Shown here piece by piece: positions 1-64,000 of a stretch of 64,000 nt of DNA. Where the stretch lies: contig NZ_RCCC01000001.1 of NCBI RefSeq assembly GCF_003663825.1, forward strand, positions 2,178,501 through 2,242,500, written 5' to 3'. Numbering within the stretch: position 1 is the first letter of the stretch; every line of letters starts with the position of its first letter. Both the position numbers and the translations under genes were made by a program. The notes under the pieces were generated by a model. The model saw only the letters and a list, made by a program, of their open reading frames with translations, was not told the origin of the DNA and ran no database searches. The stretch is from Acidovorax sp. 106 (GTDB lineage: Bacteria; Pseudomonadota; Gammaproteobacteria; Burkholderiales; Burkholderiaceae_C).

Positions 1-2169
1 GAATCCATCCTGTGCGGTGCAGACCGCGTGCAGTACATGGACGTGTCGCCCGCACAGATCGTGTCGGTGGCTGCGTCGCTGGTTCCGTTCCTGGAGCACG
101 ATGACGCGAACCGCGCGTTGATGGGCGCCAACATGTCGCGTCAGGCTGTGCCTGTGCTGCGTCCCGAGAAGCCACTGGTGGGTACCGGTATCGAACGTGT
201 GGCTGCAGTGGACTCCGGCACCGTGGTGACGGCTACCCGCGGCGGTGTGGTGGACTACGTCGATGCGACCCGCATTGTGGTCCGCGTGAACGACGACGAA
301 GCTGTTGCCGGTGAAGTGGGTGTGGACATCTACAACCTCATCAAGTACCAGCGTTCCAACCAGAACACCAATATCCACCAGCGTCCCATCGTGAAGAAGG
401 GCGACAAGCTGGTCAAGGGTGATGTGGTGGCTGATGGCGCATCGACGGACTTTGGCGAAATCGCCATCGGCCAGAACATGCTGATCGCCTTCATGCCCTG
501 GAACGGCTACAACTTCGAAGACTCGATCCTGATCTCTGAGCGCGTGGTGTCGGAAGACCGCTACACCTCGATCCACATCGAAGAACTGGTCGTGATGGCC
601 CGTGACACGAAGCTGGGTGCAGAAGAAATCACGCGCGACATTCCGAACCTGTCGGAGCAGCAACTGAACCGCCTGGACGAGTCCGGCATCATCTACGTGG
701 GTGCTGAAGTGCAGCCCGGCGACACGCTGGTCGGCAAGGTCACGCCCAAGGGCGAGACCACGCTCACGCCAGAAGAGAAGCTGCTGCGCGCCATCTTCGG
801 TGAGAAGGCTTCCGACGTGAAGGACACCTCGCTGCGTGTGGACCAGGGCTCGTCTGGCACCGTGATCGACGTGCAGGTGTTCACCCGCGAAGGCATCCAG
901 CGCGACAAGCGCGCCCAGCAGATCATCGACGATGAACTCAAGCGTTTCCGCCTGGACCTGAACGACCAGCTGCGTATCGTGGAGGCCGACGCGTTCGACC
1001 GTATCGAAAAGTTGCTGACTGGCCGCGTGGCCAACGGTGGCCCACAAAAGCTGTCCAAGGGCACCAAGCTCGACAAGGCGTACCTGTCGTCGGTGGAGAA
1101 ATTCCACTGGTTCGACATCCGCCCTGCAGAGGACGAAGTCGCCACCCAGCTCGAATCCATCAAGAACGCTCTGGAGCAGACGCGCCACAGCTTCGACTTG
1201 GCTTTTGAAGAAAAGCGCAAGAAGCTCACGCAAGGTGACGAGCTGCCCGCAGGCGTGCTGAAGATGGTCAAGGTGTACCTGGCCGTCAAGCGCCGCCTGC
1301 AGCCTGGTGACAAGATGGCCGGCCGCCACGGTAACAAGGGTGTGGTGTCCAAGATCGTTCCGGTCGAAGACATGCCTTACATGGCCGACGGCACGCCTGC
1401 CGACATCGTTCTGAACCCGCTGGGCGTGCCTTCGCGGATGAACATTGGTCAGGTGTTGGAAGTCCACTTGGGCTGGGCCGGCAAGGGCATTGGTCAGCGC
1501 CTGGGTGACATGCTCCAGGAAGAGGCCAAGGCTTCTGAGCTGCGTACCTTCCTGGAAGAGGTCTACAACTCCCGTGGCCGCAAGGAAGACCTGTCGCAGC
1601 TGTCTGACGACGAGCTGGTGGCCATGGCGCACAACCTGACTTCGGGCGTGCCTTACGCAACCCCCGTGTTCGACGGTGCTTCGGAAGAAGAAATCAAGGA
1701 CATGCTGAAGATTGCATACCCTGATGACATCGCCGCACGCAAGGGCCTGACGCCGACCCGCACGCAGGCTTACCTGCACGATGGCCGCACAGGCGACCGC
1801 TTTGAGCGCCCCACCACCATCGGCTACATGCACTACCTGAAGCTGCACCACTTGGTGGACGACAAGATGCATGCCCGCTCCACAGGTCCTTACTCGCTCG
1901 TCACGCAGCAGCCGCTGGGTGGTAAGGCGCAGTTCGGTGGTCAGCGTTTCGGTGAAATGGAAGTGTGGGCGCTGGAAGCTTACGGCGCCGCCTACGTGCT
2001 GCAGGAAATGCTGACCGTGAAGTCCGACGACGTGGTGGGCCGTACCAAGGTGTACGAATCCATCGTCAAGGGCGAACACGCCATCGAAGCCGGCATGCCG
2101 GAATCGTTCAATGTGCTGGTCAAGGAAATCCGCTCCTTGGGCCTGGACATCGAACTCGAACGCTCCTGA
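1..2169 (+). CDS. rpoB: RNA polymerase beta subunit, 3' part
   Basis: This is the C-terminal part of the beta subunit of RNA polymerase, the catalytic core enzyme of transcription. The reading frame is open from base 1, so the start lies outside the window; about 722 residues are visible. It begins in the conserved stretch containing [11 protein letters not shown], which follows the rifampicin region. Further on are the lobe and flap segments, the [13 protein letters not shown] segment near the active centre, and the usual C-terminal end with [18 protein letters not shown]. The end is complete, stopping with ELERS. rpoC follows in the same direction after 131 bp. That gap is occupied by a split family A repeat rather than the usual short spacer. 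Identification is secure. Confidence 0.98.
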
Positions 2170-2180
2170 ACAGGATCGGG

Positions 2181-2282
2181 ATTATTAAAAAAGTGAGCTG
2201 CTAGCGCTGATTGGTAAAGGTTTTGCATGTGTTTTCGCTTGCAAAGCCGCGTGTATCAAGCGCTGGTAGCTATGATTTTTGA
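2181..2282. repeat. Split family A repeat between rpoB and rpoC
   Basis: The left half (about 2181-2218) carries the family motif GAGCTGCTAGCGCT and the right half (about 2251-2282) carries ATCAAGCGCTGGTAGCTAT. In simple copies these halves are joined by a few bases. Here they are separated by a second hairpin, GGTTTTGCA (2219-2227) against TGCAAAGCC (2240-2248). The element ends just before the rpoC ribosome-binding site (AAGGAAAG near 2287). Confidence 0.7.
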
Positions 2283-2300
2283 CGAAAAGGAAAGAGTCAC

Positions 2301-6533
<4,233 letters not shown>

Positions 6534-6552
6534 GCCCTTGGGCGCCGTCTAA

Positions 6553-6593
6553 AACGCTCCCGACCTGCCTCCCGGCGGGCCGGGAGCGTTTTT
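6553..6593 (+). terminator. Intrinsic terminator after rpoC
   Basis: AACGCTCCCG (6553-6562) pairs perfectly with CGGGAGCGTT (6581-6590), and five T residues (6589-6593) overlap the end of the stem. It closes the rpoBC transcript. Confidence 0.9.
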
Positions 6594-6685
6594 CATGGGC
6601 GCGCCGCTTTGTCTGTTTGCCCTCTTTACCTTTTTATTTGCTTGTCCCGCGTCGCGCCTGAAGGGGTGGTGCCAAGCTCTGGTGT

Positions 6686-7228
6686 ATGTGGTCGTCCCCC
6701 CTGTTCTGGATATTGGTTGCCGTCTTGGTGTTTTGGTCACTGGGGGCCTATAACCGTCTGGTTCGCCTCAAGGCCGCCGCGCAAGCCGCTGGTGTGCACT
6801 TGCGCGGGTTGCAAAAGCGGTGCGCGCAGTTGCCGCGCGATTGGGTGGCCGCTGGACCCACGCCAGCTTTGCCTGTGTCCCAGGGGCCTGGCCATGCCCC
6901 GCAGGTGCACACGGAGACCTTGTTGGCCGCGAGTGACCTATTGGACAAGGCCTTGTCACCAGCCAAAGCCCCGTTGCCACCGCAAGAGCCGCATGCCAGT
7001 GCCCAAGAGGCGAGCCTAGTGCTGCAAAATGCATGGGCCGATGCCATGCAGGCTGCGGCAGGTTCTGAGTGGGATGTGGCCGCATGGCAGGCGCGCTGGG
7101 CAGAGTTGCAGGCGCTGCTGGTGCCAGCACAGCGGGGCTATGAAGAGGCTTCGCAGGCGTACCTGGGTGCCATCCGCCAGTTTCCCGCCAGCGTCTTGGC
7201 CCGTGTGGTGGGGTTCGGGCCGCTGTAG
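6686..7228 (+). CDS. LemA-like membrane-anchored protein
   Basis: A 180-residue protein with one N-terminal membrane segment (residues about 5-22, FWILVAVLVFWSLGAYNRL) and a largely alpha-helical, alanine-rich remainder. The segment YNRLVRLKAAAQAAG just after the membrane helix, and the ending AIRQFPASVLARVVGFGPL, resemble the start (YNxLVxLR) and end (FPxxLxAxxxGF) of LemA-family proteins. The middle is divergent, so I treat it as a distant LemA relative of unknown role at the inner membrane. It stands alone behind the rpoC terminator. The ATG at 6686 has only a distant purine-rich stretch in front of it. Confidence 0.65.
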   Translation: MWSSPLFWILVAVLVFWSLGAYNRLVRLKAAAQAAGVHLRGLQKRCAQLPRDWVAAGPTPALPVSQGPGHAPQVHTETLLAASDLLDKALSPAKAPLPPQEPHASAQEASLVLQNAWADAMQAAAGSEWDVAAWQARWAELQALLVPAQRGYEEASQAYLGAIRQFPASVLARVVGFGPL

Positions 7229-7379
7229 GTGGATATCGCTCGGGCACCGCTGGGGGCCTAGGCAGCTTTCCGTTTGAATCTATGTTGTGCGCGCTTGCAT
7301 GCTGTGTGCGGGCGTGTGCAAGGCTTCTTTTTTCCTGCTGTGGCGCGCCCTGTTGTGCCGCTTCGTTTTCCTCCAATCC

Positions 7380-8828
7380 ATGAACTCACCCACCCCACGC
7401 CATGCGCGTTCTGCCCGCCCCGCCGCGGCAACCAAGGCCGATCGGCCTAAAGCCCCCGCTTTGCCCACGCAAGGAGGGGCGCCTAGCGCAAGCATGCCTG
7501 TGCCTTTGTGGCAGCAATTGACGGCCGTGGCCCAGGCGCTGCAGGCCATACGCGGCGGGCAATCGGGGACGGCGGCGGTGGATGCGGTGGAGCCCCGTCT
7601 GCGCCCCGGGGTGCAGGCGCTGCTGTTTCAGGTGCTGCGCCAGTTGGGGCGGGCCGATGCCCTGCGCAGCCAACTGGTGGCCCGCAAGCCCCCACCTGCC
7701 GCCGATGCGCTGCTGTGCACCGCCTTGGCCCTGGCCTGGGACCCGCAGGCGGCACCCTACGAGCCTTTCACCCTGGTCAACCAAGCGGTGGAGTCGGCCA
7801 AGCGCGGGCAGGCCACGCGGGGCCAGGCTTCGTTCATCAACGCTTGCCTGCGGCGTTTTCTGCGCGAGCGCGATGCCCTGGTGGCTGCCACCGATGCCGA
7901 TCCTGTGGCCCGTTGGAATCACCCGGCCTGGTGGATTCGGCGGGTGCAGCAGGATTACCCCAGCGACTGGGAGCGCATCCTGCAAGCCAACAACGCCCAC
8001 GCACCCATGGCTTTGCGCGTTAATCAACAAAAATGCACGCTAGCGCAATATCAACAAGCGCTGGCAGCTATTAATTTGGTAGCAACCGAGGTGGGCGGCT
8101 ATGGGCTGGAGCTGGCCCAGCCGGTGCCTGTGCAGGCTTTGCCGGGCTTTGCCGACGGCTGGGTGTCCGTGCAAGACACGGCCGCACAGCAGGCGGCGCC
8201 TTTGCTGCTGCAGGGGTTGGACTTGACGCAGCCCCTGCGGGTGCTGGACGCTTGCGCCGCGCCGGGGGGCAAAACCGCGCATTTGCTCGAACACGCCCCT
8301 GTGGGTGCTGCGCTGCAGGTCACGGCGCTGGAGGTGGATGCCGTCCGCAGCGAACGCATCCATGGCACGCTGGCCCGTTTGGGGTTGTCGGCCCAGGTGC
8401 TGGTGGCCGACGCTGCCCGGCCGCAGGACTGGTGGGCGTCGCAGTGCGGCGGGCAGCCCTTTGATGCCATCTTGCTGGATGCGCCGTGCACCGCCTCGGG
8501 CATTGTGCGCCGCCACCCGGACGTGCGCTGGCTGCGCCGTGAGTCGGACGTGGCCCAATTGGCACAGTTGCAGGCCCGCATCCTGGCCGCGCTGTGGCCC
8601 CTGCTCAAGCCCGGCGGGCGCCTGTTGTACTGCACCTGTTCGGTCTTCAAGGCCGAGGGCGATGCACAGATGCAAACGTTTCTTACACACAACACCGACG
8701 CACGATTGCTACCCTCGCCGGGTCATTTAATTCCCCGAATCGGGGACAAGGCTGGGGCTGTCCCGGACAATCCACTGGGTGATCACGACGGATTTTTTTA
8801 CGCTCTGTTGCAAAAATCAGCGCAATGA
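7380..8828 (+). CDS. rsmB: 16S rRNA (cytosine-967-C5)-methyltransferase
   Basis: RsmB (Sun/Fmu), about 482 residues, methylates cytosine 967 of 16S rRNA with S-adenosylmethionine. An N-terminal NusB-like RNA-binding domain (about residues 40-190) precedes the methyltransferase domain. The SAM loop reads LDACAAPGGKTAHLLE. The two catalytic cysteines are Cys370 in DAPCTASGIVRRHPD and Cys420 in YCTCSVFKAEGD. The frame is open from 7287, but the first 31 codons look unlike the family, so I start at the ATG at 7380; no clear ribosome-binding site precedes it. Its last 50 bases overlap the following DUF4390 gene, which fits translational coupling. Codons about 214-234 derive from a family A repeat (see that entry). 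Confidence 0.93.
   Translation: MNSPTPRHARSARPAAATKADRPKAPALPTQGGAPSASMPVPLWQQLTAVAQALQAIRGGQSGTAAVDAVEPRLRPGVQALLFQVLRQLGRADALRSQLVARKPPPAADALLCTALALAWDPQAAPYEPFTLVNQAVESAKRGQATRGQASFINACLRRFLRERDALVAATDADPVARWNHPAWWIRRVQQDYPSDWERILQANNAHAPMALRVNQQKCTLAQYQQALAAINLVATEVGGYGLELAQPVPVQALPGFADGWVSVQDTAAQQAAPLLLQGLDLTQPLRVLDACAAPGGKTAHLLEHAPVGAALQVTALEVDAVRSERIHGTLARLGLSAQVLVADAARPQDWWASQCGGQPFDAILLDAPCTASGIVRRHPDVRWLRRESDVAQLAQLQARILAALWPLLKPGGRLLYCTCSVFKAEGDAQMQTFLTHNTDARLLPSPGHLIPRIGDKAGAVPDNPLGDHDGFFYALLQKSAQ
8023..8083. repeat. Family A repeat inside the rsmB reading frame
   Basis: The stretch around GCACGCTAGCG, CAACAAGCGCTGGCAGC and TATTAATTTGGTAGC matches the intergenic family A repeat (for example the copy at 14250-14300), although it lies within coding sequence. 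It is noticeably richer in A and T than the surrounding rsmB codons and encodes QQKCTLAQYQQALAAINLVA in frame. Confidence 0.6.
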
Positions 8829-9438
8829 GTCGCCCCCGGCTCATTGGCTGCGCCTTTTCCTGTGCTGCTGGGCGCTGTGGTTTGCCTTGCCTGCAGCGGT
8901 CATGGCGCAGTCCGATGCGCCGGAGGCCCCCGGTCTGCGCGTAGAGCGCGCCGATGACGCGCTTTATTTGGCCGCGTCGTTGAACTTCAGTTTGCCGGAC
9001 CTGGCCGAGGACGCCCTGAACAAAGGGATTCCCATGTTCTTCGTGATGGAGGCCCAGGTGCTGCGCGACCGTTGGTACTGGTCCGACCGGGTGGTGGCTG
9101 AAGCCACACGCTACATGCGCCTCACTTACCAGCCGCTCACCCGCCGCTGGCGCCTGAACACCTCGACCGTGCCCTTCACCAACAGCGGCCTGGGGGTGGT
9201 GCTGGGGCAGAATTTTGATGACCTGGACGAGGCCCTGTCCGCCATGCGCCGGGTTTCGCGCTGGCGCATTGGCAGTGCCGACGCGATCGACCCTGATGCC
9301 GCGCACACCGTGCAGCTGCGCTTTCGGCTCGACATGTCGCAGCTGCCACGCCCCCTGCAGATTGGGGCCGTGGGCCGCTCAGACTGGAATCTGTTGGTGT
9401 CCCGTATCCAGCGCATCGCGCCGCGCGCTCTGCTATGA
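8779..9438 (+). CDS. DUF4390 family secreted/periplasmic protein
   Basis: A 219-residue protein of the DUF4390 family, found upstream of NtrYX-type kinases in betaproteobacteria; its function is not known. A hydrophobic segment (LRLFLCCWALWFALP) ends in AVMA followed by QS, which reads as a signal peptide cleaved near residue 44. The mature part contains the family pattern LPDLAEDALNKGIPMFF and the RLTYQPLTRRW region. No ATG is available in frame, so the GTG at 8779, inside the end of rsmB, is the likely start. That leaves a rather long 23-residue segment before the hydrophobic core, so the start is uncertain. The stop overlaps the next ATG (ATGA). Confidence 0.8.
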   Translation: MITTDFFTLCCKNQRNESPPAHWLRLFLCCWALWFALPAAVMAQSDAPEAPGLRVERADDALYLAASLNFSLPDLAEDALNKGIPMFFVMEAQVLRDRWYWSDRVVAEATRYMRLTYQPLTRRWRLNTSTVPFTNSGLGVVLGQNFDDLDEALSAMRRVSRWRIGSADAIDPDAAHTVQLRFRLDMSQLPRPLQIGAVGRSDWNLLVSRIQRIAPRALL

Positions 9439-11741
9439 GCCAGCCTTCGCCAGCATCGGGCAGCATTCCCGCTCCGTCGGCCTCTGCCGCGACCGCTGCC
9501 CGCGCCTCCAAGGCCGTGCGTTGGGCTGTTGGGGTGGGGGCCGCCACCATGGTGGCCATCAGTATGGTGCTGCTGTTCTTGCTGACGCTGGCCACCAACA
9601 ACCGCGCTTTGTACGAACGCAACTACGCCTGGCTGTTTGGCGTGAACGTGCTGGTGGCCCTGCTGCTGCTGGGGGTGCTGCTGTGGATCGCGGTGCGGCT
9701 CACCCTGCGGCTGCGCAAGGGCCGTTTTGGCAGCCGTTTGCTGGTCAAGCTGGCCGCCATCTTCGGTCTGGTGGGGCTGCTGCCCGGCGTGTTGATTTAT
9801 GTGGTGTCGTACCAGTTCGTCACGCGCTCCATCGAGAGCTGGTTCGATGTGAAAGTGGAGGGTGCCCTGGTGGCAGGGGTCAACCTGGCGCGGGTGTCGC
9901 TGGAGTCGCAGGCCGCCGACATGGCCGCCAAGACGCGAACCGCTAGCGCGCAGGTGGCGCAGGTGTCCAGCACGTCGGCCGGGCTCATGCTAGAGCGGGT
10001 CCGTGATCAGCTGGGAGCCACCGATGTGGTGCTTTGGAATGCCACAGGTCAGCCCATTGGCAGCGCTGGGCAATCCCGCTTCAACCTGAACCCGGAACGC
10101 CCCAGCAGTAGCTTGCTGCGCACGGTGCGTGACCAACGCTCTGTCACCCAAATCGAAGGGCTGGATGACCTGACGGACCCGGCCGCGCTGCAGATGGCCC
10201 GCGTCAAGGTGTTGGTGTTGGTCACCAGCCCCGGCTTGGGTTTGCTGACCGAGCCGCGCTTTTTGCAGGCCACCCTGCCGTTGCCGCCTGCTTTGGTGTC
10301 CAACGCCATTGACGTCCAGGAAGCCAATCGCGAATACCAGGAGCGCGCCCTGGCGCGCGGGGGGTTGCGGCGCATGTACGTGGGCACGCTCACACTCAGT
10401 TTGTTTCTGGCCGTGTTTGGGGCCGTGCTGCTGGCCGTGTTGCTGGGCAATCAACTGGCACGGCCGCTGCTGGTGTTGGCCGAAGGCGTGCGCGAGGTGG
10501 CCGCCGGCAACCTCAGCCCCAAGGCCGCGCTGCAAGGCAAAGATGAGTTGGGGGGGCTCACCCGCTCGTTTGCCCTGATGACGCAGCAACTGGCCGACGC
10601 CCGAACGGCGGTGGAGCAGAGCATGGTCAAGGTGGACGCATCGCGCTCCAAGCTGCAGACCATTCTGGACAACCTCACTGCGGGCGTCATCGTGCTGGGT
10701 GAGCACGGCCTGATTCGCTCGTCCAACCCCGGTGCTACCCGTATTTTGCGAGCCCCTATGGCCGCCTACGAAGGGCGGCCATTGTCTGAGGTGCCGGGGC
10801 TGGCCGAGTTTGCCGCAGCGGTGGAGCGGCACTTTGCCGCATTTTTGGGCGACCGTGACCATCATGGGCTGGACCATTGGCAGCAGCCGTTTGAGCTGCA
10901 CGCATCGTCTTCCGGTGCTGGGCAGCACGCAACCAGCCTGGTTGCGCGGGGGGCTGAGCTGCCCGATGGCACCAAACTGTTGGTTTTTGACGACATTTCG
11001 GAGATTGTTTCAGCCCAGCGCGCGCAGGCTTGGGGCGAGGTCGCTCGGCGTCTGGCCCATGAAATCAAGAACCCCCTGACGCCCATCCAGCTGTCTGCCG
11101 AACGGTTGGAAATGAAGCTCTCAGGCAAGGTTCCGCCCCCCGAGCAGGCCATCCTCACCAAGTCGGTCAAGACCATCGTGGACCAGGTGGACGCGATGAA
11201 GAGGTTGGTCAACGAGTTCCGTGATTACGCCCGGCTGCCAGCCGCCGAGTTGCAGTCCTTGGACCTCAATGCGCTGGTTGCCGATGTCTTGCATTTGTAT
11301 GGCGAAGAAAACGCGTCCGTCCCCGTGAAAGCCGAGCTGGACCCGCGTTGCCCGAGGATTGCAGGCGATGCGCAGCAACTTCGCCAGGTGGTACACAACC
11401 TGCTGCAAAACGCCCAGGATGCCACCGAGCAGGCGCGCGCGGAAGGTCGATCGGACGAGTTTTTGGTGCGCATTTCTACCCGTGTGAGTGAGACATCGGG
11501 GCGGGTGCGGCTGACCATTTCTGACAGTGGAACGGGCTTTCCGGCGCACATTTTGCAGCGCGCTTTCGAGCCTTACGTCACCACCAAAGCCCGGGGCACG
11601 GGGCTCGGTTTGGCTGTCGTTAAAAAGATCGCCGACGAGCACGGTGCCCGCATCGACCTGTCCAATCGCATGGACGGCGATGTGTTGCGTGGCGCGCAAG
11701 TGTCGTTATCATTCGCCCCTGAACCCGCGGTGGCGTCTTAG
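9435..11741 (+). CDS. ntrY: NtrY-like membrane sensor histidine kinase
   Basis: A 768-residue sensor kinase. Three membrane segments lie near the N-terminus (about residues 33-54, 66-90 and 104-126), an extracytoplasmic loop follows, and a fourth segment (about 315-340) leads into a HAMP domain (LARPLLVLAEGVREVAAG). A PAS region spans about 395-510. The phosphorylated histidine is His542 in RRLAHEIKNPLTPIQLSAER, and the ATPase domain shows HNLLQNAQDA, SDSGTGFP and TTKARGTGLGLAVVKK. This layout is that of NtrY, a kinase of the nitrogen/redox-related NtrYX system. It overlaps the DUF4390 gene by 4 bp, and the cognate regulator follows 208 bp later. The signal sensed here cannot be read from the sequence. 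Confidence 0.9.
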   Translation: MSQPSPASGSIPAPSASAATAARASKAVRWAVGVGAATMVAISMVLLFLLTLATNNRALYERNYAWLFGVNVLVALLLLGVLLWIAVRLTLRLRKGRFGSRLLVKLAAIFGLVGLLPGVLIYVVSYQFVTRSIESWFDVKVEGALVAGVNLARVSLESQAADMAAKTRTASAQVAQVSSTSAGLMLERVRDQLGATDVVLWNATGQPIGSAGQSRFNLNPERPSSSLLRTVRDQRSVTQIEGLDDLTDPAALQMARVKVLVLVTSPGLGLLTEPRFLQATLPLPPALVSNAIDVQEANREYQERALARGGLRRMYVGTLTLSLFLAVFGAVLLAVLLGNQLARPLLVLAEGVREVAAGNLSPKAALQGKDELGGLTRSFALMTQQLADARTAVEQSMVKVDASRSKLQTILDNLTAGVIVLGEHGLIRSSNPGATRILRAPMAAYEGRPLSEVPGLAEFAAAVERHFAAFLGDRDHHGLDHWQQPFELHASSSGAGQHATSLVARGAELPDGTKLLVFDDISEIVSAQRAQAWGEVARRLAHEIKNPLTPIQLSAERLEMKLSGKVPPPEQAILTKSVKTIVDQVDAMKRLVNEFRDYARLPAAELQSLDLNALVADVLHLYGEENASVPVKAELDPRCPRIAGDAQQLRQVVHNLLQNAQDATEQARAEGRSDEFLVRISTRVSETSGRVRLTISDSGTGFPAHILQRAFEPYVTTKARGTGLGLAVVKKIADEHGARIDLSNRMDGDVLRGAQVSLSFAPEPAVAS

Positions 11742-11949
11742 GAAGCCTCCGCACAACTCCTGCGGGCTGTGTTAGTGCACACCTCGGGCAGTCAGGTGTG
11801 TCGCTTTGCCATCATTGGCCCCTGCGTCAGAGCAGGGGGCAGTCACAGCCCAAGCCACCTCGTCTGCCGGGCCAGCTGCTGGCTTCCAGTTGTGCAGAGC
11901 GTCCTCCGCGACACCGTACCGCAGCATTCCTTGGCGCTTCAAAATACAC

Positions 11950-12630
11950 ATGGCAAATATTCTGGTGGTCGACGACGAACTTGGTATTCGCGACCTGCTG
12001 TCCGAAATCCTGAACGATGAAGGCCACAGCGTGGACCTGGCGGAAAATGCCACCCAGGCCCGCGCTGCCCGTTTGGCCAACCAGTACGATCTGGTGCTGC
12101 TGGACATCTGGATGCCCGACACCGATGGCGTCTCGCTGCTCAAGGAGTGGGCTGCTGCAGGCGTGCTGACCATGCCCGTCATCATGATGAGCGGGCATGC
12201 CACCATCGACACGGCCGTGGAGGCCACGCGCATCGGGGCGTTCTCCTTCCTGGAAAAGCCCATCACCATGCAAAAGCTGCTCAAGGCCGTGGAGCAGGGC
12301 CTGGCCCGCAACAGCGCGCGCCATGCAGCACCTGCAGCGGTGGCTTCGGTGTCGCTGCAGTCTGTGGTGGACGTCGCGCAGGTGCCCATGGCGGCCATCG
12401 TGGTGGCCTCTGCGGGCGACAGTGGGCCCCATGCCCACCAGGGCTTTGATCTGGACCGCCCTCTGCGCGAAGCGCGCGATGGTTTTGAGAAGGCGTATTT
12501 TGAATTTCATCTGGCACGCGAAGGCGGCTCCATGACGCGCGTGGCAGAGAAAACCGGGCTGGAGCGTACCCACCTTTACCGCAAGCTGCGCCAGTTGGGC
12601 GTAGACCTGGGACGCGGAAAACGCAATTAA
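11950..12630 (+). CDS. Short NtrX-like response regulator lacking an AAA+ domain
   Basis: A 226-residue regulator. The receiver domain (residues 1-120) has the acidic pair Asp8/Asp9, the phosphoacceptor Asp52 in LVLLDIWMPD, and the conserved lysine in LEKPIT. An alanine- and valine-rich linker leads to a C-terminal Fis-type helix-turn-helix (MTRVAEKTGLERTHLYRKLRQLG). Regulators paired with NtrY usually have a sigma-54-interacting AAA+ domain in between; it is absent here, so this protein cannot activate sigma-54 promoters in the usual way and more likely acts as a simple DNA-binding activator or repressor. The frame is open further upstream, but the ATG at 11950 starts the canonical MANILVVDDE. 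Confidence 0.88.
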   Translation: MANILVVDDELGIRDLLSEILNDEGHSVDLAENATQARAARLANQYDLVLLDIWMPDTDGVSLLKEWAAAGVLTMPVIMMSGHATIDTAVEATRIGAFSFLEKPITMQKLLKAVEQGLARNSARHAAPAAVASVSLQSVVDVAQVPMAAIVVASAGDSGPHAHQGFDLDRPLREARDGFEKAYFEFHLAREGGSMTRVAEKTGLERTHLYRKLRQLGVDLGRGKRN

Positions 12631-12636
12631 TTTTGA

Positions 12637-12659
12637 AATTTGCCGTTTTGGGGCAAATT
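12637..12659. other. Inverted repeat after the response regulator
   Basis: AATTTGCC (12637-12644) and GGCAAATT (12652-12659) form a perfect 8-bp stem with a 7-base loop. No T-run follows, so it is not a standard terminator. It lies between the regulator stop and the tRNA promoter and could be a transcript end or an operator. Confidence 0.5.
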
Positions 12660-12666
12660 CTCTGGC

Positions 12667-12672
12667 TATAAT
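12667..12672 (+). promoter_or_regulatory. -10 element of the tRNA-Phe promoter
   Basis: A consensus TATAAT 10 bp before the mature tRNA start. No good -35 hexamer is seen at 16-18 bp; the nearest T-rich stretch is at 12646-12651. Confidence 0.6.
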
Positions 12673-12682
12673 TTGAGGCTCA

Positions 12683-12758
12683 GGCCCGGTAGCTCAGTCG
12701 GTAGAGCAGAGGATTGAAAATCCTTGTGTCGGCGGTTCGATTCCGTCCCAGGCCACCA
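12683..12758 (+). tRNA. tRNA-Phe (GAA)
   Basis: A 76-base tRNA that folds into the full cloverleaf. The anticodon GAA is at 12716-12718 in the loop TTGAAAA, flanked by the stem GAGGA/TCCTT. The T-arm GGCGG/CCGTC contains one G-T pair, and the terminal CCA is encoded (12756-12758). The acceptor stem GGCCCGG/CCAGGCC has one mismatch, C5 against A68, where a C-G pair would be expected. A terminator hairpin follows immediately, so the gene is transcribed alone. Confidence 0.97.
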
Positions 12759-12762
12759 AATC

Positions 12763-12797
12763 AAAAAGCCCTTGATCCAAAAGATCAGGGGCTTTTT
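12763..12797 (+). terminator. Intrinsic terminator after tRNA-Phe
   Basis: AAAAAGCCCTTGATC (12763-12777) pairs with GATCAGGGGCTTTTT (12783-12797) over 15 positions, including one G-T pair, with a 5-base loop and a closing T-run. Confidence 0.9.
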
Positions 12798-12986
12798 ACA
12801 TTACACAGGCCTTTGCGCCCGGCTGGCCGTGCTCTGCGGTGCAGGCTTGTGGTCCCGTCCCCCTCGGTGTCTATGCTGGTCTTGCCCATTGAGGCCTCCG
12901 CGTGGCCCGGGCGTTGGGTGCGTTGGCTTTCTCTCTATCTTGGGCGGCGCCTTGCGCGCCTTGCCCTGCTACAGCAACGGTTCAAG

Positions 12987-14240
12987 ATGGCTCTCCTGCA
13001 GGATGTCACGCTCGGTATCGACTTTGGTACCTCCAACTCGGCCATGTCGGTACGCCAAGGCAGCGGCCCCGCGCGCATGATTTCGCTCGAAGGCGATGCG
13101 CGCACCTTGCCCACGGCCTTGTTCTTCAATACCGAAGAGCAGCGCACGCACTTCGGGCGCGATGCGATTGCGCAGTACCTGGAGGGCACGGAGGGGCGCT
13201 TGATGCGTTCGCTCAAGAGCCTGCTGGGCAGCGCGCTGCTGCAGGACAAAACAGCGGTGCATAACCAGCTGATCAGCTACCAGGACGTGATCAGCCTCTT
13301 TTTGCGCATGCTGGCGCAAAAGGCGCAGGCCGAGCTGGGTGGCATGCCCGGGCGCGTGCTGATGGGGCGCCCGGTGCACTTTGTGGACGATGACCCCACC
13401 CGCGACCAGCAGGCCGAGGACGCGCTGCGGCAAGCGGCCCTGGATGCGGGGTTTGAGAACGTGTCGTTCCAGCTGGAGCCCATCGCGGCGGCTCTGGACT
13501 ATGAGCAGCGCATCGACCATGAGGCCGTGGTGTTGGTGGTGGACATTGGCGGCGGTACCTCCGACTTCACGGTGGTGCGACTGGGGCCTGGGCGCATGCA
13601 GCGGGCTGATCGCCTCAACGATGTCCTAGCCACCACCGGGGTGCATGTGGGCGGCACGGACTTTGACCGCCGCTTGAGCCTGGAGCTGTTGATGCCATTG
13701 CTGGGCTTCAGGCACCTGGGGTCCAGTGGGCGGGAGGTGCCCAGTCGGGTGTTTTTTGACCTCTCAACCTGGCACTTGATCCAGTGGCTGTATTCGCCCA
13801 AAGCGCTGCGCGATGCGCAGAACCTGCGCACCGACTACGCCAACCAGCAACTGCACGCACGCTTGATGACGGTGTTAAACGAGCGCTTGGGCCACAAGCT
13901 GGCCAATGCCATGGAGCAGGCCAAGATTGCCGCATCGGTGAGCGATGCCATGGCCCCGGTGGCGCTGGACTGGATCGAGCCAGCGCTGGCCTCCGGCGTC
14001 AGCCCTGAGGGGCTTGCGCAGCATTTGACGTCCCCCCTGGCCCAGGTGGTGCAATGTGCCCAGCAGTGCTTGCAACTGGCGGGGCTGCAGGCCAGCGACT
14101 TGCAGGCCATCTACCTCACTGGGGGCTCGTCCGCGTTGCGCCCATTGCGCCATGCGCTGCGCGTGGCCTTCCCCGACACCGCACAGGTGGAGGGGGATCT
14201 GTTTGGCGGCGTAGCCTTGGGATTAGCCGTTGCGCCGTAA
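12987..14240 (+). CDS. Minimal Hsp70-family ATPase (YegD-like)
   Basis: About 417 residues from the ATG at 12987. It has the actin/Hsp70 nucleotide-binding fold: phosphate-1 loop LGIDFGTSNSAMSV at the N-terminus, phosphate-2 loop VVDIGGGTSDFTVV near the middle, and the adenosine motif IYLTGGSSALRPLRHAL near the end. The peptide-binding and lid domains of DnaK are missing, as in YegD-type proteins, so it may be a regulatory ATPase rather than a general chaperone. The open frame runs back into the tRNA gene; those first 91 codons are not plausible protein. An ATG at 12873 is possible but less likely. No strong ribosome-binding site is seen. A family A repeat follows. Confidence 0.85.
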   Translation: MALLQDVTLGIDFGTSNSAMSVRQGSGPARMISLEGDARTLPTALFFNTEEQRTHFGRDAIAQYLEGTEGRLMRSLKSLLGSALLQDKTAVHNQLISYQDVISLFLRMLAQKAQAELGGMPGRVLMGRPVHFVDDDPTRDQQAEDALRQAALDAGFENVSFQLEPIAAALDYEQRIDHEAVVLVVDIGGGTSDFTVVRLGPGRMQRADRLNDVLATTGVHVGGTDFDRRLSLELLMPLLGFRHLGSSGREVPSRVFFDLSTWHLIQWLYSPKALRDAQNLRTDYANQQLHARLMTVLNERLGHKLANAMEQAKIAASVSDAMAPVALDWIEPALASGVSPEGLAQHLTSPLAQVVQCAQQCLQLAGLQASDLQAIYLTGGSSALRPLRHALRVAFPDTAQVEGDLFGGVALGLAVAP

Positions 14241-14249
14241 TGGAAATTT

Positions 14250-14300
14250 GCTATTAAAAATATAGCTGCTAGCGCTTATTAATCAAGCGCTGGAGGCTAT
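14250..14300. repeat. Family A repeat (reference copy)
   Basis: An uninterrupted copy with the core palindrome AGCGCTT (14271-14277) / AAGCGCT (14285-14291), flanked on the left by GCTATTAAAAATATAGCTGC and on the right by GGAGGCTAT. It lies between the convergent Hsp70 and rsmI genes. Confidence 0.8.
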
Positions 14301-14345
14301 TCCGGCTTGTTTTTTTTGAGCCCCTGCGCGTTGGGGGCTCCATGC

Positions 14346-15278
14346 TCAGGGCGTTTCTTCGTCCGCCTCGCGCTTCCAGCCCAGGGCTGTGTCGTACAGC
14401 ACGTTGCGCGATGCCCCTGTCACTTCGGCCGCCAGGCGCACAGCGGTTTTCAGGGGCAGTTCCTGCAGCAGCAGGCGCAGCACGCGCAGGCTTTCGCCGT
14501 TGTTGTCGCTGGCCACGGGCACGGGGTGCAGCAGCACCACAAATTCGCCGCGTGAGCGCTGGGCGCCGCCTTCCAGCCATGCCGTCAAGGTGTGGGCGGG
14601 CTGGGTGGTGATTTCCTCGAACTGCTTGGTCAGCTCGCGTGCCAGCGTCACCGGGCGCTCACCCAGCGGCGCCAGCGCGGCGGCCAGTTCTTGGATGCGG
14701 TGGGGGGCTTCCAGCAGCACCACGCAGCGGGGCTCTGCGGCCAGTACCTGCACGGCGGCGGCGCGTTCGGCCTGCTTGACGGGCAAGAACCCCGCGAACA
14801 CAAAGCCGCCTTGCTCTGCACTGTGGGCCACCGCGCCTGCGGCGCTGAGCGCCGTGGTGATGCTGCTGGCGCCGGGCAGGGGGACGGACCGCAGGCCTGC
14901 CTCTCGCACGGCCAGTGCCAGGCGGGCGCCAGGGTCGCTTACGCCGGGGGTGCCCGCATCGCTCACATACGCTACGCGCTGGCCTTGCTGCAGGCGCTGC
15001 ACCACGTTCAGCGCCGCTTCAGCCTCGTTGTGCTGGTGCACGGCCAGCAACTGGTGCGTGCTTTTGTCGATGCCGTAGGCGCGCAGCAGGGCTTGTGTGT
15101 GGCGCGTGTCCTCACAGGCCACCGTGTCTGCCAGTTGCAGCACGTGCAGCGCACGCAGGGTGATGTCGGCCAGGTTGCCGATGGGTGTAGCCACGACGTA
15201 CAGCGCGCCCTGCGGATAATGCTGCGCAGCGGCCGCATCGTGTGCGGCGGCCAGGGCTGTTGCGAAAGATGCGCTCAA
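14346..15278 (-). CDS. rsmI: 16S rRNA (cytidine-1402-2'-O)-methyltransferase
   Basis: RsmI (YraL), 310 residues, adds the 2'-O-methyl group of cytidine 1402 in 16S rRNA. Tetrapyrrole-methylase fold motifs are clear: LYVVATPIGNLADITLRAL, ACEDTRHT, the SAM-binding YVSDAGTPGVSDPG and PLPGASSITTAL. The C-terminal domain carries SRGEFVVLL. No ATG is available before the first motif; a TTG at 15278 preceded by AAGGAA at a good distance is the probable start. It diverges from yraN, whose start is only about 35 bp away, and belongs to the conserved rsmI-yraN-diaA-BON neighbourhood. Confidence 0.95.
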   Translation of the reverse strand: MSASFATALAAAHDAAAAQHYPQGALYVVATPIGNLADITLRALHVLQLADTVACEDTRHTQALLRAYGIDKSTHQLLAVHQHNEAEAALNVVQRLQQGQRVAYVSDAGTPGVSDPGARLALAVREAGLRSVPLPGASSITTALSAAGAVAHSAEQGGFVFAGFLPVKQAERAAAVQVLAAEPRCVVLLEAPHRIQELAAALAPLGERPVTLARELTKQFEEITTQPAHTLTAWLEGGAQRSRGEFVVLLHPVPVASDNNGESLRVLRLLLQELPLKTAVRLAAEVTGASRNVLYDTALGWKREADEETP

Positions 15279-15313
15279 TGAAATTCCTTGGAAAAAAGCA
15301 TGTGAAGCCTGCT

Positions 15314-15712
15314 ATGAGGGGCGTTGCAGCGGTGGTGTCAGGCGCCGCCGTGGGCACTACGCGCCAGCGCGGCAATGCGGCCGAAGACCGGGCGCTGGCC
15401 TATTTGCAGGCGCAGGGCTTGCAGCTGCTAGAGCGCAATTATCGGACGCCCGGGCGCGGTGGTGGCGAGATCGACCTGGTCATGCGCGAACGCGATGGCA
15501 CCGTGGTCTTTGTGGAGGTGCGCAGCCGCAGCCGCAGCAGCGGGGCGTTTGGTGGGGCGGCGTCCAGCATTGGTGCCGCCAAGCAGCAGCGCGTGGTGTA
15601 CGCCGCGCGCCACTACCTGCTGCGCTATGCATCGCCCCCGCCATGCCGGTTTGATGCGGTGCTGCTGGAAGACTCGGTGCAGTGGCTCAAGGCGGCCTTT
15701 GATGCGCAGTGA
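15314..15712 (+). CDS. yraN: UPF0102 family protein YraN
   Basis: A UPF0102/YraN protein with a predicted restriction-endonuclease-like fold; its function is not established. From the ATG at 15314 it has 132 residues. The family pattern is present: RQRGNAAEDRALAYLQAQG, then LLERNYRTPGRGGGEIDLVM, FVEVRSRSR and the ending RFDAVLLE. The acidic residue of GEIDLV and the EVR segment match the nuclease-like core. An ATG at 15278 would add 12 residues, but it would share its first base with the divergent rsmI start, so I prefer 15314. Always near rsmI and diaA in many proteobacteria. Confidence 0.88.
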   Translation: MRGVAAVVSGAAVGTTRQRGNAAEDRALAYLQAQGLQLLERNYRTPGRGGGEIDLVMRERDGTVVFVEVRSRSRSSGAFGGAASSIGAAKQQRVVYAARHYLLRYASPPPCRFDAVLLEDSVQWLKAAFDAQ

Positions 15713-15838
15713 GGTGCCTGTCCGCCTGTTGGGGTTTGCGGGTGGGCGCGCACTGCTTCGCACTGGGGCTGAATGCCCTACCCGTGGCAACCCTTTGCTA
15801 CAAAAGATGTAACACCCGCCGAGTATCATCGGGCCCTC

Positions 15839-16441
15839 ATGCTTGAGCAACGCATCCAACAACACTTCATCGACAGCGCCGACCTGAAATACCAGGCCGC
15901 GCAAGTCTTGAGCCAACCCATTGCCTCCGCCGTTCAGGCCATTCTGGCGTGCGTCACCAGCGGGGGCAAAGTGCTGGCCTGTGGCAACGGCCCATCGGCC
16001 GCCGAAGCGCAACAGTTTGCCGCCTTGTGCGTTGCGGGCTTTGAGCGCGACCGGCCCGAGCTGGCTGCCCTCGCCCTCACGACCGACAGCACCTTGCTCA
16101 CCGCGTCGGCCAGTGCCCCTGACATGTCGTCGCAGCAGTTTGCGCGCCAAGTGCGAGCCCTGGGCCAGGCAGGCGATGTGTTGTTGGCGCTGTCGGTGTC
16201 GGGCAACGATGCCAACCTGTTGTCGGCCACCGAGGCCGCGCACGAACGTGACATGACCGTCATCGTGCTGACAGGCCGCACCGGGGGGCGCTTGGCCACC
16301 GTGCTGCGCGAAACGGACGTATCGATCTGTGTGCCCCATGACCGTGCTGCGCGCGTGCGTGAGGTGCATGCCTTGGTGCTGCACTGCCTGAGCGACGGTG
16401 TGGACGCCCAACTACTTGGTGACCAGGAGATTCCTCTATGA
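15839..16441 (+). CDS. diaA: SIS-domain protein, DiaA/GmhA-like
   Basis: A 200-residue single SIS (sugar isomerase) domain protein. The phosphosugar loops read CGNGPSAAEAQQFAA and LSVSGNDANLLSATEAA, corresponding to CGNGGSAADAQHFAA and STSGNSANVL in DiaA/GmhA. The substitutions in the first loop suggest it is not an active phosphoheptose isomerase. Position between yraN and a BON lipoprotein matches E. coli diaA (yraO), a DnaA-binding regulator of replication initiation, which is the best guess for its role. The frame is open from 15773, but MLEQRIQQHFIDSADL at 15839 is the usual start. Its stop overlaps the next ATG (ATGA). Confidence 0.85.
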   Translation: MLEQRIQQHFIDSADLKYQAAQVLSQPIASAVQAILACVTSGGKVLACGNGPSAAEAQQFAALCVAGFERDRPELAALALTTDSTLLTASASAPDMSSQQFARQVRALGQAGDVLLALSVSGNDANLLSATEAAHERDMTVIVLTGRTGGRLATVLRETDVSICVPHDRAARVREVHALVLHCLSDGVDAQLLGDQEIPL

Positions 16442-17094
16442 AGCAAACCTTGAACCGCACGCTTTGCACCGTGCTGGCCGCTACCGCGCTGGCCGCAGGC
16501 CTGTCGGCATGCGCACCCTTGGTGGTGGGCGGTGCCGTGATGGGCACCATGATGGCGGTGGACCGTCGCACAACGGGCACCCAAGTCGAGGACGAGGGCA
16601 TTGAGCTGCGCTCGGCCAATCGCCTCAATGAGGCCCTGGGTGACCGTGGCCATGTCAACGTGACCAGCTTCAATCGCCAGGTGCTGCTGACGGGTGAAGT
16701 GCCCAGTGCGCAAGACCGCCAGCGGGTGGAGCAGATCGTGCTGGGGGTGGAGAACGTCCGTTCTGTCGTCAATGACCTGGCCGTCATGCCCACCACCAGC
16801 CTGGGCCAGCGTTCCAACGACACCTTCATCACCGGCAAGGTGCGCGCCAGCCTGGTGGACGCCAAAGACCTGTCTGCCAACGCCTTCAAGGTGGTGACGG
16901 AGCGCAACATCGTCTACATGATGGGCCGTGTCACCCCGCGCGAAGCGCAGCGCGCCACCGAAATTGCGCGCGGCGTGAGCGGTGTGAACAAGGTGGTGCG
17001 TGTGTTTGAAACACTCACCGAGGACGAGCTGCGCAACATCGCCCCGGCACCGGTGATTCAGGACGCGCCAGCGCCCTCGTACCCGCGCAACTGA
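16438..17094 (+). CDS. Dual BON-domain outer membrane lipoprotein (DolP/YraP-like)
   Basis: A 218-residue lipoprotein. The signal peptide ends in the lipobox LSAC with Cys25 as the lipidated residue. Two BON domains follow (about residues 50-115 and 125-195); typical segments are GHVNVTSFNRQVLLTGEVPS and ERNIVYMMGRVTPREA, each with the closing GVxxVxxVV pattern. The pair of BON domains and the neighbours match DolP (YraP), which supports outer membrane integrity at division sites in E. coli. The start codon overlaps the stop of the diaA-like gene, so the two are likely translated together. The C-terminal 20 residues are proline-rich. Confidence 0.9.
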   Translation: MKQTLNRTLCTVLAATALAAGLSACAPLVVGGAVMGTMMAVDRRTTGTQVEDEGIELRSANRLNEALGDRGHVNVTSFNRQVLLTGEVPSAQDRQRVEQIVLGVENVRSVVNDLAVMPTTSLGQRSNDTFITGKVRASLVDAKDLSANAFKVVTERNIVYMMGRVTPREAQRATEIARGVSGVNKVVRVFETLTEDELRNIAPAPVIQDAPAPSYPRN

Positions 17095-17222
17095 CGCAGC
17101 GGCTTTATGAAGCCCACAGGCCCCACGCCTTGTGGGCGGCCTGGGCGCTGGGCTGCCGAGCCAGCGCAGGCTTGCTAGGAGTGGCGCCGGCCCAGCAGGG
17201 TACGCCGGCACCGCCCCGGGGG

Positions 17223-18137
17223 TTATTTCAGGCGTTTGATCAGGCTGGACGTATCCCAGCGGTTGCCGCCCATTTTTTGTACATCGGCATAAAACTGGTC
17301 CACCAGCGCAGTGACGGGCAGACGTGAACCATTGCGCTTGGCCTCGTCCAGCACCAGCCCCAGGTCCTTGCGCATCCAGTCCACGGCAAAGCCGAAGTCG
17401 AACTTGTCGTCCACCATGGTCTTGCCGCGGTTGTCCATTTGCCAGCTTTGCGCGGCGCCTTTGCCAATGACGTCCAGCACCTGCTTCATGTCCAGTCCCG
17501 CGTTCTGACCAAAGGCCACGGCCTCAGACAGGCCTTGCACCAGGCCCGCGATGCAAATCTGGTTGACCATCTTGGCCAGTTGCCCGGCGCCGCTGGCGCC
17601 CAGCAGCGTGAAGGCGCGCGAGAACGCCATGCCCGTGGGTTGCACGGCCTCAAATGCCGCTGCATCGCCGCCGCACATTACCGTGAGCAGGCCGTTTTGC
17701 GCACCGGCTTGGCCGCCGGACACGGGGGCATCTACAAAAGCCAAGCCCAGTGCTTTGGCTGCTGCATACAGCTCACGCGCCACTTCAGCAGATGCCGTGG
17801 TGTGGTCCACAAAAATGGCCCCAGGCTGCATGCCTGCAAAGGCGCCATCCGCGCCCAGCGTGACGGAGCGCAGGTCATTGTCGTTACCCACGCAGCAGAA
17901 CACGATGTCTGCACCCGCCGCAGCCTCGCGCGGGGTTGCTGCATGCTTTGGTGCCCTGGCGCTTGCGTACTCAGCGCACCAAGCTATGGATTTTGTAGCG
18001 GTACGGTTGTAAACCGTGACCTCATGCCCAGCCAATGCGAGGTGGCCCGCCATGGGGTAGCCCATCACCCCCAGGCCCAGGAAGGCGACCTTGCGGGAAG
18101 GGGTGGCGTCGTAGTTGCGAGGGTTGGTGCTTGGCAT
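17223..18137 (-). CDS. 3-hydroxyisobutyrate/beta-hydroxyacid dehydrogenase family protein
   Basis: About 304 residues from the ATG at 18137. The N-terminal Rossmann fold has FLGLGVMGYPMAGHL; the substrate signature is FVDAPVSGGQAGAQNG, and the catalytic lysine lies in GQLAKMVNQ. The family oxidises beta-hydroxy acids such as 3-hydroxyisobutyrate, tartronate semialdehyde or related compounds with NAD(P); the exact substrate is not clear. The frame is open back to 18248 but that extension is not family-like. No good ribosome-binding site precedes 18137. Residues encoded around 17956-17999 (SIAWCAEYASARAP) come from a stretch resembling a family A repeat. Confidence 0.88.
   Translation of the reverse strand: MPSTNPRNYDATPSRKVAFLGLGVMGYPMAGHLALAGHEVTVYNRTATKSIAWCAEYASARAPKHAATPREAAAGADIVFCCVGNDNDLRSVTLGADGAFAGMQPGAIFVDHTTASAEVARELYAAAKALGLAFVDAPVSGGQAGAQNGLLTVMCGGDAAAFEAVQPTGMAFSRAFTLLGASGAGQLAKMVNQICIAGLVQGLSEAVAFGQNAGLDMKQVLDVIGKGAAQSWQMDNRGKTMVDDKFDFGFAVDWMRKDLGLVLDEAKRNGSRLPVTALVDQFYADVQKMGGNRWDTSSLIKRLK
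17956..17999. repeat. Possible degenerate family A repeat inside a coding region
   Basis: Read on the plus strand, 44 bases containing GGCGCTTG, CAGCGC, AAGCTATGGATTTTGTAGC align with the reverse complement of the copy at 14250-14300 at roughly two thirds of positions. It lies in the dehydrogenase frame. The similarity is moderate and could be partly chance. Confidence 0.35.
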
Positions 18138-18307
18138 GGGCTGGCCCAGGAAAGGAGTGGAAACAAAAACCGACGGAAGCGGGCTGGTGCGAATGTGCGG
18201 ACTCAAGCCTGTGTTATGACCAAAGCCCTCAAAGAGACCGTCGCGCATGTAGGGGGCGTGATCCCGCCAGTGCCACCGTGGAGCGGGCTTTGCCCGGCCA
18301 CCGGTGG

Positions 18308-18358
18308 CGTCCCCCTCCCGAAGGAGAGGGGGAAGGCGCGCAGCGCCTCAGGGGGAGG
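18308..18358 (-). repeat. Family B repeat after pilU
   Basis: Read on the minus strand it runs CCCCCTGAGGCGCTGCGCGC followed by CTTCCCCCTCTCC and GGGAGGGGGACG. It begins two bases after the pilU stop codon. The same pattern, in the same relation to a stop codon, follows narH at 45821. Flanking bases 18262-18307 continue the similarity with GC-rich complementary arms. Confidence 0.7.
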
Positions 18359-18359
18359 C

Positions 18360-19496
18360 TCACACAATTGCGAAATGCTCGGTGCCCGAAGCCAAGTCTG
18401 GCGACTTGGCGCGTTGGCTGTTGAGCTTGATTTGCAAGCGCAGGTCGTTCAACGAGTCAGCGTTGCGCAACGCGTCTTCATAGCTGATGACGTTGGCTTC
18501 GTACAGGTCAAACAGCGACTGGTCGAAGGTCTGCATGCCCAGGTTGCGGCTCTTCTTCATGATTTCCTTGATCTCAGAGACATCGCCCTTGAAGATCAGG
18601 TCAGAAATGAGCGGGGTGTTGAGCATGATTTCCACCGCAGCAGCGCGGCCCTTGCCGTCTTGCTTGGGAATCAGCCGCTGCGACACCATGCCGCGCAAGT
18701 TCAGCGACAAGTCCATCAGCAATTGGGCGCGGCGCTCTTCAGGGAAGAAGTTGATGATCCGGTCCAGTGCCTGGTTGGCGCTGTTGGCGTGCAGCGTGGC
18801 CAAGCACAAGTGCCCGGTTTCAGCGAAGGCCACAGCATGCTCCATGGTCTCGCGGTCGCGGATTTCGCCCATCAGGATCACATCGGGCGCCTGGCGCAGG
18901 GTGTTCTTGAGGGCGGCTTCCCAGCTGTCGGTGTCCAGGCCTACCTCGCGCTGCGTCACCACGCAGTTCTTGTGGGGATGCACGAATTCGACCGGGTCTT
19001 CCACCGTGATGATGTGGCCAAACGAGTGCTCATTGCGCCAGTCCACCATCGCGGCCAGCGTGGTGGACTTGCCGGAGCCGGTAGCGCCCACCATGATGCA
19101 CAAGCCGCGCTTGGCCATCGTCACTTCCTTGAGCACCTGGGGCACCCCCAGGCCGTCAATGGTGGGCAGTGTCAGCGGAATGGTCCGCAGCACCATGCCG
19201 ACCCGGCCTTGCTGCACAAAGGCATTCACCCGGAAGCGGCCAATGCCCGCAGGCGAAATGGCGAAGTTGCATTCCTTGGTGCGTTCAAAGTCGGCCACCT
19301 GCTTGTCGCTCATGATGGCGCGCGCCAAGGTCAGGGTGTGCGTGGGCGTCAAAGGTTGGGGCGATACCTTGGTCACCTTGCCATCGACCTTGATGGCTGG
19401 GGGAAACTCCGCAGTGATGAACAAATCGCTGCCGTTGCGGCTGACCATCAACTTGAGCAGGTCATTGATAAATTTACTGGCCTGATCGCGTTCCAT
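18360..19496 (-). CDS. pilU: Type IV pilus retraction ATPase PilU
   Basis: A 378-residue secretion-type AAA ATPase. Visible motifs: Walker A GATGSGKSTT, the acidic segment TVEDPVEFVH, Walker B ILMGEIRDRET, and the histidine-containing GHLCLATLHANSA. The C-terminal end is longer than in PilT, as expected for PilU, the accessory retraction ATPase that works with PilT at the pilus base. It is the last of three same-strand genes (pilT, a cyclic-nucleotide-binding protein, pilU), each separated by 66 bp. Twitching motility, adhesion and DNA uptake are the likely outputs; the pilus structural genes are elsewhere. Confidence 0.95.
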   Translation of the reverse strand: MERDQASKFINDLLKLMVSRNGSDLFITAEFPPAIKVDGKVTKVSPQPLTPTHTLTLARAIMSDKQVADFERTKECNFAISPAGIGRFRVNAFVQQGRVGMVLRTIPLTLPTIDGLGVPQVLKEVTMAKRGLCIMVGATGSGKSTTLAAMVDWRNEHSFGHIITVEDPVEFVHPHKNCVVTQREVGLDTDSWEAALKNTLRQAPDVILMGEIRDRETMEHAVAFAETGHLCLATLHANSANQALDRIINFFPEERRAQLLMDLSLNLRGMVSQRLIPKQDGKGRAAAVEIMLNTPLISDLIFKGDVSEIKEIMKKSRNLGMQTFDQSLFDLYEANVISYEDALRNADSLNDLRLQIKLNSQRAKSPDLASGTEHFAIV

Positions 19497-19562
19497 CAGA
19501 AATCCTCTCTGGCGTCATTGTCAGCCGGATGGCTGTCTTTGTTCTGCGCTGTTTACGTGCGG

Positions 19563-20198
19563 TTACTTTTGGTTGTCGCTCAAGCGGGCACTGACCACGC
19601 GCAAGCGCAATGACAGTTTACGCGCCAACAGCGCCACCAAGCTGGCGGCCAACTGAGGGTCTTGGGACATCATGTCGTCCATGGCTTCGGCGCTCAGCAC
19701 CGCGATTTCACAATCGGTGAGCGTGGTGCAGGCCGAAAAACGGATGCCGCTATCGAGCAGCGACATCTCGCCCAGGATGTCCCCTGGGCGGGTTTCCGCC
19801 AGGCGCAATTGCTCTCCCCAGGGTTGCACGCGGTCCACGGCAATGGTGCCAGTCAACAGCACCACCATGAAGTTGCCGTATTCGTCCTGGCGGATCACGT
19901 CGCGGTTGGACGGAATGGCGGCGAATTCAAAAAAGCGTTCCATGCGCTCCACGGCGTCCTTGTCCAGGTGCGCCATGTACTTGTCCTTGGACCACAGGCC
20001 TTGCAGCAGCTTGCCACCACGGCTGGTGGGCAGGCGTTTGGCGCCTACCTCTACCGCGCGGGCTTCCCAAGGGACGAGCATGGAGTCATCCACGCCTTGG
20101 CCCGCAAAAGCGGTGGAGAACAGCACGGAATCGGTGTTGTCGTCCTTGGGCTTGTTGCCGATGGTTTTTGAACGCAGAAGGCCAAGAATGCCTTTCAT
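19563..20198 (-). CDS. Cyclic nucleotide-binding domain protein between pilT and pilU
   Basis: A 211-residue cytoplasmic protein. The C-terminal two thirds form a cyclic-nucleotide-binding domain: GNFMVVLLTGTIAVDRV, then the phosphate-binding cassette GDILGEMSLLDSGIRFSA, which keeps the glutamate and the arginine expected to contact a cyclic nucleotide. There is no helix-turn-helix, so it is not a Crp/Fnr transcription factor. The first 75 residues have no recognised domain. The ATG at 20198 is preceded by GGAG. Sitting between pilT and pilU with equal 66-bp spacers, it is a candidate regulator of pilus retraction that responds to cAMP or c-di-GMP; this is inferred from context alone. Confidence 0.85.
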   Translation of the reverse strand: MKGILGLLRSKTIGNKPKDDNTDSVLFSTAFAGQGVDDSMLVPWEARAVEVGAKRLPTSRGGKLLQGLWSKDKYMAHLDKDAVERMERFFEFAAIPSNRDVIRQDEYGNFMVVLLTGTIAVDRVQPWGEQLRLAETRPGDILGEMSLLDSGIRFSACTTLTDCEIAVLSAEAMDDMMSQDPQLAASLVALLARKLSLRLRVVSARLSDNQK

Positions 20199-20264
20199 AA
20201 GATGCTCCGGTCTACAGCACAACGGTGCTGCGATATGTGTCTGTGGGGGCGTGTGTGACGCCGA

Positions 20265-21308
20265 TCAACCAGGGAAGTTCTCGGGGATCTTGGCCTTGGC
20301 GCGCGCTTCTGCAGGGCTGATGATGTTGCGGCGCACCAGATCCGTAAGGTTCTGGTCCAGCGTCTGCATGCCCACGCTGTTGCTGGTCTGGATGGTGGAG
20401 TACATCTGCGCCACCTTGGCCTCGCGGATCAGGTTGCGGATGGCGCTGGTGCCCAGCATGATTTCGTGGGCGGCCACGCGGCCCGAGCCGTCCTTGGTTT
20501 TGCACAGCGTTTGCGAGATCACGGCTTGCAGCGATTCGGAGAGCATTGCACGGACCATTTCCTTTTCTTCGGCGGGGAACACGTCGATGATCCGGTCGAT
20601 GGTCTTTGCCGCGCTGGACGTGTGCAGCGTGCCGAACACCAAGTGGCCCGTTTCCGCAGCCGTCATGGCCAGGCGGATGGTTTCCAGGTCGCGCATTTCG
20701 CCCACCAGAATCGCGTCCGGGTCTTCGCGCAGTGCGGACTTCAGCGCAGCGGCGAACGACAGCGTCATCGGGCCGACTTCACGCTGGTTGATCAGGCACT
20801 TCTTGGATTCGTGCACGAACTCGATCGGGTCTTCCACCGTGAGGATGTGGCCGTACTCGGTTTCGTTCAGATAGTTGACCATGGCGGCCAGCGTGGTGGA
20901 CTTGCCCGAACCCGTGGGACCGGTCACCAGCACCAGACCACGGGGTTTGAGGGCCAGGTCGCCGAAGATCTTGGGGGCGTTCAGCTGCTCCAGCGTCAGG
21001 ATCTTGCTCGGAATCGTCCGGAACACGGCCGCTGCGCCCCGGTTTTGGTTGAAGGCGTTGACGCGGAAACGGGCCAAGCCTTCGATCTCAAACGAGAAGT
21101 CGACCTCCAGGAATTCCTCATATTGCTTGCGCTGGGAATCGCTCATGATGTCGTACACCATGGCGTGCACGGTTTTGTGGTCCAGAGCCTCGACGTTGAT
21201 GCGCCGCACATCGCCGTGCACCCGGATCATGGGCGGAAGCCCCGCCGACAAGTGCAAGTCGGAGGCCTTGTTCTTGACGCTGAATGCCAGCAATTGGGTA
21301 ATGTCCAC
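20265..21308 (-). CDS. pilT: Type IV pilus retraction ATPase PilT
   Basis: A 347-residue hexameric retraction ATPase. The N-terminus has the PilT segment ASDLHLSAGLPPMIRVHGD. Core motifs are Walker A GPTGSGKSTT, the Asp box TVEDPIEFVH, Walker B ILVGEMRDLET and the His box GHLVFGTLHTSSA. The C-terminal AIRNLIREAK segment (the retraction motif) is also present. Length is standard. It is transcribed away from yggS, whose start is 38 bp away, an arrangement common in proteobacteria, and leads the pilT-CNB-pilU group. Confidence 0.97.
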   Translation of the reverse strand: MDITQLLAFSVKNKASDLHLSAGLPPMIRVHGDVRRINVEALDHKTVHAMVYDIMSDSQRKQYEEFLEVDFSFEIEGLARFRVNAFNQNRGAAAVFRTIPSKILTLEQLNAPKIFGDLALKPRGLVLVTGPTGSGKSTTLAAMVNYLNETEYGHILTVEDPIEFVHESKKCLINQREVGPMTLSFAAALKSALREDPDAILVGEMRDLETIRLAMTAAETGHLVFGTLHTSSAAKTIDRIIDVFPAEEKEMVRAMLSESLQAVISQTLCKTKDGSGRVAAHEIMLGTSAIRNLIREAKVAQMYSTIQTSNSVGMQTLDQNLTDLVRRNIISPAEARAKAKIPENFPG

Positions 21309-21346
21309 GGGGTTCCCTCTATCGTTTGGTACGCTTGGCGGCCATT

Positions 21347-22075
21347 ATGACCACGATTGCTAACAACCTCCAACAGGTGAACGACCGCATTTCCGAGGCG
21401 TGCCGGGCGGCTGGCCGGGCCCGGGAGGAGGTGGCTTTGTTGGCTGTCTCCAAGACCTTCGGCGCCGAGGCCGTGGCCGAGGCCGCCGCTGCCGGGCAGC
21501 GGGCTTTCGGCGAAAACTACATCCAGGAGGGCGTGGACAAGATCCTGGCGCTTCGCCAGCAATTGCCATTTGCGCTGCAATGGCACTGCATCGGGCCTGT
21601 GCAGAGCAATAAGACCCGGCTGGTGGCTGAGCACTTTGACTGGGTCCACACGGTGGACCGGCTCAAGATCGCCCAGCGCCTATCTGACCAGCGGCCCCAG
21701 GACCTGCCTGATTTGAATGTGTGCATTCAGGTGAACGTGGACAGCGGGGAGACCAAGGCCGGGGTTGCGCCCCAGGACGCGCTGGAGTTGGCCTTGGCTG
21801 TGGCAAAACTGCCACGTCTGCGGCTGCGCGGGCTGATGAGCATCCCCGATGCCAGTCCTGACTTCGCCGCCCAGAAAGCGGTGCACAGTGCGGCCCGCGC
21901 GTTGTTTGACGAAATCCGCAAGGCCCTTGTGGAGGCCGACATCCCTGGAGCGGAGGAGTTTGACACCTTGTCATTGGGCATGACGGCCGACCTGGATGCC
22001 GCGATCCAGGCAGGCAGCACCCTGGTGCGTGTTGGCACCGGGGTGTTTGGTGGGCGTACCTACCCCCCTGCTTGA
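21347..22075 (+). CDS. yggS: PLP homeostasis protein (YggS/PLPBP family)
   Basis: A 242-residue pyridoxal-phosphate-binding protein with an alanine-racemase-like N-terminal fold but no known catalytic activity; the family buffers PLP and affects amino acid and keto acid pools. The PLP lysine is Lys36 in LLAVSKTF. Other family segments are FGENYIQEG, HCIGPVQSNKTR, LRGLMSIP and LSLGMTADLDAAI, with a final GTGVFGGR. The start ATG at 21347 gives the normal length. It diverges from pilT and converges on the threonine aldolase gene, with 21 bp between stops. Confidence 0.95.
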   Translation: MTTIANNLQQVNDRISEACRAAGRAREEVALLAVSKTFGAEAVAEAAAAGQRAFGENYIQEGVDKILALRQQLPFALQWHCIGPVQSNKTRLVAEHFDWVHTVDRLKIAQRLSDQRPQDLPDLNVCIQVNVDSGETKAGVAPQDALELALAVAKLPRLRLRGLMSIPDASPDFAAQKAVHSAARALFDEIRKALVEADIPGAEEFDTLSLGMTADLDAAIQAGSTLVRVGTGVFGGRTYPPA

Positions 22076-22096
22076 CGGGCAGTGGCTACCCCCGCT

Positions 22097-23167
22097 TCAG
22101 TCGGGCAGGGCAAAGCGCGCAACGCAGTCCAGGGCCGATTGCACGTCGGCCTGGCTCACATCCAGATGCGTCACCCAGCGCAGGCGGGTCTGGCCTGCAT
22201 ACAGGCCACTGGTCACCCGTACTTGGTGCTGGGCGAGCCAAGCCGTGAAGGCGGGGGCAATGTCTGGGTGGATGTCTGTGAACAAAATATTGGTTTGCCA
22301 GGGCTGCACCGTGATGCGGCCCTGTAGCGCCGGGTGGCTGCGGCCCATCTCCTGCAGCCCTTGGGCCAACTGGTCCAGGTGAGCGTGGTCGTCCGCCAGG
22401 CGGCGGACGTGGTGCTGCAGGGCATAGTGCCCCGCCGCTGCCAGCACACCGGCCTGGCGCATGCCGCCACCCAGAATTTTGCGGGTACGGCGTGCCTGGC
22501 GGATGAACGCAGCGCTGCCCAGCACCAGTGAGCCCACGGGGGCGCCCAGGCCCTTGCTCAGGCACAGCGATACCGAATCGAAGTGGCTGCACAGCGCGCG
22601 CGCTTCTTGGTACACATCGGTGCCATGGCGTGCTGCGTTGGCCGTGGCGGCGTTGAACAAGCGCGCGCCGTCCAGGTGCATCGCCAGCCCCCGGCTGTGG
22701 GCCAGTTGGGCCACCTCGGCGATGTAGGCGGGCGGCAGCACCTGGCCGCCAGTCGTGTTCTCCAGCACCACCAGGCGGGTGCGCGCGAAATGCGGGTCGT
22801 CGGGCTTGATGGCTGCGGCGATGTCGGCTGTGCGCAGCGTGCCATCGGGCTGCGTCTCGACGGGCTGGGGCTGGATGGAGCCCAGCACCGCCATGCCGCC
22901 TGCCTCCCAGCGGTAGGTGTGCCAGCTCTGGCCCACGATGGCCTCGTCACCCCGCTGGCAGTGGCCCCACAGGGCGATCAGGTTGGTTTGCGTGCCCGAG
23001 GGGGCGAACAGCGCGGCCTCAAATCCCAGCAACTGCGCTGCATGCTCTTGCAGGGCGTTGACCGAGGGGTCATCGGCAAACACATCGTCGCCCAGCGGGG
23101 CTTTGAACATCGCCTCGCGCATGGCGGGCGTGGGTTGGGTGACGGTGTCGCTGCGAAAGTCGGGCAT
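22097..23167 (-). CDS. ltaE: Low-specificity L-threonine aldolase
   Basis: A 356-residue fold-type I PLP enzyme that cleaves threonine or allo-threonine to glycine and acetaldehyde. It opens with DFRSDTVTQPTPAMREAM and shows GDDVFADDPSVNALQ, FAPSGTQTNL, the conserved aspartate in MHLDGARLFNA and the PLP lysine in LCLSKGLGAPVGS. The GGGMRQAG segment is also typical. The ATG at 23167 follows a CAGGA motif at 6-base distance. The very long open frame that continues upstream on this strand is antisense to the aminotransferase gene and not real. Monocistronic as far as can be seen. Confidence 0.95.
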   Translation of the reverse strand: MPDFRSDTVTQPTPAMREAMFKAPLGDDVFADDPSVNALQEHAAQLLGFEAALFAPSGTQTNLIALWGHCQRGDEAIVGQSWHTYRWEAGGMAVLGSIQPQPVETQPDGTLRTADIAAAIKPDDPHFARTRLVVLENTTGGQVLPPAYIAEVAQLAHSRGLAMHLDGARLFNAATANAARHGTDVYQEARALCSHFDSVSLCLSKGLGAPVGSLVLGSAAFIRQARRTRKILGGGMRQAGVLAAAGHYALQHHVRRLADDHAHLDQLAQGLQEMGRSHPALQGRITVQPWQTNILFTDIHPDIAPAFTAWLAQHQVRVTSGLYAGQTRLRWVTHLDVSQADVQSALDCVARFALPD

Positions 23168-23311
23168 GGCAATCCTGCGGGTAAAAAGGGCATCGTAGCG
23201 GCCCATGGCCCACGCTGTGCGGGCGGGTCTTTTGGGCCTGGGCTGCATGCTAAGCTGACCTGCTCGGCCTACCCCGCACCGGGGTGGCGTTCCTGTTGAC
23301 GGAGAACTTTC

Positions 23312-24451
23312 ATGCCCGGACTGCTGCCAGATATCGATCCCGATGGCTTGCTTGAATTTTCGGTGGTCTACACCGACCGCGCGCTCAACCACATGTCCAA
23401 GCGCTTTACCGGCGTGGTGCAGGACATTCTGGGCACGCTCAAAGAGGTCTACCACGCCCACACCGCTGTGCTGGTGCCCGGCAGCGGCACCTTTGGCATG
23501 GAGGCCGTGGCGCGCCAGTTTGCCAACAAGGAGAAAGTGCTCATCGTGCGCAATGGCTGGTTCAGCTACCGCTGGACGCAGATTTTTGACGCCGACAAAG
23601 GCCTGGGCGGTGGCTCTGTGGTGTGCAAGGCGCGCCAGCAGGGCAGTGGCCCGCAGGCGCCCTGGGCACCATGCCCCGCTGAAGAAGTCGCCGCCACCAT
23701 CCGCGCTGAAAAGCCCAAGGTGGTGTTCGCGCCCCATGTGGAGACGGCCAGCGGCATCATCCTGTCCGACGACTACATCCGTACCGTGACGGCTGCGGCC
23801 CACGATGTGGGCGCGCTGTTCGTGCTGGACTGCGTGGCTTCGGGCGCCATGTGGGTGGACATGCAGGCCACGGGCGTGGATGTGCTCATCAGCGCGCCGC
23901 AAAAGGGCTGGAGCGGCTCGCCCTGCTGCGCCATGGTGATGTTGAGTGAACTCGCGCGACAAGCCATCGACGGCACCACGAGCAGCAGCTTTTCGTGCGA
24001 CCTCAAGAAGTGGATGCAGATCGCCGAGGGCTACGAAAAAGGCCAGCACGCGTACCACACCACCATGCCCACTGATGCGCTGGTGCGCCTGTCCGAAGTG
24101 ATGACTGAGACGCGCGCCTACGGCTTTGCCAAGGTGCGCGACGAGCAGATCGAGCTGGGCGCCAAGGTGCGCGCGCTGCTTGAATCGCGCGGCTTCCCCA
24201 GCGTGGCGGCCGACGGCTTCAAGGCGCCCGGCGTGGTGGTGAGCTACACCACCGACCCCGGCATCCAGAACGGCAAGAAGTTCATGGAAGTGGGCCTGCA
24301 GACCGCTGCTGGCGTGCCGCTGCAGTGCGATGAAGGCCCGGACTTCAAGACCTTCCGCGTCGGCCTGTTCGGCCTGGAAAAGTGGCACAACGTGGACCGC
24401 ACGGTGGGCCACCTTGCCAAGGCGCTGGACCAGATCGCCGTGGCGGCCTGA
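23312..24451 (+). CDS. Class V PLP-dependent aminotransferase (alanine/serine-glyoxylate type)
   Basis: A 379-residue aminotransferase. The N-terminal VLVPGSGTFGMEAVARQF is the PLP phosphate region, VETASGIILSDDYI and FVLDCVASGAMWVDM contain the cofactor aspartate, and the Schiff-base lysine is in SAPQKGWSGSP. The C-terminal FRVGLFGLEKW is also characteristic. The family includes alanine-glyoxylate, serine-glyoxylate and 2-aminoethylphosphonate aminotransferases; the substrate cannot be settled here. The ATG has GGAG at good distance. A DUF445 gene follows after 29 bp. The divergent threonine aldolase also makes glycine, so the neighbourhood fits glycine/serine/glyoxylate metabolism. Confidence 0.88.
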   Translation: MPGLLPDIDPDGLLEFSVVYTDRALNHMSKRFTGVVQDILGTLKEVYHAHTAVLVPGSGTFGMEAVARQFANKEKVLIVRNGWFSYRWTQIFDADKGLGGGSVVCKARQQGSGPQAPWAPCPAEEVAATIRAEKPKVVFAPHVETASGIILSDDYIRTVTAAAHDVGALFVLDCVASGAMWVDMQATGVDVLISAPQKGWSGSPCCAMVMLSELARQAIDGTTSSSFSCDLKKWMQIAEGYEKGQHAYHTTMPTDALVRLSEVMTETRAYGFAKVRDEQIELGAKVRALLESRGFPSVAADGFKAPGVVVSYTTDPGIQNGKKFMEVGLQTAAGVPLQCDEGPDFKTFRVGLFGLEKWHNVDRTVGHLAKALDQIAVAA

Positions 24452-24480
24452 AGGGCTGGTAGCCACCCCTTCTTGCCCGG

Positions 24481-25782
24481 ATGACCACCGCGCCGGCCCC
24501 AGACACCGCAGCGCAGGCCCTGCGCCGCGCCAAGCGGCAAGCGCTGGGCCTGCTGGGGCTGGTGACCGCCGTTTTTATTGCCACCAGCGTGGTCGAGCGG
24601 GATTTGCTGCTTAACTGCATCAAAGCCGTTGCGGAGGCCGCCATGGTGGGCGCGCTGGCCGATTGGTTTGCTGTGGTGGCACTGTTCCGCCGCCCGCTGG
24701 GGCTGCCCATTCCGCACACCGCGGTCATCGCGCGCAACCAAGCGCGCATCGGCCGCAACCTCGCCACCTTTGTGCGCGACAAGTTTTTGGACGTGCCCTC
24801 GCTGGTGGCACTGATCCGCCAGCACGACCCCGCCGAGCGGCTGGCGCAGTGGCTGACGGCGCCGGGCAACGCCGCGCTGCTGGGCCACCAGGCCACGCGT
24901 CTGGCGTCGGCCGCGCTGGAGACGGTGCAGGACGCGCAGGTGGAGCGTTTCATCCAGAAGGCGGCGCGCACGTTGATCGGGCAGGTGGATATGTCGCGCG
25001 CTCTGGCGGCAGTGCTCGACACGCTCACGCACAACGGCCGCCACCAGGCGCTGCTGGACGAGGTGCTGGAGAAACTCATCGAATTGCTGCAGAACGAGCC
25101 AACCCGTGCCTGGGTGGCGCATGCCATCGTGGCCTGGCTCAAGAAGGACCACCCGCGCACCGAAAAGTTATTGCCCAGCGATTGGCTGGGCGACAAGGGC
25201 TCGGCCCTGCTCGCCCGCGCGCTGGAGAGCGTGATGGCCGATGTCGCTGCCAACCCGCAGCACGCCCTGCGCGCGCAGTTCGATGCGGCGGTGCAGCGTT
25301 TCATCGAGCGCCTGCGGACGGACCCCGACTGGGCACGCAAGGGCGAGGAGATCCGCACCTGGCTGCAGACCGATGCCACGGTGGCGGGCTATGTGCAGAC
25401 CTTGTGGCTGGACCTGCGCGGGGCGCTGCAGCGCGATCTGGCCGATACCGACTCGGTGCTGGCGCGGCAGGTCTGCAAGCTGGGCTTGTGGTTCGGTGAG
25501 TCGTTGGCGGGCGACGCAGCGTTGCGGCAGTCGTTCAATGACCGCCTGGAGCGGTGGGTAGAAGGGCTGGCGCCAGATGTGTCGGCCTTCATCGCCCAGC
25601 ACATTGAAGACACGGTGCGCCGCTGGGACACCGAAGAGATGACGCGGCTGATCGAGCTGAACATTGGCAAGGACCTGCAGTACATCCGCATCAACGGCAC
25701 CGTGGTCGGCGGGTTGATCGGGTTGGTGTTGTTCGGGGTGTCGCACGCCAGGGAGGTTTGGGCGGCGGTGTCAGGGGTGTGA
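24481..25782 (+). CDS. DUF445 family membrane protein (YjiN-like)
   Basis: A 433-residue inner-membrane protein of the DUF445 family; function unknown. The N-terminal membrane segment (about residues 22-40) is followed by the family signature MVGALADWFAVVALFRRPLG and LPIPHTAVIARNQARIG. A long helical cytoplasmic or periplasmic part follows. The C-terminal signature is LIELNIGKDLQYIRINGTVV with a second membrane helix (GGLIGLVLFGVSH). Start ATG at 24481, 29 bp behind the aminotransferase gene, so cotranscription is possible. A family A repeat follows the stop. Confidence 0.9.
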   Translation: MTTAPAPDTAAQALRRAKRQALGLLGLVTAVFIATSVVERDLLLNCIKAVAEAAMVGALADWFAVVALFRRPLGLPIPHTAVIARNQARIGRNLATFVRDKFLDVPSLVALIRQHDPAERLAQWLTAPGNAALLGHQATRLASAALETVQDAQVERFIQKAARTLIGQVDMSRALAAVLDTLTHNGRHQALLDEVLEKLIELLQNEPTRAWVAHAIVAWLKKDHPRTEKLLPSDWLGDKGSALLARALESVMADVAANPQHALRAQFDAAVQRFIERLRTDPDWARKGEEIRTWLQTDATVAGYVQTLWLDLRGALQRDLADTDSVLARQVCKLGLWFGESLAGDAALRQSFNDRLERWVEGLAPDVSAFIAQHIEDTVRRWDTEEMTRLIELNIGKDLQYIRINGTVVGGLIGLVLFGVSHAREVWAAVSGV

Positions 25783-25785
25783 AAA

Positions 25786-25840
25786 TGCTATTAAAAATAT
25801 AGCTACTGGCGCAATTAATACGAGCGCTACCGGCCAAAAT
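25786..25840. repeat. Family A repeat after the DUF445 gene
   Basis: GCTATTAAAAATATAGCTAC is nearly identical to the left arm of the copy at 14250, but the palindrome centre has drifted (TGGCGCAATTAATACGAGCG). It fills the space between convergent genes. Confidence 0.65.
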
Positions 25841-25866
25841 GGCTTAAAGATAGGCGGCAAAAAACC

Positions 25867-26592
25867 TCACAACCACCGAAACACCAACGGCATCAACACC
25901 GCCGCCAGCACCACCTGCAGCCCTAACGCCAGCCCCGCATACGCGCCTGCTTCGGCATGCACCTGCAGCGCGTGCGCCGCACCAATGCCGTGCGACGCGG
26001 TGCCCAGCGCAAACCCCCGCTGAGCCATGCCCTCCGCATCGCTCGGCAAACGCATCCACCCAAACAGCCAGCGGGCCGACAGCGCACCCACCATGCCCGT
26101 CAGTGCGGCAAACACCGCCGCCAGCGCGGGTACGCCGCCGATTTGCGCGGCCACACCCATTGCGACCGGTGCCGTGACGGACTTGGGCGCCAGCGACAGC
26201 AGCACATCCCCCGGCAGACCCAGCGCCCAGCCCAGCCCCACGGCACTGGCCGCTGCGGCGCTGCCACCGGCCAGTGACGCCAGCACCAGGCGAGCCCAGC
26301 GCGCGCGCAGCGCTGCACGGCGCTGCCACAGGGGCCAGCCCAGTGCCACCACCGCAGGCCCCAGCAAGAAGTGGATGAACTGCGCGCCCGCAAAGTAGGT
26401 GGGGTAGGCTGTGCCTGTGGCCAGCAGGAGGGTTGCCAGTGCGGCCACCGACAACATCACAGGGTTGGCCCATGGCGCGTACCCCGCGCGCACCGACAGT
26501 GCCTGGGCCAGTACATACACGGACAGGGTTGCCGTCAGCCCAAACAGCGGGGCCGAGGCCAGGTACACCCACAGTTCAACGAAGTTCGGCAT
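25867..26592 (-). CDS. lrgB: LrgB/CidB-family inner membrane protein
   Basis: A 241-residue polytopic protein with about seven hydrophobic segments. Family motifs are LAPKSVTAPVAMGVAAQIGG in the middle and GTASHGIGAAHAL near the end. LrgB acts with the holin-like LrgA; in bacteria the pair has been linked to murein hydrolase control and to export of small metabolites such as pyruvate or glycolate in plant and bacterial homologues. It overlaps the end of lrgA by 17 bp, so the two are translationally coupled. Third gene of the glcD-lrgA-lrgB run. Confidence 0.93.
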   Translation of the reverse strand: MPNFVELWVYLASAPLFGLTATLSVYVLAQALSVRAGYAPWANPVMLSVAALATLLLATGTAYPTYFAGAQFIHFLLGPAVVALGWPLWQRRAALRARWARLVLASLAGGSAAAASAVGLGWALGLPGDVLLSLAPKSVTAPVAMGVAAQIGGVPALAAVFAALTGMVGALSARWLFGWMRLPSDAEGMAQRGFALGTASHGIGAAHALQVHAEAGAYAGLALGLQVVLAAVLMPLVFRWL

Positions 26593-26935
26593 GGATCGCC
26601 TTGGGTTGCAGCAGGCGCAGCACCAGTGCGGTCACGGCCATGCCGATCCAGGTGGACAGCACGATCACCGCCACAAGCCGCAGGCCGTATTCGCTCAGCA
26701 AGGCCAGGTGTGTCATCACCCCCACGCCCACCGGGATGAACAACAGCGACAGGTGGCTGAGCAGGAAGCCCGCAGCCGGGGCCACTGCCGCCTGCACAGG
26801 GCCCCAGCGCAAGGCCAACACCAACAGCACCATGCCCACCACGGGGCCGGGCACTGGCAGCTTCAAAAAATGCGAAAGCGCTTCACCCGCTGACTGCATG
26901 AGCAGCAGGAAGGCCAAACCTTGCAATGGTTTCAT
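26576..26935 (-). CDS. lrgA: LrgA/CidA-family holin-like protein
   Basis: A 119-residue protein with four hydrophobic segments. The family motif is LPVPGPVVGMVLLVLAL near residues 26-42, with LLFIPVGVGVMTHLALL in the third segment and WIGMAVTALVLRLL in the last. The ATG at 26935 lies 5 bp behind the stop of the glcD-like gene, and its end overlaps lrgB. With LrgB it forms a membrane complex, either holin-like or a transporter. The link to a glycolate/lactate-type oxidase favours export or import of a small hydroxy- or ketoacid. Confidence 0.92.
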   Translation of the reverse strand: MKPLQGLAFLLLMQSAGEALSHFLKLPVPGPVVGMVLLVLALRWGPVQAAVAPAAGFLLSHLSLLFIPVGVGVMTHLALLSEYGLRLVAVIVLSTWIGMAVTALVLRLLQPKAIHAELR

Positions 26936-26940
26936 CGGCT

Positions 26941-28443
26941 TCAAAAACGCGGCAGATCGGGGTGTTTGATTTGCCCCCCGCGCACCAGCATCTTTCCGTA
27001 CTCCGCACACCGGTGCAGCGTCGGAATCACCTTGCCCGGGTTCAACAACCCTGCCGGGTCGAACGCATGCTTGAGCCCAAACATCTGCGCGTTTTCCTCG
27101 CCAGAGAACTGCACGCACATGCTGCTCAGCTTCTCGATGCCCACGCCATGCTCGCCCGTCACCGTGCCGCCCATGGCCACGCTGGTTTCCAGGATGTCGG
27201 CGCCAAACAGCTCGCAGCGGCGCAGCTGGTCTGGGTCGTTCGCATCGAACAGGATCAGCGGGTGCAGGTTGCCATCGCCCGCGTGGAACACGTTGGCGCA
27301 GCGCAGCTGGTACTTCTTCTCCATCTCGGCAATGGCCAGCAGGATGTCGGCCAGGCGCTTGCGCGGGATGGTCGAGTCCATGCACATGTAATCGGGGCTG
27401 ATGCGGCCGCTGGCGGGGAAGGCGTTCTTGCGACCGCTCCAAAAGCGCAAGCGCTCTGCCTCGTCCTGGCTGACGGAGATGGCCGTGGCACCTGCGGCGC
27501 GCAGCACCTCGCTCATGCGGCCAACTTCTTCTTCCACCTCTTCGGGGGTACCGTCGCTTTCGCACAGCAAAATGGCTTCTGCCGTCAGGTCGTAGCCCGC
27601 CTGCACAAAGTCCTCCACGGCGGCGGTCATGGGCTTGTCCATCATCTCCAGCCCGGCGGGGATGATGCCTGCCGCAATCACCGCCGCCACAGCGTCGCCC
27701 GCTTTGCGCACATCGTCAAAGCTGGCCATGATGCAGCGCGCCAGCTGGGGTTTGGGGATCAACCGCACGGTCGCCTCGGTGGTTACGGCGAGCATGCCCT
27801 CGCTGCCGATCACTGCGGCCAGCAGGTCGTAGCCGGGGGTGTCCAGCGCCTCGCTGCCAAATTCCACGGCTTCGCCCTCGGCGGTGAAACCTTTGACCTT
27901 GAGCACGTTGTGTACCGTCAGTCCGTACTTCAGGCAGTGCACGCCGCCCGAGTTCTCGGCCACGTTGCCGCCGATGGTGCAGGCGATCTGGCTGCTGGGG
28001 TCGGGCGCGTAATACAGGCCGTAGGGCGCAGCCGCCTCACTGATGGCCAGGTTGCGCACACCGCACTGCACCCGCGCCGTGCGGCTGACCGGGTCCACAT
28101 CCAGAATGCGGTTGAACTTGGCCAGCGACAGCGTGACACCCGTGGCGTGGGGCATGGCCCCGCCCGACAAGCCCGTGCCCGCACCGCGCGCCACCACGGG
28201 CACCTGCAGCGCATGGCAGGTTTTCAACACGGCGGCCACTTGCTCGTACGTTTCGGGCAGGCACACCACCAGGGGGCGCTGTCGGTAGGCGGTCAGGCCA
28301 TCGCACTCGTAGGGGGTGGTGTCTTCGCTGTGCCAGAGCAGGGCGTGCTGCGGAACCACGGCAGAAAGGGCCTGCACCACGCGGTGCTGCAGCGTCTTCC
28401 GTTCTTCAGGGGATAGGGTGGGGTGTGGGGCGGTTTCGGTCAT
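26941..28443 (-). CDS. glcD: FAD-linked oxidase, glycolate oxidase GlcD-like
   Basis: A 500-residue flavoprotein. The N-terminal FAD-binding type-4 domain shows VPVVARGAGTGLSGGAMPHA and CTIGGNVAENSGGVHCLKYG; the C-terminal oxidase domain has VFHAGDGNLHPLILFD and GTVTGEHGVGIEKL. This is the GlcD/D-lactate dehydrogenase/2-hydroxyglutarate dehydrogenase group; GlcD is closest, but GlcE and GlcF partners are not in the window. I start at the ATG at 28443, although a GTG directly upstream is possible. lrgA begins 5 bp after its stop. Glycolate oxidation to glyoxylate would fit the nearby glyoxylate-type aminotransferase. Confidence 0.9.
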   Translation of the reverse strand: MTETAPHPTLSPEERKTLQHRVVQALSAVVPQHALLWHSEDTTPYECDGLTAYRQRPLVVCLPETYEQVAAVLKTCHALQVPVVARGAGTGLSGGAMPHATGVTLSLAKFNRILDVDPVSRTARVQCGVRNLAISEAAAPYGLYYAPDPSSQIACTIGGNVAENSGGVHCLKYGLTVHNVLKVKGFTAEGEAVEFGSEALDTPGYDLLAAVIGSEGMLAVTTEATVRLIPKPQLARCIMASFDDVRKAGDAVAAVIAAGIIPAGLEMMDKPMTAAVEDFVQAGYDLTAEAILLCESDGTPEEVEEEVGRMSEVLRAAGATAISVSQDEAERLRFWSGRKNAFPASGRISPDYMCMDSTIPRKRLADILLAIAEMEKKYQLRCANVFHAGDGNLHPLILFDANDPDQLRRCELFGADILETSVAMGGTVTGEHGVGIEKLSSMCVQFSGEENAQMFGLKHAFDPAGLLNPGKVIPTLHRCAEYGKMLVRGGQIKHPDLPRF

Positions 28444-28503
28444 CACCGCCGCACTGTAACGCCCGCGGGGCCGTTTGTGGGGGCGGGACCGGTTGAAGTT
28501 TCG

Positions 28504-29019
28504 TCACATCCAACGTGACAAAAGCGCCAGGCTCAAGTTAAACCACGCATGGGTGGCAATGCAGGCACAAAGGCTGCCGCTGCGGCGCCACACCTCGGCC
28601 AGCGCCCAGCCTGGCAGCAGCCACCACAGGCAGTGCCAGCCATGGGCCGGGGCGTGGGCTGCGGCAAACACTATTGTTGTCAGTACGGTAGCGCCGTGCG
28701 CCGCCGCCCAGCGCCGCACCGCTGCCCGCAATGCGGCTGAGCGGGGCCAGAATCTGCTGCGCAGTGGAGGGCGCCACCGCTGCAGCCCCTCGTGCAGGCT
28801 GCTCTGTACCAGCGGGCGAAAAACAGACTCTTCCAGCACGGGGGCAGCCAGCAGAACCCATAACCATGCCCACGTACCCGCAGGGCGCAGCCCCATGCCC
28901 AGCCAGTGCTGTGCGATCCATGCCATGGCCACCGCAGCAACCCACAACCCCGCCAGAAAGACCAGCAGCCGGGTGGGGTGAGGGCGTGCTTGTCGCCCGG
29001 CGCGCAGTGGCTGCGTCAA
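28504..29019 (-). CDS. CPBP-type glutamic intramembrane protease, probable partner of the adjacent C-terminal tail
   Basis: A small (171 residues) polytopic membrane protein. The three signatures of the CPBP (CAAX/Abi) intramembrane protease family are present in order: EExxxR as Glu63-Glu64-Arg68 in PVLEESVFRPL, FxxxH as Phe118-His122 in TIVFAAAHAP, and HxxxN as His157-Asn161 in ATHAWFNLS. No ATG is available in frame and I use the TTG at 29019. It lies 79 bp downstream of a secreted protein whose C-terminus has a Cys motif, a hydrophobic helix and an arginine cluster. Family members with such a neighbour (JDVT-CTERM or MYXO-CTERM systems, named from memory) are thought to process that tail. 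Function here is inferred from motifs and position. Confidence 0.8.
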   Translation of the reverse strand: MTQPLRAGRQARPHPTRLLVFLAGLWVAAVAMAWIAQHWLGMGLRPAGTWAWLWVLLAAPVLEESVFRPLVQSSLHEGLQRWRPPLRSRFWPRSAALRAAVRRWAAAHGATVLTTIVFAAAHAPAHGWHCLWWLLPGWALAEVWRRSGSLCACIATHAWFNLSLALLSRWM

Positions 29020-29098
29020 GGCGTTCAGGGGCGCAGGTGAGTCAGGCTCATGGCATTCCAGGTCGCGCTTCTGGTCGGGGCGGGGCTCTCAGTGAATG

Positions 29099-31507
29099 TC
29101 AGCCGCGATCTACCTTACGCAGACGACGGCGCAGTGCGGCACCTGCCAGGGCCAGACCCAGCAGTGCCAGCAATGAAGCGTCGCGCCCGTCAGGGTTGAC
29201 CGTGCAGCCGCCGCCGCTGTCATCACTGCCTGGGGTGGGCGTTGGCGTGGGGGGGGGTGTCGGTGCGCCGCCTGTGCCCAGCACGCCCGTGGCCGTGGCC
29301 TCCAGCGTGAAGGAGAGTTCCGCCTCACGCTGGAACGCCTCCACGGGCGTCTCTTCAGCGCGGGCACCCTTGACCAAGGCACCCAGGCTGGCGATCACGG
29401 CGGCCCCGTCGTTGTTGGCTTCCACAATCGCGTAGTACTCGCCTGCCTTGAGCTTGTCCTTGAGCGATACAGCGTATTCCCCGTCGCCCGCACGCAGGTC
29501 CGGGGCCGCGCCGTCATCGCGCATCACTAGGTTTTCCAGAACGGCCTGACCATCTTCGTTGTACACAGTGGCTCGCACCGTAGCGCCCTTGATGCGTTTG
29601 TCAGAGGCCAGCGTGGCCCGCAGGGTCGGGGCTGTGTTGACGGTGGCCAGCACGCCACCGGTGACCTCGCCATTCAGGGCCAGACGCGATGCACTGCTCA
29701 CGTCCACGCTCAGCCCATCCACCATGGCGGCGTTGCTGGTCGCCTTCAGCGTCCACACACCATTGCGGCCCGACGCCTCAGTGCCGATGGTGACCAGGAA
29801 CACGCCTTCTGCGGCGTCCAGTTCCATGTCAATGCCTGCCGGGGCATTGGCGGGGGTAAAGACGCGGCCATTGGGCGCGGTCAGGCTGAAGCTCAGCTTC
29901 TTGGCATCGGCTGGGTCAAAGTAGCTTTCGACGTCCACCGCGCCGTCCAGCGCAGCGCTGGCGATGCGGAACTGGGTGCTGAAGCTGCCATTGGCTGCGA
30001 GCGCATCCGAGCCATCCAGACGCACGGATGCGACGGCCTTGGCATGCACTTCGTTCAGTGCGCGGGTCACGTCCTTGGCGGCTTCCGCGCCGTTGCGGGC
30101 AGAGTTGTAGGCACCGCCTGTGAGCTGGGCCAGTTGCGTCAGGTTCACCGAAGCACCTGCCTTGGACTGGAGCACGGCCGTCTTGGCGCGTATGGCGCGG
30201 GCTTCTGCGCTACCCCCCGTCAAGCCCAGGGGGCTGACGGCGATGCGGGCAGTTTTGGCGGTGGACGCCGCTTCTGCAGGCACCTGGGCCTCGGAGCCGG
30301 TGAGCAGGTGCAGGGTGGCGGGGTCGCCCGCCTGGCGCGCTGCACCAATCAACTCATAGGCCTTGGTAAAGGCTGTCAGCGCGTTGAACGCGCCCGTTGT
30401 GTCGGCCTGGATGGCATCCAGTGCGGCTGTCAGAGTCTGCTTGCCTGCTGCATCCGCCGTGGTGAACGCCGCTACGGGTTCACTGCCCGTGGCGGGAGAC
30501 GCCACGATGGCGAACTGGGTGTTGGCTGCAGCCTGCCCGATCAGCGTTTTGGCTGCTTGCATCAGGTCAGCCAGGCGGGCTGCGGGCAGCGTGCGGTCCA
30601 CCACGATCACGTCGCGGAACACCGGCGCTGGTGCAAAGATCAGCTTCAGGTCTGCATCAAACCCGGTGGTGGGGCGTGTCAGGTTCAGGGTCTTTGGATC
30701 AACGCCACGGAAGGCCTCGAAGAACGTGCGTCCCTGGCCACGGGCGACTTCAGGGTCCTGCTCGGGTGGTCTGGTCAGCATCTCCCAGGCACTGCCGCCA
30801 GTGCCATCACTTTGTGTGGCCATCATGCGGGCCTGGGCGGTTTTGCGCTCAGCGGGGTTGGTGTAGTCGGCGGGGGTCGATAGCGACACGAACTCCAGGT
30901 GGTTGTTCATGGCCGTGTTCTTGGGCGTGTCTTCGCCAGAGGGGCTGCCTGGGTCGCTGGGCTTGAGGGCGGCACCGGCCTCCACATACTCGTCGTACAG
31001 GCCGTAGGTGTAGTGGCCCAGTTCGTGGTTGATCACCTTGCCCAGGGCATCCACGCTTTCAAAAGCGCCGCTGTAGGCCAGGTAGTTGTAGGAAGTCTGT
31101 CCCCGAGTGCCCCAGCCGGAGATGTTGGCCGCTGAGCGGTCGGACTTGTTGATCATCCGGATGTCGACGTTGTTGCCGAACTGTCCATTCTTGTAGATGA
31201 ACACGTTGCCCAGGCGGTGTCGGCCTTCCGTGGCGGTGAACTTGCTGCGGGCGACGGTACGGATCACCTGGGTGATGTAGGCGCGGTCCAGCAACTGTCC
31301 GGGGTTGTCCTGCTGTGTGGGCGGGCTGTCGTAGTCCCAGTCCACGTTCACCACGTAATCGATGATGTTCACATCACGCACGGCGGTGAGCGGGTGGTTG
31401 GCTGCCTGGGCGGCCATGTAAGGCTGAATGGCCAGGGTGGCAGCCAGCGCTGCGGCCACGACGCGCTTCAGTGTGGGGCGCTGCAGGCCCGGGGTCTTGC
31501 TCTTCAT
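29099..31507 (-). CDS. Secreted CLCA-like metalloprotease with VWA domain and C-terminal sorting tail
   Basis: An 802-residue exported protein. A signal peptide ends near residue 35 (MAAQAANHP). The zinc motif HELGHYTYGLYDEY at residues 161-174 gives His161, Glu162 and His165 plus an Asp-Glu pair, matching the HExxHxxxGxxDEY pattern of the CLCA family. A VWA-like domain follows (about 335-500) with a degenerate metal site (DVIVVDRT). Near 680-730, LVMRDDGAAPDLRAGDGEY resembles the CLCA beta-sandwich domain. A Thr/Pro linker leads to the tail GGGCT at 765-769, a hydrophobic helix and the cluster RRRLRK. AAGGAG precedes the ATG at 31507. The next gene on the strand is an intramembrane protease. 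Substrate unknown. Confidence 0.85.
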   Translation of the reverse strand: MKSKTPGLQRPTLKRVVAAALAATLAIQPYMAAQAANHPLTAVRDVNIIDYVVNVDWDYDSPPTQQDNPGQLLDRAYITQVIRTVARSKFTATEGRHRLGNVFIYKNGQFGNNVDIRMINKSDRSAANISGWGTRGQTSYNYLAYSGAFESVDALGKVINHELGHYTYGLYDEYVEAGAALKPSDPGSPSGEDTPKNTAMNNHLEFVSLSTPADYTNPAERKTAQARMMATQSDGTGGSAWEMLTRPPEQDPEVARGQGRTFFEAFRGVDPKTLNLTRPTTGFDADLKLIFAPAPVFRDVIVVDRTLPAARLADLMQAAKTLIGQAAANTQFAIVASPATGSEPVAAFTTADAAGKQTLTAALDAIQADTTGAFNALTAFTKAYELIGAARQAGDPATLHLLTGSEAQVPAEAASTAKTARIAVSPLGLTGGSAEARAIRAKTAVLQSKAGASVNLTQLAQLTGGAYNSARNGAEAAKDVTRALNEVHAKAVASVRLDGSDALAANGSFSTQFRIASAALDGAVDVESYFDPADAKKLSFSLTAPNGRVFTPANAPAGIDMELDAAEGVFLVTIGTEASGRNGVWTLKATSNAAMVDGLSVDVSSASRLALNGEVTGGVLATVNTAPTLRATLASDKRIKGATVRATVYNEDGQAVLENLVMRDDGAAPDLRAGDGEYAVSLKDKLKAGEYYAIVEANNDGAAVIASLGALVKGARAEETPVEAFQREAELSFTLEATATGVLGTGGAPTPPPTPTPTPGSDDSGGGCTVNPDGRDASLLALLGLALAGAALRRRLRKVDRG

Positions 31508-31857
31508 CTTCGAACTCCTTGCGGTCAATACACGGAAGGAGGGCGCTGCAGAGCAGCGTGTGTGCCAGCGCTTGGTGTCTGCGGCTGTGCTTTTTGGCAC
31601 TTTGATTTCCCTCTCCAGCGCGGAGTATCTGCAGGCAAAAAGCAAAGGCAACAAAAAATTGCGCAGGTGCACGCAAGCCCTTTTTCTGTGCTGGAACAAA
31701 GAGCCATGTCCCATGGCGAAGCGGGTTGATGCGGGCGACGCGAGGCGATGCAGGGCTATTCCATTTCCAAATCATTCCTGACTAGGCGCGAAGCCGCAGA
31801 CAGTGCTCAAGCACGGCAAGGCAAAGCAACAACGTCAGGGGTGATTTAGAAATGGAA
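31508..31857. other. 350-bp non-coding gap upstream of the CLCA-like gene
   Basis: No convincing gene is seen here. The upstream half (31758-31857) is a 101-bp inverted-repeat element described separately. The rest holds the 5' region of the CLCA-like gene, which is on the minus strand. It contains an A/T-rich patch at 31651-31663 that could be part of a promoter, but no hexamer pair is convincing. The open frame of the CLCA-like gene extends into this gap but lacks protein character there. Confidence 0.6.
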
Positions 31858-31858
31858 T
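31758..31858. repeat. 101-bp element bounded by 25-base inverted repeats
   Basis: The left arm 31758-31782 (ATTCCATTTCCAAATCATTC then CTGAC) and right arm 31834-31858 (GTCAGGGGTGATTTAGAAAT then GGAAT) are inverted copies matching at 22 of 25 positions. The 51 bases between are unrelated. The right arm reaches the LysR stop codon. It resembles a miniature transposable element or the remains of an insertion sequence. Confidence 0.6.
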
Positions 31859-32760
31859 TAGAGGGTGCCCTTGAGCCACTGCGCAAAGGCTGAACATTCC
31901 CAGCGCTCCATGGCGCCGGCGCGCCAGCACAGGTAGTGGGCGTGGGGGCTGTGGGCTTCGATGGGAAACAGTCGCACCAGCGTGCCATGCTCCAGCCAGG
32001 GCGCGCCCAGTTTCAGGCGCACCAGGGCCACGCCCATGCCGGCTGCGGCGGCATCGCACATCAGTCCAATGTCGTTGAATTGCGAGCCCTCGTTGGGCTC
32101 GGCCCAGTCAAGCTGGCTCACGGCAAACCAGGTGCGCCAGGGCTCCAAGGGACTGCGCAGCAGGGGCAGGCCTTCCAGGTCTTCTGGGCGTTCAAACGGG
32201 CCGTGTTCGCGCACGAATGCGGGGGATGCCAAAGGTGTCACCACATCCCTCGCCAGCTCGACATGCTCCACATCGGCGTAGTGGCCGGGGCCAAAGCGCA
32301 CCATCAGGTCGGCATCCTCGGCCACCACATCCAGCAGCGGTATGGACACCTGCAGGGCCAGGTCGATTTCCGGGTAGGCCTCGGTGAATTGGCGCAGGCG
32401 TGGGATGAGGATGGTGCGCGCAAACGTGGGCGTGACGGCCAGCTTCAGGCGCCTGCGCCCTGGCGCAGTGGCTTCCCCCGGAAAGCGCGCCAGCGCCCCC
32501 AGCCCTTCGCGCACATGGGCCAGGTAGGCACTGCCCTCGGTAGTGAGCGAAAAATCCGCCCGCCCAAACAGCCGCACACCCAGGATCTGCTCCAGTTGCT
32601 TGACGCGGTGGCTCACGGCGCTGGGCGTAACACACAGCTCGTCGGCGGTCTGCGTCACGCTGCGCAGCCTAGCCAGGGCCTCAAACGTCAGCAGGCACTG
32701 GATGGGGGGAATGCGCCTTGCGGCGCTGCTGAGCAAGGAGGCCGCAGCGGTGGTCGCCAC
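31858..32760 (-). CDS. LysR-family transcriptional regulator (GcvA-like)
   Basis: A 300-residue regulator. The N-terminal winged helix-turn-helix (about residues 18-76) has LLTFEALARLRSVTQTADEL and TPSAVSHRVKQLEQILGVRLFGR, the form typical of the GcvA subgroup. A periplasmic-binding-protein-like effector domain follows (about 100-298). The only start in position is a GTG at 32760, 30 bp behind purU, so it may be read through from purU. Both genes touch one-carbon/glycine metabolism if the GcvA resemblance holds (GcvA controls the glycine cleavage system), but the true target is unknown. Its stop codon lies inside the right arm of the inverted-repeat element. Confidence 0.88.
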   Translation of the reverse strand: MATTAAASLLSSAARRIPPIQCLLTFEALARLRSVTQTADELCVTPSAVSHRVKQLEQILGVRLFGRADFSLTTEGSAYLAHVREGLGALARFPGEATAPGRRRLKLAVTPTFARTILIPRLRQFTEAYPEIDLALQVSIPLLDVVAEDADLMVRFGPGHYADVEHVELARDVVTPLASPAFVREHGPFERPEDLEGLPLLRSPLEPWRTWFAVSQLDWAEPNEGSQFNDIGLMCDAAAAGMGVALVRLKLGAPWLEHGTLVRLFPIEAHSPHAHYLCWRAGAMERWECSAFAQWLKGTL

Positions 32761-32790
32761 TTCAATGCACCCATCAAGCCCGCAAAGGCT

Positions 32791-33639
32791 TTATCGGAAC
32801 ACCACCGTCTTGTGGCCGTTGAGCAGCACGCGGTGCTCGCTGTGCCACTTGACGGCGCGGGCCAGCACCTGGCTTTCGGTGTCACGGCCGCGCGATGTGA
32901 GGTCTTCCACGGTGTCGGTGTGGTCGGCGCGGGCCACGTCCTGCTCGATGATGGGGCCTTCGTCCAGGTCGGCCGTCACATAGTGGGCCGTGGCGCCAAT
33001 CAGCTTCACCCCCCGGTCATGGGCCTGGTAGTAAGGCTTGGCACCCTTGAAGCTGGGCAGGAAGCTGTGGTGGATGTTGATGGCACGGCCTGCCAGTTTG
33101 CGGCACAGGTCGTCGCTGAGCACCTGCATGTAGCGCGCCAGCACCACCAGCTCAGCGCCTTCGGCTTCGATGATCTCGAACTGCTTGGCTTCAGCCTGGG
33201 CCTTGGTGGCCGCAGTGACGGGGATGTGGTGGAACGGCACGTTGTAGCTGGCCGCCAATTGATAGAACTCGCGGTGGTTGCTGATGATGGCGCGGATGTC
33301 CACGGGCAGCAGGCCGGACTTCCAGCGGAACAGCAGGTCGTTCAGGCAATGGCCTTCTTTGCTGACCAGCAGCACGGTCTTCATGGGCTCGGCCGTGGTG
33401 TGCAGGCTCCAGCGCATCTCGAAGGGCTCGGCAAAGGTGGCCAGGCGCGCCTTCAGTGTGGCGTGGTCATGCTGGTCGCAGGCGAACTGCACGCGCATGA
33501 AAAACAGGCCCGTGGCGTTGTCGTTGTACTGGGCGGCTTCTTCAATGTTGCCGCCGTGCTCCATCAGAAAACCGGAGACAGCATGCACCAGCCCCAGTCG
33601 GTCGGGGCAAGACAGGGTGAGGATATAGGCTTGGGTCAT
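32791..33639 (-). CDS. purU: Formyltetrahydrofolate deformylase
   Basis: PurU, 282 residues, hydrolyses 10-formyltetrahydrofolate to formate and tetrahydrofolate, balancing one-carbon units and supplying formate for PurT. An N-terminal ACT domain (about residues 5-80, LTLSCPDRLGLVHAVSGFL) is followed by the formyltransferase-type catalytic domain with LARYMQVLS, NIHHSFLPSFKGAKPY and GATAHYVTADLDEGPIIEQD, which contain the Asn-His-Asp active-site residues. The ATG at 33639 gives the standard length; the open frame beyond it is antisense to nothing meaningful and was dropped. A LysR gene follows at 30 bp. Confidence 0.96.
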   Translation of the reverse strand: MTQAYILTLSCPDRLGLVHAVSGFLMEHGGNIEEAAQYNDNATGLFFMRVQFACDQHDHATLKARLATFAEPFEMRWSLHTTAEPMKTVLLVSKEGHCLNDLLFRWKSGLLPVDIRAIISNHREFYQLAASYNVPFHHIPVTAATKAQAEAKQFEIIEAEGAELVVLARYMQVLSDDLCRKLAGRAINIHHSFLPSFKGAKPYYQAHDRGVKLIGATAHYVTADLDEGPIIEQDVARADHTDTVEDLTSRGRDTESQVLARAVKWHSEHRVLLNGHKTVVFR

Positions 33640-33731
33640 AGGCGCCACATTGTCGCAGCACCGGCGGTGGCTTGGCGCTGCGGGGCTACTTTGGCGGGCT
33701 CTTTGGCCTGTGTTTGGATGCCAAGGTGGCG

Positions 33732-34673
33732 TTATTCCAGCTGCTTGCGCAGCGCCTCGCAGTGGTCGGGCGCATCCCGCCAGGGTGAGGTCCAGACCAG
33801 GTCTGCGTCTGCCGGGACGAGGCGGCCCACGGCGTCGGCCGTGGCTTGTTGGCTGTGGGAGGGCTGGGCCTCTTGGGTTTCGCGGGACGCTCCTTTGGGC
33901 GCGGGGGCTTTTTGCTGCAGCGCCACCACGATGCGAACGGTCAGGTCTTTGGGCAAATGAACCGGCACCCCAGCGGTGCGCAGCGTGTGGCCTGCGCCAG
34001 TGATCAGCAAGGCGGTGGTACCTGGGCTGCGTTGGGCTTCTGCCAGGGTCTGGGCCATGGCCTTGTCGCGCGCGATCTGGATGCGTGCCATGCCCGGCAC
34101 CTGGGCTTGCGCCAGCAAGTGGCAGTGCCCCTCGCGGATGGCTTCGCGCTGCCGCTCCAGGGCCTCGGGGCGCAGGGCCTGGTCCAGGCCCTGGTCGCGC
34201 ATGGCGCTGCGGGCCTGGCTGCGGGGCAGGTTGCCCCCCAGCACGGGCACTCCGGCGCGCACGGCTTCCATGATGGCGGGGCTGTACTGCGCCCAGGGCC
34301 AAGCCGCCTCTTGCCACTGCAGGGCGCTTTGCACCTGGGCGGGGGTGGCTGACGTGGGCAGTGCGGCCGTGCTGGTGCCGCGCTCGGCCATTTCCAGCAC
34401 CACCGCGCCCAGCTGGTTGCGGATGGCCAGCCATTTCACGGCTTCGTGCTGCATGCGCTGGTGCTCCGGGTCGTCGTGCTGCTCACCCAGGAGCAGCACA
34501 TCGGCGGGCAGCACGGTGCGCAGCACCAGGGGCCATTGCGTGCCGGTGGCGCTGGGGGGGCGGTGGGCGCAGCCGGCCAAACTGGCACCTATCACCACGG
34601 CACCCAGGGCGCGGCGCAGCAGAGGGAGGGCGGACGAAGAATGGGGGCGTGAGCGGGAAAACAGTGAACGCAT
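33732..34673 (-). CDS. ChaN-family lipoprotein
   Basis: About 313 residues from the ATG at 34673. A signal peptide with lipobox SLAGC (Cys35) marks it as a lipoprotein. The ChaN (DUF399) pattern is clear: VLLLGEQHDDPEHQRMQHEAV near residue 60, then VVLEMAERGTS, and LLITGAGHTLRTAGVPVHL. ChaN in Campylobacter and relatives binds haem and may help iron uptake; that role is not proved here. The C-terminal 60 residues are low-complexity and variable. A TTG two codons earlier is an alternative start. It diverges from narX across a 71-bp region carrying an FNR-like site. Confidence 0.85.
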   Translation of the reverse strand: MRSLFSRSRPHSSSALPLLRRALGAVVIGASLAGCAHRPPSATGTQWPLVLRTVLPADVLLLGEQHDDPEHQRMQHEAVKWLAIRNQLGAVVLEMAERGTSTAALPTSATPAQVQSALQWQEAAWPWAQYSPAIMEAVRAGVPVLGGNLPRSQARSAMRDQGLDQALRPEALERQREAIREGHCHLLAQAQVPGMARIQIARDKAMAQTLAEAQRSPGTTALLITGAGHTLRTAGVPVHLPKDLTVRIVVALQQKAPAPKGASRETQEAQPSHSQQATADAVGRLVPADADLVWTSPWRDAPDHCEALRKQLE

Positions 34674-34695
34674 GCGCAAATGCTACGCGGTTGTT

Positions 34696-34713
34696 TCTTG
34701 ACTTGGGTCAAGA
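34696..34713. promoter_or_regulatory. Perfect palindrome resembling an FNR/ANR site before narX
   Basis: TCTTGACTTGGGTCAAGA is an 18-base palindrome with 7-base arms. Its core TTGAC-N4-GTCAA differs from the FNR consensus TTGAT-N4-ATCAA at one symmetric position per arm. The centre lies 40 bp before the narX ATG. A possible -10 TACACT is at 34733-34738. The site could serve narX, chaN, or both. Confidence 0.55.
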
Positions 34714-34744
34714 GTCCCCAAGGGGGCATGCTTACACTGCGGCG

Positions 34745-36685
34745 ATGCGAACCTCTCCATCCTTGACCGCAAAGCTGCTGGCGCTGGGGGCCGGCTTCTT
34801 GTTGGTGGCCCTGGGCTCCATAGGCCTCACCCTGTGGGTGACCTGGAAACTGGAGGGCGGTGCCGCCGCAGTGAACGAGGCGGGGCGCCTGCGCATGAAC
34901 ATGCTGCGCATGGTGCTGGTGCTGCAGACGGAACCCGTGCAAGCCGTGCAACAGCGCGCCAAAGAGTTTGACGCCAGCCTGGAGCTGCTGCGCACCGGTG
35001 ACCCGGCCCGCCCTTTGTTTGTGCCCTGGGGCGACGAGACGCGCCCCAGGTTTGAGGCCATCCGCACGGAATGGACCAGCCTGCACCGCCAGTGGACGCA
35101 GGAGCCCCGCCCGGACCGGGTGCAGGCGCTGGCGCAGGCCGACCACTTTGTGGCACAGGTGGACCAGTTTGTGGAGACCATCGAGGTACAAATTTCAGGG
35201 TGGACGGCTGCTCTGCATTTGTTTCAGCTGTGCATGATGGCACTGGCGATAGCGGCGGCCGTGACCTTCATGGCGGTGAGTTACCTGCTGGTGATCAACC
35301 CGGTAGCACGGCTGCAAAATGCCCAGGCCCGCTTGCGCCAGGGGGATCTGGGCGCGCGACTACCCATCGAGTCCGATGACGAATTCGGCCAGCTGTCTGC
35401 GGGGTTCAACCTCATGGCCCACGCGCTGCAGGCCTCGCACGAGGGGCTGGAGCAAAAAGTGCAAGAAAAGACGGCCAGCATTGCCGTGCAAAACCAGCGG
35501 CTGGCCGCGTTGTACGAGGTCAGCGCACTGGCCTCGGATGCTGGCAGCCTGCAGGCGTTGGCCAACGGCTTTGTGCGCCAGATCCGGCGCGTGGCCGGGG
35601 CCGATGCGGTGGCCGTGCGCTGGTCGGACGAAGCCAACGAGCGCTATGTGCTGCTGGCCAACGATGGGCTGCCCAAAGCCATGGCCGAGCAAGAGCATTG
35701 CCTGCACACCGGCGCTTGCCACTGCGGCCAGCCACAGGAAAAAGCGCGCACCCGCGTCATCCCCATCACACCCACATCGGCCGTCGCTTTGCCCCACTGC
35801 CGCGAGGCCGGGTTTGAGACCATGGTCACCATCCCCGTGCAAATGCAGCAGCGCGTGCTGGGCGAGGTGGACCTGTTCTTTCGCTCCCCGGTGGTGCTGA
35901 ACGACGAGCTGCGCGAGTTGCTGGAGGCCATGACGCGCCACCTGGCCAGCGCCATGGAAGGCCTGCGTGCCACGGCCCTGGAGCGCGAGGCCGCTGTGGC
36001 GCAAGAGCGCAGCATGATTGCGCGCGAACTGCACGACTCCATCGCCCAGTCGCTGGCTTTCCTGAAAATACAGACCCAGCTGCTGCGCGATGCGGTGACC
36101 AAGGGCGACACCACCAAGCGCGATCGCAGCATTGACGAGCTGGATGTGGGCGTGCGCGAGTGCTACAGCGACGTGCGTGAGCTGCTGGTGCACTTTCGCA
36201 CCCGCACCAGCGAGGAGGACATTGAAACCGCGCTGCGTGCCACGCTGTCCAAGTTTGAGCACCAGACGGGCATGGCTGCCACGCTCGCCATGTCGGGCCA
36301 CGGCCTGCCGCTGCCGCCCGATGTGCAGATCCAGGTGCTGCACATGGTGCAGGAAGCCTTGTCCAACGTGCGCAAGCATGCCAACGCCAGCCGGGTGGCA
36401 TTGCGCGTGGAGCGCCACCCCCGCTGGCGCTTTGAAGTGCAGGACGACGGCATCGGCTTTGAAGCCGCGCAGGTGCCGCCCGATTCGGTGCATGTGGGGT
36501 TGGGCATCATGCGCGAGCGCGCACAGCGCATCGGTGCCGTGGTGCAAGTACATTCACAGGCTGGCCAGGGCACGCGCGTGTGCATTGAGCTGCCCAGCAG
36601 CCCGCGCCCACCCGCCCCAGTGGCGACGCCTGCCCCGGCATTGGTGCCCGCTGCGCCCGCTGTACACCAGGAGCTTTTGACGTGA
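34745..36685 (+). CDS. narX: Nitrate/nitrite sensor histidine kinase NarX
   Basis: A 646-residue sensor kinase. Two membrane helices (about residues 8-32 and 160-182) flank a periplasmic domain opening with AVNEAGRLRMNMLRMVLVL, which matches the nitrate-binding P-box of NarX. A HAMP domain (VINPVARLQNAQARLRQGDL), a coiled coil and a GAF-like region follow, with cysteines at 319, 325, 327 and 352. The kinase is of the HisKA_3 type: His430 in ARELHDSIAQSLAFLKIQ, and the ATPase part has QEALSNVRKHANAS and DDGIGFE. A Pro/Ala-rich tail ends the protein. The ATG follows the FNR-like site closely, with no ribosome-binding site at the proper distance. The stop overlaps narL (GTGA). Confidence 0.92.
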   Translation: MRTSPSLTAKLLALGAGFLLVALGSIGLTLWVTWKLEGGAAAVNEAGRLRMNMLRMVLVLQTEPVQAVQQRAKEFDASLELLRTGDPARPLFVPWGDETRPRFEAIRTEWTSLHRQWTQEPRPDRVQALAQADHFVAQVDQFVETIEVQISGWTAALHLFQLCMMALAIAAAVTFMAVSYLLVINPVARLQNAQARLRQGDLGARLPIESDDEFGQLSAGFNLMAHALQASHEGLEQKVQEKTASIAVQNQRLAALYEVSALASDAGSLQALANGFVRQIRRVAGADAVAVRWSDEANERYVLLANDGLPKAMAEQEHCLHTGACHCGQPQEKARTRVIPITPTSAVALPHCREAGFETMVTIPVQMQQRVLGEVDLFFRSPVVLNDELRELLEAMTRHLASAMEGLRATALEREAAVAQERSMIARELHDSIAQSLAFLKIQTQLLRDAVTKGDTTKRDRSIDELDVGVRECYSDVRELLVHFRTRTSEEDIETALRATLSKFEHQTGMAATLAMSGHGLPLPPDVQIQVLHMVQEALSNVRKHANASRVALRVERHPRWRFEVQDDGIGFEAAQVPPDSVHVGLGIMRERAQRIGAVVQVHSQAGQGTRVCIELPSSPRPPAPVATPAPALVPAAPAVHQELLT

Positions 36686-37398
36686 CCCTTGCCGCTGCTG
36701 ACCGCCCCTTGACCCTGTTTGTGGTGGACGATCACACCCTGTTTCGCCGGGGCCTGATTGCCTTGTTGGGGCAGGATGCGGGGCTGGAGGTGGTGGGGGA
36801 AGCGGGCGATGCGGCCGAAGCCCTGCGCCTGGTGCCGCGCCTGCAGCCCGACGTGATCCTGCTGGACAACCACCTGCCTGGCGTGATGGGCGTGGACGCC
36901 ATTCGCGGCCTGCGCGAGGTGTCCCCGCACTCGCGGGTGCTCATGCTCACTGTCAGCGAGGATTCGCAGGACCTCGCCACCGCCCTGCGCAATGGCGCGC
37001 AAGGCTATCTGCTCAAGACCATCGATGGCGACCTGCTGGCGCAGGCCATCCGCCGCGCAGCGCGCGGTGAGCCCGTGGTCAGCCCCGAACTCATGGGCAA
37101 GCTGGTTGCTGCCTTTCAGGCCCAGGGCGCTCCTGTGATGGATGCGGCGCCGCGCACCGCCGTGACTGAAGCGCCGCCGGCTGTCGGCGAGGAGACTGGT
37201 TCGCCCTTGTCCCCCCGCGAGGAGGATGTTCTGCGTGAAATCGCCCGCGGCCTGAGCAACAAGGAAATTGCCCGCGCCCTCGACATCGCCGAGACCACGG
37301 TCAAGATCCATGTGCAACACATCCTGCGCAAGCTGGGGTTGACCTCACGCGTGCAGGCAGCGGTGTATGCCTCAGACCGGCAGCGTGCCGACTACTGA
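36682..37398 (+). CDS. narL: Nitrate/nitrite response regulator NarL
   Basis: A 238-residue regulator. The receiver domain has Asp16-Asp17, the phosphoacceptor Asp62 in VILLDNHLPG, and the lysine in GYLLKTIDG. The LuxR-type helix-turn-helix (about 172-235) shows SPREEDVLREIARGLSNKEI and TTVKIHVQHILRKLG. A 25-residue alanine/proline linker joins the two. The GTG start at 36682 overlaps the narX stop and is preceded by AGGAG. The pair narX-narL and the nitrate reductase operon downstream make the assignment firm. A hairpin with a T-rich tail follows the stop. Confidence 0.94.
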   Translation: MTLAAADRPLTLFVVDDHTLFRRGLIALLGQDAGLEVVGEAGDAAEALRLVPRLQPDVILLDNHLPGVMGVDAIRGLREVSPHSRVLMLTVSEDSQDLATALRNGAQGYLLKTIDGDLLAQAIRRAARGEPVVSPELMGKLVAAFQAQGAPVMDAAPRTAVTEAPPAVGEETGSPLSPREEDVLREIARGLSNKEIARALDIAETTVKIHVQHILRKLGLTSRVQAAVYASDRQRADY

Positions 37399-37410
37399 AA
37401 ATAGGTTCTG

Positions 37411-37436
37411 AGGCCTGCGCTCCAGGCCTTGTTTTG
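37411..37436 (+). terminator. Terminator-like hairpin after narL
   Basis: AGGCCTG (37411-37417) pairs with CAGGCCT (37423-37429) and is followed by TGTTTTG. The T-run is interrupted, so efficiency is uncertain. Confidence 0.6.
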
Positions 37437-37440
37437 TTTG

Positions 37441-37540
37441 CAATTGAATTGATAGCGGCCTGCGCTTCCTTGACGGGAGTTGCAGGCTTTTTTGTTTTGC
37501 AAATCCCGTGGATAAAGCGCTAGCTGCTATCGTTTTTGAT
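37441..37540. repeat. Split family A repeat between narL and narK
   Basis: The left half contains ATTGATAGCGGCCTGCGCTT and the right half GATAAAGCGCTAGCTGCTAT. They are separated by about 35 bases that include a terminator-like hairpin. The split layout is the same as that of the copy between rpoB and rpoC. Confidence 0.6.
37458..37493 (+). terminator. Terminator-like hairpin inside the split repeat
   Basis: GCCTGC (37458-37463) pairs with GCAGGC (37482-37487), followed by six T residues (37488-37493). The 18-base loop contains a weaker inner pairing. Confidence 0.55.
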
Positions 37541-37658
37541 GTTGTGGGTGTGTCTTGTCTTTGGGCATAGTCCTTTCGGACGATGCCGCCCGGCGCGGCG
37601 ATAGTTCTTCTGCCGTCCTCCGGCTGGTCTAGCGAAGGATGTGCAAAGCAGGCTTGTC

Positions 37659-37698
37659 GCGCGACCATTCCTCTCATACCCAAAGAGAGGAATCGCGC
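37659..37698 (+). promoter_or_regulatory. Hairpin covering the narK ribosome-binding site
   Basis: GCGCGA (37659-37664) and TTCCTCTC (37668-37675) pair perfectly with GAGAGGAA (37685-37692) and TCGCGC (37693-37698), leaving a 3-base bulge and a 9-base loop. The strand GAGAGGAA is the ribosome-binding site of the narK ATG at 37700, so translation should be blocked unless the hairpin opens. Confidence 0.65.
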
Positions 37699-37699
37699 C

Positions 37700-38989
37700 A
37701 TGGCACAAGCCAATTTGCCCACGGGCAACAGCCCCCAGCGCACCCGTCAAGCCTGGTCGGTACTGATCGTTAGTACCTTTGCCTTCACGGTCTGCTTCAT
37801 GGTCTGGATGATGTTCGGCGTCATCGGGATCCCCATCAAAAAGATGCTCAACCTGAACTCCACGCAGTTCGGGTTGCTCATGTCCATGCCCGTGCTCACG
37901 GGCTCGTTGGTGCGGGTGCCGCTGGGCATCTGGACCGACAAGTTCGGCGGCCGCATCGTGATGGCCGCTGTGATGGCCACCACCGTGCCCGCCATCTGGA
38001 TGATGAGCTACGCCACCGAATACTGGCACTTCCTCACCATCGGCCTGTTCGTGGGCTTGGCGGGGGGCTCGTTCTCTGTGGGCACGCCGTATGTAGCGCG
38101 CTGGTTCCCCAGGGAGCGTCAGGGCACGGCCATGGGCGTGTACGGCGCGGGCAACTCGGGTGCGGCCGTCAACAAGTTTGTGGCCCCGGTGCTGCTGGTG
38201 GCCTTTGGCTGGACCATGGTGCCGCAGGTGTACGCGGCCATCATGCTGGGCACCCTGGTGCTGTTCTTGTGCTTCAGCTACAGCGACCCGGCCCACCTGG
38301 TGCCCAGCAACGTCAAGTTCACCGACCAGCTCAAGGCGCTGAAGGACCCCAAGGTGCTCAAGTACTGCCAGTACTACAGCATCGTGTTCGGCGGCTACGT
38401 GGCGCTGTCGCTGTGGATGGTGCAGTACTACGTGGGCGAGTTCGGCCTGGACATTCGTGTGGCGGCACTGCTGGCCGCCTGCTTTTCGCTGCCCGGCGGC
38501 GTTCTGCGCGCCATCGGCGGCATGCTGAGCGACAAGTACGGCGCCCACAGCGTGACCTGGTGGGTGATGTGGGTGAGCTGGATCTGCCTGTTCCTGCTGA
38601 GCTATCCGCAGACCGACTTCACCATCCTCACCGTCAACGGCGCCAAGACCTTCCACCTGGGTCTGAATGTGTATGTGTTCACCGGTCTCATGTTCCTGCT
38701 GGGCATCTGCTGGGCCTTTGGCAAGGCCAGCGTCTTCAAGTACATCAGCGACGACTACCCGCAAAACATCGGCGCCATCAGCGGCATCGTGGGTCTGGCC
38801 GGTGGCATGGGCGGCTTCATCCTGCCCATTCTGTTTGGCGCGCTGATGGACCTCACGGGCATCCGCTCCAGCGCTTTCATGTTGATGTACGGCGTGGTGT
38901 GGGTCTCCCTCATCTGGATGTACTTCACCGAAGTGCGCAACACCCGCGTCATGGGCGCACAAGGTGCCGCCCAAGCCGGTAACCGCTGA
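37700..38989 (+). CDS. narK: Nitrate transporter, NarK1-type major facilitator
   Basis: A 429-residue major-facilitator transporter with about 12 membrane helices. The nitrate-transporter signatures are present: GGSFSVGTPYVARWFPRERQ in helix 5 and SGIVGLAGGMGGFILPILFG near helix 11, with the substrate arginine in SLVRVPLGIWTDKFGG. It resembles the NarK1 (proton/nitrate symport) branch, which would start nitrate uptake before nitrite accumulates; the division of labour with the second transporter is inferred. The ATG at 37700 has GAGAGGAA in front of it, buried in a hairpin. The second narK begins 19 bp after the stop. Confidence 0.92.
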   Translation: MAQANLPTGNSPQRTRQAWSVLIVSTFAFTVCFMVWMMFGVIGIPIKKMLNLNSTQFGLLMSMPVLTGSLVRVPLGIWTDKFGGRIVMAAVMATTVPAIWMMSYATEYWHFLTIGLFVGLAGGSFSVGTPYVARWFPRERQGTAMGVYGAGNSGAAVNKFVAPVLLVAFGWTMVPQVYAAIMLGTLVLFLCFSYSDPAHLVPSNVKFTDQLKALKDPKVLKYCQYYSIVFGGYVALSLWMVQYYVGEFGLDIRVAALLAACFSLPGGVLRAIGGMLSDKYGAHSVTWWVMWVSWICLFLLSYPQTDFTILTVNGAKTFHLGLNVYVFTGLMFLLGICWAFGKASVFKYISDDYPQNIGAISGIVGLAGGMGGFILPILFGALMDLTGIRSSAFMLMYGVVWVSLIWMYFTEVRNTRVMGAQGAAQAGNR

Positions 38990-39008
38990 TTTTTCTAGGA
39001 ACCTCACC

Positions 39009-40418
39009 ATGTCTGCCACCACCACCAGCGGGCGCCAGGGGCGTCTGCTCACCCTCTGGACACCCGAGGACAAGAATTTCTGGGAGCGCGAAGGCGAAGC
39101 CGTCGCCAAGCTCAACCTGTGGATCTCGGTGCCCGCGCTGTTCTTGGCCTTTGCCATCTGGCAGGTCTGGAGCGTGGTCGCCGTGAGCCTGCCGGGCCTC
39201 GGGTTCAAGTATTCGACCAACCAGCTGTTCTGGCTGGCCGCAGCGCCCGCGCTCTCGGGCGCCACGCTGCGCATCTTCTACTCGTTCATGGTGCCGCTGG
39301 TCGGTGGCCGCCGCTGGACGGCGATCTCCACCGCTTCTCTGCTGATCCCCGCCATCGGCATCGGCTTTGCGGTGCAGGACAACACCACGGCCTACCCCAC
39401 CATGCTCATCCTGGCGCTGCTGTGCGGCCTGGGCGGCGGCAACTTCAGCTCTAGCATGGCCAACATCAGCTTCTTCTTCCCGAAGGAGCGCAAGGGCTCG
39501 GCGCTGGGCGTGAATGCCGGCCTGGGTAACCTGGGCGTGTCGGTGGTGCAGTTCCTGAGCCCGCTGGTCGTCACAGCCGGCATCTTCGGTATCTTTGGTG
39601 GCGAAGGCCAGACCATTGTGAAGAACGGCCAGACCGTGCAGGTCTGGACGCAGAACGCCGCCTTCATCTGGGTGCCATGGATCGCAGTCACCGCGCTGGC
39701 CGCCTGGTTTGGCATGAACGATATTGCCGACGCGCGCGCCTCGTTCGCTGCGCAGGCCGCCATCTTCAAGCGCAAGCACAACTGGCTGATGTGCGTGCTG
39801 TACCTGGGCACCTTCGGCTCGTTCATTGGCTATGCCGCAGGCTTCCCGCTGCTCATCAAGAGCCAGTTTCCCAACATCAACCCCCTGGCCTATGCCTGGT
39901 TGGGCCCGCTGGTGGGCGCTGTGATTCGCCCCTTTGGTGGCTGGCTGGCAGACAAGCTCGGCGGCGCACGCGTCACGCTGTGGAACTTCATCGTCATGGC
40001 CATCGCCGTGATGGGCGTCACGGTGTTCCTGCCATCCGCAGGCAACGAAGGGCAGTTCTCTGGCTTCTTCGTGTGCTTCCTGGTGCTGTTCCTCACCACC
40101 GGCATTGGCAATGGTTCCACCTTCCGCATGATCCCTGTGATCTTCCTGACCGAGGCCCTGCGCGGCGTGGACAAGCACGACCCTGCTGCCCTGGCCCAGG
40201 CCAACAAGGAAGGCAACACCCTGGGTGCCGCCACGCTCGGCTTCACGGCCGCCATGGCCGCCTACGGCGGGTTCTTCATTCCCAAGAGCTATGGCAGCTC
40301 CATCGCCCTGACGGGCACCCCCAATGCCGCGCTGTGGTGCTTTGCAGTCTTCTATGCCGTCTGCATCGTCGTCACCTGGTGGTACTACGCGCGCAAGAAC
40401 GCCGAGATGCCTTGCTGA
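39009..40418 (+). CDS. narK: Nitrate/nitrite transporter, NarK2-type major facilitator
   Basis: A 469-residue transporter with about 12 membrane helices. The nitrate signatures read GLGGGNFSSSMANISFFFPK in helix 5 and GAATLGFTAAMAAYGGFFIP in helix 11; the substrate-binding arginines lie in GATLRIFYSF and NGSTFRMIPVIF. It resembles the NarK2 group of nitrate/nitrite antiporters, which bring nitrate in while releasing nitrite. In Paracoccus the two types are fused in one polypeptide; here they are two adjacent genes 19 bp apart. The ATG at 39009 has AGGAA in front. narG follows 48 bp later in the same direction. Confidence 0.93.
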   Translation: MSATTTSGRQGRLLTLWTPEDKNFWEREGEAVAKLNLWISVPALFLAFAIWQVWSVVAVSLPGLGFKYSTNQLFWLAAAPALSGATLRIFYSFMVPLVGGRRWTAISTASLLIPAIGIGFAVQDNTTAYPTMLILALLCGLGGGNFSSSMANISFFFPKERKGSALGVNAGLGNLGVSVVQFLSPLVVTAGIFGIFGGEGQTIVKNGQTVQVWTQNAAFIWVPWIAVTALAAWFGMNDIADARASFAAQAAIFKRKHNWLMCVLYLGTFGSFIGYAAGFPLLIKSQFPNINPLAYAWLGPLVGAVIRPFGGWLADKLGGARVTLWNFIVMAIAVMGVTVFLPSAGNEGQFSGFFVCFLVLFLTTGIGNGSTFRMIPVIFLTEALRGVDKHDPAALAQANKEGNTLGAATLGFTAAMAAYGGFFIPKSYGSSIALTGTPNAALWCFAVFYAVCIVVTWWYYARKNAEMPC

Positions 40419-40466
40419 TGGCCGCCTGAGCCGTCCGCACACCCCCTATAGAACAAGGAGCCCCCG

Positions 40467-43400
40467 ATGAGCCATTTTCTGGATCGCCTCACGTACTTCT
40501 CGCAGCCCCGCGAGACCTTCGCCCAAGGCCACGGCGAAACCAACGGCGAAGACCGTACCTGGGAAGACGCCTACCGCGACCGCTGGGCGCACGACAAGAT
40601 CGTGCGCTCCACCCACGGCGTGAACTGCACGGGCTCCTGCTCGTGGAAGATTTACGTCAAGGGCGGCATCGTGACCTGGGAAACCCAGCAGACCGACTAC
40701 CCCCGCACCCGGCCCGACCTGCCCAACCACGAACCCCGTGGCTGCGCACGCGGCGCCAGCTACAGCTGGTACCTGTACAGCGCCAACCGCGTGAAGTACC
40801 CCATGGTGCGCGGCCGCCTGCTCAAGCACTGGCGCGCCGCCATCGCCCTGGCCAAGAGCCCGGTGGACGCCTGGGCCAGCATCGTCGAGAACGATGCCTC
40901 CAAGCGCGAATGGCAAAAGCAGCGCGGCCTGGGCGGCTTTGTGCGCAGCACCTGGGAAGAAGTCAACCAGATGATCGCTGCGGCCAATGTCTACACGATC
41001 AAGAAGCACGGTCCTGACCGCATCATCGGCTTCTCGCCCATCCCGGCGATGTCGATGATTTCGTACGCCGCTGGCAGCCGCTACCTGAGCCTGATCGGCG
41101 GCGTGTGCATGAGTTTTTACGACTGGTACTGCGACCTGCCTCCCAGCAGCCCGCAGACCTGGGGCGAGCAGACCGACGTGCCCGAATCGGCCGACTGGTA
41201 CAACAGCTCGTACATCATTGCCTGGGGCTCCAACGTGCCCCAGACGCGCACGCCTGACGCCCACTTTTTGACAGAGGTGCGCTACAAGGGCACCAAGGTC
41301 GTTTCCATCACGCCCGACTATTCCGAAGTGGCCAAGCTGGGCGACCTGTGGATGCACCCCAAGCAGGGCACCGACGCTGCCGTTGCCATGGCCATGGGCC
41401 ACGTCATCCTCAAGGAGTTCTACTTCAAGGACGGCGGCAAGGGCCGCAGCACCTACTTCGATGACTACGCGCGCCGCTACACCGATCTGCCGCTCTTGGT
41501 GGTGCTCAAGGAAAAGACACTGCCCGATGGCCGCACGGTGATGGTGCCCGACCGCTATGTGCGCGCCAGCGACTTCCCCGGCCAGCTTGACCAGTCCAAC
41601 AACCCCGACTGGAAGACCGTGGGCTACGACGAGCTGGGCCAGGTCACGCTGCCCAACGGCTCCATTGGTTTCCGCTGGGGTGCCGATGGCCGCGCCGACC
41701 AGGGCCTTTGGAACCTGGAGAACAAGGAAGCCCGCACGGGCAACACCGTCAAGCTTAAGCTGTCGGTGATCGAAGATGGCGAGCAGGCCCACGACATTGC
41801 CGATGTCGCTTTCCCGTACTTTGGCGGAGTGGCAACGCCCAACTTCACGGCCAACGAACAAGGTGGCGACGTGATGGTGCGCCGCGTGCCGGTGTCCCAC
41901 CTGGAGCTGGCCGGGCACGAAGCCCAAGGCAAGGTGATGGTCGCCACCGTGTTCGACCTGTTGGCGGGCAACTATGGCATTGACCGGGGCCTGCCCGGTG
42001 AAGAGCCCGGCGGCAGCTACGACGCCGACCGCCCTTACACCCCTGCCTGGCAGGAAAAGATCACGGGCGTGCCGCGCGACCAGATCATCACCGTGGCGCG
42101 CCAGTTCGCCGACAACGCCGACAAGACGCATGGCAAGTCCATGGTCATCATCGGCGCGGCGATGAACCACTGGTACCACTGCGACATGAACTACCGCGGC
42201 ATCATCAACATGCTGATGCTGTGCGGCTGTATTGGCCAGAGCGGTGGCGGCTGGGCGCACTATGTGGGCCAGGAAAAGCTGCGGCCCCAGACCGGCTGGA
42301 CGGCACTGGCCTTTGCGCTGGACTGGATCCGCCCGCCCCGCCAGATGAACAGCACGAGCTTCTTCTACGCCCACACCGACCAGTGGCGCTACGAGAAGCT
42401 GGGCATGGAAGAGGTCCTCTCGCCGCTGGCCGACAAGAAGGCTTACCACGGCGCGCAGATCGACTACAACGTGCGCGCCGAGCGCATGGGCTGGCTGCCA
42501 TCGGCCCCCCAGCTCAAGACCAACCCGATGCAGGTGGCCAAAGATGCTGCGGCGAAGGGCATGGATGCCAAGGACTACGTCGTCAAGTCGCTCAAGGACG
42601 GCAGCCTCGCGATGAGCTGCGAGGACCCGGACCATCCCGACAACTGGCCGCGCAACATGTTTGTGTGGCGCTCCAACATCCTAGGCAGTTCGGGCAAGGG
42701 GCATGAATACTTCCTCAAGCACCTGCTGGGCACCACCCACGGCGTGCAGGGCAAGGATTTGGGCAAAGACGAAGCCAAGCCCGAAGAAGTGCAGTGGCAC
42801 ACCAACGCACCTGAAGGAAAGCTGGACCTGCTGGTCACGCTCGACTTCCGCATGAGCACCACCTGCCTGTACTCCGACATCGTGTTGCCCACGGCCACCT
42901 GGTATGAGAAGAACGACCTCAACACCAGCGACATGCACCCCTTCATCCATCCGCTGTCCACAGCGGTGGACCCTGCCTGGCAGGCCAAGAGCGACTGGGA
43001 GATCTACAAGGGTTTCGCCAAGGCCGTGAGCGAGGTCAGCGTGGGCCATCTGGGCGTCGAGAAGGACGTGGTGCTCACGCCCATCATGCACGACACCCCC
43101 GGTGAAATGGCCCAGCCTTATGGCGTGCGCGACTGGAAGAAGGGCGAGTGCGAACTCATCCCCGGCAAGACCGCGCCGCAGGTCACCGTGGTCGAGCGCG
43201 ACTACCCCAACCTGTACAAGCGCTTCACCGCCCTGGGCCCCTTGATGGACAAGGCCGGCAACGGCGGCAAGGGCATCGGCTGGAACACGCAGACCGAAGT
43301 CGGCCAGCTGGGCGACCTGAACGGCCGCGTGAAGGAAGAGGGCGTGACGCAGGGCATGCCCCGCATCGTGACCGACATTGACGCCACCGAAGTGGTGATG

Positions 43401-44270
43401 ATGCTGGCCCCCGAAACCAATGGCCACGTAGCCTGCAAGGCCTGGGAAGCCCTGGGCAAGCAGACCGGGCGCGACCATGTGCACCTGGCGCTGCACCGCG
43501 AGGACGAGAAGATCCGCTTCCGCGACATCCAGGCGCAGCCGCGCAAGATCATCAGCTCACCCACCTGGTCCGGACTGGAAAGCGAGAAGGTCAGCTACAA
43601 CGCGGGCTACACCAATGTGCACGAGTACATCCCATGGCGCACCCTCACGGGCCGCCAGCAGTTCTATCAGGACCACCCGTGGATGCGTGACTTCGGCGAA
43701 GGCTTTGTGAGCTACCGCCCACCGGTGCACCTGAAGACGCTGCACGAAGTCGAAGGCAAGAAGCCCAATGGCAACAAAGAGATCCAGCTGAACTTCATCA
43801 CGCCGCACCAGAAGTGGGGCATCCACAGCACGTACAGCGACAACCTGATGATGCTCACGCTGAACCGGGGGGGCTCGGTGGTGTGGCTGAGCGAAGACGA
43901 CGCCAAGGTCGCTGGCATCGTGGACAACGACTGGGTTGAACTCTTCAACGCCAACGGCGCCATTGCGGCCCGCGCGGTGGTGAGCCAGCGTGTGAACCCC
44001 GGCATGGTGATGATGTACCACTCGCAAGAGAAGATCATCAACACCCCCGGCTCCGAGATCACCGGCACCCGTGGCGGTATCCACAACTCGGTCACGCGCA
44101 TCGTGCTCAAGCCCACCCACATGATTGGTGGCTACGCACAGTACAGCTACGGCTTCAACTACTACGGAACCATCGGCACCAACCGCGACGAGTTCGTGCT
44201 GGTGCGCAAGATGGACCGCGTGGACTGGCTTGACGACGAGCCCGTTTCCAGCACGGCAGCCCACGCCTGA
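40467..44270 (+). CDS. narG: Respiratory nitrate reductase alpha subunit
   Basis: The 1267-residue molybdenum subunit of the membrane-bound nitrate reductase, which reduces nitrate to nitrite at the cytoplasmic face. The ligands of the proximal iron-sulphur cluster are His50, Cys54, Cys58 and Cys93 (HGVNCTGSCSW, then PRGCARG), including the histidine characteristic of NarG. The molybdopterin region shows WYNSSYIIAWGSNVPQTRTP. There is no twin-arginine signal, in line with a cytoplasmic NarG type. Length is standard. AAGGAG precedes the ATG. It leads the narGHJI operon, 48 bp behind the second narK. Confidence 0.98.
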   Translation: MSHFLDRLTYFSQPRETFAQGHGETNGEDRTWEDAYRDRWAHDKIVRSTHGVNCTGSCSWKIYVKGGIVTWETQQTDYPRTRPDLPNHEPRGCARGASYSWYLYSANRVKYPMVRGRLLKHWRAAIALAKSPVDAWASIVENDASKREWQKQRGLGGFVRSTWEEVNQMIAAANVYTIKKHGPDRIIGFSPIPAMSMISYAAGSRYLSLIGGVCMSFYDWYCDLPPSSPQTWGEQTDVPESADWYNSSYIIAWGSNVPQTRTPDAHFLTEVRYKGTKVVSITPDYSEVAKLGDLWMHPKQGTDAAVAMAMGHVILKEFYFKDGGKGRSTYFDDYARRYTDLPLLVVLKEKTLPDGRTVMVPDRYVRASDFPGQLDQSNNPDWKTVGYDELGQVTLPNGSIGFRWGADGRADQGLWNLENKEARTGNTVKLKLSVIEDGEQAHDIADVAFPYFGGVATPNFTANEQGGDVMVRRVPVSHLELAGHEAQGKVMVATVFDLLAGNYGIDRGLPGEEPGGSYDADRPYTPAWQEKITGVPRDQIITVARQFADNADKTHGKSMVIIGAAMNHWYHCDMNYRGIINMLMLCGCIGQSGGGWAHYVGQEKLRPQTGWTALAFALDWIRPPRQMNSTSFFYAHTDQWRYEKLGMEEVLSPLADKKAYHGAQIDYNVRAERMGWLPSAPQLKTNPMQVAKDAAAKGMDAKDYVVKSLKDGSLAMSCEDPDHPDNWPRNMFVWRSNILGSSGKGHEYFLKHLLGTTHGVQGKDLGKDEAKPEEVQWHTNAPEGKLDLLVTLDFRMSTTCLYSDIVLPTATWYEKNDLNTSDMHPFIHPLSTAVDPAWQAKSDWEIYKGFAKAVSEVSVGHLGVEKDVVLTPIMHDTPGEMAQPYGVRDWKKGECELIPGKTAPQVTVVERDYPNLYKRFTALGPLMDKAGNGGKGIGWNTQTEVGQLGDLNGRVKEEGVTQGMPRIVTDIDATEVVMMLAPETNGHVACKAWEALGKQTGRDHVHLALHREDEKIRFRDIQAQPRKIISSPTWSGLESEKVSYNAGYTNVHEYIPWRTLTGRQQFYQDHPWMRDFGEGFVSYRPPVHLKTLHEVEGKKPNGNKEIQLNFITPHQKWGIHSTYSDNLMMLTLNRGGSVVWLSEDDAKVAGIVDNDWVELFNANGAIAARAVVSQRVNPGMVMMYHSQEKIINTPGSEITGTRGGIHNSVTRIVLKPTHMIGGYAQYSYGFNYYGTIGTNRDEFVLVRKMDRVDWLDDEPVSSTAAHA

Positions 44271-44293
44271 AGCCGAAGACAAGGAGAAACACG

Positions 44294-45817
44294 ATGAAAA
44301 TTCGCGCACAAATCGGCATGGTGCTGAACCTGGACAAGTGCATTGGTTGCCACACCTGTTCCGTCACCTGCAAGAACGTCTGGACCAGCCGCCCCGGGGT
44401 GGAATACGCCTGGTTCAACAACGTCGAGACCAAGCCCGGCATCGGCTACCCCAAGGAATGGGAAAACCAGGATAGGTGGAACGGTGGCTGGGTACGCAAC
44501 CCGGACGGCTCCATCGCGCCCCGCCAGGGCGGCAAGTGGAAGCTGCTCATGCGCATCTTCGCCAACCCCAACCTGCCGCAGATCGACGACTACTACGAGC
44601 CGTTCACGTTCGACTACGACCACCTGCAGTCGGCCCCTGAAAGCAAGGCCGCACCCACGGCCCGCCCGCGCAGCCTGATCACCGGCAAGCGCATGGAGAA
44701 GATCGAGTGGGGCCCGAACTGGGAAGAAATCCTAGGCGGCGAGTTCAGCAAGCGCAGCAAGGACAAGAACTTCGACGATGTGCAAAAGGACATCTACGGC
44801 CAGTTCGAGAACACCTTCATGATGTACCTGCCGCGCCTGTGCGAGCACTGCCTGAACCCGGCGTGCGTGGCATCGTGCCCCAGCGGCTCGATCTACAAGC
44901 GCGAGGAAGACGGCATCGTGTTGATCGACCAGGACAAGTGCCGTGGCTGGCGCATGTGCGTCAGCGGCTGCCCCTACAAGAAGATTTACTACAACTGGCA
45001 ATCGGGCAAGGCCGAGAAGTGCATCTTCTGCTACCCCCGCATCGAGGCGGGCCAGCCCACCGTGTGCTCGGAAACCTGCGTGGGCCGCATTCGTTACCTG
45101 GGCGTGCTGCTGTATGACGCAGACCGCATCCAGGAAGCCGCCAGCGTGGAGCGCGACCGCGACCTGTACCAGGCCCAGCTCGACATCTTCCTGGACCCGA
45201 ATGACCCCCATGTCATCAAGCAAGCCCGCATCGACGGCATCCCGGACAGCTGGATGGACGCCGCCCGCAACAGCCCGGTCTACAAGATGGCCGTGCAATG
45301 GAAGGTGGCCCTGCCGCTGCACCCCGAGTACCGCACGCTGCCCATGGTCTGGTATGTGCCTCCGCTCTCGCCCATCACGGCCGCCGCCAACGCAGGCCAT
45401 GTGGGCGTGAATGGCGACATCCCCGATGTGTCGCAGCTGCGCATCCCCGTGCAGTACCTGGCCAACCTGCTCACCGCCGGTGATACCGGCCCCGTGGTGC
45501 GGGCGCTGGAGCGCATGCTGGCCATGCGCACCTACCAGCGCGACAAGCATGTGGAGCAGCGCCAGAACCTGGCCGTGCTCAAGCAAGCGGGCCTGTCGAT
45601 GGCCGAGGTGGAGGAGATGTACCACGTGATGGCGATTGCCAATTACGAGGACCGCTTCGTCATCCCATCGGCCCACCGTGAATACGCCGAAAACGCGTTC
45701 GACATCCGTGGCGGCTGCGGCTTCTCGTTTGGAAACGGCTGCTCGGACGGCGCCACCGAGACCAGCATGTTCGGTGGCAAGAAGCCGCGGACCATTCCCA
45801 TCAAAGCCACGGTATGA
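44294..45817 (+). CDS. narH: Respiratory nitrate reductase beta subunit
   Basis: The 507-residue electron-transfer subunit with four iron-sulphur clusters. Cysteine groups are CIGCHTCSVTCKNVW near residue 16, CEHCLNPACVASCPSG near 184, CRGWRMCVSGCPYKK near 217 and CIFC with VCSETCVG near 244-270. The tryptophan in CRGWRMC replaces a cysteine and marks the 3Fe-4S cluster, as in E. coli NarH. It links NarI haem to NarG. ATG at 44294, 23 bp behind narG, with AAGGAG. A family B repeat follows the stop and makes the gap to narJ unusually long (159 bp). Confidence 0.98.
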   Translation: MKIRAQIGMVLNLDKCIGCHTCSVTCKNVWTSRPGVEYAWFNNVETKPGIGYPKEWENQDRWNGGWVRNPDGSIAPRQGGKWKLLMRIFANPNLPQIDDYYEPFTFDYDHLQSAPESKAAPTARPRSLITGKRMEKIEWGPNWEEILGGEFSKRSKDKNFDDVQKDIYGQFENTFMMYLPRLCEHCLNPACVASCPSGSIYKREEDGIVLIDQDKCRGWRMCVSGCPYKKIYYNWQSGKAEKCIFCYPRIEAGQPTVCSETCVGRIRYLGVLLYDADRIQEAASVERDRDLYQAQLDIFLDPNDPHVIKQARIDGIPDSWMDAARNSPVYKMAVQWKVALPLHPEYRTLPMVWYVPPLSPITAAANAGHVGVNGDIPDVSQLRIPVQYLANLLTAGDTGPVVRALERMLAMRTYQRDKHVEQRQNLAVLKQAGLSMAEVEEMYHVMAIANYEDRFVIPSAHREYAENAFDIRGGCGFSFGNGCSDGATETSMFGGKKPRTIPIKATV

Positions 45818-45820
45818 AAC

Positions 45821-45900
45821 ACCCCCTGAGTCGCTTCGCGCCTTCCCCCTCCAGGGGGACGACGGCCTTTGCTGCGGGGCGGCCCTTGCTGGCCGTCCTC
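45821..45900 (+). repeat. Family B repeat between narH and narJ
   Basis: ACCCCCTGAGTCGCTTCGCG then CCTTCCCCCTCCAGGGGGAC matches the repeat after pilU (18308-18358) in reverse orientation. GC-rich complementary segments (GGACGACGGCC against GGCCGTCC) follow. It starts three bases after the narH stop codon. It contains strong base pairing but no T-run. Confidence 0.7.
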
Positions 45901-45976
45901 GCGATACCACTGCGCCAGTCTCATTCGCCTCAGTTCACAACTGGCGCAATGGGCCACTGAAAACAAGGAAACCACC

Positions 45977-46678
45977 ATGTTCAAGAAGAACCCGACCTCT
46001 GTGCGCCTGACCCTGCGCGCCCTGGGCTACCTGCTGAGCTACCCCGATGCGCAACTGCGCAGCGTGATGCTGCAGCTCATCGACGCGCTGCAGGTGGAGC
46101 AGGCCCTGACCACCGAACGCATGGCCGAGCTCGAAGCCGTGTGCCAGCACCTTGCAGCACTCGACCCGCTGGAAGCCGAAGCCCGCTACGTGGACAACTT
46201 CGACCGGGGCCGCCAGACCTCTCTGCACCTGTTCGAGCATGTGCACGGCGACTCGCGCGACCGCGGCCCGGCGCTCATCGACCTGATGCAGACCTATGAA
46301 AAGGCCGGCCTGCAATTCCAGGCCGACGAGCTGCCCGACCACCTGCCGGTGGTGCTGGAGTTCGCCTCCACCCAGCCGCCCGAAGTGGCCAAGGAGTTCC
46401 TGGGCGAAATGGCCCACATCCTCAATGCACTGTTCAGCGCACTGGTCGCGCGCAACAGCCCCTACGCCAGCGTGATCGCAGCCGTGCTCGAAGTGTCGGG
46501 CCAGCGTGTGCAGTCGGTGGCGCTCACCCCCGAGCCCGAGATGGACGAGGTGTGGGCCGAGCCCGAAGCGTTTGGGGGTTGCAGCACCCAGGGCCAGGCC
46601 AAGCCTGACCAGCCGCAGCCCATGCATTTTGTTCGTACCCCCCGCGCCGAGCGGGCACCAGAAGGAGTCTCAGCATGA
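45977..46678 (+). CDS. narJ: Nitrate reductase assembly chaperone NarJ
   Basis: A 233-residue redox-enzyme maturation chaperone of the TorD/NarJ fold, needed for cofactor insertion into NarG and membrane attachment of NarGH. Typical segments are LRALGYLLSYPDAQLR, YVDNFDRGRQTSLHLFEHVH with GDSRDRG directly after it, and LPDHLPVVLEFAS. The open frame extends upstream to 45869, across the repeat, but the ATG at 45977 with AAGGAA and the start MFKKNPTSVRLTL fits the family. The stop overlaps the narI start (ATGA). The last 45 residues are variable. Confidence 0.95.
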   Translation: MFKKNPTSVRLTLRALGYLLSYPDAQLRSVMLQLIDALQVEQALTTERMAELEAVCQHLAALDPLEAEARYVDNFDRGRQTSLHLFEHVHGDSRDRGPALIDLMQTYEKAGLQFQADELPDHLPVVLEFASTQPPEVAKEFLGEMAHILNALFSALVARNSPYASVIAAVLEVSGQRVQSVALTPEPEMDEVWAEPEAFGGCSTQGQAKPDQPQPMHFVRTPRAERAPEGVSA

Positions 46679-47406
46679 CCACCTGGCTCGATACCCTGTT
46701 GTTTGGCATCTATCCCTACATTTGCCTGGCCGTTTTCTTCATTGGCAGCTGGGCGCGGTTTGACCGCGACCAGTACACCTGGAAGAGCGACTCGTCGCAG
46801 CTGCTGCGCACCGGCAGCCTGCGCTGGGGCAGCAACCTGTTCCACATCGGCGTGCTGTTCCTGTTCTTCGGCCACACCGTGGGCATGCTCACGCCGCACT
46901 TTCTGTATGAGCATTTCATGAGCGCGGGTGCAAAGCAGCTCATGGCTATGGTCTCTGGTGGCATTGCGGGCACGCTGGGCTTCATCGGCCTGTCCATCCT
47001 GCTGCACCGCCGCCTGTCGGATGAGCGCATCCGCGCCACGTCCAAGGTCAGCGACATCCTGATTCTGGTGCTGCTGTGGCTGCAACTGGCGCTGGGCCTG
47101 GCCACCATCCCTCTGTCCGCACAGCATCTGGACGGCTCCATGATGATGAAGCTGGCCGAGTGGGGCCAGCGCGTGGTGACCTTCCGCAGTGGGGGGGTGG
47201 AGCTGCTGGCCGAAGCCGGTTGGATCTTCAAGGCCCACATGTTCCTGGGCATGAGCATCTTCCTGATCTTCCCGTTCACCCGCCTGGTGCACGTGTGGAG
47301 CGGCTTTGGCACGCTGGCCTATGTGCTGCGTCCCTACCAGGTGGTGCGTGCGCGCCGCTTGAACCTGCCCGCAGGCCACATGCAGTCGCAAGACCGCCGT
47401 GCCTGA
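46675..47406 (+). CDS. narI: Respiratory nitrate reductase gamma subunit (cytochrome b)
   Basis: The 243-residue membrane subunit with five membrane helices and two b-type haems, which takes electrons from quinol and anchors NarGH. The haem ligands His57 and His67 lie in LFHIGVLFLFFGHTVG, and His188 and His206 in FKAHMFLGMSIFLIFPFTRL and VHVWSG. The N-terminus is in the periplasm, as usual. It overlaps narJ by 4 bp and is preceded by AAGGAG. A parvulin gene follows 25 bp later. Confidence 0.97.
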   Translation: MTTWLDTLLFGIYPYICLAVFFIGSWARFDRDQYTWKSDSSQLLRTGSLRWGSNLFHIGVLFLFFGHTVGMLTPHFLYEHFMSAGAKQLMAMVSGGIAGTLGFIGLSILLHRRLSDERIRATSKVSDILILVLLWLQLALGLATIPLSAQHLDGSMMMKLAEWGQRVVTFRSGGVELLAEAGWIFKAHMFLGMSIFLIFPFTRLVHVWSGFGTLAYVLRPYQVVRARRLNLPAGHMQSQDRRA

Positions 47407-47431
47407 AACCCACCTATCCAAGGAGTACACC

Positions 47432-48382
47432 ATGAGCGGATGTGGAACCGGGAGCTGCGGCTGCAGCTCCACCGATAGCAGCGCTGCGGCCACGGCCAGC
47501 ACGCTGACCCCTACGCAGACAGCGGCCTACGAGGCCCTGGTGGCAACGATGGCCGATGCGCCCCAGCAAGCCACCCAGGCAGCACAAGCTGGCGCCATGG
47601 GGGGCATGGGCTCGGTGGTGGCCGAGATGGCACGCATCAATGGCGTGGCCCTCAACGCCCCGCACGAGTTGCTGGACGAAGAGGCCCTGCGCCAGCGCGC
47701 ATGTACCGAGCTGCTGCGCCAGGCGGCGCAACAGGCGGGTCTGCTGCCCGCGAGCGATGTGCCGGGCGTCGAGGGGGCCATCAGCGTCCAGGCCTCCAAT
47801 GCCATTGAGCAGTTGCTGGAGCGTGAGTTGGACCTCCCTGATCCTTCAGAAGAAGCCTGCCGCCGTTACCACGACGCCCACCCTGCGGCACACGCCCAGG
47901 GGGAGCGTGCGCAACTGCGCCATGTGCTGTTTGCCGTGACGCCGGGCGTGGATGTGAAGCAGCTGCGCCTGCGGGCCGAGGCCTTGCTCATCGAACTGCG
48001 CTGCGCGGACGATGGCGGCGCCCAGTTTGCCAAGGCAGCCGCCCAGTGGTCCAACTGCCCCAGTGGCCAGCAGGGCGGCGACCTGGGCTGGCTCACCCGC
48101 GCCGATTGCGCCCCCGAGTTCGCCCGCGAGGTGTTTGGCGGCGCCGAGATCGGTGTGCTGGCGCGCCTGGTGCACAGCCGCTTTGGCCTGCATGTGGTGG
48201 AGGTGGTGGCCCGCGACCCCGGGCAGCAGCCCTCGTTTGAGGAAGTGCGCCAGGCCATCGCGCTCACCCTGCGCCAACAGGCCTGGGTGAACGCGCTGCG
48301 CCAATATCTGCAACTGCTGGCAGGCGCGGCCGTGGTGGAAGGTGTGTCGCTCGACGCTGCAGAGTCACCGCTGGTTCAGTAG
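47432..48382 (+). CDS. Parvulin-type peptidyl-prolyl isomerase of the nar operon
   Basis: A 316-residue protein. The C-terminal half contains a rotamase (PpiC/NifM-like) domain: LRHVLFAVTPGVDVKQLRLR, GGDLGWLTRADCAPEFAREV and VHSRFGLHVVEVVARDPG. The N-terminus is Cys- and Ser-rich (SGCGTGSCGCSSTDSS) and there is no signal peptide, so the protein is cytoplasmic. A parvulin directly behind narI is common in proteobacterial nar operons; it probably helps fold or assemble nitrate reductase. The N-terminal cysteines could bind a metal. AAGGAG precedes the ATG at 47432. A carbonic anhydrase gene follows after 32 bp. Confidence 0.88.
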   Translation: MSGCGTGSCGCSSTDSSAAATASTLTPTQTAAYEALVATMADAPQQATQAAQAGAMGGMGSVVAEMARINGVALNAPHELLDEEALRQRACTELLRQAAQQAGLLPASDVPGVEGAISVQASNAIEQLLERELDLPDPSEEACRRYHDAHPAAHAQGERAQLRHVLFAVTPGVDVKQLRLRAEALLIELRCADDGGAQFAKAAAQWSNCPSGQQGGDLGWLTRADCAPEFAREVFGGAEIGVLARLVHSRFGLHVVEVVARDPGQQPSFEEVRQAIALTLRQQAWVNALRQYLQLLAGAAVVEGVSLDAAESPLVQ

Positions 48383-48414
48383 CTGTAACTGGCGTCACGA
48401 ACTGCAAAAACTGT

Positions 48415-49089
48415 ATGCCCGATGAACTGCTAGCCCGGCTGCGGCGCTTCCACGACGACGCGTTTCCGCAATACCGGCAAACCTTCCAGACCCTGGTCGA
48501 TGAGGGGCAGCACCCGACCACGCTGTTCATCGGGTGCTCGGACTCGCGCCTGGTGCCTTACCTGCTGACGGGCGCCGGGCCGGGCGAGCTGTTTCTGGTG
48601 CGCAATGTGGGTGCGTTCATCCCGCCGTATGACGGATCGCACGGGCACCACGGGACCACCGCGGCGATCGAATTCGCCGTGCTCAATCTGCAGGTGCGCC
48701 GCATCATCGTGTGCGGCCACAGTCACTGTGGGGCTATCAAGGCCATGTATGGTGAGGTCTCGCCCGAGGCCCCCAATCTCAACCGTTGGCTGGACCTGGG
48801 GCGCGAGGCCTTGCTGCCCGTGCAGCCGGGCCCCGAGGCGCTGCGCCGCACGGAGCAGCGTGCCGTGGTGCTTCAGCTCGAACGCCTGATGGAGTACCCC
48901 ATGGTGCGCAGCCGTGTGCAGAGTGGCCAGATCAGCCTGCACGGCTGGCACTACGTGATCGAAGACGGTGAAGTCCACGTCTTTGATGTGCAGACGGGTG
49001 GTTTCGTGCCGGCATCACGGGCTGACAACAGTGGCACTGGTCCCTACCACCCCTACGTGGAGCACGATGGTCAGGTGCTGCTGGATTAG
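48415..49089 (+). CDS. Beta-class carbonic anhydrase
   Basis: A 224-residue beta-carbonic anhydrase that interconverts carbon dioxide and bicarbonate. Zinc ligands are Cys41 (GCSDSRLVPY), His102 and Cys105 (CGHSHCGA); the Asp43-Arg45 dyad is intact. Length and fold are standard for the plant-type/CynT-like group. It is 32 bp behind the parvulin gene and in the same direction, so it may be part of the nar transcript. It may supply bicarbonate or buffer the cytoplasm during anaerobic respiration; that link is inferred. No strong ribosome-binding site is seen. Confidence 0.94.
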   Translation: MPDELLARLRRFHDDAFPQYRQTFQTLVDEGQHPTTLFIGCSDSRLVPYLLTGAGPGELFLVRNVGAFIPPYDGSHGHHGTTAAIEFAVLNLQVRRIIVCGHSHCGAIKAMYGEVSPEAPNLNRWLDLGREALLPVQPGPEALRRTEQRAVVLQLERLMEYPMVRSRVQSGQISLHGWHYVIEDGEVHVFDVQTGGFVPASRADNSGTGPYHPYVEHDGQVLLD

Positions 49090-49194
49090 GGATTGCCGTC
49101 TTCGCAGGTTGCGCGCAAAGGCAGGTCTCTGCCTTGAAGCCTTCTTGACGGAGCGCAAGACCGCCAACAAGGTAACCCTGAATCATTCCGAGCC

Positions 49195-51642
49195 ATGAAG
49201 CGCGAAACACCCCCCTCCATTCCCTCCCCTCTGTCTGCGTTGCAACCCATCAGCCTGGATGTGTTGCGCGAGAAATACCTCAAGCCCGGCGAGACCGGTG
49301 TGGAAGACCTGTACCGCCGCGTGGCGCGTGCGCTGGCCTCGGTCGAGGCCCCCGAGTTGCGCGAAAAGTACGAGGCTCTGTTCCTCGCCAATCTGCATGC
49401 CGGCGCCATCGGCGCAGGCCGCATCATGAGTGCGGCGGGCACCGATATCCAGGCCACGCTCATCAACTGCTTTGTGCAGCCCGTGGGCGACTGCATCCAG
49501 GGCGTGGACGATGAAGGCTATCCCGGCATTTACGAAGCCCTGCGCGAAGCCGCAGAAACCATGCGCCGTGGTGGTGGCGTGGGTTATGACTTCTCTCGCA
49601 TCCGCCCACGGGGTGCGGAAGTCAAGGGCACGCACTCCATGGCGTCTGGCCCCTGCAGCTACATCAATGTGTTCGACCAGTCGTGCTCGACGGTCGAGAG
49701 TGCAGGCTCGCGGCGCGGTGCACAGATGGGCGTGCTGCGCATCGACCACCCCGACGTGAAGGAGTTCATCACGGCCAAGCGCACGCCGGGCCGCTGGAAC
49801 AATTTCAATGTATCGGTGGGCGTGTCGGACGCGTTCATCGAGGCCGTGCAGGCCAACGCCCCCTGGGCGCTGGTGCACAAGGCCCGCCCCGGCGTAGCCC
49901 TGCAAGCGCAGGGCGCACACCAGCGCGCCGATGGCCTGTGGGTCTACACCACCGTGCCTGCGCGCGAGTTGTGGGACACGATCATGAAATCGGCCTACGA
50001 CTTTGCCGAGCCGGGCATCCTGTTTTTGGGCCGCATCAACGAAGACAACAACCTGCACTACTGCGAAGAGATCGCAGCGACGAATCCTTGTGGCGAGCAA
50101 CCATTGCCCTCCTACGGTTGCTGCGACCTCGGGCCCATCATCCTCACGCGCTTTGTGCGCCACCCGTTTGGACGTGGCGGTGTGGCGGCGTTTGATTTTG
50201 AGTCGTTTGAGCAGGCCGTGGCGCTGCAGGTGCGGGCGCTCGACAACGTGCTGGACGTGACGTTTTGGCCCTTGCCGCAGCAGCGCGATGAGGCCATGGC
50301 CAAGCGCCGCATTGGCGTGGGCTTTACCGGCATGGGCAATACCCTGGCCATGCTGTGCCAGCGCTACGACGCGCCCGAGGGCCGTGCCCTGGCGGCCCGC
50401 ATTGCCGAGCGCATGCGGGACGCGGCGTACGAGGCCTCGGTGGCACTGGCGCAAGAGAAGGGCGCTTTCCCCCAATTCAATGCCGAGGGCTATCTGGCCT
50501 CGGGCACCTTTGCCAGCCGCTTGCCTGCGGCCTTGCAAAAGAGCATTCGCAAGCACGGCATCCGTAACAGCCATTTGCTGTCCATCGCGCCCACGGGCAC
50601 GGTGAGCTTGGCGTTTGCCGACAACGCATCGAACGGCATCGAGCCGCCGTTCTCGTGGATGTACAAGCGCAAGAAGCGCGAGGCCGATGGCAGCACCAGC
50701 GAATACGCGGTGGAAGACCACGCCTGGCGCCTGTACCGCGATGGCGGTGGAGATGTGAACGCGCTCCCCGACTACTTCGTGTCGGCCCTGGCCATGTCCG
50801 CGCAGGACCACATCGCCATGATGGAAGCGGTGCAGCCGTTTGTGGACACGGCCATTTCCAAGACCGTGAACATCCCGGCGGACTACCCTTACGAGGACTT
50901 CAAGGACCTGTACCTGCAGGCCTGGCGCGCGCGGCTCAAGGGCTTGGCCACCTACCGGCCCAACGCCATCTTGGGCTCGGTGCTGGAGGTGACGACCCCT
51001 GCGCCAGCCCCCGTTGCGGCACCCGCGCCAGCAGCGGTGTCCGCCCCGCCGGTCGACCCTATGCGCACGGTGATTGAGAGCCGCCCCAAGGGCGGGCTCT
51101 CGGCCGTGGCCGAAAAGGTGGAGTACTGGACGCAAGAGGGCCACAAGACGCTGTACATCATCGTGTCCTTCCTGCCCGTGCCCACGGGCGTGGGCAGCGG
51201 AACAGTAGACCGCGCCATCGAGTTCTTCATGCCCGTGGGCCAAAGCGGCGAATCGCAGCAGTGGATCACCTCCAGCATGCGGCTGTTGTCGCTGGCTGCG
51301 CGTGGCGGTTTTCTGGAGCGGGCTTTGTCCGACATGCGCAAGGTCGCGTGGGACCGAGGCCCTGTGCGCCTGGGCACCCACCAGCGTGCGGACGGCGCCA
51401 TGGTGCCTATGTGGCATGACTCGGAAGTGGCTGCCATTGCCTTTGCGGTGCAAAACATCCTGGCGCGCCGCGTGGCCGAGCCGCAGCAGCAGTCGCTGCC
51501 GCTGGACGAGCCCGAGGCCCCCCTGGGCATGCCCCCCGCCATGGCAGGCAAAAAATGCAGCGAGTGCGGCGCCCATGCCGTGATCCGCAAGGACGGCTGC
51601 GACTACTGCACGCAATGCGGTCACCTGGGGAGCTGTGGATGA
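49195..51642 (+). CDS. nrdJ: Adenosylcobalamin-dependent (class II) ribonucleotide reductase
   Basis: An 815-residue class II ribonucleotide reductase, which uses adenosylcobalamin rather than an oxygen-requiring diiron radical and therefore makes dNTPs with or without oxygen. Family segments: LINCFVQPVGDCIQG near residue 88, GGGVGYDFSRIRPRGAEVKG, TNPCGEQPLPSYGCCDLGPI with the active-site loop, and APTGTVSLAFADNASNGIEP. The C-terminus carries a zinc ribbon (CSECGAHAV, then CDYCTQCG). No B12 riboswitch is recognisable in the 105 bp upstream. Its stop overlaps the nnrS start (ATGA). Its position behind narGHJI suits anaerobic growth. Confidence 0.95.
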   Translation: MKRETPPSIPSPLSALQPISLDVLREKYLKPGETGVEDLYRRVARALASVEAPELREKYEALFLANLHAGAIGAGRIMSAAGTDIQATLINCFVQPVGDCIQGVDDEGYPGIYEALREAAETMRRGGGVGYDFSRIRPRGAEVKGTHSMASGPCSYINVFDQSCSTVESAGSRRGAQMGVLRIDHPDVKEFITAKRTPGRWNNFNVSVGVSDAFIEAVQANAPWALVHKARPGVALQAQGAHQRADGLWVYTTVPARELWDTIMKSAYDFAEPGILFLGRINEDNNLHYCEEIAATNPCGEQPLPSYGCCDLGPIILTRFVRHPFGRGGVAAFDFESFEQAVALQVRALDNVLDVTFWPLPQQRDEAMAKRRIGVGFTGMGNTLAMLCQRYDAPEGRALAARIAERMRDAAYEASVALAQEKGAFPQFNAEGYLASGTFASRLPAALQKSIRKHGIRNSHLLSIAPTGTVSLAFADNASNGIEPPFSWMYKRKKREADGSTSEYAVEDHAWRLYRDGGGDVNALPDYFVSALAMSAQDHIAMMEAVQPFVDTAISKTVNIPADYPYEDFKDLYLQAWRARLKGLATYRPNAILGSVLEVTTPAPAPVAAPAPAAVSAPPVDPMRTVIESRPKGGLSAVAEKVEYWTQEGHKTLYIIVSFLPVPTGVGSGTVDRAIEFFMPVGQSGESQQWITSSMRLLSLAARGGFLERALSDMRKVAWDRGPVRLGTHQRADGAMVPMWHDSEVAAIAFAVQNILARRVAEPQQQSLPLDEPEAPLGMPPAMAGKKCSECGAHAVIRKDGCDYCTQCGHLGSCG

Positions 51643-52985
51643 ACAACCCCCGCCCCACCATTGCGCTGAAAGTGGCTTCGGGCAAGCCATCGCCTGAGGT
51701 GCTGGCCCAGCTCGACAAGCGCTGGCGCTGGCAGTACCTCATGCTGGCGCCGCACCGGCTCAGCTTCTTTTTGGCGATGGTGGTGCTGGTGGCTTCGGCG
51801 GTTTGGTGGCTGGCAGTGCAGGTCGACCGCGCCACCGGCTGGTGGGGGCTGGGGTACGCGCAGGCCCTGGCCTTGTCGCCCACGCTGGTGCATGCCACGG
51901 TGATGGTGCTGGGCTTCATTCCGTTGTACTTTGCGGGCTTTCTCTTCACGGCAGGCCCCAAGTGGCTGGGGGTAGACCCCTTGCCCGTGTCTGCCTTGCG
52001 CACCGTGTTGTTTTTGCAGGCGGGTGGGTGGCTGCTGTGGCTGGCGGGGGCGCACCTGGGGGCCCCTTTGGCCTTGGCAGGGCTGCTGCTGGCCTGTGTG
52101 GGGCTGGGCTGGATGACGGCGCAGTTCTGGGGCCGTGTGCGCCTGAGCCAGGCTGAAGACCAACTGCACGCCCGCGCCATCGCCACGGCCTGCGTGGTGG
52201 GTACCCTGAGTGCGGCTGGGGTGGCACTCGCGATGGTGTGGCAGGCGCATGCGTTGGCCCGTGCTTGCGTGTTCACCGCGCTGTGGGGCTTTGTGGTGGT
52301 GGTCTACGTCACGGTGGCGCACCGCATGATTCCGTTTTTCACCTCCAGCGCCATGCCCATGGTGCAGGCGTGGCGCCCCTTCTGGGTGCTGTGGCTCATG
52401 CTGGCGGCGGCGGCCATGCAGGTGCTGGCGGCCTGGCTGGAGTTTGCCGGGGTGTCGGCCAGCGCCGCAGGCCCGGCGTGGGCCCTGGTGCACGGCGGCT
52501 TGCAGGTGGCCGTGGGCTGCGTGCTGGTTTGGCTGGCCTGGGTGTGGGGGCTGGTGCAAAGCCTCAAGAACAAGTTGCTGGCCATGCTGCACATTGGCTT
52601 TTTGTGGCTGGGCGTGGCGTTTGTCCTGGGCGGCGCGGCGCAGTGGCTGGCGGTGGCTGGGGGCCTGGGCGGCCTTGGGCTTGGGGCGTTGCATGCGCTG
52701 TCCATGGGGTGCCTGGCATCGCTCATGCTGGCCATGGTCACACGGGTGTCTTGCGGCCACAGTGGCCGCGCGCTGGTGGCTGATCGCATCGCGTGGTCGC
52801 TGTTTTGGTTGTTGCAGGCGGCCACGCTGCTGCGCATAGGGGGCACGGTGCCCGGCCTGCCTGGCGTGTGGTTGCCCTGGGTGCTGCTGGCCAGTGCCTG
52901 CACCTGGGCGGCCACCATGGGGGCCTGGGGTGTGCGGCTGGCGCGCTGGTATGGGCGCCTGCGTCCCGATGGCCGCCCTGGCTGA
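51639..52985 (+). CDS. nnrS: NnrS family haem/copper membrane protein
   Basis: A 448-residue integral membrane protein with about 12 helices. NnrS proteins bind haem and copper and protect cells against nitric oxide made during denitrification. Histidine-bearing segments typical of the family are visible: APHRLSFFLAM, SPTLVHATVMVLGFIPLYFA, TVAHRMIPFFTSSA, AMLHIGFLWLGVAF and LHALSMGCLASLMLAMVTR with CGHSGR directly after it. The ATG overlaps the nrdJ stop, so the two are translationally coupled. Nitrite made by NarGHI can give rise to nitric oxide, which explains its place here. Confidence 0.9.
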   Translation: MNNPRPTIALKVASGKPSPEVLAQLDKRWRWQYLMLAPHRLSFFLAMVVLVASAVWWLAVQVDRATGWWGLGYAQALALSPTLVHATVMVLGFIPLYFAGFLFTAGPKWLGVDPLPVSALRTVLFLQAGGWLLWLAGAHLGAPLALAGLLLACVGLGWMTAQFWGRVRLSQAEDQLHARAIATACVVGTLSAAGVALAMVWQAHALARACVFTALWGFVVVVYVTVAHRMIPFFTSSAMPMVQAWRPFWVLWLMLAAAAMQVLAAWLEFAGVSASAAGPAWALVHGGLQVAVGCVLVWLAWVWGLVQSLKNKLLAMLHIGFLWLGVAFVLGGAAQWLAVAGGLGGLGLGALHALSMGCLASLMLAMVTRVSCGHSGRALVADRIAWSLFWLLQAATLLRIGGTVPGLPGVWLPWVLLASACTWAATMGAWGVRLARWYGRLRPDGRPG

Positions 52986-53008
52986 AATGATGTAGCGGAG
53001 GATCTTGC

Positions 53009-53773
53009 ATGTCTGTCATCCCTTGGCCCCTCAAACCGATGCCGCCCCAAACGCCGTCTGGGCGCGCACTGGGTGGTGCACGTGGCGGTGCCGTTGCATC
53101 CGCATCTATAGCCCCTGCAGACCGCAGTGGGCGAGGCCCCGCCGCGCCCGAGGCTGCTGCAGGCCCGGACGACACGGCCGCGATGGCCGCTGCGCTGATC
53201 CAGTCGCGGCAAACCATCTTGCCCAAGCGCCTGGGCGCGCCTGGCCCCAACGTGGTGGAGTTGGCCGCGATTTTGGAGGCCGCAGCCCACGCGCCTGACC
53301 ATGGGCAACTGCAGCCCTGGCGCTTTGTGCTGGTGCCCGACACCGCCCGCACCCTACTGGCCGACGTGTTTGCTTTGGCATTGCAGGAGCGCGACGCAGA
53401 GGCCACGCCCGAACAAATCGAACAGGCCCGCGAAAAGGCCTACCGCTCGCCTGTGCTGCTGCTGGCGGTGGTGGACGCTGCGCGTGGCGACGCCGACATC
53501 GACCTGGCCGAGCGCCTGGTGTCGGCTGGCTGTGCCATCCAGAACATGCTGCTCATGGCCACTGCGCAGGGGTTTGGCTCGGCGCTCACCAGCGGCAAGG
53601 CGCTCAAGGCGGCCAGCCTGCGCGCGCTGTTCCGCTTAGGGTGCGATGAGCAGGCCCTGTGCTTTGTGAGCATCGGCACCGTGGTCTCGCGCAAGGCCGC
53701 CCGCGTGCGGCCCGCAGCCAGCAGCTATGTGAGCACGCTCGATGAGCACCGGGGTATCCTGCCCGGGTTTTGA
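53009..53773 (+). CDS. Nitroreductase-family FMN protein (YdjA-like)
   Basis: A 254-residue protein. The nitroreductase fold starts near residue 59 (ALIQSRQTILPKRLG, then AAHAPDHGQLQPWRFVLV with the FMN-binding arginine) and ends with FVSIGTVVSRKAARVRP; it is closest to the short YdjA type. The first 55 residues are Ala/Gly/Pro-rich and have no counterpart in the family. Still, the ATG at 53009 has a perfect GGAGGA 7 bp ahead, so this start looks genuine; an internal ATG at 53183 would give a standard-length enzyme. Substrate unknown. It lies 23 bp after nnrS, in the same direction. Confidence 0.83.
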   Translation: MSVIPWPLKPMPPQTPSGRALGGARGGAVASASIAPADRSGRGPAAPEAAAGPDDTAAMAAALIQSRQTILPKRLGAPGPNVVELAAILEAAAHAPDHGQLQPWRFVLVPDTARTLLADVFALALQERDAEATPEQIEQAREKAYRSPVLLLAVVDAARGDADIDLAERLVSAGCAIQNMLLMATAQGFGSALTSGKALKAASLRALFRLGCDEQALCFVSIGTVVSRKAARVRPAASSYVSTLDEHRGILPGF

Positions 53774-53802
53774 TGTGACCGACGGATTTTGAAGAGACCC
53801 CC

Positions 53803-54216
53803 ATGAATATTGCCTCCTTTGACGACTTGCTGGTGGCTGCGCGCCAGCAGCCCGAGCCCCAGCGCCTGCTGTTTGTGTTTGCCGGTGTGGAGCTGCCAGA
53901 CGACGCCACCGAAGCCCAGCGCGCCCGCTTTGAACAAGGGCAGGGCGGGGCCCTGGTGCCGCTGATGTGCGTGGACAAGACCCCGCAAGAGCTGCCCTCG
54001 TTCGCCGCCTTGGTCGCCGAGGCACAGCAGTTCACGGCGCCGGGGCACGATTGGGTCATGGTGTTTGCGGCCGCCATGTCCGGCACGCTGAACCAGGCGC
54101 CCACCAGCGCCGATGCCGAGGCCCCCCTGCAGCGCATGGTCGATGCCATCAAGCGCGGCGCCATGGATGGGTTCATCCCCTTCGACCGCCAGGGCCAGCC
54201 TGTGCGCTTGGGCTAG
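53803..54216 (+). CDS. Small conserved protein of unknown function
   Basis: A 137-residue soluble protein with no signal peptide or membrane helix. Visible segments are LLFVFAGVELPDDATEAQRA, GGALVPLMCVDKTPQEL and HDWVMVFAAAMSG, which suggest an alpha/beta fold. I recall relatives in Comamonadaceae being labelled as a ribonucleotide reductase alpha subunit, but no reductase motif is present and that name seems wrong. It sits between the nitroreductase and hemerythrin genes (29 and 8 bp spacers), which suggests a role in the same anaerobic or nitrosative response. Start ATG at 53803. Confidence 0.75.
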   Translation: MNIASFDDLLVAARQQPEPQRLLFVFAGVELPDDATEAQRARFEQGQGGALVPLMCVDKTPQELPSFAALVAEAQQFTAPGHDWVMVFAAAMSGTLNQAPTSADAEAPLQRMVDAIKRGAMDGFIPFDRQGQPVRLG

Positions 54217-54224
54217 GGGCTGGT

Positions 54225-54770
54225 ATGGCAACGTCTGCAGGCCTGCCCGGTTTCAACACCCCCGCCGTGGGGTTTGAACAACCCTTTGCGATGCTGGAGG
54301 CTTGCCACGAGCGCGTGGAGCGCACGCTGACCCTGTTGCAGCGGCTGCGCGCGTATGTGCGCGAGCAAGCCGCTGACGAAGCTGCCCGCCAGGCCGCGCG
54401 CGATGTGCTGCGTTACTTTGACATCGCTGCGCCCCTGCACCACCAGGACGAGGAGCTGCATGTGTTCCCGCTGCTGCTGGCGCAGGGCGCGCCTTCGGTC
54501 GTGGCGTTGGTGCAGCAACTGCAGCACGACCACGTCCGCATGGCCGCCGACTGGGCTGCTGCCCGGGGTGCGCTGCAGGCCCTGGCCGATGGGGCTGCCG
54601 CAGGCTTGGGGTCCGAGGACGAGGCCCGGATCGACCAGTTCGCCCAGCGCTACCAGCAGCACATCCAGGCCGAAGAGGGCACCGCCTACCCCTGTGCCCA
54701 GGCCTTGCTGGCCCAGGGCGACCTGCATGCCATGGGCTTGGAGATGGCCGCCCGCCGCCGCGTGGGTTGA
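54225..54770 (+). CDS. Hemerythrin-like HHE domain protein
   Basis: A 181-residue four-helix protein of the hemerythrin HHE family, expected to bind a diiron centre. Metal-ligand candidates appear in order: CHERVERTLTLLQRL, PLHHQDEELHVFPLLL, LQHDHVRMAADW and RYQQHIQAEEGTAYP. Such proteins sense or bind oxygen or nitric oxide, or repair iron-sulphur clusters (YtfE-like). The N-terminal FNTPAVGFEQPFAMLEAC is usual for the stand-alone cytoplasmic group. It is 8 bp behind the small unknown gene and ends the anaerobic gene run; a family A repeat follows at once. Confidence 0.88.
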   Translation: MATSAGLPGFNTPAVGFEQPFAMLEACHERVERTLTLLQRLRAYVREQAADEAARQAARDVLRYFDIAAPLHHQDEELHVFPLLLAQGAPSVVALVQQLQHDHVRMAADWAAARGALQALADGAAAGLGSEDEARIDQFAQRYQQHIQAEEGTAYPCAQALLAQGDLHAMGLEMAARRRVG

Positions 54771-54822
54771 TGCTATTGAATGTATAGCTGCTAGCGCTTA
54801 TTGGGTAAGCGCTAGGGGTGGA
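54771..54822. repeat. Family A repeat after the hemerythrin gene
   Basis: TGCTATTGAATGTATAGCTG then CTAGCGCTTATTGGGTAAGC: an intact copy with core palindrome AGCGCTTA/TAAGCGCT. It starts on the base after the hemerythrin stop codon. No gene is seen in the remaining 143 bp before the next start. Confidence 0.8.
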
Positions 54823-54965
54823 TTTGATTGTGAATTGGTGTGCGCATTGCAGCGCAGGCCGTACCGCATGGCGATGGCAGCCCTGACGGGTGGGCATTCC
54901 CTCCAGGCCCATGGCGGACTGGGTGGGCGCGATACTCGACGGGCTCTTTGGCCCCCGTCGTGTCC

Positions 54966-56048
54966 ATGTCTGTTCGATTTTTTCTCCACACCCTGTTGAC
55001 CCTGCTGCTGGCCTGGGCCGCAGCCGCCACCTGCGTGGCCCTGCACACCCCGCTGCCGTGGATGCTGGGGCCGCTGGTGGTCACCTCGCTGCTGTCCATT
55101 GGCGGCGCCCCCACCGAAAGCTGGGGCCCGCTGCGCAATGCCGGGCAGTGGACCATTGGCGCCACGCTGGGCCTGTACTTCACGCCTGAGGTCACTGCCC
55201 TGGTAGGCAGCCTGTGGTGGGCCATTGTCCTGGGCATTGGGTGGGCGCTGCTGCTGGGCTGGGGCTTTGGTGCCTGGTTGTACCGGCTGCATGCACCACG
55301 CATGCACGGTGTGCCCGCGCCCATGCTGCGCGCCACCAGCTACTTTGCCGGGGCCATCGGCGCTGCATCAGAGATGACGCTGCTAGCCGAGCGCGAAAAC
55401 GCCCGCACCGACCTGGTCGCGGCAAGCCATAGCCTGCGGCTGCTCATCGTCACCCTCACCATTCCGTTGGCCCTGCAGTGGAGTGGATTGCATGGCCTGG
55501 ATGTGCTGGCGCCCCCGGTGCGCGTGGTGGATTGGCAGGGGCTGGTGCTGCTGGGCGCCCTCACTGGCGCTGGCGCGCTGCTGATGGACCGGCTGGGCCG
55601 CGCCAACCCCTGGTTCATGGGCGCCATGCTGGTCTCCATGGGGCTCACCATGGCCAGCATCACCTTGTCGGCCGTGCCGCAAGGCCTGGTCAATGCGGCG
55701 CAGCTGGTGATTGGGGTGAGCCTGGGCGTGCGGTTTCGGGCCGATTTCTTGCGCGCCGCCCCGCGCTGGCTGGCCACGGTGGCGGTCGGTACGCTGGGGT
55801 TGATGGCCGTGTGCGCCGCCTTTGCCGCTCTGCTGGCCTGGGGCACGGGCCTGCCCTGGGCCACGATGGTGCTGGGCGCCTCACCCGGCGGCATTGCCGA
55901 AATGTCGATCACCGCCAAGGTGCTGCAACTCGGCGTGCCAGTGGTCACGGCCTTCCAGGTGTGCCGATTGATGGCGGTGTTGATGCTGGTGGCGCCGCTG
56001 TACCGGCGGATCTACCCGCCAGAAGCGTCAGCAGGCGCAGCGGAGTGA
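54966..56048 (+). CDS. AbrB-family (ammonia monooxygenase-like) membrane protein
   Basis: A 360-residue membrane protein with about 10 helices in two similar halves. Family patterns are PLPWMLGPLVVTSLLSIGG in the first half, SYFAGAIGAASEMTLLAERE before the middle, and TMVLGASPGGIAEMSITAKV in the second half, the second and third being internal equivalents. The family (AbrB, also called putative ammonia monooxygenase) is of uncertain function; transport or regulation has been suggested, and the oxygenase name is not supported by any metal site. The frame is open further upstream; the ATG at 54966 before the first helix is chosen. No ribosome-binding site is obvious. Confidence 0.87.
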   Translation: MSVRFFLHTLLTLLLAWAAAATCVALHTPLPWMLGPLVVTSLLSIGGAPTESWGPLRNAGQWTIGATLGLYFTPEVTALVGSLWWAIVLGIGWALLLGWGFGAWLYRLHAPRMHGVPAPMLRATSYFAGAIGAASEMTLLAERENARTDLVAASHSLRLLIVTLTIPLALQWSGLHGLDVLAPPVRVVDWQGLVLLGALTGAGALLMDRLGRANPWFMGAMLVSMGLTMASITLSAVPQGLVNAAQLVIGVSLGVRFRADFLRAAPRWLATVAVGTLGLMAVCAAFAALLAWGTGLPWATMVLGASPGGIAEMSITAKVLQLGVPVVTAFQVCRLMAVLMLVAPLYRRIYPPEASAGAAE

Positions 56049-56084
56049 AGGCAGGCGAGCCGCCCGGACTGGGCGCTACGCCGC

Positions 56085-56381
56085 TCAGTGCACGATCACC
56101 GGGTTCTGCGCCAGCCCGGCGTAGCGGTCCAGCGCGTCTTCCACTTCTTCCTGTGTAGGGGTGTCGCGCTGCCAGGCCAGGATTTGCTCCTGGAACATTT
56201 CGGCCCAGGAGCCGTCCAGGTACACCTCTTTGCCCGAGCGTTTGTCCACGATCTCAAAGCCGTGGCGGGACAGTTGGGGTTTGGGGGGCGCGGTGTCGTT
56301 GAGCGCCTGGGTCGATTTCTCCACGGCGTCAGGCAGCATGTGGACCACCACAAAGGATTCAGAGTCGTAGAGCATTTGCAT
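56085..56381 (-). CDS. DUF3567 family protein
   Basis: A 98-residue protein matching the betaproteobacterial DUF3567 family, of unknown role. It opens with MQMLYDSESFVVVHMLPDA and contains RHGFEIVDKRSGKEVYLDGS and WAEMFQEQILAWQ, with a helical C-terminus. No signal peptide or membrane helix. The ATG at 56381 follows a purine-rich GGGGGAA. The open frame continues upstream for 75 codons but that part is not conserved-looking. It converges with the AbrB-family gene and stands alone. Confidence 0.88.
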   Translation of the reverse strand: MQMLYDSESFVVVHMLPDAVEKSTQALNDTAPPKPQLSRHGFEIVDKRSGKEVYLDGSWAEMFQEQILAWQRDTPTQEEVEDALDRYAGLAQNPVIVH

Positions 56382-56568
56382 GGTGTTCCCCCAGTCGATA
56401 CAAAAGACAGATGACAGCGGGTGAGCAGAGTTCAAGGGCAGCACCCCTGAAACGGCATTCGCAGGCTCGCAACCAGTATTCCATGAATCGGCATGGCATT
56501 CAGGCTGGAGATGATTTTTTGCTGCCCCGCTGCGCTTTTGCGCAACAGGGTTGGTTGTACTCGCCCGT

Positions 56569-57771
56569 TCAGGGCGGGCCGCTGGCGCGCAGGCGCAGGT
56601 CGGCAAAGTCGCCGTTGGCCTGGGTGATCTTGATGCGCACGGGCAGGTAGCCCATGCTGGGGGCCAGCCACAGCTCGGCTTTCTGGTCGTAGTCGCGCCG
56701 GGGCAGGCGCTGCAGCTTGAGGGTGGGCAGGGTGCCTGCGGGCAGGGTCAGGGTTTCAGGGGCTTCCACGGTGAAGGTCCAGCGGTCAGCGCTGGTGGCG
56801 CTCACGGTGGTCAGCGTCAGCTGGGTGCCGGGCACAAAGCGCTCGGGCGTGGCGGCCAGCAGGCCCGCGAGCTGGATGAAGACGCTCAGGCGGTCCTGGG
56901 CGCCAGGGCCCACGGCGGCCTCTGGGGTGTTGGCGCTGAAGGTGACACGGCCCCGGGTGTAGTCGAAGTGGGCGGCGCGTTCGCTGCGGTTGCGGTCGCC
57001 AAAGCGCTCGGGTTGCAGGCCCTGGGGCGTGACCATGCCGGTGCTGCGCTGGGTGCGCGAGCCCACCAAAAACGCGCTGATCTCCTGGCGCGCCTCGTAG
57101 CGGGCGCCGTCGTGTTGCCACACCAGTTCTGCGCGGGCCTGGTAGTCAAATTTCTTGGCTTGCCCTGCCACGTCAAAGGCCAGTTTGACGGGCGCAGGCA
57201 AGCGCACGGGGGGCGCTGCGGTGCTCGCGCCATCGCCTGGCTGCCCGCCTGGTGGGGTGATGTCTACGCCGGAGCCTTCCGCACTGGCCTGGGCCGGGGG
57301 CGCGCTGGCTGCGGGCTGGGGGGTAGAGGCCGCAGGGGCGGCCATGTCCGGGGCGGCTGCGGAAGCTGGCGTGCCTGGGGCGTTTGCGCCACCAGCCCAT
57401 AGCTCGGCCTCGGCGTTGGCTGCGGGTTCGGCCGCCGCAGGCCCGTCGGCAGCGGTGTCTGTGACCAGCGTGGCGTCAACAGGCTCGGGGGGCTGCCCCG
57501 AGGGCGTTGGAGCCTTTTGGGCTGGAGAGCGTTTGGGCGGAGCAGGGCGCGGCTTGGCCGCCTGGAGCGCCGCCGCAGGGGTTGCGGCCGGGCTGGCTTG
57601 GCTGGGTGGTGGCAGGGCCGCTGCTGGTGGGGGCGCGGCCACGCTGCGGGTGCTGAACACCTTGCCCGCAGGGGTGGTGGGGCCTTCCCACGCCAGGGGA
57701 ATGCCGTGCAGCACCAGCCAGTGCAGTGCCAGCACCAGCGCCGTCAGGGCCAGCAGCGTGCGCCGTGGCAT
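56569..57771 (-). CDS. DUF3108 domain-containing membrane-anchored protein
   Basis: A 400-residue protein. A short N-terminal membrane anchor (LLALTALVLALHWLVLHGIP, residues about 5-24) is followed by about 150 residues rich in Ala, Pro and Thr, probably a periplasm-spanning linker. The C-terminal half (about 205-400) is a DUF3108 domain: KFDYQARAELVWQHDGARYE, then FSANTPEAAVGPGAQDRLSV and AELWLAPSMGYLPVRIKI. The domain is beta-rich and of unknown function. The ATG at 57771 starts at PRRTLLALTA; the open frame beyond it is spurious. It lies 37 bp behind the IclR gene on the same strand. Confidence 0.85.
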   Translation of the reverse strand: MPRRTLLALTALVLALHWLVLHGIPLAWEGPTTPAGKVFSTRSVAAPPPAAALPPPSQASPAATPAAALQAAKPRPAPPKRSPAQKAPTPSGQPPEPVDATLVTDTAADGPAAAEPAANAEAELWAGGANAPGTPASAAAPDMAAPAASTPQPAASAPPAQASAEGSGVDITPPGGQPGDGASTAAPPVRLPAPVKLAFDVAGQAKKFDYQARAELVWQHDGARYEARQEISAFLVGSRTQRSTGMVTPQGLQPERFGDRNRSERAAHFDYTRGRVTFSANTPEAAVGPGAQDRLSVFIQLAGLLAATPERFVPGTQLTLTTVSATSADRWTFTVEAPETLTLPAGTLPTLKLQRLPRRDYDQKAELWLAPSMGYLPVRIKITQANGDFADLRLRASGPP

Positions 57772-57808
57772 CAGCGCCTCAGGTGGCGGGGTTGTGGTGT
57801 CGTGGCCC

Positions 57809-58591
57809 TCATGCGCAGCCCGCGCCCAGGTCGGCAGACAACTGGGCTGCTGCGGCGCGCAGCGGCGCTTCCACCGCGCCGCCCCATTCGGGGTCAAACG
57901 TGGCGAGGGAGCCCAGCGTGGTGATGCCCAGCGCCAGGTGGCCATCGGCATCGAACACCGGGGCGCAGAAAGCGACGATGCCGGGCAGCAGCGTGTCGAC
58001 CACCCGGGCCATGCCGCGCTCGCGCACCTCGGCCAGCATGGCCTGGGCCTCGGGCAGGGTGGCGGGCAGATCGGTGCGGCGCAGCTTGGCGGCTTGGGCT
58101 AGCTCGTGCTGCAGCAGCGGGGCCACGGCATCAGGCGGCATGTAGGCCGCGAAGCAGCGCCCAGTGGCGGACGACAGCAGTGGCATCACGTCGCCCAGGC
58201 GCAGGTTGGCGGTGACGGCCTGGGGCGATTCCTCCCAGTGGACGATGGTGGGGCCGTGGTTGCCCCACACGGCCAGGGCCAGGGTGTGCTCCATCGTCTC
58301 CATCCAGCTGGGCACCCGCTCGCGCGCCAGCCGCATCGCATCGAGCCGCGCAAGCGACGCCAGGCCCAGTTGGAGCGCGGCGGGGCCCAGGTCGTAGCGG
58401 GCGGTGCGGCTGTCTTGGGTGACCAGCCCCAAGCGCTGAAAGCTCACCAAGTAGCGGTGCGCTTTGGCCGCACTCATGCCTGCTGCGGCAGCCACGTCCT
58501 TGAGCATCAAAGGGCCGCGTGCGCGGGTCAGCCCCTCCAGCAGGGCAAATCCGACTTCTACCGACTGGATGCCTGCACGTTCTTTGTCCAT
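57809..58591 (-). CDS. IclR-family transcriptional regulator
   Basis: About 260 residues. The N-terminal winged helix-turn-helix (residues 8-70) reads IQSVEVGFALLEGLTRARGP and MSAAKAHRYLVSFQRLGLV; the C-terminal ligand-binding domain has SSATGRCFAAYMP and GIVAFCAPVFDADGHLALGI. IclR proteins usually repress a neighbouring catabolic operon. It diverges from the fumarylacetoacetate hydrolase gene, 126 bp apart, with a palindrome between them, so that gene and the Bug-type gene are the probable targets. I start at the ATG at 58591; a GTG two codons earlier is possible. Confidence 0.9.
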   Translation of the reverse strand: MDKERAGIQSVEVGFALLEGLTRARGPLMLKDVAAAAGMSAAKAHRYLVSFQRLGLVTQDSRTARYDLGPAALQLGLASLARLDAMRLARERVPSWMETMEHTLALAVWGNHGPTIVHWEESPQAVTANLRLGDVMPLLSSATGRCFAAYMPPDAVAPLLQHELAQAAKLRRTDLPATLPEAQAMLAEVRERGMARVVDTLLPGIVAFCAPVFDADGHLALGITTLGSLATFDPEWGGAVEAPLRAAAAQLSADLGAGCA

Positions 58592-58643
58592 GTGCACTAG
58601 AATTTGCGAGTTTTGTTTAGTTAAATCAATTTACCAAATCGTA

Positions 58644-58658
58644 ATTTCGCTAGGAAAT
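58644..58658. promoter_or_regulatory. Candidate IclR operator
   Basis: ATTTCGCTAGGAAAT is a 15-base palindrome with 5-base arms, the size and shape of known IclR-family operators. ATTTCG is matched again by CGAAAT at 58667-58672. It lies in the A/T-rich divergent region 60-74 bp before the FAH start and 53-67 bp before the IclR start. Confidence 0.45.
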
Positions 58659-58717
58659 ACGAATGTCGAAATCCGGTTTGGTGCCCATCTACTTTGAGAG
58701 ACAAAGGTCCTGCCACC

Positions 58718-59731
58718 ATGAAACTCGCTACGTACAAAGACGGCTCGCGCGACGGCCAACTGGTTGTGGTCTCCCGTGATCTGGGCACGGCCCATTATGC
58801 GACCGGCATTGCCAGCAAGCTGCAGCAGGTGCTGGACGACTGGGGCTTCCTCTCGCCCCAGCTGCAAGACCTGTACGACCAGCTCAACAGCGGCCGCGCG
58901 CGCCATGCCTTCCCGTTTGACCCGGCCCAGTGCATGGCTCCGCTGCCCCGCGCCTACCAGTGGGCCGATGGCTCGGCCTACATCAACCACGTCGAACTGG
59001 TGCGAAAAGCGCGCAACTCCGAAGTGCCGGAGAGTTTTTACACCGACCCGCTCATGTACCAGGGCGGCAGCGACGACTTCATTGGTCCCTGCGACCCGGT
59101 GGTGGTGCCCAGCGAAGCCATGGGCATCGACTTTGAGGCGGAAATCGCCGTCGTCACCGGTGATGTGAAGATGGGCGCCACGCCCGAGCAGGCGCTCGAT
59201 GGGATCCGCCTGGTGATGATTGCCAACGACGTGAGCCTGCGCAACCTGATTCCTGCCGAGCTGGCCAAGGGCTTTGGCTTCTTCCAGAGCAAGCCCGCCA
59301 CCGCGTTTGGCCCCGTGGCCGTGACGCTGGACGAACTGGGTGACGCCTGGGACAAGGGCCGCTTGAACCTCACCGTGCAGTCCACCTGGAACGGCCGCAA
59401 GGTCGGCATGTGCGATGCAGGCCCCGAGATGACCTTCCACTTCGGCCAGCTCATCGCCCACATTGCCAAGACGCGCAACGTGCGCGCGGGCTCCATCGTG
59501 GGCAGCGGCACCGTCAGCAACAAGGGTGTGGAGCAAAAAGGCCGCATGGAATGGCCTAAGGGCTATAGCTGCATTGCCGAAAAGCGCTGCATCGAGACCA
59601 TCCAGGACGGCAAGCCCAGCACCGACTTCATGAAGTTTGGCGACACCATCCGCATCGAAGTCAAGGGCAAGGACGGCTCCAGCATTTTTGGCGCCATCGA
59701 CCAAGAGATTGCGTCGCCCGAAGCGGTTTGA
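58718..59731 (+). CDS. Fumarylacetoacetate hydrolase family protein
   Basis: A 337-residue FAH-superfamily hydrolase. The metal-binding acids are in MGIDFEAEIAVVTGDV and the catalytic fold continues with IANDVSLRNLIPAELAKGFG, FFQSKPATAFGPVAVT and IVGSGTVSNKGV. Length and N-terminus (MKLATYKDGSRDG) match the bacterial FAH group that cleaves carbon-carbon bonds of fumarylacetoacetate or related ring-cleavage products of aromatic catabolism; a maleylacetoacetate isomerase gene is not present here. The ATG at 58718 has AAAGG ahead. IclR control and the downstream uptake protein suggest a small catabolic unit. Confidence 0.9.
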   Translation: MKLATYKDGSRDGQLVVVSRDLGTAHYATGIASKLQQVLDDWGFLSPQLQDLYDQLNSGRARHAFPFDPAQCMAPLPRAYQWADGSAYINHVELVRKARNSEVPESFYTDPLMYQGGSDDFIGPCDPVVVPSEAMGIDFEAEIAVVTGDVKMGATPEQALDGIRLVMIANDVSLRNLIPAELAKGFGFFQSKPATAFGPVAVTLDELGDAWDKGRLNLTVQSTWNGRKVGMCDAGPEMTFHFGQLIAHIAKTRNVRAGSIVGSGTVSNKGVEQKGRMEWPKGYSCIAEKRCIETIQDGKPSTDFMKFGDTIRIEVKGKDGSSIFGAIDQEIASPEAV

Positions 59732-59766
59732 CCCCACCCCCGGGGATGAGCAGCACAACGCCCTGG

Positions 59767-59826
59767 ATATAGATAAAAAATGGCGCTAGCGCTTTCTGGA
59801 TAAGCGCTGGAAGCTATCAAAAATAA
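59767..59826. repeat. Family A repeat before the Bug-type gene
   Basis: AAATGGCGCTAGCGCTTTCTGG then ATAAGCGCTGGAAGCTATC: core palindrome AGCGCTT/AAGCGCT is intact, the left arm has drifted. It lies between the FAH and Bug-type genes and ends about 18 bp before the latter start. Confidence 0.75.
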
Positions 59827-59844
59827 AGCAAACGGAGACAAGCC

Positions 59845-60831
59845 ATGCAACGCAGAACCCTTCTTTCAGCCCTTCCCGCACTGGCCGCCACAGGCGCAGC
59901 CCTCTCTGCCCCCTGGGCGCACGCCCAGGCCGCCTGGCCCGACCAGCCTTTGCGCTGGGTGGTGCCGTACCCCGCAGGTGGCGGCACCGACGTGCTGGCG
60001 CGCACCGTGGCCGAGGCCATGCGCCAGACGCTGGGCCAGCAGATCGTGGTGGACAACCGCCCCGGCGCGTCCACCAACATCGGCGCGCAGATGGTGTCCA
60101 CGGCCAAGCCCGACGGCAACACCTTCATGTCGGCCGACAACGCCGTGCTGGCTTTCAATGAGCACCTCTTTACCAAACTGCCGTTCAACCCTGAAAAAGA
60201 TTTCACCTACGTGGGCGGCATCAGCCGCTTCCCGCTGGCGCTGGTGGTGAACCCCGCGTTCGAAGCCAAGACGGTGAAGGAATTTCTGGCCTACGCACGC
60301 GCCAACCCTGGCAAGCTCAACTACGCATCGCCTGGCAACGGCTCGCCACACCACCTGGCGATGGAGATGTTCAAGCACCGCACCAAGACCTTCCTCACGC
60401 ACATCCCCTACCGTGGCGCCGCGCCTGCGCTGCAGGACGTGATAGGCGGCCAGGTGCCCTGCATGTTTCTGGACCTGGCGGCCGGCCTGCCCGTTATCGC
60501 CTCGGGCAAAGTGCGGGCGCTGGCCATCGGCTCGGCCCAACGGGTGGCAGCCCTGCCGGACGTGCCCACGCTGGCCGAAGCCGGTGTCCCCAATACGGAA
60601 GTGTTTGCCTTCCAGGGCCTGCTGGGCCCCGCTGGCCTGCCTGCTGCTATCACGGCCCGCCTCAATGCCGATTTGAACAAAGCCCTGTCCAACCCCGCCG
60701 TGGTCAAACGCATGCAGGACTTTGGCATGGAAGCCCTGCCTGGCACGCCCGAGCAGTTCCGCGCCATGGCGCGGGCCGAGTCCAAGCGTTGGGGCGAAAT
60801 CATCAAGGCGGCAGGCGTGCGCCTGGACTGA
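59845..60831 (+). CDS. Bug-family (TctC-like) periplasmic substrate-binding protein
   Basis: A 328-residue periplasmic binding protein of the Bug family, greatly expanded in Comamonadaceae and Bordetella and associated with tripartite tricarboxylate transport. The signal peptide (MQRRTLLSALPALAATGAAL) is cleaved after AHA near residue 27. Family segments: WVVPYPAGGGTDVLARTVAE, VVDNRPGASTNIGAQMV, LNYASPGNGSPHHLAMEMF and HIPYRGAAPALQDVIGGQV. The ATG has GGAG ahead. No membrane partners (TctA/TctB) are adjacent, as is usual for orphan Bug genes. Ligand unknown; a carboxylate linked to the FAH pathway is a guess. Confidence 0.92.
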   Translation: MQRRTLLSALPALAATGAALSAPWAHAQAAWPDQPLRWVVPYPAGGGTDVLARTVAEAMRQTLGQQIVVDNRPGASTNIGAQMVSTAKPDGNTFMSADNAVLAFNEHLFTKLPFNPEKDFTYVGGISRFPLALVVNPAFEAKTVKEFLAYARANPGKLNYASPGNGSPHHLAMEMFKHRTKTFLTHIPYRGAAPALQDVIGGQVPCMFLDLAAGLPVIASGKVRALAIGSAQRVAALPDVPTLAEAGVPNTEVFAFQGLLGPAGLPAAITARLNADLNKALSNPAVVKRMQDFGMEALPGTPEQFRAMARAESKRWGEIIKAAGVRLD

Positions 60832-60891
60832 CTTCTCGCGCAGCCTGCGCTGTCCGCTCCCCTGTACTGTGGGCACTGCCGTGCAGCAAAC

Positions 60892-60950
60892 CATTCGCAA
60901 ACATTCGCGAATGGCTGCATGTAACAGATGCTTACCGGCATTTGCATGCC
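60892..60950. promoter_or_regulatory. Cluster of palindromes upstream of the lipoprotein metalloprotease
   Basis: CATTCGC occurs at 60892-60898 and again 10 bp later at 60902-60908, where it is part of the perfect palindrome CATTCGCGAATG (60902-60913). A second palindrome GGCAT-TTGC-ATGCC is at 60937-60950. A -10-like TAAAAT follows at 60956-60961. This looks like an operator/promoter region, but no regulator can be named. Confidence 0.45.
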
Positions 60951-60972
60951 GTTAGCTAAAATTTGGGACTCG

Positions 60973-61025
60973 GCAAAGAGCCTGTTCAGCCTCAGAGAAG
61001 GGTTGAACAGGCTCTTTGCATTTTT
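60973..61025 (+). terminator. Strong terminator-like hairpin in the metalloprotease leader
   Basis: GCAAAGAGCCTGTTCA (60973-60988) pairs perfectly over 16 bases with TGAACAGGCTCTTTGC (61004-61019), with a 15-base loop, followed by A and five T residues (61021-61025). It lies 141 bp after the Bug-type gene and 84 bp before the metalloprotease start, so it either ends the former transcript or acts as an attenuator of the latter. Confidence 0.8.
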
Positions 61026-61109
61026 CACCGCATAAAGCGGGCTGTTGCAGAGTGTTTGACCGGTGTTCGAGCGCAACAGGCCCCAGTTCACGACGAGAGA
61101 GGGAAAACC

Positions 61110-63257
61110 ATGGTTTCAAAGCCCGTTGCCATTCGGGAAGGTGTTGTTGCGCCCGCCGCTATTGCCCAAGGCGCCCAGGTGCCTGAGGGGCAGGTGTGGG
61201 TACCCCGGGCCACCACGGCGAGCCGTGCCAGCTTGCGGGCCATCGCCGCCTTCACCACCCTGGTGGCGCTGACCGCCTGCGGCGGCGGCAACGACGATGG
61301 CAGCACGGTCGCGACACCCGAGCCCCCAACGGTAGTCCCCACCACTCCGGCGCCGACCCCTGTGGCCGAGCCAAATCCTGTGCCGACCCCGGTTCCTGCG
61401 CCGGTGCCAACACCGGTCCCGGCTCCGGCTCCCACGCCAACTCCGGCTCCCGCGCCAACGCCAACGCCAACGCCAACGCCAACGCCAACGCCAACGCCAA
61501 CGCCTACTCCGGCCCCCGCACCGACTCCTGTGCCAACCCCCGCTCCGGCTCCAGCTCCCGCGCCGACCCCAGCGCCTGCACCTGCACCTGCACCTGCACC
61601 TGCACCTGCACCCACGCCAGCCCCAGCACCTTCGCCAACGCCCGCACCTTCGCCAACGCCCGCACCGGCCCCAGCGCCTGCACCCACATCCTCCGCACGC
61701 ATTGCCAGCGTCGAACTGGCGCAATCCATGGTCTACCCGGTCACGGATGCCGAACTGGTGCTGGTCAAGAACAAGAACGTTCTGCTGCTGGCCAAGGTCA
61801 CCACCACCAACACTACAGAGGCCAAGCCCGCTGGTACCCTGCGTGTGGAAAACAGCAGTGGCCAGTTGCTGCAGACCATTGCGATGACGGCCCCCACCGG
61901 CGCGATCCCCTCCACGGCGCCCGCCTCGCCCAGCTTGACCACGGCGTACTCCGCCACCATTCCTGCCTCGCTGATCAACAGTGGCATCGTGCTGAAGGTC
62001 AGCCTGGCCAATGGCCAGACACCCACCACCGTCACGCCGCGCGTGGGGGCAGAAAATGCCATCACGCTCATGGCGGTGCCGGTCAAGATCGGGTCCACCA
62101 CGGTCGATATGCCCACTGGTATGGCCGCCTATTTCCAGCCCAAGGTGCCCGTAGGCAAGGTGACGGAGCAAATCCACGCGACCTTTACTTCCACCGCAGT
62201 GCCTACCTTCCCGGCGAATGAGTCCGAGTGGTCCACCGCCATGGGCAAGATCCTGGGTGAGATGGCGGCCTTGCGCACCAGCGAGAGCGGCAGCAGCCGC
62301 ACGTACTACTACGGCTTTCTGCCCAAAGTCACTTACGGCCAAGTGGGGCTGGGCTATGTGCCTGGCAATGCCGCAGTGGGGGTGGGCAAGTTTGCCAACA
62401 ACAACATGGGCGTGGCGCTGGACACCATGGTCCATGAACTGGGCCACAACCTGAGCCTGAGTCACGCCCCCTGCGGCGTGACCAATGGCGACCCGCAGTA
62501 CCCCTACGCAGGCGGCACCCTGGGCGGCAGCGGCCGCTACATCTGGGGCTACAACCTCAGTACGGCAACGTTCATTGACGCCACCGACACCAGCAAGCAC
62601 GACGCCATGAGCTACTGTGGCGGCAGCAGCTTCTCGGACTACAGCTACCGCAAGATGCAAAAGCACCTGACCCCTGCGGACGCCCTGTATGTCACCGAGA
62701 CCAAGGCGGCCGAGTTGCCGCAGGAGCTGCTGCTCATCAGCGGCCAGCTCGATGCCTCTGGCGTCAAGGTCAACCCGCTCAAGGCCTTCCAGGGCCTGCT
62801 GCAAGCGCCCGCGCCCGGCCCTTACACCCTGCGCATCACCACCACCACGGGCACAGTGCAATACCCGTTTGCCACCGACACGCTGGATCACCGCTCCGAT
62901 CTGGCCTTGTTCAGCTTCTCGGTGCCCAACCCGGGGCAGGTGCTGTCTGTGTCCATCCTGCGCGGCGACCAGGTGCTGTACAGCAGCCAGGCCGTGGCCA
63001 AGAACGGCATCTACACCAAAGCCAGCGCGCCGCAGATGTCTGCCGTGGAGCAGGGCGGTGTGCTGACGGTGCAGTGGGATGCGCAGACCTACCCGTACCT
63101 CATGGTCACCCATGTGGGCGACAAGCGCTCTACCCTCATCGTGGACGCCAAGGGCGGCAAATTGCAATTGCCCATCCAGGGAGTGCCCGCCGGGGGGCGC
63201 TATGAGCTGAGCTTCTCGGATGGTCTGAACGCCATGCGCATCGAGCAAAAGCGCTGA
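61110..63257 (+). CDS. Lipoprotein zinc metalloprotease with proline-rich linker
   Basis: A 715-residue surface or periplasmic protein. The hydrophobic segment [17 protein letters not shown] contains a lipobox (LTAC, Cys57) after an unusually long 40-residue N-terminal stretch. Residues about 68-193 are almost entirely Pro, Ala and Thr, encoded partly by perfect hexanucleotide repeats. The catalytic domain carries [13 protein letters not shown], giving His442, Glu443, His446 and His452 (HExxHxxxxxH, metzincin type), and DAMSYCGG further on as a likely Met-turn. It resembles bacterial reprolysin- or M66-like proteases. The C-terminal 200 residues look beta-rich. GAGGGA precedes the ATG at 61110; the frame is open upstream to 60963. 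A terminator follows. Confidence 0.85.
61454..61501 (+). repeat. Eight perfect tandem copies of a hexanucleotide
   Basis: GCCAAC is repeated eight times without error inside the proline-rich linker, encoding alternating Pro and Thr. Slippage would change linker length by two residues per unit without a frameshift. Confidence 0.95.
61575..61610 (+). repeat. Six perfect tandem copies of a second hexanucleotide
   Basis: CCTGCA is repeated six times, encoding Pro-Ala. Just downstream (61626-61661) an 18-base unit beginning GCACCTTCGCC is present twice in tandem. Confidence 0.95.
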
Positions 63258-63287
63258 CGCAGCCAGACCGCGACGGCATTCCACCCA

Positions 63288-63311
63288 GGGGGCTTTTACG
63301 CCCCCTTTTTT
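63288..63311 (+). terminator. Intrinsic terminator after the lipoprotein metalloprotease
   Basis: GGGGGC (63288-63293), a 6-base loop, GCCCCC (63300-63305), and six T residues (63306-63311). It lies 30 bp after the stop codon. Confidence 0.85.
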
Positions 63312-63488
63312 GGGGCCGAAAGCGCCCGCCTCGGCGGACGCCCTGCGCATAGGCAGCACGCCAGGCAGGGTTGTCGCCAAGGTGGCGTGCCGCCGCTGCG
63401 CCGCAGCGTTAACCTTCGTGGCTGCAAACAAGCAGGCGCCGCAGGTTTGTCTCTGCAGGCTCGCCTCCCCACACCAAGGAACCCACGC

Positions 63489-64000
63489 ATGCTCAACTTC
63501 GACTTCCACAACCCCACCCGCATCGCCTTTGGCCAGGGCCGCATTGCCGACCTGGACAAACTGGTGCCCGCTGCCGCCAAGGTGCTGATCCTGGTGGGTG
63601 GTGCCAGTGCCGAGAAGACCGGCACCCTGGCCGAGGTGCGCACTGCGCTGGGCGGCCGTCAGCACGCCACTTTCACCGGCATCGAGCCCAACCCCAGCTA
63701 CGAAACATCGATGAACGCCGTGGCGCAGATCCGCGAAGGCGGGTTTGACTTCTTGCTGGCCGTGGGTGGCGGCTCGGTCATCGATGCCACCAAGTTCATC
63801 GCTGCGGCGGTGCTGTTCGAGGGCGGCGACCCCTGGGCGATTCTGGAAAAGTTTGGCCGCAACGTGCAGCGCGCGCTGCCGTTTGGTGCTGTGCTCACCC
63901 TGCCCGCTACGGGCTCGGAGATGAACAACGGCAGCGTCATCACCCACCGCGCCAAGGGCGCCAAGCTGCCCTTCAGCAGCGAGCACACTTACCCCGTCTT
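63489..64000 (+). CDS. yqhD: Iron-containing alcohol dehydrogenase YqhD, 5' part
   Basis: The first 170 residues of a YqhD-type NADPH-dependent aldehyde reductase; the gene runs off the window. It starts MLNFDFHNPTRIAFGQG with AAGGAA ahead of the ATG. Cofactor-binding segments are VLILVGGASAEKTG and FLLAVGGGSVIDATKFIAAA, and FTGIEPNPSYETSMNAV and VLTLPATGSEMN match E. coli YqhD closely. YqhD detoxifies short-chain and lipid-derived aldehydes. The iron/zinc ligands lie beyond the visible part. It is separated from the metalloprotease gene by a terminator and has its own, unidentified promoter. Confidence 0.92.
   Translation, partial: MLNFDFHNPTRIAFGQGRIADLDKLVPAAAKVLILVGGASAEKTGTLAEVRTALGGRQHATFTGIEPNPSYETSMNAVAQIREGGFDFLLAVGGGSVIDATKFIAAAVLFEGGDPWAILEKFGRNVQRALPFGAVLTLPATGSEMNNGSVITHRAKGAKLPFSSEHTYPV

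Follow-up and report, generated by a model that had tools for sequence, protein, structure and literature searches.

A CLCA-like JDVT-CTERM protein and its neighbouring MrtJ-like protease in Acidovorax sp. 106: a probable two-gene surface-sorting module

The window analysed here is a stretch of 64,000 nt from Acidovorax sp. 106 (NZ_RCCC01000001.1, positions 2,178,501 to 2,242,500, forward strand), and the locus of interest consists of two genes on its minus strand. The upstream gene (29099..31507; ATG start, TGA stop) encodes a secreted CLCA-like JDVT-CTERM protein of 802 aa with HExxH metallopeptidase-like, von Willebrand A (VWA) and beta domains, referred to below as the cargo. It opens with a signal-peptide-like N-terminus (residues 1-39, MKSK...AAQAANHP, 31391..31507, assigned by eye from the sequence), followed by HELGHYTYGLYDE, a zinc-metallopeptidase motif of the form HExxHxxxGxxDE (residues 161-173, 30989..31027), a VWA domain at about residues 294-491 (30035..30628; Pfam VWA 18.9 bits, below the cut-off of 23.8) and a choice-of-anchor X domain (residues 662-697, 29417..29524; 36.9 bits, cut-off 25). 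The C-terminus, DSGGGCTVNPDGRDASLLALLGLALAGAALRRRLRKVDRG, runs from GGGCT through a hydrophobic helix to RRRLRK and carries a cysteine at residue 768. The match to the JDVT-CTERM model NF033191 (residues 764-795, 29123..29218) spans GGGC, the helix and the start of RRRLRK, and scores 35.3 bits against a cut-off of 27, or 40 bits in a six-frame search.

The second gene (28504..29019) lies 79 bp downstream of the cargo ORF on the same strand and encodes a MrtJ-like glutamic intramembrane protease of the CPBP (Rce1-like) type, 171 aa long when read from a TTG codon. Its catalytic core (28537..28833) has all three motifs intact, namely EExxxR (EESVFR, residues 63-68), FxxxH (FAAAH, 118-122) and HxxxN (HAWFN, 157-161), and it scores 43.0 bits on the Pfam Rce1-like model (cut-off 22.4). 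The sequence-only reading that preceded this work had described both the tail and the adjoining three-motif protease, and both descriptions were borne out. An unstranded inverted repeat with 25-nt arms that are 88% complementary (31758..31858) follows the LysR gene, where the two-gene unit ends on its upstream side; that unit contains no lipid-transfer gene.

The features of the cargo are well conserved. Among 34 aligned homologues, residues H161, E162, H165, D172 and E173 are invariant, as is the tail cysteine (34/34), and pattern tests found the HExxHxxxGxxDE motif in 78 of 82 homologues and a Gly-Cys, helix, Arg tail in 78 of 82. HExxHxxxGxxDE is the metallopeptidase motif of CLCA proteins. 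The term 'CLCA-like', which the sequence-only reading had introduced, is retained because of this motif, the VWA fold, the domain order (the VWA domain is positioned after the metallopeptidase domain) and the matches of homologues to the CLCA-type model TIGR00868. The protein of the window is itself below every CLCA model, being listed under neither TIGR00868 nor Pfam CLCA PF08434. The best homologue scores 94.8 bits on TIGR00868 (E 3e-27), far below the cut-off of 900.85, and three of the nine homologues scanned score 11.4-11.7 bits on PF08434 (cut-off 25.6). The cargo differs from calcium-activated chloride channel regulators also in having a bacterial sorting tail, and in a VWA domain without the canonical DxSxS motif.

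Among NCBIfam models the best match of the protease is the equivalog MrtJ (NF033192), at 44.1 bits against a cut-off of 75, and for that reason we call it MrtJ-like and not MrtJ. It scores 6.5 bits on MrtP (cut-off 250) and 29.3 on the Mrt_core domain model (cut-off 100), and neither MrtX nor MrtC is among its listed model matches. Eight relatives from the same branch score 40.3-64.6 bits on the MrtJ model, while proteases of intermediate score (59-66 bits) occur in G035, G278 and G083, all of which also bear a cargo. The spacer between EExxxR and FxxxH is 49 residues long in the window, G275 and G292, compared with 23-38 in the remaining 27 linked proteases. In a tree of 56 CPBP domains the window's own clade is well supported (99/96), and in the free tree a weak branch (68/84) joins the window protease to linked ones; in an AU test both competing placements pass and neither is rejected. 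The structure model of the protease has a mean pLDDT of 55.3 and a pTM of 0.27, and a profile of the protease gave no match up to E 1 when searched against PDB sequences.

It can be seen from the genome itself that the pairing is not accidental. The genome holds a single JDVT tail over the cut-off (the other matches, of 16.4 bits and less, show no Cys tail in the printed frames) and two Rce1-like genes over the cut-off, and the pair recurs in relatives; on these grounds the adjacency of cargo and protease is confirmed as real. The sequence-only reading had named two genes occurring mostly apart as a refutation, and this was not what the genomes showed. Across the 47 genomes of the genus sample both were present and adjacent in 4, neither was found in 43, and in none was one found alone (Fisher 5.6e-6, a value that is overstated because relatives are not independent). 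Single JDVT tails adjacent to the protease were found in G275, G292 and G278, the last scoring 22.2 bits, under the cut-off. Two further sub-cut-off matches in the genus were set aside: that of G252 is by eye a PEP-CTERM-like tail, and that of G257 is not at a protein end. A FAD-oxidase gene is present in 44 of the 47 genomes, and at the 30 such loci that were fetched both genes occur in 4, neither in 26 and one alone in none. The two flanking genes are 182-333 bp apart in 16 of the 26 loci lacking the pair; for the right-hand breakpoint, five junctions lacking the pair were aligned against the window, and only that of G293 still matched it on the oxidase side past the end of LysR.

A similar pattern was seen in a family sample of 250 genomes. 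With a MrtJ-like line of 60 bits, set after the scores were seen, 28 genomes have JDVT tails and 28 a MrtJ-like gene, giving 24 with both, 4 with each alone and 218 with neither, a count that includes G046, whose JDVT match lacks the cysteine (GGGGAIDP...), and G246, whose CPBP protein groups among unlinked ones. At the curated 75-bit line there are 20 with both, 8 with JDVT only, 2 with MrtJ only and 220 with neither (Fisher 3.9e-21, again overstated for non-independent relatives). The table of tail-protease distances covers MrtJ matches of 60 bits or more together with the lower-scoring G000 and G115, added by hand because they adjoin a tail. G195 has a Cys tail over the cut-off and lacks a MrtJ-like gene scoring at least 60 bits. 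Of the 11 cargo genomes only G009, whose cargo homologues are tail-less, has no MrtJ match. A pattern search for related loci in wider genome contigs gave 66 matches, none of them confirmed, in a set from which records near the window's own were possibly excluded.

Two-gene layouts of this kind have already been published, and the pairing matches the earlier description: according to the relevant part of PMC11980579 (citing its ref. 16), JDVT-CTERM (NF033191) and MrtJ (NF033192) are encoded side by side as a conserved gene pair in beta- and gamma-proteobacteria. There this system is predicted in silico, and the experimental work deals with MrtX, its relative from myxobacteria. The window resembles the JDVT-CTERM/MrtJ pair in its over-cut-off tail, adjoining three-motif CPBP protease and single cargo, and departs from it in the protease score, 31 bits below the MrtJ cut-off, in the long spacer and in the CLCA-like cargo. 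With MYXO-CTERM/MrtX, as portrayed in the same part of PMC11980579, it shares the Gly-Cys, helix, Arg-rich tail, the CPBP motifs and a proposed T2SS route; unlike that system it has one cargo versus 35, belongs to a different phylum, and has a tail and protease below the corresponding models (the tail scores 18.2 bits on TIGR03901, cut-off 20; some cargo homologues exceed it, e.g. P0014 with 21.9 and P0021 with 24.3). GlyGly-CTERM/rhombosortase, also mentioned in that part of PMC11980579, is alike in that an intramembrane protease removes a C-terminal helix ahead of T2SS, and unlike in having Gly-Gly in place of Cys and a rhomboid in place of a CPBP protease. New in the present work are the divergent protease branch with its expanded loop, the CLCA-like cargo that goes with it, and the fact that the two are present or absent together.

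We consider it probable that the two genes form a surface-sorting module working like the JDVT-CTERM/MrtJ system, and the dedicated one-substrate pair of the MYXO- or JDVT-CTERM kind that the sequence-only reading had proposed is supported, with a tail that passes JDVT-CTERM and a protease whose best, sub-cut-off match is MrtJ. The cargo would be exported via Sec and stay anchored in the inner membrane through the C-terminal helix, with the arginines cytoplasmic and Cys 768 on the periplasmic face. The cysteine would be lipidated and the neighbouring MrtJ-like protease would cut the tail within the membrane, just after the cysteine, after which T2SS would export the cargo for surface display. 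What the sequences show is the two genes, the tail, the motifs, the pairing and the joint presence or absence; lipidation, cleavage and T2SS export are inferred from a published relative. The earlier phrasing put the protease on the surface; it is the cargo, itself metalloprotease-like, that would reach it, and the CPBP enzyme would not leave the inner membrane.

Could the protease be an unrelated CPBP neighbour, the tail being a plain C-terminal anchor or cut by another protease? Its score under the MrtJ cut-off would fit this, as would its unfixed place in the deep tree and its 65.6 on a MrtJ-type protease profile, which lies inside the range of 20 unlinked CPBP proteins (43.6-74.2). However, the genes are jointly present or jointly not found in 47/47 genus genomes and 30/30 fetched loci, the intermediate proteases come from cargo-bearing genomes, and the profile of the window clade is nearer to the MrtJ-type profile (138.7) than to three unlinked groups (77.4, 62.1 and 48.7), so we regard this explanation as unlikely. 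Another is that the pair is decaying, with the protease under relaxed selection and perhaps not full length in the window's strain, and the cargo left on an uncut tail. Among the three closest genomes (window, G275, G292) dN/dS is 0.24-0.39 for the protease, and 0.034-0.065 for the cargo and the neighbouring genes. In near relatives (P0001-P0007, 182 aa) the protease begins with an ATG located 11 codons farther upstream than the window's TTG. In the window that ATG (at about 29051) is in another frame, since the stretch ahead of the TTG differs in length by one base, and the true start here is therefore unsure. Against decay, which we judge very improbable, the catalytic motifs are intact and dN/dS is still under 1, the in-frame TTG comes ahead of all predicted membrane helices, and an error in sequencing may account for the length difference.

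The lipid poses a separate question. Instead of acting after cysteine lipidation, the MrtJ-like protease might couple the cargo to a lipid amine in a single step, by a transpeptidation like the one proposed for rhombosortase; a two-gene unit without a lipid-transfer gene suits this, but every one of the 34 aligned cargo proteins has the cysteine, and MrtX cleavage requires conserved cysteines, the authors favouring lipidation first (relevant part of PMC11980579), and we hold such a step to be improbable. Rather doubtful, too, is a self-sufficient unit in which a divergent MrtJ-like enzyme with an expanded loop and a single CLCA-like metalloprotease have evolved together, so that a bacterium would bear a CLCA-type protease tethered to its surface; as the pair travels alone, the lipid would come from the enzyme itself or from a universal housekeeping acyltransferase. 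For the module as we prefer to read it, one cargo and one protease, all-or-none between close relatives, offer a clean test bed for the cysteine-lipidating enzyme and for the need for the cysteine in cleavage.

GspD is over the cut-off in the window's own genome and in 220 of the 250 family genomes, and T2SS is so nearly universal in the family that its presence is uninformative. Two JDVT-positive genomes, G074 and G101, seem to be without a full GspD match, judged by best E-values. The data suggest that a paired branch is missed at NCBI's MrtJ cut-off, and that proteins of CLCA-type architecture recur as cargo in the JDVT-CTERM/MrtJ pathway; in another family (G361, G491) the same cargo body, its JDVT tail over the cut-off, adjoins a MrtJ that is itself over the cut-off.

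The two genes lie where the sequence-only reading had put them, 79 bp apart on the minus strand: the cargo gene at 29099-31507 (ATG start, TGA stop, 802 residues) and the protease gene at 28504-29019 (TTG start, TGA stop, 171 residues). We conclude that they form a genuine sorting module, well paired and of a type already in print, as that reading had proposed, and that its protease is a divergent one without a name in current models. By eye, the cargo has a signal-peptide-like stretch at its N-terminus; its C-terminal end reads GGGCTVNPDGRDASLLALLGLALAGAALRRRLRKVDRG. It can be seen from the NCBIfam models that residues 764-795 match JDVT-CTERM at 35.3 bits (cut-off 27) and that choice-of-anchor X matches residues 662-697 at 36.9 bits (cut-off 25), whereas the MYXO-CTERM model is narrowly failed (18.2 bits, cut-off 20). 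A pattern test found the tail of Gly-Cys, helix and Arg in 78 of 82 homologous cargo proteins, the remaining four having an apparently truncated or out-of-frame C-terminus, and the tail Cys is invariant in a 34-protein alignment, along with H161, E162, H165, D172 and E173. DxSxS is the metal-binding motif expected in a VWA domain; at that site the cargo reads VVDRTLP (residues 302-308, window 30584-30604).

The protease carries all three CPBP motifs, as EESVFR, FAAAH and HAWFN, and passes the Pfam Rce1-like model (43.0 bits, cut-off 22.4). When the pair was searched against the family models, the tail passed that of JDVT-CTERM; for the protease the top NCBIfam model is MrtJ, the named partner of JDVT-CTERM, at 44.1 bits against a cut-off of 75. 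As eight relatives of its branch likewise fall under this cut-off (40.3-64.6 bits), the protein is named MrtJ-like, by the rule of defining features. On a profile of 27 other proteases that are MrtJ-type or linked to a tail gene, the window protease scored 65.6, and on profiles of three unlinked CPBP groups 28.8, 22.1 and -3.2; since 20 unlinked CPBP proteins reach 43.6-74.2 on the former profile, the absolute value of 65.6 proves nothing. In profile-profile comparison the clade of nine that includes the window protease scored 138.7 against the MrtJ-type group and 77.4, 62.1 and 48.7 against the others, although the MrtJ-type group is the broadest and its breadth may favour its score. The CPBP tree does not resolve the deep branching of the protease. 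Its EExxxR-FxxxH spacer is 49 residues long, as in its closest relatives from G275 and G292 (45 in P0009), compared with 23-38 in 27 other linked proteases. In near relatives (P0001-P0007) the protease starts at an ATG 11 codons upstream and has 182 residues; at window 29019-29051 a one-base length difference puts this ATG out of frame, and an in-frame TTG follows. The translation start is therefore uncertain, as is the number of bases at this position; the difference may be a real variant or a sequencing error.

Across 250 genomes of the family, a JDVT tail was over cut-off in 28, MrtJ in 22 and both in 20 (Fisher 3.9e-21). With the MrtJ line at 60 bits, picked after the fact, the counts become 28, 28 and 24 (Fisher 2.1e-25); both Fisher values overstate, because members of the same family do not count as independent samples. 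The four genomes with a JDVT tail and no 60-bit MrtJ match include the window's own and G115, each with a lower-scoring CPBP protein with intact motifs near the tail, and G046, where the tail lacks the Cys. The fourth, G195, is a true exception: it is 99% complete and has a Cys-bearing tail (L089, G195:C12:242033-242137) and no MrtJ-like gene of at least 60 bits. Four genomes show the converse; in three (G104, G163 and G083; 76, 70 and 85% complete) the MrtJ match sits on a contig of 3.2-6.9 kb, and the match in G246 places among unlinked CPBP proteins. A MrtJ-like gene lies within 5 kb of 26 of the 38 JDVT tails, covering 23 of the 28 genomes; for the other tails it is farther away (9.9 kb in G159), on a different contig (G042, G101) or absent.

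The co-occurrence check gave the same pairing within the genus. Among 47 genomes (42 with completeness of 90% or more and contamination of 5% or less), the protease was found in four (the window's, G275, G292 and G278), each with a tail gene directly upstream, and neither gene was found in the other 43; two sub-cut-off JDVT tail matches were discarded on inspection. The G278 tail is under the JDVT cut-off (22.2-25.2 bits), yet reads GGGCTVNPAGRDAS-helix-RWRRR. In all four the pair has the same neighbours, a LysR gene on one side and a gene for an FAD-linked oxidase on the other; the oxidase gene was found in 44 of the 47 genomes. Thirty oxidase loci were fetched: four contain the complete pair, and the other 26 have neither gene; the gap between LysR and oxidase matches in these 26 is 182-333 bp in 16 and 639-957 bp in four, and six have no LysR within 1.5 kb (one at a contig end). 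In G293, the closest pair-less genome by oxidase identity, similarity to the window picks up again around position 28527, close to where the protease gene ends, at 70% across 142 columns; four other pair-less junctions gave no comparable oxidase-side match to the window. From the occupied and empty loci and the G293 junction, the two genes therefore appear to be gained or lost together as a single unit. An imperfect palindrome with 25-nt arms follows the LysR gene (window 31758-31858), and by eye a similar-looking element follows LysR in G293 too; the palindrome is possibly a repetitive element that borders the unit.

The protease evolves faster than the cargo and neighbours among the window, G275 and G292 (dN/dS 0.24-0.39 versus 0.034-0.065). 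In the comparison with G278 the protease has a dN/dS of 0.51 over 101 codons, the cargo 0.25-0.27 and the neighbours 0.11-0.12. The two paired genes show a dS close to 1, the neighbours one of 0.53-0.62, a difference that may reflect replacement of the pair in G278.

In our literature search the term JDVT-CTERM was found in PMC11980579 alone, which describes MrtJ and one JDVT-CTERM protein as a conserved two-gene neighbourhood, sporadic in beta- and gamma-proteobacteria (citing its ref. 16). The published case in that paper is MrtX, reported to remove the MYXO-CTERM tail, to require the conserved Cys residues and to cleave in E. coli; the paper states T2SS as the route of MYXO-CTERM proteins, and proposes Cys lipidation with Lgt as favoured candidate. 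GspD is over cut-off in the window's own genome. Charge counts and hydropathy suggest that the protease N-terminus and the long, Arg-rich EExxxR-FxxxH loop are cytoplasmic, which would turn the FxxxH end toward the periplasm, the side of the cargo Cys. The two-gene unit holds no lipid-transfer gene, and that step would have to be supplied by the host or by the protease.

The cargo body, searched without its last 25 residues, was found in five of 250 family genomes and four of 369 class genomes (own genome counted), 11 in total when G275, G292 and G278 are added. In G361 and G491, from another family, three copies have tails over the JDVT cut-off (39.7, 40.9 and 43.4 bits), and MrtJ follows directly, over cut-off, at 95.4 and 101.2 bits respectively; after the second copy in G361 comes a MrtJ match split into two parts (63.7 and 24.5). 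Of the two tailed copies in G035, one adjoins the protease; the G083 cargo and protease are each close to a contig end. Two tandem homologues in G009 (L148:2490-4922 and 5152-7581) end just short of the tail (...ESFVKTR, ...ETFVKTR); a scan of one of them still gave choice-of-anchor X (31.1 bits) with no JDVT match, and no MrtJ match was found in this genome, where 89% completeness leaves absence uncertain. G053 and G376 have tailed homologues (24.8 and 27.1 against the JDVT cut-off of 27 in a whole-protein scan); the MrtJ-like genes of these genomes, at 85.8 and 59.3 bits, lie on different contigs. The G376 homologue comes nearest to CLCA (94.8 bits on TIGR00868). At its locus (L201, G376:C15), away from the MrtJ-like gene, both this homologue (2426-5023) and an open frame at 6326-7501 terminate in FGCSVS followed by a hydrophobic stretch and then RRR.
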